From an uncultured Hungatella sp. (GTDB lineage Bacteria; Bacillota; Clostridia; Lachnospirales; Lachnospiraceae): a stretch of 33,739 bases of DNA. This document shows, piece after piece, positions 1 to 33,739 of this stretch (its first letter is position 1; each line of letters opens with the position of its first letter). Made by a program: the position numbers and the translations under genes. Under the pieces are notes generated by a model. That model did no database searches. It was not told where the DNA came from and saw only the letters and a list, made by a program, of their open reading frames with translations. The stretch covers positions 1-33,739 of the forward strand of contig CATLBO010000029.1 of NCBI GenBank assembly GCA_949879025.1. Direction: 5' to 3'.

Positions 1-324
1 GCTCTCATTATCATCAACACTTGGCATCCCGTCCGTGTAAAGGTTAAATGCCAGTCTGACTACTTTTACACTTCCGCTTGTCTGCCAGCCCTGATGCAGA
101 CACTCTGGCTTGACATACCCGGACTTAATATCGTAAATCTGGCTGAAATGGTTCCTCGTGTCATCAGAAATACCGAGAATGTAGATCAAAGCCTTGTGAT
201 AGCAGTCCTGATACCTCGCCTGTTCCAATTTTTCATAGTAGAATTTCTCATGTTCCTCGTTTGCAAAAACCATGTGTGTGTTGTTGGCGCTCTGCGCCCC
301 TGCTCTTAACGCTGTGTTGTTCAT
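1..324 (-). CDS. DUF6075 family protein, 3' part cut by window edge
   Basis: The first 108 codons of a minus-strand gene are present and the stop lies beyond position 1. The start is the ATG at 322-324, preceded by GGAGG at a 7-nt spacing. Visible blocks are an N-terminal NEEHEKFYYEKLE stretch, a central YHKALIYILGISDDTR block, and a GGWQTSG-like H-Q-G-W-Q-T-S-G-S block followed by RLAFNLYTDG. This pattern matches what I remember of DUF6075, a small family found in Lachnospiraceae genomes and often near mobile genes. Its function is unknown. The gene follows an intrinsic-terminator-like structure with only about 30 nt between its T-tract and the start codon, so its expression may depend on read-through. 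Confidence 0.7.
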   Translation of the reverse strand, partial: MNNTALRAGAQSANNTHMVFANEEHEKFYYEKLEQARYQDCYHKALIYILGISDDTRNHFSQIYDIKSGYVKPECLHQGWQTSGSVKVVRLAFNLYTDGMPSVDDNES

Positions 325-355
325 ACCTGAACCTCCTTCATTAAAGATATTGAAT

Positions 356-393
356 AAAAAAAGGGAACAAACCCCGAAATAGGGTCTATTCCC
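356..393 (-). terminator. Intrinsic terminator or attenuator before the DUF6075 gene
   Basis: Read on the minus strand, GGGAA pairs with TTCCC, and an inner ACCC/GGGT helix closes a short loop. Seven T residues follow directly (A7 at 356-362 on the plus strand). The ribosome binding site of the DUF6075 gene starts about 20 nt further on. That leaves little room for a promoter after the hairpin, so it may act as an attenuator of that gene as well as ending transcription from ppdK. Confidence 0.6.
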
Positions 394-403
394 AAACATC
401 AAA

Positions 404-430
404 CAAGGGAAAGCAATTTGCTTTCCCTTG
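404..430. repeat. Perfect 13-bp inverted repeat
   Basis: The arms CAAGGGAAAGCAA and TTGCTTTCCCTTG are perfect complements around a single central T. As RNA this gives a long hairpin between ppdK and the DUF6075 gene. There is no T-tract next to it. Its TTCCC could also pair with the GGGAA of the neighbouring terminator stem, giving two alternative structures. It may be an operator or a 3'-end processing stem. Confidence 0.6.
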
Positions 431-436
431 CAGAAC

Positions 437-572
437 TTATATATAGACTTTTACCACAATATCCTTAAATCTGTTAGCCTTTGTGTACTCTGGACGTGCA
501 GCCATAAATGCTCTTACATCCTCTCTCGACACCGTTAAGGTACAGAAGTAAATATATGGTTGTCTAATTCCT
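437..572 (-). pseudogene. Possible C-terminal remnant of an unknown small protein
   Basis: The minus-strand frame ending in TAA at 437-439 is open and reads SREDVRAFMAARPEY followed by TKANRFKDIVVKVYI, which looks like real protein sequence. No ATG with a ribosome binding site precedes it. The only in-frame starts outside ppdK are a GTG near 526 with no Shine-Dalgarno and an internal ATG. It directly follows the ppdK stop and may be what is left of a gene lost by insertion or deletion. I do not recognise the family. Confidence 0.25.
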
Positions 573-3197
573 CTAGTTGTTAATAGCCGCCTGTGCTGCC
601 GCCAGTCTTGCAATAGGAACTCTAAATGGTGAGCAGGACACATAGTCCAATCCAATCTTATGGCAGAATTCAACAGAAGACGGATCTCCGCCGTGCTCGC
701 CACAGATGCCTACATGCAGCTGAGGACGCACCGGCTTGCCCAGCTTAATAGCAGTCTCCATCAGCTTGCCTACACCAATCTGATCCAGTTTTGCAAATGG
801 ATCATTCTCAAAGATCTTGGTATCATAGTAAGCATTCAGGAATTTTCCCGCATCATCACGGGAGAAACCATAGCACATCTGAGTAAGATCGTTTGTACCA
901 AAGCAGAAAAACTCAGCTTCTTTTGCAATCTCGTCAGCTGTCAAAGCTGCTCTCGGGATCTCAATCATGGTACCTACTTCATATTTCAGCTCTACGCCTG
1001 CAGCCTTGATCTCAGCGTCAGCAGTCTCAACCACTACCTTTTTAACAAACTTAAGTTCCTTAATATCACAGATAAGCGGAATCATGATCTCCGGACATAC
1101 CTTCCAGTCAGCATGAGCCTTCTGGACATTAATCGCAGCACGGATAACAGCCTTGGTCTGCATCTTTGCAATCTCAGGATAGGTAACAGCCAGACGGCAT
1201 CCCCGATGGCCCATCATCGGGTTAAATTCATGAAGGGATGCAATGATAGTCTTAATCTGTTCAACAGTTTTGCCCTGAGTGTCAGCCAGCTTCTTGATAT
1301 CGTCCTCATCAGTGGGAACAAACTCATGCAGCGGCGGATCGAGGAAACGGATACATACCGGATTGCCTTCCAGAGCCTCATAAAGCTTCTCAAAGTCGCC
1401 CTGCTGTACCGGAAGAATCTTGTCCAAAGCAGCCTCTCTCTCCTCAACGGTATCAGAACAGATCATCTCACGGAATGCTTCGATTCTGTCGCCTTCAAAG
1501 AACATATGCTCCGTACGGCAAAGTCCGATGCCCTCGGCACCCAGCTCTCTTGCCTTCTTTGCATCGCCAGGAGTATCTGCGTTGGTTCTTACTTTCAGTC
1601 TTCTATACTTGTCTGCCCAGCCCATAATTCTGCCGAACTCGCCAGCAATTGCAGCATCTACAGTGGGGATAATGCCGTCATAGATATTACCTGTAGAGCC
1701 ATCTAAAGACAGCCAGTCGCCCTCGTGATATTCTTTGCCGGCAAGAACAAACTTTTTGTTTTCCTCATCCATAGCAATCTCAGAACAGCCGGATACACAG
1801 CAAGTACCCATGCCGCGGGCAACTACAGCTGCATGGCTTGTCATGCCGCCGCGGACAGTCAGGATGCCCTGTGCTGCCTTCATACCTTCAATATCCTCCG
1901 GGGAAGTCTCAAGACGAACCAAAACTACTTTCTCGCCTCTTGCCGCCCACTCTTTAGCGTCCTCAGCAGAGAACACAATCTTACCACAGGCAGCGCCTGG
2001 AGATGCAGCCAAAGCTCTTGCTGCCGGCTCAGCCTTCTTAAGAGCCTCCTGGTCAAACTGCGGATGCAGAAGGGTATCCAGGTTTCTTGGGTCAATCATC
2101 TGAACTGCCTTCTTCTCGTCAATCATACCCTCGTCAACCAAGTCACAGGCAATCTTCAAAGCAGCCTTTGCGGTTCTCTTACCATTACGGGTCTGCAGCA
2201 TATAAAGCTTTTTATCCTCAATGGTAAACTCCATATCCTGCATATCTCTGTAGTGGTCTTCCAGCTTATTGCAAATACCTACAAACTGCTCATATACTTC
2301 CGGCATAACCTCTTTCAGCTGGTCAATCTTCTGTGGTGTACGAACGCCGGCCACAACATCCTCACCCTGCGCATTCATCAGGAACTCACCCATCAAATGC
2401 TTCTCGCCGGTAGCCGGATCACGAGTAAATGCAACACCAGTTCCAGAAGTCTCGCCCATGTTGCCGAATGCCATCATCTGTACATTAACCGCAGTACCCC
2501 AGGAATATGGGATATCATTGTCACGGCGGTATACATTAGCTCTTGGATTATCCCAGGAACGGAATACAGCCTTAATCGCTTCCATCAGCTGTACCTTCGG
2601 ATCAGTTGGGAAATCAGTGCCAATCTTCTCCTTATACTCTGCCTTAAACTCCTCAGCCAGCTCTTTCAGGTCATCTGCCGTCAGTTCAACGTCCTGAGTA
2701 ACGCCTTTCTTCGCCTTCATCTTATCAATCAGCTCTTCGAAGTATTTCTTTCCTACTTCCATAACTACATCGGAGAACATCTGAATAAATCTTCTGTAGC
2801 AATCCCATGCCCAGCGGGGATTGCCGGATTTAGCAGCCAGGACTTCCACTACTTCCTCGTTAAGGCCCAGGTTTAAAATCGTGTCCATCATACCAGGCAT
2901 AGAAGCCCTGGCACCAGAACGAACGGATACCAGTAACGGATTCTCCTTGTCACCGAACTTCTTGCCGGTAATCTCTTCCATCTTGCCGATGTGGACCATA
3001 ATCTGATCCATAATCTCGTCATTGATCTTTTTTCCATCCTCATAGTACTGGGTACAAGCCTCTGTTGTAATGGTAAAGCCCTGGGGTACCGGAAGTCCCA
3101 GATTTGTCATCTCTGCCAGGTTTGCACCTTTTCCGCCCAGCAGGTTCCTCATGTTGGCATTACCTTCGCTAAACAAATAGACCCACTTGTTTGCCAT
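573..3197 (-). CDS. ppdK: Pyruvate, phosphate dikinase
   Basis: This 874-residue protein has the standard length and layout of pyruvate phosphate dikinase, which interconverts pyruvate, ATP and phosphate with phosphoenolpyruvate, AMP and diphosphate in the cytosol. The N-terminal nucleotide-grasp domain begins MANKWVYLFSEG, followed by LLGGKGANLAEM. The central phosphohistidine domain carries GGMTSHAAVVARGMG, whose His is the swivelling catalytic residue. The C-terminal PEP/pyruvate TIM barrel holds GIGLCRTEHMFF, GHRGCRL and HVGICGEHGGDP. The ATG at 3195-3197 is chosen because GAGGAGG sits 9 nt before it; an in-frame TTG 18 nt upstream overlaps that Shine-Dalgarno and is unlikely. It has its own promoter candidate behind recQ. 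In anaerobic gut clostridia the enzyme commonly works in diphosphate-linked glycolysis. Confidence 0.98.
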   Translation of the reverse strand: MANKWVYLFSEGNANMRNLLGGKGANLAEMTNLGLPVPQGFTITTEACTQYYEDGKKINDEIMDQIMVHIGKMEEITGKKFGDKENPLLVSVRSGARASMPGMMDTILNLGLNEEVVEVLAAKSGNPRWAWDCYRRFIQMFSDVVMEVGKKYFEELIDKMKAKKGVTQDVELTADDLKELAEEFKAEYKEKIGTDFPTDPKVQLMEAIKAVFRSWDNPRANVYRRDNDIPYSWGTAVNVQMMAFGNMGETSGTGVAFTRDPATGEKHLMGEFLMNAQGEDVVAGVRTPQKIDQLKEVMPEVYEQFVGICNKLEDHYRDMQDMEFTIEDKKLYMLQTRNGKRTAKAALKIACDLVDEGMIDEKKAVQMIDPRNLDTLLHPQFDQEALKKAEPAARALAASPGAACGKIVFSAEDAKEWAARGEKVVLVRLETSPEDIEGMKAAQGILTVRGGMTSHAAVVARGMGTCCVSGCSEIAMDEENKKFVLAGKEYHEGDWLSLDGSTGNIYDGIIPTVDAAIAGEFGRIMGWADKYRRLKVRTNADTPGDAKKARELGAEGIGLCRTEHMFFEGDRIEAFREMICSDTVEEREAALDKILPVQQGDFEKLYEALEGNPVCIRFLDPPLHEFVPTDEDDIKKLADTQGKTVEQIKTIIASLHEFNPMMGHRGCRLAVTYPEIAKMQTKAVIRAAINVQKAHADWKVCPEIMIPLICDIKELKFVKKVVVETADAEIKAAGVELKYEVGTMIEIPRAALTADEIAKEAEFFCFGTNDLTQMCYGFSRDDAGKFLNAYYDTKIFENDPFAKLDQIGVGKLMETAIKLGKPVRPQLHVGICGEHGGDPSSVEFCHKIGLDYVSCSPFRVPIARLAAAQAAINN

Positions 3198-3256
3198 AAG
3201 TATTTTCCTCCTCAAGTTGTGTAGAGCTTGTCTACATTTTCTCCCCGCCAGCCCCT

Positions 3257-3286
3257 TGTCCTTTCATGTTTTAGCTGTCCTTTCAT
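3257..3286. repeat. Direct repeat in the ppdK leader
   Basis: TGTCCTTTCAT occurs twice without mismatch, at 3257-3267 and 3276-3286, with a 19-bp period. Both copies lie between the proposed ppdK -10 box and the start codon. A small hairpin (TGTAGA/TCTACA, 3220-3236) follows just before the ribosome binding site. Two copies this close could bind a repressor dimer or an RNA-binding protein; no regulator is evident. Confidence 0.5.
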
Positions 3287-3316
3287 ACAAAAGAACCCCG
3301 GCGGCGGCTTGTTATT

Positions 3317-3344
3317 AGTATAACACAATTCAAAATCTAGTAAA
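3317..3344 (-). promoter_or_regulatory. Candidate ppdK promoter
   Basis: On the minus strand a TTTACT -35 box and a TATACT -10 box are separated by 16 bp. The site lies in the recQ-ppdK gap, about 120 nt before the ppdK start. The -10 box is good and the -35 box is moderate (4 of 6). Confidence 0.5.
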
Positions 3345-3459
3345 GTGGTTTTCTGGAAAAAATATGATGATTTTTGTGCGTAATTCATAGGTTTTCTTGT
3401 GTAAGCAGTTACATTTTTTGTCAAAAATCACATATACGTTTCAAGTTCGTATATACGTT

Positions 3460-5763
3460 TTACTTTCCCTTCCTGTTATCCCACAGCCATTTCACAATTT
3501 TCGTCTGAGCATCTTTTCCATAAAAAAATACCTCATACTCATTTCCACTCATGCTGATTTTTTTCTCCGCCTCAATCCCGAACGCCCTCCCCTTTTCATT
3601 TATCTGTTTTCGAGGTCTTCCGTTTAAAACCTTTATATCAAAGCACCCTTTTTGTGTCAGCCAGTCCTCCACAGATTTTATTGTCAGGCGTTTCATAGAA
3701 AAGTCATCCCGCAAATCATTAATCTGTCCTACAAAGTCGCTAAGAGATGTACGCTCCGAATAGTGAATCTGCTCCATAAGCTCCTCTGTCATGAAAAACT
3801 CTGTTTTTGCAGGACGTACCATTGCCTTTACAGGCTCTATGTCAATTTCTTCTCTGTCATCATCCATAAAAAACAGTCTGTCTTCTTCAAAGGACAGCTC
3901 TTCCGGGCTTTCCTCCTCCCCCACCGCTTCCTTTACACAGGCTAAAAATCTTTCCCCATACTTTTCAAACTTAAATTCTCCTATTCCTGAAACCGAAAGC
4001 ATCTGCACCTTGGATTGCGGTTTTATAATACACATGGAAACCAGAGTTTTGTCAGAAAATACAATGTAAGGAGGCACACCCTCCCCTCTGGCGATGTCTG
4101 CCCTCAAAACCCGCAGCTTCTCGAACAGCTTTTCTCCCTCTTGTGAAAGCTGTACGCCTGCCTTGCTGCCTTTCTTCGCCTTTTTCCCACTGTTCTCCCT
4201 GCCAGTCCGCTCCTGCTCTTTAGCCATTTTCATCATTACAATCTGACTTCCCTCTGTGATCTGACCGGATAGCCCTGTAAGCTTTACAATGGCATATTCG
4301 TCATTAGTCACAGACAGATAGTTTTTCAGCATCATATGATTCATTACCTGACGCAGCCGGAATACAGGCACTTCACGCAGAGTTCCGTAAAAGGGGTTCT
4401 CGTCCATTCGGTACTGTCGGATTTTTGTCGTATTAGCCCCATGAACCGTATCAATGATCACATTTACTCCGTATCTCTGGCGGCTGGAAGATACGCACCC
4501 CACTAGTCCCTTGGCAATCTCTGTTACATCTGTCTCCTCAAACTGGGTATTGCAGTTCTGACAATTCCCGCAGTAATTGGAGCCGTATTCTCCGAAATAC
4601 CGAAGGATATAATCGCGAAGGCATTCATTAGTAAAGCAGTAAAATGTCATCTTGCGAAGCCGCTCCCTGTCCCTCTCCTGCACAATCTGCCGGGTCAGCG
4701 AATCCAGTTCCTGGTTGTCCTGATTATTGTCAATAAATCTCTGGTTTGTAACCACATCCTGACCGCTGTAAAACAGAATGCATTCTCCCGGCTCCTGATC
4801 CCTGGAACATCTTCCTATTTCCTGATAAAAAGCCTCTATGCTTTTTGGCATATTATAATGGATTACAAACCTGACATTACTCTTATCGATCCCCATTCCA
4901 AATGCATTGGTAGCCACCATTACCTGGCAGCGATCATAAATAAAGTCATCCTGATTCTGTCTCCGCTCCCCATCGCTTAAACCTGCATGATATCTGGTAA
5001 CTGAAACCCCGTCTTCCCTTAGTCGGTCGCTGACCTCTTCCACCAGTTTTCTGGTAAGGCAATAAACAATCCCGCACTGCCCTTGGTGTGTGCTGACAAA
5101 ATTCTTCAACGCCCCATATTTATCTTTCGGTGCCTGAACTCCCAGATACAGGTTTGGCCGATCATAGCCTGTGGTCGTGACTACAGGTTCCTGCAGCATT
5201 AAAATATCAATAATATCTTCCCGCACTTCTTTTGTGGCGGTTGCCGTAAATGCACTTACAATAGGCCTTTTAGGAAGCCTTTTTATAAACTCCACAATCT
5301 TTAAGTAACTGGGTCTGAAGTCTTGTCCCCACTGAGAGACACAGTGAGCCTCGTCCACTGCCACCATTGCAATCTTTGCATTCAAGGCGAAGTCCAGAAA
5401 TCCATCTGTCTCCAGCCTCTCCGGAGCCACATAGATAATAGGATATCTTCCTTGTTTTGCAAAATTTAATGCTTTAAAATACTGGGCTGCTGTCAACGAA
5501 CTGTTGAGATAGGCGGCATGGATGCCTGCCTGATTCAGAGTCGCCACTTGATCCTTCATCAAAGAAATCAACGGCGAAATCACCAAAGTAATTCCGTCCA
5601 TAATAAGTGCAGGTATCTGGAAACAAAGCGATTTTCCCGAACCGGTAGGCATAATCCCAAACACATCTCTCCCACTTAAAATCCCGTCAATCAGGGACTC
5701 CTGCCCTTGCCGAAATGAATCATATCCAAAAAATTTCTTTAAAATTTCATGTTTCTTATCCAT
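3460..5763 (-). CDS. recQ: RecQ family ATP-dependent DNA helicase
   Basis: This is a 767-residue superfamily 2 helicase that unwinds DNA 3' to 5' in recombination and fork repair. Walker A is PTGSGKS (about residues 39-45) and the DEAH box is VAVDEAHCVSQWGQDFRPSY (about 134-153). The second helicase lobe contains GMGIDKSNVRFVIH and QEIGRCSRD. A Cys-rich zinc-binding region with CGNCQNC and an RQC winged helix follow. An HRDC-like domain is seen around FEKLRVLRADIARGEGVPPYIVFSDK. It is longer than E. coli RecQ (about 610) by an extra C-terminal domain of about 150 residues. It lies 67 nt behind the SseB-like gene on the same strand and may share its transcript. The Shine-Dalgarno AGGAGGAAGGA is rather far from the ATG. 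Confidence 0.95.
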   Translation of the reverse strand: MDKKHEILKKFFGYDSFRQGQESLIDGILSGRDVFGIMPTGSGKSLCFQIPALIMDGITLVISPLISLMKDQVATLNQAGIHAAYLNSSLTAAQYFKALNFAKQGRYPIIYVAPERLETDGFLDFALNAKIAMVAVDEAHCVSQWGQDFRPSYLKIVEFIKRLPKRPIVSAFTATATKEVREDIIDILMLQEPVVTTTGYDRPNLYLGVQAPKDKYGALKNFVSTHQGQCGIVYCLTRKLVEEVSDRLREDGVSVTRYHAGLSDGERRQNQDDFIYDRCQVMVATNAFGMGIDKSNVRFVIHYNMPKSIEAFYQEIGRCSRDQEPGECILFYSGQDVVTNQRFIDNNQDNQELDSLTRQIVQERDRERLRKMTFYCFTNECLRDYILRYFGEYGSNYCGNCQNCNTQFEETDVTEIAKGLVGCVSSSRQRYGVNVIIDTVHGANTTKIRQYRMDENPFYGTLREVPVFRLRQVMNHMMLKNYLSVTNDEYAIVKLTGLSGQITEGSQIVMMKMAKEQERTGRENSGKKAKKGSKAGVQLSQEGEKLFEKLRVLRADIARGEGVPPYIVFSDKTLVSMCIIKPQSKVQMLSVSGIGEFKFEKYGERFLACVKEAVGEEESPEELSFEEDRLFFMDDDREEIDIEPVKAMVRPAKTEFFMTEELMEQIHYSERTSLSDFVGQINDLRDDFSMKRLTIKSVEDWLTQKGCFDIKVLNGRPRKQINEKGRAFGIEAEKKISMSGNEYEVFFYGKDAQTKIVKWLWDNRKGK

Positions 5764-5830
5764 TTTGGTCTTTGTTTCCTTCCTCCTGCCTTTTCATAAA
5801 CTTCTGAAAATTTCTGTATCCGGCTTTCTC

Positions 5831-6646
5831 TCACGCCTCTACCTGTTCCTCCATTACTTTCAGCCTTTCTCTTAGCAGTATTAGGCTAACCCCTGCCGGA
5901 TTCAGGATATATCCCTTTGCATCTTTGATCAAAGATGGCAAAAGTCCTTTAAACGGCACGGTCACCACTCTGAATTTTGATGTTCTCTCTTTCGTAAACT
6001 TCCTAAATTCCCACATATCCGAAAACAGCGGCTGGAAAATCTCCCCTTCCCCATTTTTTACATAAGGGATCTGAATATTCTGACCATGTTTCTGGGGGTC
6101 AAACTCGCCCTCGACTTTGCTGACATCAATAGCCATAACGTACTGAGAGCGCACCAGATTTACCATCATCTCCTGCTCCATAGACTGAAGGCGCTTTCTT
6201 CTCTCCAAATCTTCCGAAGACTGCCCCGGCCGACGCAGCTCCTGAAGAAAATAAATCATAGTAAGCTGCAAAGTGGCATTCTTTCCAGGAAATCCAACCT
6301 TTTCTCCCTCCGGCTGCTTCAGAGTCACGATCTCATCCAGCGGAAGATAAGAAAAACCGGCTCCACTATGAAATGCCACTCGATTTACTCCCATTAAATG
6401 AAAGCTGGAGTAAACTATCAGTATCTGCTCTTTCTCTGCCTTTACCGTAGTCAACGGAATATTTTGTTCTCCGTATTCCTTTGCCCAGTTTTTCGCATCT
6501 TCCTCATTGGCAAACAGATATACCTGATCGTCAAATGATTCCTTATCACATTCCACATAGGGCATCCTGGTAGTCTGCGCAAAAGAGACAAATACCGTCT
6601 CCAGGCTCTGTAATCTTTTTATCATAAATCTGTTATCCACCGCCAT
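5831..6646 (-). CDS. SseB family protein
   Basis: This 271-residue soluble protein resembles SseB-family proteins: an N-terminal alpha/beta unit (residues about 1-115, with VYLFANEEDAKNWAKEYG) joined to a second unit near the C terminus (QPLFSDMWEFRKFTKE and VVTVPFKGLLPSLI, ending NPAGVSLILLRERL). E. coli SseB is linked to serine sensitivity, but the biochemical role of the family is not established. The ATG at 6644-6646 has GGGAGG 9 nt upstream; an in-frame TTG two codons earlier is less likely. A promoter candidate lies about 180 nt upstream, and recQ follows after a short gap. Confidence 0.75.
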   Translation of the reverse strand: MAVDNRFMIKRLQSLETVFVSFAQTTRMPYVECDKESFDDQVYLFANEEDAKNWAKEYGEQNIPLTTVKAEKEQILIVYSSFHLMGVNRVAFHSGAGFSYLPLDEIVTLKQPEGEKVGFPGKNATLQLTMIYFLQELRRPGQSSEDLERRKRLQSMEQEMMVNLVRSQYVMAIDVSKVEGEFDPQKHGQNIQIPYVKNGEGEIFQPLFSDMWEFRKFTKERTSKFRVVTVPFKGLLPSLIKDAKGYILNPAGVSLILLRERLKVMEEQVEA

Positions 6647-6828
6647 AGTCAACTTCCTCCCTTTTTCTTAAATACTTCCGGATTCTTTTACAGCTTGCCT
6701 CTGATATATAAATTATAGGCCTCCGAAAGCACATTTTTCGGCGTCTTCATTTTTTCCATGCTCTGCACTCTTTAAATAAATGCATTCCCTGTTCTGTTCT
6801 CTGCTGGCATCTAAAGCTATCTCAATAA

Positions 6829-6857
6829 ACTATATCACGAAAGTCCTCCGGCGTAAA
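6829..6857 (-). promoter_or_regulatory. Candidate promoter for the SseB-like gene
   Basis: Minus strand: TTTACG (-35) and TATAGT (-10) with a 17-bp spacer. It would give an untranslated leader of roughly 175 nt before the SseB-like gene. Confidence 0.5.
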
Positions 6858-6866
6858 CAAAAAACG

Positions 6867-6948
6867 CTGGCAGCCGTATTACCTGGCAGTGCTGGCACAA
6901 TTGCTGTATAGAGGACAGCAGACCTGGCAGATAGCACCTATCCTGCCG
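6867..6948. repeat. CTGGCAG repeat cluster with hairpin
   Basis: CTGGCAG occurs at 6867, 6883 and 6924, with the variant CTGGCAC at 6892. The last copy runs into a hairpin at 6926-6948 (GGCAGATAG, a 3-nt loop, CTATCCTGCC with one bulge). The cluster sits immediately upstream of the -35 box at 6852-6857, where an activator or repressor could bind. Confidence 0.4.
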
Positions 6949-7035
6949 GGCCTGCTTTCTCTTTCTCCTTACTGCATGACGTACAAATCTCTCAAGTCTA
7001 TCTCTGCTGAAGCTTCAGAACCTTTATAGCCGGAT

Positions 7036-7746
7036 TTATTTGCTGTACCCCTGCACCCAGACGCCGTCACCGTCCACATAGTATCCGTCAGGCGTCCAGC
7101 AGCTTGCCCACATAGCTCCGTCATCTCCGCAATAATAACTGTGATCTTTCCAGTTTATCCAGCCTGTTGCCATGTATCCCTGGCTGTCAAAGTAATACCA
7201 CTTATTGCCGATATACTGCCAGTTATTTTTTGTATAGCTTCCGTCTCTGTTCTGATACCACCACCGGCCGCTGTCTTTGATCCATTGCCCGGCATTTTCC
7301 AAGTTTGAATCACTCCCGGATCTTCCCGAAAAATCCCGAAATTTTTTTGCTGTATCCCCGTCCACATCCCACTCCTCAGATTCAAACCAATCTCCTTTAT
7401 GAGAAGAACTGTATACAGCCCTTACCTGAAACGTATAGGTTCCTTCCTGGGTAATATACTCCCTCAAATCAAAGTTTGTCCCAGTGACATAAATCGGATA
7501 AGTCGTTAAACGGGTTTTTCCCCGGTGCGCTTTCAATTCATACCGCCGGGCATCCTCTGCCTCCACCCATTCCGCATATCCTGTCTCTCCATCCCATCTG
7601 ACATCAGGAATATTTAATTCATAATCTCTTAAATCCGGAATGCTCTGAACACCGCCTATATTTCCCGATGCAGCCGAAGCCGGGAATACCATCCCTGCTG
7701 CAAGAATATATGCTATAGCAGCTGCCGTCTTCCATCCTTTTTTCAA
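7036..7746 (-). CDS. Secreted protein with cell-wall-binding repeats
   Basis: This 236-residue protein starts with a clear signal peptide (MKKGWKTAAAIAYILAAG, cleavage probably after PASAASG). A middle region of about residues 35-130 looks like a beta-sandwich of the fibronectin type III kind (YELKAHRG, YTFQVRAVYSSSHKGDW). The C-terminal 85 residues carry aromatic cell-wall/choline-binding repeats: W-I-K-D-S-G-R-W-W-Y-Q-N, NKWYYFDSQGYMATGW and HSYYCGDDGAMWAS. Such repeats hold proteins on teichoic acid or peptidoglycan. No catalytic domain is visible, so it is probably a surface-attached binding or structural protein. It appears monocistronic. Confidence 0.8.
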   Translation of the reverse strand: MKKGWKTAAAIAYILAAGMVFPASAASGNIGGVQSIPDLRDYELNIPDVRWDGETGYAEWVEAEDARRYELKAHRGKTRLTTYPIYVTGTNFDLREYITQEGTYTFQVRAVYSSSHKGDWFESEEWDVDGDTAKKFRDFSGRSGSDSNLENAGQWIKDSGRWWYQNRDGSYTKNNWQYIGNKWYYFDSQGYMATGWINWKDHSYYCGDDGAMWASCWTPDGYYVDGDGVWVQGYSK

Positions 7747-7867
7747 TCTTGTCTTCCTCCTTTTCCAAATCTGCCGTTATCTGTGTTTTATCTTAACATA
7801 TGCCGTAAGAAAAAGGGTAAATATTTCTGGTTCTTTTTGTGAATTAATTCTTAAATTATCTGGCGAT

Positions 7868-8785
7868 TCAGCAGTTTCCGTACAAATCATAAGGAGTCTC
7901 CTGATACACATAGAAGTTAAGCCAGTTGCTGTACAAAGTTGTTGCCATATTCCTCCAACACAGTACCGGCATGGAAAAAGGATCATTTCCTTCAAAATAA
8001 TTGCAGGGGATCTCTGGATTCAGACCTTTTGCTACATCCCTGTGATATTCATTGCTCAGAGTCATTCGGTCATATTCCGGATGCCCCTGAACAAAAATCT
8101 GGCTTCCGTCTCGTTTAATAATAAGGAACAGACCGGCTTCCTGGGATTCTGCCAGAATCTGCAGCTCTTTATGATTTGCAACATCCCTTTTTCGTATCTC
8201 TGTATACCTGGAATGGGGCGCCATAATAAAATCATCCATTCCCCGCACAAGGGGTACCTTCCCATCCAGAATTCTATGGCTGTAAATTCCTGATAGCTTT
8301 TTGTTCCTCTTATACTTAGGAATTCCATAATGATAGTACAATCCTGCCTGGGCGCCCCAGCAGATATGAAGCGTAGAGGTTACATGGGATTTTGTCCAAT
8401 CCATAATCATTGACAGTTCCTTCCAGTAATTTACCTCCTCAAATTCCATCATTTCCACTGGCGCACCTGTGATGATCATACCGTCATATTTCTTTTCCCG
8501 AATCTCAGTAAACGGGACATAAAACTTATTAAGATGGCTTGCTGACGTATTTTTAGACTTATGGGTACTAAGCATCAGAAATGAACAGTCAATCTGCAGA
8601 GGCGTATTGGACAGTGCCCGCAGAAGCTGAGTTTCCGTTTCCTCCTTTACAGGCATCAAATTTAAAATCAAAATCTCCAGAGGCCTGATATCCTGGCTCA
8701 TAGCCCGCTCTTCATCCATAACAAAAATATTTTCTGACTCTAAAACGGTTTTGGCAGGCAGACCTTTTTGAATTTTAATCGGCAT
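7868..8785 (-). CDS. metA: Homoserine O-acetyltransferase, MetA family
   Basis: This 305-residue enzyme activates homoserine in methionine synthesis by acylating its hydroxyl group. The catalytic Cys142 lies in HICWGAQA, and His235 and Glu237 in QGHPEYD. Residue 111 is Glu (GAPVEMMEFEEV). In MetA enzymes Glu at this position is known to go with acetyl-CoA and Gly with succinyl-CoA, so acetyl transfer is predicted although annotation tools often say succinyltransferase. The ATG overlaps the 3' end of ligA by 11 bp and has GGAGG 9 nt upstream, so translation is probably coupled. No SAM riboswitch or T-box is visible, which fits its position inside an operon. Confidence 0.95.
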   Translation of the reverse strand: MPIKIQKGLPAKTVLESENIFVMDEERAMSQDIRPLEILILNLMPVKEETETQLLRALSNTPLQIDCSFLMLSTHKSKNTSASHLNKFYVPFTEIREKKYDGMIITGAPVEMMEFEEVNYWKELSMIMDWTKSHVTSTLHICWGAQAGLYYHYGIPKYKRNKKLSGIYSHRILDGKVPLVRGMDDFIMAPHSRYTEIRKRDVANHKELQILAESQEAGLFLIIKRDGSQIFVQGHPEYDRMTLSNEYHRDVAKGLNPEIPCNYFEGNDPFSMPVLCWRNMATTLYSNWLNFYVYQETPYDLYGNC

Positions 8786-10754
8786 GGTTCCCTTCCTCCA
8801 AAAGCTCTATGAAATCCTCCTCTGATAGTATGGGGATTCCCAATTCCCTGGCTTTCTTATTTTTTGATGATGCAGAATTTACATCATTGTTAATCAGATA
8901 AGTTGTTTTTCCTGTGACAGACCCTGTTGCCTTGCCTCCTTTTGATTCAATGAGAGCCTGCAGCTCTTTTCGGTTTCTAAAATGTTTTATGGAACCGGTG
9001 ATCACAAAAGTCATGCCAGAAAACTCCCCAGTTTCCTCCTCTTCCGCCGCTGGTTCAAGGGTCAGATGCTCCATAAGTCTGTCCACCATCTGCTGGTTTT
9101 CAGGAGCTGCAAAATAGCGGCACCAGGCATCTGCCAGCACCTGCCCGATACCATCTGCCTCTGTAAGAGATTCGATATCTGCGCTGCGCATTGCGTCGAA
9201 ATCATACTTAAAATGACGGCAGAGCATTCTGGCATTGGCCAGGCCGATTCCTGCCACGCCCAAGCCATATACTACCCGCACCAGACTCGTATGTCTGGCA
9301 TCCTCAATAGCCTGCATCAGTTTGTCATAAGATCTTTGGCCAAAGCCTTCCATAGATACAATTGTATCCTTATATTCATCGAGACGGAAAATATCTGCAA
9401 ACTCTTTAATAAATCCGGCCCCAATAAATTTCTCAAGGGTAGCCTCTGAAAGGCCGTCTATATTCAGGGCATCCCTGCTGACCAGCAGAGTAAAGCTCTT
9501 TATCTTTTTGGCCTGGCATTCCGGATTCGTGCAAAAAAGAACCCTTACATCATTAACCTGGCGAATCTGGGTATCTCCCCCGCATATCGGGCAAATTTGC
9601 GGTATATCCTTCACCCCGCTTCTGGTCAGATTATCTGCAATTTGCGGGATAATCATATTGGCCTTGTACACAGTAATGGCATCCCCCTCTCCCAGTTCCA
9701 GGGATTCCATAATACTGATATTATGAACACTGGCACGGCTTACGGTAGTTCCCTCCAGTTCTACCGGCTCAAACACTGCCACCGGATTAATAAGCCCTGT
9801 TCTGGATGGGCTCCACTCAATATACGACAGCGTTGTCTGCCGAATTTCGTCGGCCCATTTAAAGGCAATAGAGCTGCGTGGAAATTTTGCCGTTCTTCCA
9901 AGAGACTCGCCGTAGGCAATATCCTCAAAAGTCAGAACCAAACCATCAGAAGGAACATCATACTCTTTAACAGCCTCCGCAAAATATGCCACTTTATCTG
10001 CCACATTTTCCCTGGTTACATACTGGTATTCCACCACACTGAACCCAAGGGATTCCAGCCACTGAAACTGTCTGGTTCTGGAATTGCCAAAATCCATCCC
10101 TTCTGCCTGTACCAGCCCGAAAGCCATAAAATTCACGTGACGTTTTGCCGTAATCTCATTGTTCAGCTGCCTGACTGAACCGGAACATAAATTTCTTGGA
10201 TTTTTATATTTTTCTTCTGTTTCCTCAATTTCCTGGTTCATCTTCTCAAAATCAGAATATCTGATCACTGCCTCTCCACGCAGTACCAGATTTCCTCTAA
10301 AGCCAATCTTTAACGGTATATTTTCAAATACCCTGGCATTATTGGTAATAACCTCTCCAATCTCTCCATTTCCTCTGGTTACAGCCTTAACAAGAATTCC
10401 GTCTTCATATGTCAGAACAATGGTCAGGCCATCCAGCTTCCAGGAAAGCAGCCCTGCCTCATCTCCCAGCCATTCCTCAAGGGCCGCCACTTCCTTGGTC
10501 TTGTCCAGAGAAAGCATGGCTGCAGGATGAGCCTCTTTGGGCAGTTCACTTAATATTTCATACCCTACTTTCTGGGTGGGGCTGCCTGACAGGATAACTC
10601 CTGTATCCTTCTCCAGTTCTGACAGTTCATCATAAAGTCTGTCGTATTCCAGGTTGCTCATAATCTCACTGCTTTCCTGGTAATATACTTTTGCTGCTTT
10701 AGATAATAATGCAGTCAGTTCCTTCATTCTTGCCAGTTTCTGCTCCATATTCAT
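8775..10754 (-). CDS. ligA: NAD-dependent DNA ligase
   Basis: About 659 residues, typical of bacterial LigA, which seals nicks using NAD+. The adenylated lysine is in SWKLDGLT (about residue 106). The OB fold is followed by a four-Cys zinc finger (CPICGGDTQ, then FCTNPEC), helix-hairpin-helix repeats and a C-terminal BRCT domain (TFVITGSIKHFRNRKEL, TYLINNDVNSASSKNKKA). The usual TRGDG motif reads TRGNGEIGEVIT, so this is a divergent member. Three in-frame ATGs lie close together (10760, 10754, 10748). The second is preferred because AGGAAG is 8 nt before it and only 2 nt before the first. It is followed by metA with overlapping ends. Confidence 0.93.
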   Translation of the reverse strand: MNMEQKLARMKELTALLSKAAKVYYQESSEIMSNLEYDRLYDELSELEKDTGVILSGSPTQKVGYEILSELPKEAHPAAMLSLDKTKEVAALEEWLGDEAGLLSWKLDGLTIVLTYEDGILVKAVTRGNGEIGEVITNNARVFENIPLKIGFRGNLVLRGEAVIRYSDFEKMNQEIEETEEKYKNPRNLCSGSVRQLNNEITAKRHVNFMAFGLVQAEGMDFGNSRTRQFQWLESLGFSVVEYQYVTRENVADKVAYFAEAVKEYDVPSDGLVLTFEDIAYGESLGRTAKFPRSSIAFKWADEIRQTTLSYIEWSPSRTGLINPVAVFEPVELEGTTVSRASVHNISIMESLELGEGDAITVYKANMIIPQIADNLTRSGVKDIPQICPICGGDTQIRQVNDVRVLFCTNPECQAKKIKSFTLLVSRDALNIDGLSEATLEKFIGAGFIKEFADIFRLDEYKDTIVSMEGFGQRSYDKLMQAIEDARHTSLVRVVYGLGVAGIGLANARMLCRHFKYDFDAMRSADIESLTEADGIGQVLADAWCRYFAAPENQQMVDRLMEHLTLEPAAEEEETGEFSGMTFVITGSIKHFRNRKELQALIESKGGKATGSVTGKTTYLINNDVNSASSKNKKARELGIPILSEEDFIELLEEGNHAD

Positions 10755-10809
10755 CCCCATCTCTTCCTATTGCCATACATAAATTCTATTTTTGATTTCC
10801 GTTCAATAT

Positions 10810-11556
10810 TTAATTGCACTTCAGCATCTCTGTCAAATCTTTATATTCCTGTGCAGTTACTTTCCGGAATGTTCCTGCTTTTAAATTACCCAAATGCACA
10901 TTCATAATACGAATACGCCGCAGGCTTCTGACACTATATCCCAGTGTGTCACACATCCTCCGTATCTGCCGATTTAACCCCTGAGTTAATATAATATGAA
11001 ACTCCTGCTGTCCTGTTATGATAACTCTGCATGGTTTTGTAGTTATATTCAATTCCTTCAGCCAGATGCCTGCTTCCATCTTTTTTGCAAAATCTTCTGT
11101 CAATTTTTTATTCACCTGAACCACATATTCCTTCTCGTGGCTGTTAGAACTCCTCATAATTCGGTTGACCAGCTCTCCCTGGTTTGTCAGGAAAATCAGT
11201 CCCTCGGAGTCCTTGTCCAGACGCCCTACAGGATATACCCGCTCTGGATATTTTACCATCTCCACAATGTTCACAGCCCGATCTTTATCCGATGTAGTAC
11301 ATACCACACCCTTGGGCTTATTAACTGCCAGAAGAACTGGTTTGGGCTTTGACAAGATCTTTTCATTCCCTTTTTCCCAGACGCCTCCTACCTTCTTGCC
11401 CTCGCAAATTACAGTCTGGCTGCCTTTAACTTTCATTCCCATAATAGCTGTTTTTCCATCCACCAAAACCTTTCCAGCCTCAATAAGCCGATCTGCTTCC
11501 CTTCGGGAACATATGCCCATTTCACTTAAATATTTATTTAAACGAATTTCTTCCAT
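10810..11556 (-). CDS. rluF: 23S rRNA pseudouridine synthase, RluF/RsuA type
   Basis: A 248-residue protein with an N-terminal S4 RNA-binding domain (IRLNKYLSEMGICSRREADRL written as residues 4-24) and an RsuA/RluB/E/F catalytic domain. The catalytic Asp is in PVGRLDKDSEGL. Other family marks are NKPKGVVCT and LTQGLNRQIRRMCDTLGY. RluF isomerises a uridine in helix 80 of 23S rRNA; separating RluF from RluB, RluE or RsuA by eye is uncertain, though the ending NVHLGNLKAGTFRKV suits RluF. It lies between queA and ligA on the same strand, probably in one transcript. Confidence 0.85.
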   Translation of the reverse strand: MEEIRLNKYLSEMGICSRREADRLIEAGKVLVDGKTAIMGMKVKGSQTVICEGKKVGGVWEKGNEKILSKPKPVLLAVNKPKGVVCTTSDKDRAVNIVEMVKYPERVYPVGRLDKDSEGLIFLTNQGELVNRIMRSSNSHEKEYVVQVNKKLTEDFAKKMEAGIWLKELNITTKPCRVIITGQQEFHIILTQGLNRQIRRMCDTLGYSVRSLRRIRIMNVHLGNLKAGTFRKVTAQEYKDLTEMLKCN

Positions 11557-11655
11557 ATCTGCAGTTTCCCCGCCTTTTTCCCGCTTATGTCTGCTCTTTT
11601 GGCAGCATCATTTCACATATTCGACAAATACAGCACATCCTGTATGATTCTCATC

Positions 11656-12681
11656 TTAAATAATCAGCATGGCATCGCCAAAGCTGAAGAAACGGTATCT
11701 TTCTTTTATGGCCTCCTCATAAGCATTCAGCACATGCTCTCTTCCTGCCAGTGCAGAAACCAACATCACCAAAGTTGACTCTGGCAAATGAAAGTTGGTA
11801 ACCAGTGCATCCAATATCTTAAACTGATACCCAGGATAGATAAAAATGTCTGTCCAACCGCTTCCTGTCCTCACAAGTCCGTCTGCTCCGGCAGCAGATT
11901 CCAGTGTACGGCAGCTGGTAGTTCCTATGCAGATAACCCGTCCGCCGGATCTTTTTGTATCATTGATCTTTTCTGCCTCTTCTCTTTCTACTACATAAAA
12001 CTCCGAATGCATATGATGATCCAGAATATTTTCCACTTTCACCGGACGGAATGTTCCCAACCCTACATGAAGAGTTACACGGGCGATCGTGACCCCCATA
12101 TCTTCTATTTCCTTCAGCAGTTCCGTGGTAAAATGAAGTCCTGCTGTTGGCGCTGCCGCAGAACCATCATGTTTTGCATAAACTGTCTGATAGCGGTTTT
12201 TATCCTTCAGCCTATGAGTAATATAGGGCGGCAGCGGCATCTGTCCAAGCTGGTCTAAAATCTCTTCAAAAATCCCTTTATAAGAAAACTGTATCAGCCG
12301 ATTTCCCTCTTCCACCACATCTGTAACTGTCCCACTTAAAAGTCCGTCTCCAAAAGAAATCACTGTGCCTGGTTTTGCCTTCTTCCCTGGTTTTACCAAA
12401 GTTTCCCATACATCATGTTCTTTCCTTTTCAGCAAAAGCACTTCTATTTTAGCCCCGCTGCCATCTTTTATCCCGTAAAGGCGGGCAGGAATAACTTTAG
12501 TATCATTGAGAACCAGACAATCGCCTTTCTTTAAGTACAGTTTCAAATCCCTGAAGCTTCTGTGCTCTATTTCCCCTGCTTCTTTACTCAGCACAAGCAG
12601 TCTGGAAGCTGATCGGTCTTCCAAAGGGTCCTGAGCGATCAGTTCCTGAGGCAGTTCAAAATTAAATTCCGATACATTCAT
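11656..12681 (-). CDS. queA: S-adenosylmethionine:tRNA ribosyltransferase-isomerase
   Basis: QueA moves the ribosyl part of SAM onto 7-aminomethyl-deazaguanine in tRNA to make epoxyqueuosine. The 341-residue length is normal. Conserved blocks are [53 protein letters not shown], and [19 protein letters not shown]. The ATG at 12679-12681 is chosen because the conserved N terminus starts there and GGAG precedes it by 6 nt; longer versions overlap the upstream gene. No preQ1 riboswitch is visible and no other queuosine genes are nearby. Confidence 0.97.
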
Positions 12682-12739
12682 AACTTTCTCCGTTCTCATT
12701 TTATATAACCTGTCATATCCATTATTTTGCTGCGGCAAC

Positions 12740-13630
12740 TCATTCAGACAATTGTGCTCCTCCCACAATAACCTCAGAACCTTGCTCTCCATAAATTCTC
12801 TGCAATACTTCATCCTGAGCAACAGCCTCTTCCTGCCGTGCAAAAACTTGTCCCATAACCGCTTTTACTTCCGGCTTCTCTCCCACCTTCCGTATATACT
12901 CATTAACTTTGGCATCTGTTGTAGAAACCATATAGTACTGCCCATTTTCATTTTTCTTTACATATGCCCAGCTGATAGCAGGCATTAAGGTCTCTATTTC
13001 CCGATAACGTATTTCATAATATGGGAAAATAACATAAGAATCCTCCTCCGGTCCCTGAACCAAATAACAGGATATATTCTCATAGCTTTTTATGCTGGCT
13101 TTCACCAGCTCCATTTTGGCCCGCTCCTGATCTTTTCTCTCATCTGACCAGTCTTCAATGCCAAACACCTGTTCCAAAAGTTCCGGATCACATTCGGTCT
13201 TTGCCTCACAGTACAGCCTCACAAGCCCTGTCAGTTCCAACATGGAATCCTGCTGAAGAGGCTGTCCCAAAGGATCTGCCAGCTCCGGCAACGTTTCCTC
13301 TGTATCCGCTCCCTCATCGCTGTCCTGCTGTTCCTGCCCAACATCTTCTTCTGTATTCTCGCTCTTTACTATGGTCTCTTGCCCTGGCTGAGCATCATAA
13401 CTTTCCTCCAGGATGCCGTTCATCCCATCTCCATTCCCCGTCATCCCGGCTTCGGAAGCATCCTCCAATACCGAAGAAATACTATCATTTTTTCCTTCGC
13501 TTCGTCGATCCGCAGCCACAATTATAATAATTAGTGAAACCACAGTCAGTGGAATTACTGCAAAACGAATTAATTTTGCAGTCTGTTTCCGCTGATTATT
13601 TCCTTTTGCCGGTCTTCTCTGATTTGCCAT
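12740..13630 (-). CDS. Membrane-anchored protein of unknown function
   Basis: I do not recognise this 296-residue protein. A basic N terminus ([17 protein letters not shown]) precedes one transmembrane helix at about residues 21-40 ([18 protein letters not shown]). A very acidic, low-complexity linker of about 85 residues follows. The C-terminal 165 residues look folded ([49 protein letters not shown]). The basic-inside rule puts this C-terminal domain outside the cell. The ATG at 13628-13630 has CGGAGG 10 nt upstream. It leads the probable operon with queA, rluF, ligA and metA and has a good promoter before it. Confidence 0.75.
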
Positions 13631-13664
13631 AATTTTATACCTCCGGGGAAGCAATTCTTGCTCT

Positions 13665-13693
13665 ATTCTAGCAAAAATAGATCTAAAAAGCAA
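13665..13693 (-). promoter_or_regulatory. Promoter of the 13630-to-7868 operon
   Basis: Minus strand: TTGCTT (-35), 17-bp spacer, TAGAAT (-10), about 35 nt before the start of the membrane-anchored protein gene. It probably drives that gene, queA, rluF, ligA and metA. Confidence 0.6.
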
Positions 13694-13836
13694 CACAAAG
13701 GATACCTAATATGCTTTTCCAGCAGTATCATATGATATGGAATGCCTAAACCTAAACTGTACATTTTTAATAGTATTGGGAAATTATAAATTTAAAAGAT
13801 TCGATCCAGATTTTTAAATGTCCGATTCAACGAAAA

Positions 13837-13908
13837 TGCGTCTGAGAGGAATCGAACCTCCGCACGCGGCTCCGGAGGCCACTGCTCTATCCACTGAGCT
13901 ACAGACGC
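13837..13908 (-). tRNA. tRNA-Arg (anticodon CCG)
   Basis: A complete 72-nt cloverleaf can be folded. The acceptor stem is GCGTCTG/CAGACGC with discriminator A. The D arm is GCTC/GAGC, the anticodon stem GTGGC/GCCGC with loop CTCCGGA giving anticodon CCG, and the T arm GGAGG/CCTCT with loop TTCGATT. CCA is not encoded. It reads the CGG codon. A sigma-A type promoter lies 10 nt upstream. Confidence 0.96.
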
Positions 13909-13917
13909 ATTACTTGT

Positions 13918-13946
13918 ATTCTACTACTTTTCGTTCTAAGATGCAA
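13918..13946 (-). promoter_or_regulatory. tRNA-Arg promoter
   Basis: Minus strand: TTGCAT (-35), 17 bp, TAGAAT (-10), ending just before the mature tRNA 5' end. Confidence 0.7.
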
Positions 13947-14038
13947 GTATAATTTTACAAATTCACCAAATTAATTTTTATTCTGTTTTTCGTCATTTCA
14001 CCTAATTTTCCTCTCCCCTTTTTGTTTATATTTCTGCC

Positions 14039-14067
14039 TTGCCAATTTCCTCTCCATCCGTTATAAT
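14039..14067 (+). promoter_or_regulatory. Strong promoter for the DUF5688 gene
   Basis: TTGCCA and a consensus TATAAT are separated by exactly 17 bp. The start codon of the DUF5688 gene is about 130 nt further on, so a leader of roughly 120 nt is expected. Confidence 0.7.
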
Positions 14068-14196
14068 AAGGCTACCATTTTCTGGTATTCTATATTTCAT
14101 AAAGTCAGGCTACACTTCAACCAGTTATCCGCTTATGAAAATCTGCGAGGTATCTATCTTTGTGCACAGTCTGCGCAGCAAGAAGGAGGTATACAT

Positions 14197-15144
14197 ATGG
14201 TATACGAAATGTTTCAAACAAAGGTAACTGACACGCTCCAGTCATGTCTTGGAACTGACTATCAGCTAATGCTCCAGAAAGTTCCCAAAAACAATGGCAC
14301 ACTTCTGGACGGTCTCTGCATCACCAGAAAGGAGCAGAAAATTTCCCCTACAATCTATCTGAATAGTTACTACGAGCGCTATCAGGAAGGGATTCCGTTT
14401 CATTCTATTGTCAAAGAGATTCTTCAGGTTTATCAGGATAACTCCTCAGTTACACATCTTGATTTTTCCATTCTTAATGATTTTCCTCAGTTGAGAAAAA
14501 AGGTTGTTTATAAACTGATTCATACGGCTTCCAATAAAGAGCTGCTGGATACTATGCCTTCTGTTCCCTATTTGGATCTGTCCATTGTTTTTTACCTGCA
14601 CCTGGAAAAAAATGAATCCGGTCAAATGACAGCTTTAATCCATAATGACCATATGAAATCCTGGGATACCACTGTAGAAGAATTGTATGCGCTTGCTCTG
14701 GACAATACGCCCCGACTTCTTCCTGCCCAGCTTCGCAGCATGGCAGAAGTTATGAAGGACATTGCAAAAGAGCATTTAGGAGAAGATTTCCGAGAAGAAT
14801 TTATTGACAGCCTCCTGTCTGTCCGCCCGTTTTCACCTCTCTATGTCCTTACTAATTCATCAGGTATCTGTGGAGCCTGTGCCATCCTTTATCCAAATCA
14901 ATTAAAAAACTTCGCAGATATCATGGGAACAGACCTTGTTATCCTTCCCTCCAGCATCCACGAAGTTTTATTAATCCCCTACCACGACCGTATCTCGTTT
15001 CAGGAACTTGCTGATATGGTTTCCCATATTAATCGGACAGAGGTGCCTGTGGAAGACCGTCTTTCCGATCAGGTTTATCTGTATTCTCAAAACCTTGACA
15101 CGGTCATATTAGCTGGACCGCCTATTCCCTCTATTCTATCATAG
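14197..15144 (+). CDS. DUF5688 family protein
   Basis: A 315-residue cytosolic protein of a family common and often multicopy in Lachnospiraceae; its function is unknown. Visible features are an N-terminal block (VPKNNGTLLDGLCITRKEQ, PTIYLNSYYERYQEG), a middle VPYLDLSIVFYLHL strand region, and a C-terminal PLYVLTNSSGICGACAILYP and DLVILPSSIHEVLLIPY block. The latter recurs in family members. The ATG has GGAGG at a 7-nt spacing. It is the only chromosomal gene in the window on the plus strand and converges on feoB with a 13-nt gap. Confidence 0.75.
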   Translation: MVYEMFQTKVTDTLQSCLGTDYQLMLQKVPKNNGTLLDGLCITRKEQKISPTIYLNSYYERYQEGIPFHSIVKEILQVYQDNSSVTHLDFSILNDFPQLRKKVVYKLIHTASNKELLDTMPSVPYLDLSIVFYLHLEKNESGQMTALIHNDHMKSWDTTVEELYALALDNTPRLLPAQLRSMAEVMKDIAKEHLGEDFREEFIDSLLSVRPFSPLYVLTNSSGICGACAILYPNQLKNFADIMGTDLVILPSSIHEVLLIPYHDRISFQELADMVSHINRTEVPVEDRLSDQVYLYSQNLDTVILAGPPIPSILS

Positions 15145-15157
15145 TCTTCTTCCGCTT

Positions 15158-17188
15158 TTATGCCACAAGCAGGCTTCCAATCTGATAAACTGCAGCCGAC
15201 ATTACCCATGCTATAAAGATCTGAAATGCCACCATACCTGCTGTCCATGACAAAGAACCTGTTTCTCTTTTGATTGTGCCAATGGCTGCTACACATGGAG
15301 AATACATAAGGCAGAAGATCATCAACGCATAGGCATTCACTGTTCCAAATCCTTCTACAGCCAAAAGTCCTGAAAGCTGTGCCATGCCTGCCTGGGAATT
15401 TATGTTGCCGATCCCATAAAGCACTGAGAAACTGGATACTACCACTTCCTTGGCTGACAAACCTGAAATCAAAGCCACAGCAATCTTCCAACTACCTAAA
15501 CCGGCAGGCTTTAAAGCAGGAACCAAAATGCGGCCAATCATGGCGGCAAAACTCTCTGACACATCCGTCACTAACCCCTTAGGTCCCATATTCAGCACGA
15601 ACCAAAGCACAATAGAAGCCACAAAAATAGTTGTACCAGCTTTTGTCAGATAGTCCTTTACCTTTTCCCACACATAGATTGCTACAGTCCTCCTGTTAGG
15701 GGTCTTGTACTCAGGAAGTTCAATCAAAAGAGCATCTCCTTCCTCTTTCCCCGCTCCTTTGTGAACCACATAAGCAATTCCAATTGCAGTTAAAAGACCG
15801 ATAACATACAGTGAATAGGCAGCCATAAGGGCATGTTCCCTGAAAAACATCTGAGCAAACAGTACATAGATAGGAAGCCGCGCCGAACAAGACATAAAAG
15901 GCGTAATCAAAATAGTTCTCCTCCTATCTCTCTCCGTAGCCAATGCCCTGGTGGCCATAACTGCAGGAACTGTACATCCAAAGCCTAAAAGCATGGGAAG
16001 GAAGGCTTTTCCAGAAAGTCCAACTCGGCTCATGGTTTCATTCATTACATAGGCAACCCTGGCCATATATCCGCTATCTTCCAGAAATGCCAAAGCAAGA
16101 AACAGTATAAAAATGTTAGGAAGAAAGGTCAGAATTCCTCCTACGCCTGCCACAATACCATCTACAACCAGAGAAATCAGCCACCGGGAAGTCCCTACGG
16201 CTTCAAGTGCCACCAAAAGGGCCTGAGAACCAGAATCCAACCCGGCCTCAAAGTAACCCTTTAAAAAGTCACCTACCATAAAAGTAAGGAAAAAAACCAA
16301 TGCCATAATTCCCAAAAAAATAGGAATGCCCCATACAGGATGGGTCAGAAAGCTGTCAATTCTGTCTGTTATGGCTGCCTGCTTTTTCTTATTAAATAAA
16401 CACTCATCAATGATCTCTTCTATATAATCATATTTTTCATTAATAATCTCTTTTTCATAAGAGCGGCTGACAATATGAAAGAGATCAATAGGGTGGTCTT
16501 TATTGACTTCCTCATCATACTCCAGCATTTTAATGGCATGCCAGCGCAAATTCTCCATTTCTCCGTAGCGCTGCCTTAATGCTCCTTCTACCTGGCTAAC
16601 CAGCCCTTCCAGCCACGGCTCGTAATGGATCACTATTCCTTGGGGTCCTTCCTCATAATGGTGTACTACAGCATGCATCAGCACATCCAGGCCGCTGCGC
16701 TTTCTTGCTGAAACTGGCACAACGGGAATATGTCCCAGCATCTCCGGCAGACGATGAAGATCAATCTCCATTCCTCTCTCCTCCACGATATCCATCATGT
16801 TAAGAGCTAAAATTACCGGCTTCTTTAATTCCAAAAGCTGCAGCGTAAGATACAGATTCCGTTCCAGAGAAGACGCATCTACCACATTGATAATCACATC
16901 AACGTCCTCATCTTCAATACATTTCCTGGTGACAATTTCCTCAATCGTGTAGGAAGTCAAGCTGTAAATTCCTGGGGTATCCACAACCTTAATCAGACGC
17001 CCTTCATACCTGGTTTCCCCTTCCACCTTTTCCACTGTAACGCCAGGCCAGTTGGCCACTTTCAGTTTTGCCCCTGTAAAGGCGTTAAATAATGTAGTTT
17101 TTCCGCAGTTAGGGTTTCCTACAAATCCAACAGTAATCGGGCTGTTCTTGTCTCTGCCTGCCTGTTCCTCGTAATCTTTATATGCCAT
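15158..17188 (-). CDS. feoB: Ferrous iron transporter B
   Basis: This 676-residue protein is the Fe2+ permease of the Feo system in the cytoplasmic membrane. The N-terminal G domain has G1 GNPNCGKT (residues 24-31), G3 DTPGIYSLT, G4 ALNMMD and G5 SARKRSG. A helical regulatory domain follows, then the polytopic membrane part with Gate motifs such as GFGCTVPAVMATRAL, CSARLPIYVLFAQMFF and LSAKEVVVSSFSVLYG. It ends with MYSPCVAAIGTIKRETGS and two last helices. The start lies 2 nt after the feoA stop with AAGGAGG inside feoA, so the two are translationally coupled. Confidence 0.97.
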   Translation of the reverse strand: MAYKDYEEQAGRDKNSPITVGFVGNPNCGKTTLFNAFTGAKLKVANWPGVTVEKVEGETRYEGRLIKVVDTPGIYSLTSYTIEEIVTRKCIEDEDVDVIINVVDASSLERNLYLTLQLLELKKPVILALNMMDIVEERGMEIDLHRLPEMLGHIPVVPVSARKRSGLDVLMHAVVHHYEEGPQGIVIHYEPWLEGLVSQVEGALRQRYGEMENLRWHAIKMLEYDEEVNKDHPIDLFHIVSRSYEKEIINEKYDYIEEIIDECLFNKKKQAAITDRIDSFLTHPVWGIPIFLGIMALVFFLTFMVGDFLKGYFEAGLDSGSQALLVALEAVGTSRWLISLVVDGIVAGVGGILTFLPNIFILFLALAFLEDSGYMARVAYVMNETMSRVGLSGKAFLPMLLGFGCTVPAVMATRALATERDRRRTILITPFMSCSARLPIYVLFAQMFFREHALMAAYSLYVIGLLTAIGIAYVVHKGAGKEEGDALLIELPEYKTPNRRTVAIYVWEKVKDYLTKAGTTIFVASIVLWFVLNMGPKGLVTDVSESFAAMIGRILVPALKPAGLGSWKIAVALISGLSAKEVVVSSFSVLYGIGNINSQAGMAQLSGLLAVEGFGTVNAYALMIFCLMYSPCVAAIGTIKRETGSLSWTAGMVAFQIFIAWVMSAAVYQIGSLLVA

Positions 17189-17190
17189 GT

Positions 17191-17412
17191 TTATGCCTCC
17201 TTCACCATAATTCCGTCAGAAATCCTTTTTCCTAAAGCAAGCCTTGTTCCCCGTACCTTAATAATTAGGCTGCCGCTGCCCTTTTTGTTCAATATGGTGA
17301 TGGCAGTCTGTTCATTGACCCCTAAAGCCTCAAGCCGCCTGGTAATCTGCTGATCCACATTAACATTGATAACCCTATAAGTTTCTCCGATTACTCCCTC
17401 GTTTAATCTCAT
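17191..17412 (-). CDS. feoA: Ferrous iron transport protein A
   Basis: A 73-residue SH3-like small protein that supports FeoB on its cytosolic side. Typical marks are ITRRLEALGVNEQTAITILNK (residues 23-43, shown here split in sense) and the closing VRGTRLALGKRISDGIMV. The length is normal. It is first in a two-gene feoAB operon behind a promoter overlapped by a Fur box. Confidence 0.93.
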   Translation of the reverse strand: MRLNEGVIGETYRVINVNVDQQITRRLEALGVNEQTAITILNKKGSGSLIIKVRGTRLALGKRISDGIMVKEA

Positions 17413-17485
17413 AGCCGTATGCTCCTTATCATACTCCCTTTTATCCTTCCTTTTGGGTTAGGAATAGGTAACTCTTTCTATATGA

Positions 17486-17514
17486 AGCATACTCTTAATG
17501 ACAATGATTGTCAA
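17486..17514 (-). promoter_or_regulatory. feoAB promoter
   Basis: Minus strand: consensus TTGACA (-35) at 17509-17514, 17-bp spacer, TATGCT (-10) at 17486-17491. The promoter sits directly behind the uvrB terminator. Confidence 0.8.
17499..17513. promoter_or_regulatory. Fur box
   Basis: TGACAATGATTGTCA is a perfect 7-1-7 palindrome of the Fur type (compare TGATAATNATTATCA). It overlaps the -35 box of feoAB, so iron-loaded Fur should block RNA polymerase. Confidence 0.85.
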
Positions 17515-17515
17515 T

Positions 17516-17557
17516 AAAAAAATTCTAAGATGCCTACTCCATTTCCAGGAGCATCTT
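17516..17557 (-). terminator. uvrB intrinsic terminator
   Basis: Minus strand: AAGATGCTCC pairs with GGAG-tag-GCATCTT around a short loop, and seven T residues follow. The stem overlaps the last codons and stop of uvrB, and the T-tract abuts the feoAB -35 box. Confidence 0.8.
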
Positions 17558-19531
17558 CTTTACCTCCAGCATTTTGTCTCTTAAAGTTGCCGCCTCCTCG
17601 AAATTAAGTTCTGCTGCTGCCTTATGCATCTTTTTCTGCAGCTCTTTCATCAGCTTATTAAGCTCCCTCTCGTCCATGGATTCCATATCTTTCTCCATGT
17701 CCCTGGAATCATTCTCCGCTGCTTTCGATATGGCAATAAGATCCCGAACTGCTTTCTTTATAGTGGTCGGTGTTATCCCATGCTCTTCATTGTATTTTTG
17801 CTGAATCCTTCGCCGGCGCTCTGTTTCATCTATAGCCCGACGCATAGAATCTGTAATCACATCAGCGTACATAATTACATGCCCTTCTGCATTTCGGGCC
17901 GCACGCCCTACTGTCTGAATCAGCGATGTCTCTGAACGCAAGAATCCCTCTTTATCTGCATCCAAAATCGCTACCAGTGAAATCTCCGGAATATCCAGGC
18001 CTTCCCTTAAAAGGTTGATGCCCACCAACACATCAAATACGTTAAGCCTCATATCCCGGATAATCTCCGCTCTCTCCAATGTATCAATATCGGAATGAAG
18101 GTATTTGACACGAATTCCCACTTCTCTCATATAGTCAGTCAGGTCTTCAGCCATCCGTTTTGTCAAAGTAGTTACAAGTACTTTATTGCCCTTATCTACT
18201 TCCTTGTTAACCTCGGTAATCAGATCGTCAATCTGCCCCTCCACCGGACGAACAAAAATCTCCGGATCTAAAAGTCCTGTAGGCCGGATAATCTGCTCTG
18301 TACGGAGCAGCTCATGATTCTCCTCATAATCTGACGGCGTGGCAGACACAAACATCATCTGATCAATTCTTTCTTCAAATTCACTAAAATTCAGAGGGCG
18401 GTTGTCCAGCGCTGACGGGAGCCGAAAACCGTATTCCACTAATGTCTGCTTTCTGGATCTGTCCCCCGCATACATCCCCCGCACTTGGGGAAGAGTGATG
18501 TGTGACTCATCAATAATTATTAAAAACTCATCAGGAAAATAATCAATCAGAGTATACGGTGGCTCTCCCTGCTTCCCCCCGGTCAAATGCCTGGAATAGT
18601 TTTCAATTCCAGAACAAAATCCTGTCTCCCGCATCATTTCCACATCAAAGTTCGTTCGCTCTGATATTCTTTGAGCCTCTAAAAGCTTATCTTCACTTTT
18701 AAAGTAAGATACCCTCTCTTTCAGTTCAGCAAGAATATTCTTGGCTGCCTCCTCCATCTTTTCCTTGGGAATTACATAATGGGAAGCCGGGTAAATAGCA
18801 ATATGTCCCAATTGAGCCTTTGCCTCCCCTGTCAGGGTATCAATTTCCGTTATCCTGTCCACCTCGTCCCCAAAAAACTCCACACGGTATGCCTCATTGC
18901 CTGAGTAAGCAGGGAAGATCTCCACTACATCTCCCCGCACCCGAAATGTCCCACGATGAAAATCCATATCATTCCGATCATACTGAATGTCAATAAGCTT
19001 GTGAATTACTTCGTCTCTGTCCTTTTCCATACCCGGCCGCAGAGAAATCACCATGTTCTGATAATCAATAGGGCTTCCCAGTCCATATATGCAAGAAACT
19101 GAGGAAACAATAATAACATCGTTTCTCTCCGACAGTGCTGCAGTGGCAGAATGACGCAGCTTATCTATCTCGTCATTTATGGCTGAATCTTTCTCGATGT
19201 AGGTGTCAGTAGATGGGACATAGGCCTCCGGTTGGTAGTAATCATAGTAGGACACAAAATATTCCACTGCGTTACTCGGAAAATACTCTTTGAACTCACC
19301 ATAGAGCTGTGCCGCTAATGTCTTATTGTGCGCTATTACCAAAGTCGGCTTGTTAAGCTGTGCGATCACGTTGGCCATGGTAAAGGTCTTTCCGGAGCCC
19401 GTAACACCCAGTAAAGTCTGGAATTGATTGCCTTCTCGGAACCCACCCACCAGGGCTTCTATGGCCTGGGGCTGGTCGCCTGTGGGCTTGTATTCGCTGT
19501 GAAGTTCGAAGATTTTTTGTTCATTTTGCAC
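17534..19531 (-). CDS. uvrB: Excinuclease ABC subunit B
   Basis: UvrB, 665 residues, verifies DNA damage and loads UvrC in nucleotide excision repair. Walker A is GVTGSGKT (residues 42-49), the damage-probing beta-hairpin is [20 protein letters not shown] (about 96-115), and helicase motifs include [25 protein letters not shown] and [20 protein letters not shown]. The C terminus carries the UVR motif that binds UvrC ([18 protein letters not shown]). The start is GTG at 19529-19531 with AGAGGTGAG upstream. A promoter with a LexA-type box lies about 200 nt upstream, just before the element's integrase genes. Confidence 0.98.
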
Positions 19532-19581
19532 AAATGCTCACCTCTGATTTCATAGTAAAAAAAGACGCCTATTAGGCAAAA

Positions 19582-19652
19582 ATTCGTCGTGGAACATTTT
19601 ATTTTCGTCGTGGCATTTACTCAAATTGGAGAAAAACAGGCCCACGACGAAT
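19582..19652. repeat. CGTCGTGG repeats, two direct and one inverted
   Basis: TTCGTCGTGG occurs at 19583-19592 and 19604-19613. The inverted copy CCACGACGAA is at 19642-19651, and the first and third copies match over 11 bp. In the uvrB mRNA the upstream copy can pair with either downstream copy, giving two exclusive hairpins. As DNA the layout resembles recombinase binding sites, and it lies 150 bp from the integrase gene end. Confidence 0.6.
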
Positions 19653-19733
19653 CCCGTTCACAATTTGCTGTTTTTGCAACTTGGCGCGCCTCTGTAATTC
19701 CATACGGACGTGGCAGCACCAAAGAGCCTTTTT

Positions 19734-19762
19734 ATCTTACCACAAATCGATAAATTTGTATA
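19734..19762 (-). promoter_or_regulatory. Candidate uvrB promoter
   Basis: Minus strand: TATACA (-35) and TAAGAT (-10) with a 17-bp spacer. It would give a leader of about 200 nt that includes the CGTCGTGG repeats and a small hairpin with a T7 tract next to the ribosome binding site. Confidence 0.5.
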
Positions 19763-19772
19763 GATGCAAAAT

Positions 19773-19786
19773 CGAACTTTTGTTCT
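19773..19786. promoter_or_regulatory. LexA (SOS) box
   Basis: CGAACTTTTGTTCT matches the Gram-positive SOS operator CGAACNNNNGTTYG at all but the last base. It lies just upstream of the proposed uvrB -35 box, as expected for a LexA-controlled uvrB, and only 15 bp from the integrase stop codon. Confidence 0.7.
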
Positions 19787-19800
19787 TTTTATCCTTTCTG

Positions 19801-21102
19801 TCACCCCGCATCCGGAAGAAATTCTTTTACATCTACAACAATCTCCAACAGTTCCTTTTTAAAATTTTCTATCTCTCTCAGGTTCGGTAAAACCTCCTTC
19901 ATATATTCCTCAATTTCCGGCACCCCATCCGCTATGATACCTTTATTATCGGCGTAAACGTCCATAGTTATGAGTTCCTTGGCATGTCCCATAAGCTTCG
20001 ATACCGCTTTGGGGTTGAATGCCTCTTTTAGCAGGAGCGTGCAGTATGTACTACGCAAATCATGCCAGCGGATGTCCGGCAGGCCATTTTCAGCAAGAAG
20101 CTGTTTATAATACCTGCAATGGAACCCTTTGCTCCTTGCTCTGCCATAGTTGGAACAACAGATATAATCCATATCCTGAAACTCTCCCTTTCTACGGTTT
20201 CTGTTTCTCTCATAAACCTGTCGTTCCTTTAAGATTGCCTCAAAAACATAATCAGGAATCGGAATCTCTCTGTAACTGGATTTTGTCTTTAATCCCACCT
20301 CCTGTTTCGTAAAAGTTTTCGGGGCAAAGTCTTCTTTTACTGCATTATGTATCCTCCCCAACTGACGTTCCACTTTTAAGGTGCGGTTGATATAATCTAC
20401 ATCCGAATATTTTACACCATTGATCTCGGACCTGCGGAGCCCCATAAGTACATTAAACAGCACCTGCATATGGATCGGGGTATCTTTGCTCTTTTCCAGC
20501 AGAACCGAAATCTGCTCCATAGTCAGTGTTTTCTGTTCATCTATATTTCGGGTCCTGAAGCCTAATTTGGGCTGCGGCTTTTCCGCTTTAGGAAGCCCTA
20601 TTCCATCCACCGGACTGGTCGGGATCACTTTGGCCGTTACCGCATAACGAAAAGAGACATTCATGATTGTTTTTACCTGCTCTGCTATCGGTCTCGAATA
20701 GTCTGCCTTGATATTAAACAATTTTTGAACGTCTCCGCGAGTAACATCCGTCATTTTTTTCTTACCCAGGATGGGAATGATATGATTCTTTACTATTCCG
20801 CAATAATTATAGTACGTTTCGTGACTGTCTGTGCGCTTTTTAAGATCCGTTTCAAGCCAAAACATCATATAATCAGCCACATTAACTTTTGCGTACACAA
20901 CAAACGTACCATTATATAATTCTGCGATGGTCTTCTCTCTTGCCTTATTTGCTTCTTTCTCTGTTTTGAATCCGGACTTCTGCTGTGGTTTTTCGCTCCC
21001 ATCCGGATATTTCAGGAATACCCTGTAGCCGAAGCCGGAGCGCACAGGTATTACCTGTGACACTCTCCAATCGACATAATTTTTCAAGCTCAAATCTAGC
21101 AT
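19801..21102 (-). CDS. Tyrosine recombinase/integrase (second of pair)
   Basis: A 433-residue phage-type integrase. The N-terminal part (residues 20-60) resembles an AP2-like arm-binding domain, then comes a SAM-like core-binding domain (about 72-160). The catalytic domain has Arg223 (GLRRSEI), a Lys near 273, His347 and Arg350 (WHDLRSTYC), His373 (MGHA) and the nucleophile Tyr383 (MDVYAD), so all key residues are present. Its ATG overlaps the stop of the upstream recombinase by 7 bp, with GGGAG upstream. It should integrate and, with the excisionase, excise the element. Confidence 0.92.
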   Translation of the reverse strand: MLDLSLKNYVDWRVSQVIPVRSGFGYRVFLKYPDGSEKPQQKSGFKTEKEANKAREKTIAELYNGTFVVYAKVNVADYMMFWLETDLKKRTDSHETYYNYCGIVKNHIIPILGKKKMTDVTRGDVQKLFNIKADYSRPIAEQVKTIMNVSFRYAVTAKVIPTSPVDGIGLPKAEKPQPKLGFRTRNIDEQKTLTMEQISVLLEKSKDTPIHMQVLFNVLMGLRRSEINGVKYSDVDYINRTLKVERQLGRIHNAVKEDFAPKTFTKQEVGLKTKSSYREIPIPDYVFEAILKERQVYERNRNRRKGEFQDMDYICCSNYGRARSKGFHCRYYKQLLAENGLPDIRWHDLRSTYCTLLLKEAFNPKAVSKLMGHAKELITMDVYADNKGIIADGVPEIEEYMKEVLPNLREIENFKKELLEIVVDVKEFLPDAG

Positions 21103-22292
21103 GTCGCAACACTCCCTTCCGGAACAAACGTATGATTCATAAACGTGATAATCTGCTCATTCTCATCCATGACCTCACAATAATATTCAAAGGTTGTATT
21201 GACACTTGCATGTCCCAACAGGGCAGATATTTTAATCAAAGGAACTTTCTGCTCTACCAATATAGTGGCATACATATGTCTCAGACCATGAACCGTAATG
21301 TGGGGCAGGCCATTTCTGGAACACAGTTTTGACAAAGCGCTGTTCATAGCGGCAGTTGAATGCGGCAGACCGTTTTCCTGACACGAAATATAATCGTGGT
21401 CAAAATATTGTTCGCCATACTGCTGCTTATTAGATTCTGCCAGAATCCTTCTTCTTTCAATTTCCGCAGCCACAGCCTCTGGTATCCTCAATAGCCTGTA
21501 ACTATTGTCCGTCTTTGGCGGTTTCTCTATGACTTCATACGTTTTAATTTTTCTTTCACCCTTTGGAATAACAGGATTGGATGTAATTTGCCGCTGAATA
21601 TAGATTGTCCTGTTTTCAGCATCAAAATCTCCGAATTTCAAACCTGAAATTTCACCTTTTCTGAGTCCGCAGAACAACCCAAGCAGAATCTCCAGATACC
21701 ATCCGCTATTGTAAGCAGCTTTCAGAAGTTTTTTCACATTTGCTTTGTTTAAAATGATAATTGTTGGCTTTTTTCTCGGATATGATTTCGTTGCAGATAT
21801 CGGATTCCTTTTGATATATTCCTGTATTACGGCCTCTTTCATTGCCATGTTCAAGAACTCTCTGGATTTGTTGCCAGCGGAATCGCATGCCTTTGATACA
21901 ACAGCCAGCAGGGAATCAAAATATTCCTCATTTGCATATCGCAATTTTATATCCTGCTGCATATTCGGAAGGATCAGGTCGTACAGTACATAAGCACATA
22001 CCATGCGGGTTGTATTCTCAATCCTCTGTGAAAATATATCCTCAAACCAATAAAGCAAATAATCTTTCAAATCAACATCTGCATTAGGTTTTGCCGACAT
22101 CTGATAAGTTCTGGAAGCTTTCTTAAACTCTTCCTCGTATTTGTAATAGCTTGCTTCCGCTTCTGCCTCACTCTGAAAGCCTCCACGTTTGCTGTACTTT
22201 ACAGAACCATCTGGCTGCAGCAGCTTAACTCTATGAAACCAGGATGTTTCTTCATAAAAGACAACTCCCTTTTTCTTTGCTGGCTGTTTCAT
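21096..22292 (-). CDS. Tyrosine recombinase/integrase (first of pair)
   Basis: A 398-residue recombinase, clearly different from its partner. The N-terminal arm-binding-like region has WFHRVKLLQPDGS, then a core-binding domain and the catalytic domain with Arg211 (GLRKGEI), His335 and Arg338 (VHGLRHMYA), His361 (LLGHAS) and Tyr370 or Tyr371 (TFEYYCEV). The ATG at 22290-22292 has GAGGTG upstream; a longer reading from 22319 lacks a better site. Both recombinases look active, so they may form a heteromeric recombinase or act at different sites. Confidence 0.92.
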   Translation of the reverse strand: MKQPAKKKGVVFYEETSWFHRVKLLQPDGSVKYSKRGGFQSEAEAEASYYKYEEEFKKASRTYQMSAKPNADVDLKDYLLYWFEDIFSQRIENTTRMVCAYVLYDLILPNMQQDIKLRYANEEYFDSLLAVVSKACDSAGNKSREFLNMAMKEAVIQEYIKRNPISATKSYPRKKPTIIILNKANVKKLLKAAYNSGWYLEILLGLFCGLRKGEISGLKFGDFDAENRTIYIQRQITSNPVIPKGERKIKTYEVIEKPPKTDNSYRLLRIPEAVAAEIERRRILAESNKQQYGEQYFDHDYISCQENGLPHSTAAMNSALSKLCSRNGLPHITVHGLRHMYATILVEQKVPLIKISALLGHASVNTTFEYYCEVMDENEQIITFMNHTFVPEGSVATC

Positions 22293-22305
22293 TAAATCAC
22301 CTCTC

Positions 22306-22521
22306 TTATAAATCACCATTCAGCCATTCATCAAATCCTTTCTTTGGCACTCTAAAAAGCTTACCAATTTTAAGAACTCTGAACGGCGGGTTTTTCTGCT
22401 TATACACATCTTCAAGGAAGGTATAGGCTTTACTCTTTCCTATTCCAAGCATGCGCTGAATATCGCCTGCCAGGTATACCTGCTGATCAACTGCCGCTTC
22501 ATTATATATATCTGCTGCCAT
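22306..22521 (-). CDS. Excisionase-like helix-turn-helix protein
   Basis: A 71-residue protein with a MerR/excisionase-type winged helix-turn-helix: VYLAGDIQRMLGIGKSKAYTF followed by a wing PFRVLKIGKLFRVPKKGFDEW (about residues 15-67; shown as two pieces). Such proteins bend DNA at attachment sites to favour excision. It is the first gene of the minus-strand recombination module, 13 nt before the first recombinase, with AGAGG 9 nt before its ATG. Confidence 0.8.
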   Translation of the reverse strand: MAADIYNEAAVDQQVYLAGDIQRMLGIGKSKAYTFLEDVYKQKNPPFRVLKIGKLFRVPKKGFDEWLNGDL

Positions 22522-22589
22522 TCTCTATATCCTCTCTTTCCCTGTTTTTAGTATCTTTCGCTATCATAAAACGATTTTTGCAGCCGAAG

Positions 22590-22606
22590 TGGCATCAGTC
22601 TGGCAT
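22590..22606. repeat. Pair of TGGCAT boxes, 11-bp spacing
   Basis: TGGCAT starts at 22590 and at 22601, exactly one helical turn apart, between the proposed promoter and the start of the excisionase gene. The same core (TGGCAC) recurs with the same spacing at 22985-23022. Confidence 0.5.
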
Positions 22607-22630
22607 TTGATATAAAGTATCTTCATATAT

Positions 22631-22660
22631 CTTATACGAATTGAACATCCTGTTTTTCAA
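22631..22660 (-). promoter_or_regulatory. Candidate excisionase-integrase promoter
   Basis: Minus strand: TTGAAA (-35) and TATAAG (-10) with an 18-bp spacer, about 110 nt upstream of the excisionase start. The TGGCAT pair lies downstream of it, where a bound protein would block transcription. Confidence 0.5.
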
Positions 22661-22708
22661 CTGCAATTAGCATATCTTTTTCTACTTATAATTTAAGAGG
22701 TGTAATTT

Positions 22709-22783
22709 ATGCACACTCAATCAGGTCATTTCCTGCGCCAATTCTTTTGCCGCGTATTTCAGGTATTGCTATGCAATCTTTAA
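22709..22783 (+). CDS. Possible 24-residue peptide
   Basis: An ATG with GAGG 9 nt upstream opens a 24-codon frame (MHTQSGHFLRQF and onward, ending LLCNL) closed by TAA. The product is basic and hydrophobic with two Cys. It could be a leader peptide for the plus-strand operon or chance; I know no family for it. Confidence 0.2.
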   Translation: MHTQSGHFLRQFFCRVFQVLLCNL

Positions 22784-22979
22784 TCAGAGGGCGTGCTCAC
22801 GCATGGTCATCGCACACTATCCGTCTATACCTGTATAACTCCTGAATGGTGCTGTAAGATTGTCAAGGTGCAAAGGGTCTTCCACATTTTGGATGTAACC
22901 CATATGCTATATAAATAGAGGACACTATCCCGTTTTTCTGCAAATATTCAAAAATAATTTTTTCATTTTTACACCATAA

Positions 22980-23022
22980 AATCCTGGCACGAAATTGGCA
23001 CAATTCCGCACAAAATTGGCAC
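22980..23022. repeat. Array of TGGCAC boxes, about 11-bp period
   Basis: Four adjacent units end at 22990, 23001, 23011 and 23022. Three end in TGGCAC and one in the degenerate CCGCAC. Most units read AAATTGGCAC with one or two changes. The array is upstream of the conjugation operon and shares its core with the 22590-22606 pair. Confidence 0.6.
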
Positions 23023-23105
23023 GGTTCTGCTCTTTCCCCGTAAATAGGGATATGCTACACTAAATATGCTTAAAACTGTATCCAGAAGCAATCCGGGCTG
23101 GCATG

Positions 23106-23132
23106 GCACCTTTCCAAAGAGGTGCTTTTTTT
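23106..23132 (+). terminator. First leader terminator before the conjugation operon
   Basis: GCACCT pairs with AGGTGC around an 8-nt loop and seven T residues follow. It lies about 120 nt before the first conjugation gene. Confidence 0.7.
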
Positions 23133-23187
23133 GCGCCTCTGACCGCAGAGCCGACTTTTCCCTGCCTCCCGTCCGGAAGAAAGAAGA

Positions 23188-23219
23188 CCATGCCCGTTAC
23201 CGTGGCATGGTTTTTCTTT
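23188..23219 (+). terminator. Second leader terminator before the conjugation operon
   Basis: CCATGCC pairs with GGCATGG around a 9-nt loop, followed by TTTTTCTTT. Only about 35 nt separate it from the TTG start of the Maff2 gene, leaving little space for a promoter in between. Confidence 0.7.
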
Positions 23220-23253
23220 CACAACCAAATCTTATTTAAAGGAGGTCCACAAA

Positions 23254-23646
23254 TTGAGACTGAAAAACAAACTGCAGACACCTGCCCCGGCAGGCAAAAA
23301 GCCCAAAGCCAGGTTCTCCCCTGCGAAGGCCGCCTACTATGTATTCCTGAGTTTTATGATGTTCCTGATGGCCACGCAGCCGGTCTATGCCTCGGATGTA
23401 TGGACGAAGGCCACGGAGATCATGAAGGACGTCTACAACCAGATCGTGCTCATCTCCACCGTGGCCGCCATCGTCACCGCTTCGGTGGCCCTTTTGATGA
23501 TGAACTTCTCCCGCTCCGGCCGCACGGTGGACGAGAGCCGCGCATGGCTGAAGCGCATCTGCATCACCTGGGCGATCTTAAACGGCCTGGGGTTCATCAT
23601 GGCCTACATCACTCCGTTCTTTGCGGATGGCAAGTGGAATGGCTGA
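23254..23646 (+). CDS. Maff2 family conjugation membrane protein
   Basis: A 130-residue membrane protein and the first gene of the conjugation operon. A basic N terminus (residues 1-25) precedes a helix with VFLSFMMFLMATQPVYAS that looks like a long signal or anchor. Two more helices follow (VLISTVAAIVTASVALLMM and ITWAILNGLGFIMAYI). The size and two-helix layout are like VirB2-type pilins, and Maff2 proteins occupy that place in many clostridial elements. The pilin role is inferred. The start is TTG, with GGAGGT 7 nt upstream; no ATG fits. Confidence 0.8.
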   Translation: MRLKNKLQTPAPAGKKPKARFSPAKAAYYVFLSFMMFLMATQPVYASDVWTKATEIMKDVYNQIVLISTVAAIVTASVALLMMNFSRSGRTVDESRAWLKRICITWAILNGLGFIMAYITPFFADGKWNG

Positions 23647-23669
23647 CCGCCGGAAAGGAGTGAGCATTT

Positions 23670-24380
23670 ATGGGTATTTTAGACGGCATTGTGGAATGGA
23701 TCGCCGAACAGGTGATGAACGGCCTTGACCTTGTGACCACCTCGGTCCTGGGGGCGCTTGGCTGTGACATGGCCGTATTCCTCCGCTACTTCCCCGCCGC
23801 CGAGACCATGTATAAGGTCTTTGTGGCGCTGGCTATCGGCATCATCCTCTTAAACTGGGTATGGCAGCTGTTCAAGAACTTCGGTTTAGGCATCGGCATT
23901 GAGGCAGAGGACCCGGTGCGCCTGAGCATCCGCTCCGTCCTCTTCATCCTGCTGGCCTATTTCTCGGACGGGATCGTGGATACTATCTTAAAGATTGGCG
24001 GAACCCCGTACCATTGGATCATGGATTCCGACCTGCCTGCTCTAAGTTTCGCGGACTTTAATTCGGTGATGTTAGCCATCATCGGCGTCTGCGCCAACGG
24101 TGCGGTGGCACTGATTACGCTGATCATCGTTCTGATCCTGGCATGGAACTACCTGAAACTCCTTTTTGAAGCGGCAGAGCGGTATGTCCTCTTAGGGGTT
24201 CTGGTCTACACGGCTCCCGTGGCCTTTTCCATGGGGGCATCCCAGTCCACCTCTAACATTTTTAAGTCCTGGTGCCGGATGTTCGGCGGGCAGGTGTTCC
24301 TCCTGCTCATGAACGCCTGGTGCCTGCGGCTGTTCACAAGCATGGTCGGGGCGTTTATCGCAAACCCGCTCTCACTATGA
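23670..24380 (+). CDS. TrbL/VirB6-like conjugation membrane protein
   Basis: A 236-residue integral membrane protein with about five or six hydrophobic helices (for example VFVALAIGIILLNWVWQLF, SIRSVLFILLAYFSDGIV, VALITLIIVLILAWNYLKLL and YVLLGVLVYTAPVAFSM). The end, SQSTSNIFKSWCRMFGGQVF with a final helix, is typical of TrbL-like proteins that form part of the inner-membrane channel of type IV secretion. The ATG has GGAGTGA upstream. It sits between the Maff2 gene and an exported Gly-rich protein that may supply the C-terminal part found in longer homologues. Confidence 0.8.
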   Translation: MGILDGIVEWIAEQVMNGLDLVTTSVLGALGCDMAVFLRYFPAAETMYKVFVALAIGIILLNWVWQLFKNFGLGIGIEAEDPVRLSIRSVLFILLAYFSDGIVDTILKIGGTPYHWIMDSDLPALSFADFNSVMLAIIGVCANGAVALITLIIVLILAWNYLKLLFEAAERYVLLGVLVYTAPVAFSMGASQSTSNIFKSWCRMFGGQVFLLLMNAWCLRLFTSMVGAFIANPLSL

Positions 24381-24407
24381 AAAATCAAGAAAGGAATGGC
24401 GATAACC

Positions 24408-25421
24408 ATGAAAAAATATAAAAAGGTACTTACTGCGGCCTTTCTGATGGCGCTCCTTCTCTGCCTGTCCAGCCAGACGGCCTTCGCCTTTTCGGAGGGC
24501 GATGCCCAGGCCCAGGTGGATGCGGCAGGGCGGGAGGCGGTATCGGGCAACGTCCTGGTCTGGTTCCTGTGCGCCATTGCGTTTTTAAAAGTATCCCAGA
24601 AGATCGACTCCTTCATGTCCAGCTTAGGGGTAAACGTAGGGCATACGGGCGGCTCCATGATCGCGGAGGCCATGATCGCCGCAAGGGGCGTGGGCGCTGT
24701 CCGCAACTTTTCCCGCCAGCACTTCGGCAGCGGCCACAGCAGCAGCTCTTCCCATGTGAATACAGGCTCCGGCTCACCCGGAACCCCCGGCAGCCCGGGC
24801 GGGTTCATGGCAGGCGGCCTTGCAGGGGTGGTCAGCCGGCAGGTCACAAACAGCGCCATCCGCACTGCCACCTCCCACACCGAGACAAACCGGCAGGGTG
24901 GAAAGGCGCCCGGCGGCAGCATCGGCGGTTTTGCGTCCACCGTATCCGCCGGCATTGGCGGGAATCTGTATGCCTCTTCCGTTGCCAAAGGCGGCGATTT
25001 TGCCAACAACGTCATCGGCACAGTCGCCACGGGAAATACCGCCTCCATAGGTTCCATGTCCGGGGAAAAGGCTGCCCAGGCCCTCCACTCCTACATGGGC
25101 TATGCCGCCCTGGGGGAAGGCGCACAGCATGTGCCGTCCTTTACCGGCGTGGAGATCGGGGGCGGGCGCATCACCGGCACGGAAATTTCGGAGGAACACC
25201 CGGAGGGCATTTCCTTCGGCATGTACCATGCGGACCAGTACACCCCACCGGAAGGGCCTTACACTACCGTGCAGGCCGTGGACGGCACTTCCTGGTACAA
25301 GCAGTACGCACAGGATGCCGTGGAGAAATCCCCTTACATGGCGGCGGACGGCTCCATCGCCTATAAGGAATCCATTGTGAAAAAAATGCCCCCGGTTCCC
25401 AAAAGAAAGGACAGGTTATAA
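24408..25421 (+). CDS. Exported Gly/Ser-rich conjugation protein
   Basis: A 337-residue protein with a signal peptide (MKKYKKVLTAAFLMALLLC, cleavage probably near TAFAF). One further helix follows (VSGNVLVWFLCAIAFLKVSQ), then a Gly/Ser/Thr-rich, probably flexible region of about 200 residues and a short tail ending PPVPKRKDRL. The middle resembles the hydrophilic tail of TrbL-like proteins. The second of two nearby ATGs (24408) is chosen because the first overlaps the Shine-Dalgarno and the typical export start MKKYKK begins at the second. Its stop directly abuts the next ATG. Exact function is unknown. Confidence 0.7.
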   Translation: MKKYKKVLTAAFLMALLLCLSSQTAFAFSEGDAQAQVDAAGREAVSGNVLVWFLCAIAFLKVSQKIDSFMSSLGVNVGHTGGSMIAEAMIAARGVGAVRNFSRQHFGSGHSSSSSHVNTGSGSPGTPGSPGGFMAGGLAGVVSRQVTNSAIRTATSHTETNRQGGKAPGGSIGGFASTVSAGIGGNLYASSVAKGGDFANNVIGTVATGNTASIGSMSGEKAAQALHSYMGYAALGEGAQHVPSFTGVEIGGGRITGTEISEEHPEGISFGMYHADQYTPPEGPYTTVQAVDGTSWYKQYAQDAVEKSPYMAADGSIAYKESIVKKMPPVPKRKDRL

Positions 25422-26798
25422 ATGGAAGGAAGACAGAAGAACGGGCTGGAAGAAGCCCTTGAGACCGGCGCGTCTGCGGCACACCTTGCCAGGGGCGCCG
25501 TGAAAGCGGGGAAGGCGGTGTCCGGGGCCGCTAAGGGAGCCGCCGTGGGCGGTCCTTATGGCGCAGCGGCAGGGGCGCTATGGGAAGGACGCAGACTTAT
25601 CGGAAAGATCCTGGCGGCAGCTGCTGCCCTGTTACTGCTCCCGGTGCTTTTTGTGCTGATGCTCCCCGGCCTGATCTTTGACGGGTTTACCTCCGCTTTC
25701 TCCCCTGCAGACCCGGAAACCCCTGTCCTGAACAGCGAGACCGCTATCATAGAGAACGCCAACACCATAACCTTTACCATCAGCGGCATCCTGGGGGAAG
25801 GCATGGAGGATGTGATGGAACGGATCGGACGGGATTTTGCCGCCTCGGACGGGGATGGGATGGAGCTCATCAACCCATACGAAACAAGCCCTGTATATAA
25901 TGCCAACCTCTTTGTCTCCCAGTATTGTGCGGCAAAGGATAAGGAATTTGCAGATATCTCCATTGCGGATATGGCGGCAGTCATGCGCCGTGGGAAATCC
26001 CACCTTTACTCCTACCGGCGGACGGAGGAGATCCGTGAAAAGACGGTGGAGGACCCGGAGACCGGGGAAGAGACCACCGTATCCGAGAAATGGATGATCT
26101 ATACCATTTCCTACAACGGGGAAGATTATTTCGCTGATCAGGTATTCTCCCTCACAGAAGAACAGAGGGTGCTTGCCGCCAATTACGCACAGAACCTGAG
26201 CCTTTTCCTTGGTGACGGGCTGGTCCAGAACCTGGAGAACTGGGAAGGGAACAGCATCCCCTCCCTGGGTGATGTACGCTTTACGGATGGCGGCACGGAA
26301 GTTGTCTATTTCAACCAGCTGGATGAACGCTATGCCGGGAAACCTTACGGCACCGACCATATCGGCGGTTACGGCTGCGGGCCTACTTCCATGGCGATTG
26401 TGGTGTCCTCCCTGGCCGGTGAGACCGTTGACCCGGTGCGTATGGCACAGTGGGCCTATGAAAACGGCTACTGGTGCAAGGGCAGCGGTTCCTACCACGC
26501 GCTGATACCGGGCGCCGCGGAAAACTGGGGGCTTGCCGTTTCCGGCTGCTCCCCCTCAGAACCCCAGCGGATACTGGACGCCCTGGCAGACGGGAAGCTG
26601 GTGGTGGCCATCATGTCAAAAGGGCATTTCACAAGCGGCGGCCACTTTATCGTGCTGCGGGGCGTGAAGGACGGGAAGATCCTGGTGGCGGACCCCGCCA
26701 GCTATAAACGGAGCGGACAGCCCTGGGACCTTTCCATCATACTGAACGAAGCCAGCAGACGTGCAGGCGCAGGCGGCCCATTCTGGATCATCGGCTGA
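25422..26798 (+). CDS. C39-like cysteine peptidase, cell-wall hydrolase of the conjugation apparatus
   Basis: A 458-residue protein. An N-terminal Ala/Gly-rich segment leads to one transmembrane helix (IGKILAAAAALLLLPVLFV, about residues 66-86). A middle region of about 200 residues contains the YSYRRTEEIREKTVEDPETG section. The C-terminal papain-like domain has Cys319 (GGYGCGPTSMA), His408 (GGHFIVLRG) and Asp424 (VADPASY), a complete triad. Type IV systems of Gram-positive elements need a wall-cleaving enzyme; here a C39-like fold seems to fill the place usually taken by NlpC/P60 or CHAP domains. Whether it cuts peptidoglycan or a protein is inferred. Confidence 0.8.
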   Translation: MEGRQKNGLEEALETGASAAHLARGAVKAGKAVSGAAKGAAVGGPYGAAAGALWEGRRLIGKILAAAAALLLLPVLFVLMLPGLIFDGFTSAFSPADPETPVLNSETAIIENANTITFTISGILGEGMEDVMERIGRDFAASDGDGMELINPYETSPVYNANLFVSQYCAAKDKEFADISIADMAAVMRRGKSHLYSYRRTEEIREKTVEDPETGEETTVSEKWMIYTISYNGEDYFADQVFSLTEEQRVLAANYAQNLSLFLGDGLVQNLENWEGNSIPSLGDVRFTDGGTEVVYFNQLDERYAGKPYGTDHIGGYGCGPTSMAIVVSSLAGETVDPVRMAQWAYENGYWCKGSGSYHALIPGAAENWGLAVSGCSPSEPQRILDALADGKLVVAIMSKGHFTSGGHFIVLRGVKDGKILVADPASYKRSGQPWDLSIILNEASRRAGAGGPFWIIG

Positions 26799-26813
26799 AC
26801 CGCCCTGCCGCAG

Positions 26814-26868
26814 TCCGGCCATGAACCCTGTTTACAGACGTTCCGCTCTGATCCCGCCCATGGCCGGA
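26814..26868. repeat. Inverted repeat before prgI
   Basis: TCCGGCCATG and CATGGCCGGA are perfect complements 35 nt apart. The stem extends by three more pairs (CAG/CTG) if one A bulges out. A second pairing, GTTCCG with CGGAAC, competes with it. No T-tract follows. It may be an mRNA processing or stability structure between the hydrolase and prgI. Confidence 0.55.
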
Positions 26869-26900
26869 ACTGACACACTGCGAAAGAGAGGTACTACCAT

Positions 26901-27425
26901 ATGAACAATCAAAATGACCACGATACCTATATCATCCCGCCGAATTTTGTGGACACAGGCACGTTTTTCGGCGGCATGTTCCGGGCAAGGAATGTGATCG
27001 AGGCCGGCATCCTGGCTGTCGCGACCGGGCTGCCGGTGTTTTTACTTCTGCCCTTTGGTCTGACCGCGCGGATCATCGTGCTGTGCCTGACTACCCTGCC
27101 CCTTGTCCTGTTTGCCCTGATCGGCATATCGGGGGAAAGCCTGTCGTCCTTCCTGGTCATCTTCTTAAAATACATGAAGAACCGCCGTATCGTGGGCGGC
27201 GGTGAAAGCCAGGAAACAACGCGGACGGCTCCCGGTGCAAAAAAGAAAAGAAAGGAAGCGAAAAAAGCAAAACCATGCCCTGATAAAACCATGATGTCAG
27301 AGCATATAAACCAAAGTGAAAAAACAGAGGGGAACAAAAAAACGGCAGAAATGAAAAGATTGGCGGCATATCCGGCTGGCGGCGCAGAGGGGAGGAGGAT
27401 TTCCCCGCAGAGTTCGACCAGATAA
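26901..27425 (+). CDS. PrgI family protein (VirB3-like), 3' end probably out of frame
   Basis: The first 100 residues are a typical PrgI/VirB3-like inner-membrane protein: IIPPNFVDTGTFFGGMFRAR, then two helices (AGILAVATGLPVFLLLPFG and IIVLCLTTLPLVLFALIGI) and SFLVIFLKYMKNRR. It should pair with the VirB4 ATPase at the base of the secretion channel. Beyond about residue 105 the sequence is Lys-rich and looks unstructured. The last 30 residues look like the wrong frame, since the -1 frame there is open and reads into virB4. A frameshift around 27320-27425 is likely. The ATG has GAGAGG upstream. Confidence 0.8.
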   Translation: MNNQNDHDTYIIPPNFVDTGTFFGGMFRARNVIEAGILAVATGLPVFLLLPFGLTARIIVLCLTTLPLVLFALIGISGESLSSFLVIFLKYMKNRRIVGGGESQETTRTAPGAKKKRKEAKKAKPCPDKTMMSEHINQSEKTEGNKKTAEMKRLAAYPAGGAEGRRISPQSSTR

Positions 27426-27652
27426 AAGGCTATGAGATTCGCCAGAAGCTCCGCCCAAGCCAGACACAGAAAAAACAGCAGGACGGAACGCAGCGAAAGA
27501 AATCTGCAGGTGGAAGGAAACGGGGCCCACAGCAGGATTCCAGAAAAAAGGCCGCTGGAAGATCAGCAGGACCGGATCACAGAAACAGCCGGCAGAAAAA
27601 GGGCCGCTCCCCCAGAAAGCCGCTCCGTACACCGGAACCGCAGTTTACCCAT
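27320..27652 (+). other. Start-less open frame joining prgI to virB4
   Basis: In the virB4 frame there is no stop from 27320 to the TTG at 27653 and also no ATG, GTG or TTG. The translation contains GEEDFPAEFDQIKGYEIRQK and then a basic, low-complexity stretch. The former looks like genuine protein, so it is either the true end of PrgI or the true start of VirB4, separated from the PrgI frame by a -1 shift. An A7 run at 27336-27342 is a possible slippage or indel site. Confidence 0.6.
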
Positions 27653-30109
27653 TTGAACCCGGTGGCGGACTACCTGCCCATCCGTAAGATAGAAAACGGC
27701 ATTATCTACACGAAGGACCACCGGTATGTGAAGGTGGTGGAGGTGATCCCCATCAACTTCCTGCTCCGCAGCGCCAGGGAACAGAGGGGCATCATCTATT
27801 CCTTTGTTTCCTATTTAAAGATAAGCCCCGTAAAGCTCCAGTTCAAGGTGCTGACCCGCCGTGCGGATATCGGGCGGCACATGGACACGGTGCGCCGGAA
27901 GATGGCCCAGGAGACCAACGGACAGTGCCGGCTCATGCAGGAGGATTACCTGCAGTTCATCCAGCAGATCTGTTCCCGCGAGGCTGTCACGCGCCGTTTC
28001 TTCCTGGTCTTTGAATACGAGCCCTGGAATGGCGCAAGGCGCACGGACGAGGAAGGGGAGGCCATCGGCTCCCTGCAGTCCGCCGTCCACACGGCCTCTA
28101 ATTACCTGCGCCAGTGTGGGAATGAAGTGGTGCTGCCGGACAACGAGGACGAGTTCACCATAGATGTGCTCTATAACCTCCTGTGCCGGAATGAGAGCGC
28201 CGCAAAGCCCCTCCCCGTCCGGGCAAAAGAGGTGGTGGCACAGTACCTGGCAGACGGAAGGGAATCTGACATTGACCATATCCCTGCCGGGGAATTTGTT
28301 GCGCCCAGAAGCATTGACTTTACCCACGGGCGGTACATCTGCATTGACGGGCTTTATTACGCCTACCTGCTGATCCCCTCGGACGGCTATAAGACCCATG
28401 TGCCGGCCGGCTGGCTCAGCCTGATGGTCAATGCCGGTGACGGGATCGACCTGGACATGTTCCTCTCCCGACAGCCCAAGGAGCGCATCATCCAGAAGGT
28501 GGGCCAGCAGCTGCGCATCAACCGCTCCCGGATCAAGGACGCCAGCGATACCAACACGGACTTTGACGATATGGACAGCGCCATCCGCAGCGGCTATTTC
28601 CTGAAGGAAGGGCTTGCCAACAATGAAGATTTTTACTTTATGAACCTGCTGGTCACGGTTACAGCCCCCAATGAGGAAGACCTGGAGTGGAAGGTCAGCG
28701 AGATGAAAAAGCTCCTGCTCTCCCAGGACATGCGGGTATCCACCTGCCACTTCCGGGAAGAGCAGGCATTCCTGACCGCCCTGCCCCTGGTATCCGTGGA
28801 AAAAGGGCTGTATGAGCGCAGCAGGCGCAACCTCCTGACCGGGGGCGCCGCAAGCTGCTACCCCTTTACCAGCTATGAGATGTGCGATGACAACGGCATC
28901 CTTTTAGGTGTAAATAAGTACAACAGCTCCCTGATCATTGTGGATATCTTTAATTCCGCCGTCTACAAAAACGCAAACATGGCGATCCTGGGCACTTCCG
29001 GCGCGGGCAAGACCTTCACCATTCAGCTCATGGCCCTGCGGATGCGGCGCAAGGGAATCCCCATTTTCATCATTGCCCCGTTAAAGGGGCATGAGTTCCA
29101 CCGGGCCTGTGCCAATGTGGGCGGCGAGTTCATCCAGGTCTCCCCGGCAAGCCCCCACTGTATCAACGTGATGGAGATCCGGCAGGTGGACCGCACCGTG
29201 AACGAACTGCTGGACGGCCCCGGCATCCAGTTGTCAGAACTGGCGGAGAAGATCCAGCGGCTCCATATCTTTTTCAGCCTGCTGATCCCGGACATGAACC
29301 ATGAAGAGCGCCAGCTTCTGGACGAGGCCCTGATCCACACCTACAACAAGAAAGGCATCACCCATGACAACGCATCCCTGGCAGACCCCAAAGACCCGGC
29401 ACGATACCGGGAGATGCCGGTACTGGGCGACCTTTATGGAATACTGAAGAAATCGGCTGCCACAAAACGGCTGGCAAATATCCTGAACCGCCTGGTGAAC
29501 GGCTCCGCCAGCACCTTCAACCAGCAGACCAACGTGTCCCTGGACAACCGATATACCGTTCTGGATATCTCTTCCCTGACCGGGGACCTGCTGACCGTGG
29601 GGATGTTCGTAGCACTGGATTTTGTCTGGGACCGGGCCAAGGAGGACCGTACCGAGGAAAAGACCATCTTCATTGACGAATGCTGGCAGCTCTTATCCGG
29701 AGCCGGCGCCACGGGCACACGTCTTGCCGGCGACTTTGTACTGGAGATCTTCAAGACCATCCGAGGGTACGGGGGTTCCGCCGTCTGTGCCAGCCAGGAC
29801 CTGAATGACTTCTTTAACCTGGATGAAGGACGGTTTGGGAAAGGCATTATCAACAACTCCAAGACCAAGATCATCCTGAACCTGGAGGATGACGAGGCCA
29901 TGCGCATGCAGAGCGCCCTCCACCTCTCCGATGCGGAGATCATGGAGGTCACCCACTTTGAACGGGGCAACGGCCTAATCAGCACCAACAACAATAACAT
30001 CATGGTGGAGTTCAAGGCAAGCCCCCTGGAGAAAGACCTGATCACCACGGACAGAAGGGAACTGAAAGACATCGTGGAACGGATGCGGCGGCAGAATGAA
30101 GCCGGATAA
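27653..30109 (+). CDS. VirB4-type conjugation ATPase
   Basis: From TTG 27653 the protein has 818 residues. An N-terminal VirB4/TraC-like domain (about 1-400) contains KIENGIIYTKDHRYVKVVEV and LLRSAREQRGIIYSF. The ATPase domain has Walker A GTSGAGKT (about residue 447) and Walker B TIFIDECWQL (about 670). A further block is GSAVCASQDLNDFF. VirB4 ATPases power assembly of the secretion channel and substrate transfer. The TTG has no Shine-Dalgarno in front, and the open frame continues upstream, so the real N terminus is probably longer or the protein is joined to PrgI. Confidence 0.9.
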   Translation: MNPVADYLPIRKIENGIIYTKDHRYVKVVEVIPINFLLRSAREQRGIIYSFVSYLKISPVKLQFKVLTRRADIGRHMDTVRRKMAQETNGQCRLMQEDYLQFIQQICSREAVTRRFFLVFEYEPWNGARRTDEEGEAIGSLQSAVHTASNYLRQCGNEVVLPDNEDEFTIDVLYNLLCRNESAAKPLPVRAKEVVAQYLADGRESDIDHIPAGEFVAPRSIDFTHGRYICIDGLYYAYLLIPSDGYKTHVPAGWLSLMVNAGDGIDLDMFLSRQPKERIIQKVGQQLRINRSRIKDASDTNTDFDDMDSAIRSGYFLKEGLANNEDFYFMNLLVTVTAPNEEDLEWKVSEMKKLLLSQDMRVSTCHFREEQAFLTALPLVSVEKGLYERSRRNLLTGGAASCYPFTSYEMCDDNGILLGVNKYNSSLIIVDIFNSAVYKNANMAILGTSGAGKTFTIQLMALRMRRKGIPIFIIAPLKGHEFHRACANVGGEFIQVSPASPHCINVMEIRQVDRTVNELLDGPGIQLSELAEKIQRLHIFFSLLIPDMNHEERQLLDEALIHTYNKKGITHDNASLADPKDPARYREMPVLGDLYGILKKSAATKRLANILNRLVNGSASTFNQQTNVSLDNRYTVLDISSLTGDLLTVGMFVALDFVWDRAKEDRTEEKTIFIDECWQLLSGAGATGTRLAGDFVLEIFKTIRGYGGSAVCASQDLNDFFNLDEGRFGKGIINNSKTKIILNLEDDEAMRMQSALHLSDAEIMEVTHFERGNGLISTNNNNIMVEFKASPLEKDLITTDRRELKDIVERMRRQNEAG

Positions 30110-30119
30110 CAAAAAGGAT

Positions 30120-30188
30120 TACGCACCGTATACGCATGATTTACGCAATCCCTTTTTCCATACGTCCGTTATACGCACAGATTACGCA
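30120..30188. repeat. Phased TACGCA repeats, two triplets
   Basis: TACGCA starts at 30120, 30131, 30142, 30172 and 30183, with TACGTC at 30161. The steps are 11, 11, 19, 11 and 11 bp, so two triplets have one-turn spacing and the same orientation. They fill the gap between the virB4 stop and the ribosome binding site of the DUF5697 gene. This looks like a binding array for a protein, or a repeated RNA element. Confidence 0.75.
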
Positions 30189-30220
30189 TTTACAAAAAGA
30201 CAGAAAGGAAGGTGGTGCCA

Positions 30221-30748
30221 GTGAAGACCAGGGCAGAGTTATACGGCCATGAAGCCACGGAACTGCTCCGGATCATATCCATGTATCCGGGACTTTCAGA
30301 AAAACAGTTATGCCGGTTCTACCCTGGCCGGGAGGATGTCACCAGGAACCTGCTCTCCCACCTGTGCAGACAGGGGCGTACCCGGCAGGCAGACACCGGG
30401 GGATATTTCCCCTATGGGAACGGTAAAGCAGAAACCGATCCCGGTATGGTGCGGGCGGCATGGGTACTGCTTGATTTTATCGACAGGGCGGAATACCACT
30501 CATCCAGTGAGTTCCCCGTAAAGATTGCCTTTTTCTCTAAAGGTGAACTATATGAGATCGTCCATGCCGCTGCCGGACAGGAGGCGCTTGTCGCCCATGC
30601 ACTGCGCCAGAGCCGTGACAGTGGCGGCCGCCGTATCGTGCTGGTGGATGACCCCGGGCAGATCCCCCTGCTGGAATTTCCGGGGATAACCGGATTCTCT
30701 ATGGTAGATGGCAGCGGGAATGTAAGCTACTACAAAAAATCAAAATAA
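30221..30748 (+). CDS. DUF5697 family protein
   Basis: A 175-residue protein that I recognise as DUF5697, found in conjugative elements of Lachnospiraceae; function unknown. The N-terminal third is a helix-turn-helix-like unit (ATELLRIISMYPGLSEKQLC, then VTRNLLSHLCRQGR). The rest is alpha/beta (AAWVLLDFIDRAEYH, FPVKIAFFSKGELYEI, RRIVLVDDPGQIPLLEF). The start is taken as GTG 30221 with AGGAAGG 8 nt upstream; an in-frame GTG at 30212 overlaps that site. It directly follows the phased TACGCA array, so it could be the protein that binds there. Confidence 0.7.
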   Translation: MKTRAELYGHEATELLRIISMYPGLSEKQLCRFYPGREDVTRNLLSHLCRQGRTRQADTGGYFPYGNGKAETDPGMVRAAWVLLDFIDRAEYHSSSEFPVKIAFFSKGELYEIVHAAAGQEALVAHALRQSRDSGGRRIVLVDDPGQIPLLEFPGITGFSMVDGSGNVSYYKKSK

Positions 30749-30758
30749 AACAATCTTT

Positions 30759-30782
30759 GCCCTGGCTGTTATGATACAGGGC
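30759..30782 (+). promoter_or_regulatory. Small hairpin before the DUF6100 gene
   Basis: GCCCTG pairs with CAGGGC around a 12-nt loop, about 20 nt before the Shine-Dalgarno of the next gene. No T-tract follows, so it is probably not a terminator. Confidence 0.35.
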
Positions 30783-30814
30783 GCTATATTACAACATCCA
30801 AAGGAGGGATGTAA

Positions 30815-31477
30815 TTGGACCGAAAGATTATCTCACGCCGGATTGCAGATATCCAGAACAGCCTGTCACGGCTGAACAACAACATCTGCGCTATGGATTC
30901 CCTGGATATCCAGAGGTATCCCGAAAACTATGAAACCATGTCAACCGAAGCCGCCCTGCGGGCCGAAGGGATCGCCTGCCAGCTCAGGAATCTCCTTTAC
31001 GCTTCCACCTCTGTTTCCAAAGCAGAGTACCTTGTGCAAGCCGGGGAAGTACATGGTATAGAGATCCTTTATGAAAATGGCATTTTGGAAGTAATCCTCC
31101 CACGGCTGCTCCCAAAGAAAAAAATGCGCCAGAGCAGCCTGTTCCTGCTTGACCCTCTCCATGCGGTACTGGGACAGTATGCAAAAGAGCATCCCATGCC
31201 CCACTTCCGGGAATGCGTGGTATGTATCTCCCATGTGTATGACCATGAGCTGCCGGACTGGTGCCTGCTGGACTATGACAACCTGCAGCAGAAACAGATC
31301 CTGGATGCCATCGCCCTGTATGTGATGGCCGATGACAGCGGGCTTTTATGTGATGCCTACAATACTACGGAGCTTGGAGATAAGGATTGTACCCATATCT
31401 ATATCATGGAAAAAGGCCGCTTCGCCGCATGGCTCTCCGGGCGGGAAAAAGATTTAAAATCCATATCGGATTTTTGA
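30815..31477 (+). CDS. DUF6100 family protein
   Basis: A 220-residue soluble protein of a family I associate with clostridial conjugative elements (DUF6100); function unknown. The N-terminal half is helical (IISRRIADIQNSLSRLNNNI, MSTEAALRAEGIACQLRNLL). A middle alpha/beta part contains AGEVHGIEILYENGILEVIL and PRLLPKKK. The C terminus has ECVVCISHVYDHELPDWCLL, DYDNLQQKQILDAIALYVM and a final HIYIMEKGRFAAWL. The start is TTG with AAGGAGGG 6 nt upstream. Confidence 0.65.
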   Translation: MDRKIISRRIADIQNSLSRLNNNICAMDSLDIQRYPENYETMSTEAALRAEGIACQLRNLLYASTSVSKAEYLVQAGEVHGIEILYENGILEVILPRLLPKKKMRQSSLFLLDPLHAVLGQYAKEHPMPHFRECVVCISHVYDHELPDWCLLDYDNLQQKQILDAIALYVMADDSGLLCDAYNTTELGDKDCTHIYIMEKGRFAAWLSGREKDLKSISDF

Positions 31478-31568
31478 ACGATTTGAGCCTGTTTTTTCCC
31501 GATACCCACTGGGAACCGTCAATCCCATGATCCTGATACCTTATAACAGATTTTTCTTTCCCGCCTTA

Positions 31569-31592
31569 ACCGAGGTCTTTAGCCGCCTCGGT
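31569..31592 (+). promoter_or_regulatory. Hairpin in the leader of the winged-helix gene
   Basis: ACCGAGG pairs with CCTCGGT around a 10-nt loop, followed by TAAAAAGCC rather than a T-tract. It lies about 50 nt before the TTG start at 31642. On the minus strand TTTTT precedes it, so it is not a terminator there either. Confidence 0.45.
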
Positions 31593-31641
31593 AAAAAGCC
31601 GGGGCCAGACCGGGGCTGTCCTGGTCAGAGGAGGTGACATT

Positions 31642-32763
31642 TTGGATGATAAAAGAAGATTCCCAAAACAGGACACATTAGGCTTACACCTGCTGGAAAT
31701 GGCTGCTGTCTGTGGCGAACTGCCAACAGACCTGCTTACCCGGCTTTCCGGCAGTTCTTCCTATACCGAGACCGTCATAACTTCCCTGAAAAAAGACGGC
31801 CTTCTGAAAACCTATTATAAGGATAAGCTGCGCGGCTACCGCCTGGGGCAGAGGGCAAAACGAATCCTGTTGGAAAGGCAGCCGGAACGCTTTTCCTTCT
31901 ATCTTACCGGAAACGTGGAGACTAACCGGATTAAAAGCGAAGTCCCACGCCGGATACGGCTCCACCGGGTTGCGGAAACCTATGTTGCCATGCAGAATGC
32001 CGGCATTGCCGTGTTCCGTGACGAAAAACCCTTGGTATTTTCCCCCGGAGGTTCTCCGGTAGCCCGGCTTGACTCCCCTGCCTTTTACAGTTCCCGTGAA
32101 GTCAAAGAAATGGGAATCGAGACTGTGAAGATCCGTGGCTCGCGGATGACAGGGGTGCTCCTTGCTCCATCCGGTGTTTTTATTTCCTATAACGGCGGCA
32201 GTCATATGCTGAAATGGGATTACCGGGCTGAGCAGAGGGCACAGGCGCTCCTGCAGATGGTGGTCTGCCATCAGCGCCTTTCCGTACAGCATACAAGTAC
32301 CTGTGTTTCCGGCCTGCTGTTTGGCAATGACCTGGAACCCTTCTACCGGATCTTTGCGGATTCAGATACAGAGTCACGCTGTTTCTTTCTTCTGGACGGC
32401 AATTATGAACATTTTTATTACCTGACCAATGACCATTACGGGGATACGCTGCTGAAGCTTCTGTACCGCCCGGAGGGTACAGCGGAACTTGACCACATGC
32501 TGATGCAGGGATTTTATCCAAAGGATACGGGGCTTCCCATAGAACATGACGCCCTGGATCAGAACGGGAACCCGGTGCTGTTCGGCTATTTCCTGGACAT
32601 CCCCCGCATCAACCGTTTCCATACGGCGCTCCAGCTGCAGGAACGGACGGGAACCCTGATCTGCTTTGACTTCCAGAAGGAAGTTCTCCACCGCTTCTGC
32701 GGAGGACAGGTAGGGTTTTCCACCATCAGCTTTGAAAAATTTGAAAGGAGGTTTTTCCCATAG
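31642..32763 (+). CDS. Conjugation-operon protein with winged-helix N terminus
   Basis: A 373-residue protein that I cannot name. Residues 5-85 look like a winged helix-turn-helix (LGLHLLEMAAVCGELPTDLL, then SSYTETVITSLKKDGLLKTY and a GYRLGQRAKRIL wing). The C-terminal 280 residues form an unknown alpha/beta domain (RIRLHRVAETYVAMQNAGI, GVLLAPSGVFISYNGG, LICFDFQKEVLHRF). The layout recalls replication-relaxation or initiator-like proteins, but no catalytic motif is visible. The start is TTG with GGAGGTG 5 nt upstream. The TAG stop overlaps the proposed ATA start of virD4. Confidence 0.6.
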   Translation: MDDKRRFPKQDTLGLHLLEMAAVCGELPTDLLTRLSGSSSYTETVITSLKKDGLLKTYYKDKLRGYRLGQRAKRILLERQPERFSFYLTGNVETNRIKSEVPRRIRLHRVAETYVAMQNAGIAVFRDEKPLVFSPGGSPVARLDSPAFYSSREVKEMGIETVKIRGSRMTGVLLAPSGVFISYNGGSHMLKWDYRAEQRAQALLQMVVCHQRLSVQHTSTCVSGLLFGNDLEPFYRIFADSDTESRCFFLLDGNYEHFYYLTNDHYGDTLLKLLYRPEGTAELDHMLMQGFYPKDTGLPIEHDALDQNGNPVLFGYFLDIPRINRFHTALQLQERTGTLICFDFQKEVLHRFCGGQVGFSTISFEKFERRFFP

Positions 32764-33739
32764 ACAAGAAAAAAATACTGAAAGGGCTGGTCACTGCCCC
32801 CATCGCCATCCTTGCCGTCCTGTATGCGGCCGGCTACCTGGGGCAGTTCATCGGCAACTACGCCCTCTGGAAACAGGGGGGCGGCTACCCTGGGGATGGC
32901 ACTTCTCCCCTGCCTCCCACTCCTTCCTTCTCCGTCTGTCTGCACGCAGCAGTCCGCCCGCCATACGGGATCTACGGCATTTTTATCTGTATCGGGCTTT
33001 TGGCGGTGCTGCTCCTTTTCGTCATGCGGATCGGGTACAGCGACACCGGGGAATATGACGGGGACCGGAACTTCACCTATTCCGCCAAAGGCACTTACGG
33101 CACGTCCGGCTGGATGAGCCGGAAGGAGATGTCCGGCGTCCTGGAACTGGTGGCCGACCTGCGCCGGTATCAGGGGATCGTCCTGGGCATGCTGGAGCGG
33201 AAGGCAGTCTGTGTGCCGGAGAAGACACGGCTCAACAGCAACCTGGCAGTCTATGGCGCCAGCGGCTCCATGAAGACACGCTCCTTCTGCATGAACCGTA
33301 TTTTACAGGGGGTATCCCGCGGGGAATCCCTGGTCATCTGCGACCCGAAATCGGAGCTGTACGAAAAGTCAAGCGAGTACCTGCGTGACAAGGGCTATAC
33401 CGTCCGTGTGTTCAATCTGGTCAATCCGGAGAACTCGGATTCCTGGAACTGCCTTTGTGAAGTGGAAGGCCAGGAACTGATGGCACAGCTTTTTGTGGAC
33501 GTCATCATCAAAAACACCACGGGCGGCGGCAAGGGAGACCATTTCTGGGATTCCGCTGAAATGAACCTGTTAAAAGCTCTGGTGCTGTATGTGGACAAGG
33601 GCTATCCCCCGGAGAACCGGAACATGGGCCAGGTGTACCAGCTCATCACTTTAAATTCGGAGACTGCACTGAACAGCCTGTTTGAAGTCCTGCCCATCAA
33701 CCATCCGGCCAAGGCACCTTACAGCCTGTTCAAGCAGGC
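32760..33739 (+). CDS. VirD4/TraG type IV coupling protein, 5' part, unusual ATA start
   Basis: The open frame runs to the window edge. Two N-terminal membrane helices (ILKGLVTAPIAILAVLYAAG and GIYGIFICIGLLAVLLLFVM) precede a conserved YSAKGTYGTSGWM block. The Walker A-like GASGSMKT is at about residue 166, and ICDPKSELYEKSSEYL, NPENSDSWNCL and GDHFWDSAEMNLLKALVLY follow. VirD4 proteins link the relaxase-DNA complex to the channel. The frame has a TGA at 32742, and no ATG, GTG or TTG before about residue 80, which would lose the first helix. ATA at 32760-32762 lies 8 nt after GGAGG and overlaps the previous stop, so it is the probable start. Confidence 0.85.
   Translation, partial: MDKKKILKGLVTAPIAILAVLYAAGYLGQFIGNYALWKQGGGYPGDGTSPLPPTPSFSVCLHAAVRPPYGIYGIFICIGLLAVLLLFVMRIGYSDTGEYDGDRNFTYSAKGTYGTSGWMSRKEMSGVLELVADLRRYQGIVLGMLERKAVCVPEKTRLNSNLAVYGASGSMKTRSFCMNRILQGVSRGESLVICDPKSELYEKSSEYLRDKGYTVRVFNLVNPENSDSWNCLCEVEGQELMAQLFVDVIIKNTTGGGKGDHFWDSAEMNLLKALVLYVDKGYPPENRNMGQVYQLITLNSETALNSLFEVLPINHPAKAPYSLFKQ

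Follow-up and report, generated by a model that had tools for sequence, protein, structure and literature searches.

The gap between a virB4-like conjugation gene and a DUF5697 gene of an uncultured Hungatella sp. holds six short boxes in two triplets, and the question raised by this locus is what such boxes are for and which protein may bind them. The whole stretch of DNA analysed, 33,739 nucleotides of contig CATLBO010000029.1, is called the window below. An earlier note, made from the letters alone, had proposed an iteron-like or operator array, with the DUF5697 protein as first candidate binder and a repeated motif in mRNA as an alternative. In our best reading, the array is a set of conserved DNA sites, predicted to be bound by protein and forming part of a system that has several sites in the element, its partition operon among them.

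The box array and its gene neighbourhood

The gap sits within a conjugation gene cluster that comprises tandem tyrosine recombinases, a C39 peptidase, a VirB4-like ATPase, DUF5697, DUF6100, a hypothetical gene and a VirD4-like gene (Table 1). The last name is putative and was taken from the same gene order in the Vescimonas record. For a comparison with replication iterons, where a Rep gene next to the repeats would be expected, the neighbours of the array are virB4, DUF5697 and DUF6100. A second GTG in frame with DUF5697 is found at 30212. The tandem recombinase genes adjoin uvrB, and in a related element (G015:C41) a similar ORF pair was seen by eye beside uvrB- and feoB-like ORFs.

Table 1. 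Position of the boxes and of the surrounding genes in the window
Feature	Coordinates	Strand	Remarks
Tandem overlapping tyrosine recombinase genes (two)	19801..22319 (19801-21102, 21096-22319)	-	
VirB4-like conjugation ATPase	27653..30109	+	CD1110 family is the best NCBIfam match, at 251 bits (cut-off 325 not reached)
Array-holding gap, virB4-like gene to DUF5697 gene	30110..30211	.	
First triplet	30120..30147	+	TACGCA at 30120, 30131, 30142; 11-bp steps
Second triplet	30161..30188	+	TACGTC at 30161, TACGCA at 30172 and 30183; 11-bp steps
DUF5697 protein (PF18954)	30221..30748	+	GTG start at 30221; HTH-like N terminus suspected
DUF6100 protein, after DUF5697	30815..31477	+	
Hypothetical protein, after DUF6100	31642..32763	+	without Pfam match
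VirD4-like coupling protein, 5' part	32790..33739	+	truncated by contig end; start set by eye

Re-reading of the sequence placed the six boxes exactly where the earlier note had them, on a single strand and with steps of 11, 11, 19, 11 and 11 bp. The two triplets are 71% identical. At 10.5 bp per turn the boxes stand at angles of 0, 17, 34, -34, -17 and 0 degrees, and the helical phasing claimed in the note is confirmed, with all six within +/-34 degrees on a single face of the helix. That the arrangement is not due to chance was also borne out: two TACG triplets at 11 bp are present in the window versus none in 300 dinucleotide shuffles of it, and 5000 shuffles of the gap yielded none. The number of TTACGCA words in the window is by itself not significant (5 versus 2.63 expected). 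The lag-11 autocorrelation of the window gap alone is modest (p 0.0074, or 0.22 allowing any lag from 5 to 35), and the strength of the case for phasing therefore lies in the relatives. In the genome of origin, which is 83% complete, all three matches to the two-box pattern with one mismatch fall in the array and the nine remaining matches carry two; the totals, 7 forward and 5 reverse, are at the level of the control (8 and 6).

A simple scan of positions 29900-30400 found neither a sense-strand promoter-like site nor a terminator, its sole promoter-like match being antisense and inside DUF5697. Four related loci (L040, L042, L044 and L038) present a promoter-like TGCTACAAT (TGCTAAAAT in L038) before the array and, between this sequence and the array, a short terminator-like hairpin (GCACC...GGTGCTTTTTTT). 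A hairpin resembling it is located at about 23105-23130 of the window. A coding repeat is unlikely, as the reading frame before DUF5697 has stops within 120 nt in the window and in nine of 18 relatives; it is open in the other nine, coding being judged by frame stops alone.

Conservation of the phasing in related elements

Scanning of genome contigs gave 19 loci, 18 of which reach the gap; L030, where the locus ends before the gap, was omitted. The 18 relatives include several near copies, and L002/L014 and L008/L024 each denote a single place. When T-A/G-CG-C/T-A/C or TACACA (L014, L023, L025, L026, L027) is accepted as a box, the six places all read as boxes with steps of 11, 11, 19, 11 and 11 in 17 of the 18, the exception being L024, in which the first box is TACGCG at the correct position. 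The phasing is kept in all 18 close relatives. The earlier note had proposed this very alignment and had named as telling against it related elements with the same genes and no conserved 11-bp repeats; the repeats are conserved in 18/18, and that outcome was not found. In L028 (RAZE01000001.1) the DUF5697 match ends at residue 126 and the array is intact; no ParM close to the window type was found in its genome (best identity 26%).

The phasing extends to more distant elements. In G71, with a DUF5697 protein 62% identical, the array steps are 11, 11, 11, 18, 11 and 11. Judged by eye, the ORF that separates virB4 from the G71 array (L009, about 1890-2735) resembles radical-SAM genes, and the sequence preceding the G198 array (L033) looks similar to this region. 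DUF5697 matches at E 0.001 were obtained in 21 of 299 genomes of the family, 13 of 392 of the order and 19 of 391 of the class draw (19, 13 and 17, respectively, over the curated cut-off), the genome of the window being counted in each draw. After removal of redundancy (36 to 26), the upstream gaps, trimmed to 260 nt if large and thus possibly including coding DNA, with that of L038 set by hand, gave combined z values of 8.6, 4.9 and 2.6 at lags 11, 22 and 33, and no other lag exceeded 1.8. Taken singly, 13 of the 26 gaps reach z > 1.64 at lag 11 and seven are negative. The box letters vary between elements while the phasing persists. The spacing between groups of boxes is 19 in the window type and G983, 18 in G71 and Vescimonas, 29 in G050 and G198, and 73 in Subdoligranulum; in G390 the boxes are continuous, with no spacer between groups. 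The array is not universal before DUF5697, the gap being at most 45 nt in 17 of 55 loci, and in G429 (L068) the repeat period is about 20 bp rather than 11. The conserved phasing, together with similar arrays before many, not all, DUF5697 genes, supports the idea of an iteron-like or operator array. In viral contigs the box pattern matched 27 stretches, judged to be about chance level without a control, and no DUF5697 relative was confirmed in these contigs.

Box sites upstream of parM and the candidate binding proteins

Scanning of the G71 element revealed an extra triplet, and the gene downstream of it encodes an actin-like ParM (PF21522, PF17989). Right after this parM comes a ParR-like gene, whose ribbon-helix-helix character was judged by eye. 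ParM of this type is encoded on the DUF5697 contig in many elements. The distance is mostly 40-84 kb, with extremes of about 12 (G050) and 120 kb (G184); in seven window-type relatives it is about 54-69 kb. Of 17 window-type genomes, 13 have a ParM with 65% or higher identity to the G71 protein, those without it being G1029, G1032, G1033 and G1044. Neither ParM nor ParR was found in the window's own incomplete assembly (83%); its element may carry parMR, to judge from relatives.

Upstream of parM, the phased boxes match in kind those of the element's own DUF5697 array, e.g. TGCGTA in the window type, GGCGTC in G198 and CTACGTA in G270 and G060. The elements compared were hand-picked as non-redundant and the near copies G182, G311, G228, G184 and G053 were omitted. 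An array has more k-mers in common with the parM-upstream region of its own element than with those of other elements; in permutations, own versus other, p was 2e-4, 6e-4 and 2e-4 for seven elements and 1.5e-4, 5e-5 and 5e-5 for ten (k=5, 6 and 7); at k=6 the own array ranks first for five of the ten parM regions.

In scans with array boxes, the parM-upstream site outscored every shuffled control (single-base shuffles, 4-6 per scan) in five of ten elements. Scores were 27.8 versus 20.6 in Hungatella, with a matrix made of boxes from the window and five relatives, not from the scanned array alone, and a marginal 20.8 versus 20.6 in G71, both approximate because the last three G71 boxes and five close-relative sets are one base off. 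With three boxes, the site scored 26.4 versus 17.2 in Vescimonas and 18.5 versus 14.1 in G060, which fails with two (13.2 versus 13.7); G198 reached 20.7 versus 15.1 with two boxes and fails with three (18.3 versus 19.2), its scan also yielding an above-shuffle match within a gene. The clearest case is the Vescimonas plasmid pMM35_02, where the parM-upstream site is the only other site in 50 kb (six shuffles). The site was not above shuffles in G270, G283, Subdoligranulum, G390 and G050. Box registers were set by eye in several scans, and are poor for Subdoligranulum and G283.

A third site, before a zinc-finger gene that adjoins a sigma-factor gene, scores above shuffles in G198, G270 and G958, and narrowly in G060. 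In G71 it stays under the best shuffled score (17.1 versus 20.6), and it is absent from Vescimonas and the window-type elements checked. Third-site loci are L094 (about 12860-12905, with a score below the shuffled maximum), L173 (about 14700-14770), L177 (about 6170-6210), L197 (about 11090-11160) and L192 (about 19250). The zinc-finger gene is DUF3268 in its G015 homologue, and precedes a sigma-70-like gene in several elements.

ParR itself goes with DUF5697. At E <= 1e-6, it was detected in 18 of 21 DUF5697-positive genomes versus 11 of 278 others (Fisher p 1e-18), where use of the same 299 genomes for both counts is inferred. The ParR query (A1) was built mostly from DUF5697-carrying genomes, and the co-occurrence was therefore recounted without the eight query genomes, giving 10 of 13 versus 11 of 278 (p 9e-11). 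Among 72,556 plasmid records, of uncounted host make-up, two contain a DUF5697 relative and the same two a ParR relative. These Oscillospiraceae records, OY725878.1 (247 kb) and NZ_AP023417.1 (142 kb), hold DUF5697-type conjugation clusters with parMR. Since they are recorded as plasmids, this type of element may live extrachromosomally.

Both ParR and DUF5697 are encoded by the elements, and either could bind the boxes. Mantel comparisons used seven linked elements, nine (adding the linked G390 and the unlinked G203) or ten linked ones (with G390 and both plasmids, without G203). Array 6-mer similarity follows the identity of the N-terminal, DNA-binding domain of ParR, with rho 0.52 (p 0.010), 0.48 (p 0.005) and 0.37 (p 0.011) for seven, nine and ten elements; at k=5 the correlation is weaker (p 0.058, 0.017 and 0.096). 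The corresponding values for the DUF5697 N-domain at k=6 are 0.01, 0.10 and 0.00. Among the few elements compared, a ParR strand ending in -GF goes with TACGTA in the array in all four cases, and the seven other elements lack this word; a strand ending in -RF goes with GCGTC/GACGC in three of four cases, against none of the six other elements. Two misfits were noted: the unlinked ParR of G038 reads -GF with an array lacking TACGTA, and the ParR of G238 reads -RF with no GGCG boxes upstream of parM. Searched against the PDB, the ParR profile had a designed repeat protein as its sole match.

We estimate at about 0.55 the probability that the boxes are one-face double-stranded DNA sites for an element-encoded protein, most likely ParR, that serve as centromere-like anchor and/or operator. 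We take ParR as the best candidate binder with moderate confidence; occupancy of the boxes and the centromere or regulatory function are inferred. ParR would be the ribbon-helix-helix partner of the actin-like ParM and would be arranged head to tail along the 11-bp repeats. In the relatives, the boxes upstream of parM would lie at the presumed promoter, where autoregulation is expected. The virB4/DUF5697 gap, with the richest array, holds the same boxes, as does, in some elements, the region before the zinc-finger/sigma-factor operon. Once bound by ParR, the gap array could anchor ParM filaments in the manner of a centromere, couple the transfer genes to partition as an operator, in the way StbA does in R388, or do both. 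The placement of the boxes beside transfer genes and, in relatives, before partition genes suggests that a single protein of the element, probably ParR, acts as controller or anchor for partition as well as transfer. The features usual for a parC site are distributed as follows. Direct repeats of about 10-20 bp are present as the 11-bp phased repeats, and cognate parM-parR is on the element in the linked relatives and the two plasmids but was not found in the window's own 83% complete assembly; the window array itself is not upstream of parM and precedes DUF5697, a separate box site being upstream of parM in the relatives. That the richest array precedes DUF5697, not parM, is evidence against ParR. 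Two linked elements, G050 and G390, have a parM whose upstream region lacks boxes.

The position of the richest arrays also favours DUF5697 as the binder, i.e. a helix-turn-helix autoregulator of its own operon that would act as well on the parM and zinc-finger operons. The largest arrays directly precede DUF5697 in widely differing elements, including loci in which virB4 is no longer adjacent (L009; L040/L044). Clear arrays occur in G983 (92% complete) and in G607 (99% complete, its contig stopping short of the expected parMR place), genomes in which no ParM was detected by two families and no ParR. G958, whose contig likewise stops short of that place, and G628, which was outside one search, have arrays and only another kind of ParM, the array of G628 being weak alone (z 1.3). 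However, the DUF5697 N-domain is uncorrelated with array similarity, and the G198 protein is about as close to that of Hungatella (60%) as the G71 protein is (66%), yet the boxes differ. The 17 loci with hardly any gap, and the boxes kept upstream of parM in G166, where no DUF5697 match was found, also speak against it. The predicted structure is poor (mean pLDDT 51), with an N-terminal three-helix HTH-like part; with this score and no Foldseek match at E <= 0.001 we claim no fold, and a PDB sequence search with DUF5697 gave nothing convincing. The first-choice binder of the earlier note is thus disfavoured, since it is ParR whose DNA-binding domain the array similarity tracks and since boxes recur upstream of parM, and we regard this explanation as unlikely.

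Another element-encoded regulator, e.g. of the OmpR/PhoB type or a sigma-associated factor, could bind the boxes everywhere. OmpR/PhoB proteins bind tandem repeats of about 11 bp. A gene of this type directly precedes parM in G71, an OmpR-like ORF was seen by eye nearby in G198, and the third site in some elements lies before a zinc-finger/sigma operon. Such neighbours were noticed, in passing, in G71 and G198 only, and the boxes track ParR similarity; we give this possibility little weight. The mRNA alternative, in which repeated UUACGCA would act as leader element or sponge, agrees with the transcript sense of all gap boxes. It is weakened by the boxes upstream of parM, which are opposite in sense to parM in Hungatella, G71, G198 and Vescimonas (sense is uninformative in G060 and G270, where the boxes are near-palindromic), and by the helix-face phasing. 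Moreover, the gap shows no RNA structure, folding worse than all 200 shuffles (z +2.45), and Rfam matched a tRNA elsewhere in the window and nothing at the gap; a role in mRNA is very improbable. Chance or a functionless remnant, for which the modest lag-11 signal of the single gap might plead, is scarcely credible against the 18/18 conservation, the z of 8.6 over 26 gaps and the boxes at a second site.

To return to ParR, we would tentatively go one step further and propose a dispersed ParR regulon in widespread conjugative elements of gut Clostridia. It could comprise an undescribed centromere-like array in the transfer operon and operators at parMR and sometimes at the sigma-factor operon, so that one protein might both segregate the excised element and set the transfer genes, sites and ParR specificity co-diversifying.

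Relation to known partition systems

In a limited literature search, no paper was found on DUF5697 or DUF6100, or combining ParMRC, Lachnospiraceae and conjugative. The present reading makes a connection between segregation and transfer testable in one group of conjugative elements from gut bacteria, and offers a first functional handle on the DUF5697 elements. The diverging pairs of site and ParR would constitute natural material for reading ParR specificity.

The comparisons below are based on the portions available of the cited papers. ParR of plasmid R1 requires at least two 11-bp repeats, the ParR site of one C. perfringens plasmid consists of two 8-bp repeats 3 bp apart, and, according to a heading, ParR homologues are unable to bind noncognate parC (PMC9426499). 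In these systems parC is usually upstream of parM (PMC9426499), whereas the richest array here sits in a transfer operon at a distance of tens of kb. In the SXT/R391 ICEs the srpMRC partition locus is active, and its site adjoins srpM (PMC4489591). The likeness is that of a type II (actin) partition system on an integrative and conjugative element; a satellite array is unmentioned in the portion available (PMC4489591). In R1, ParM and ParR act on transfer components and stimulate conjugation, so that partition and transfer are coupled as could be the case here; this coupling is described there as protein contacts (PMC4949242), unlike repeat arrays in transfer operons.

The closest system in logic is that of StbA and the stbDRs of R388. 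These are repeats of 9 bp + 2, in two sets of five around the stbABC promoter, with extra copies in other promoters, and StbA affects both stability and transfer (PMC3098194). The 11-bp period, the two sets, the multiple places and a protein linking segregation with conjugation all find a possible counterpart here, as several of our elements, though not all of them, have 11-bp-period repeats at two or three sites. R388 differs by its five repeats per set, by their location around the stbABC promoter and by the lack of a ParM in the system as described in the available text (PMC3098194). If our reading is true, the R388-type coupling of partition and conjugation would extend to elements of Clostridia.
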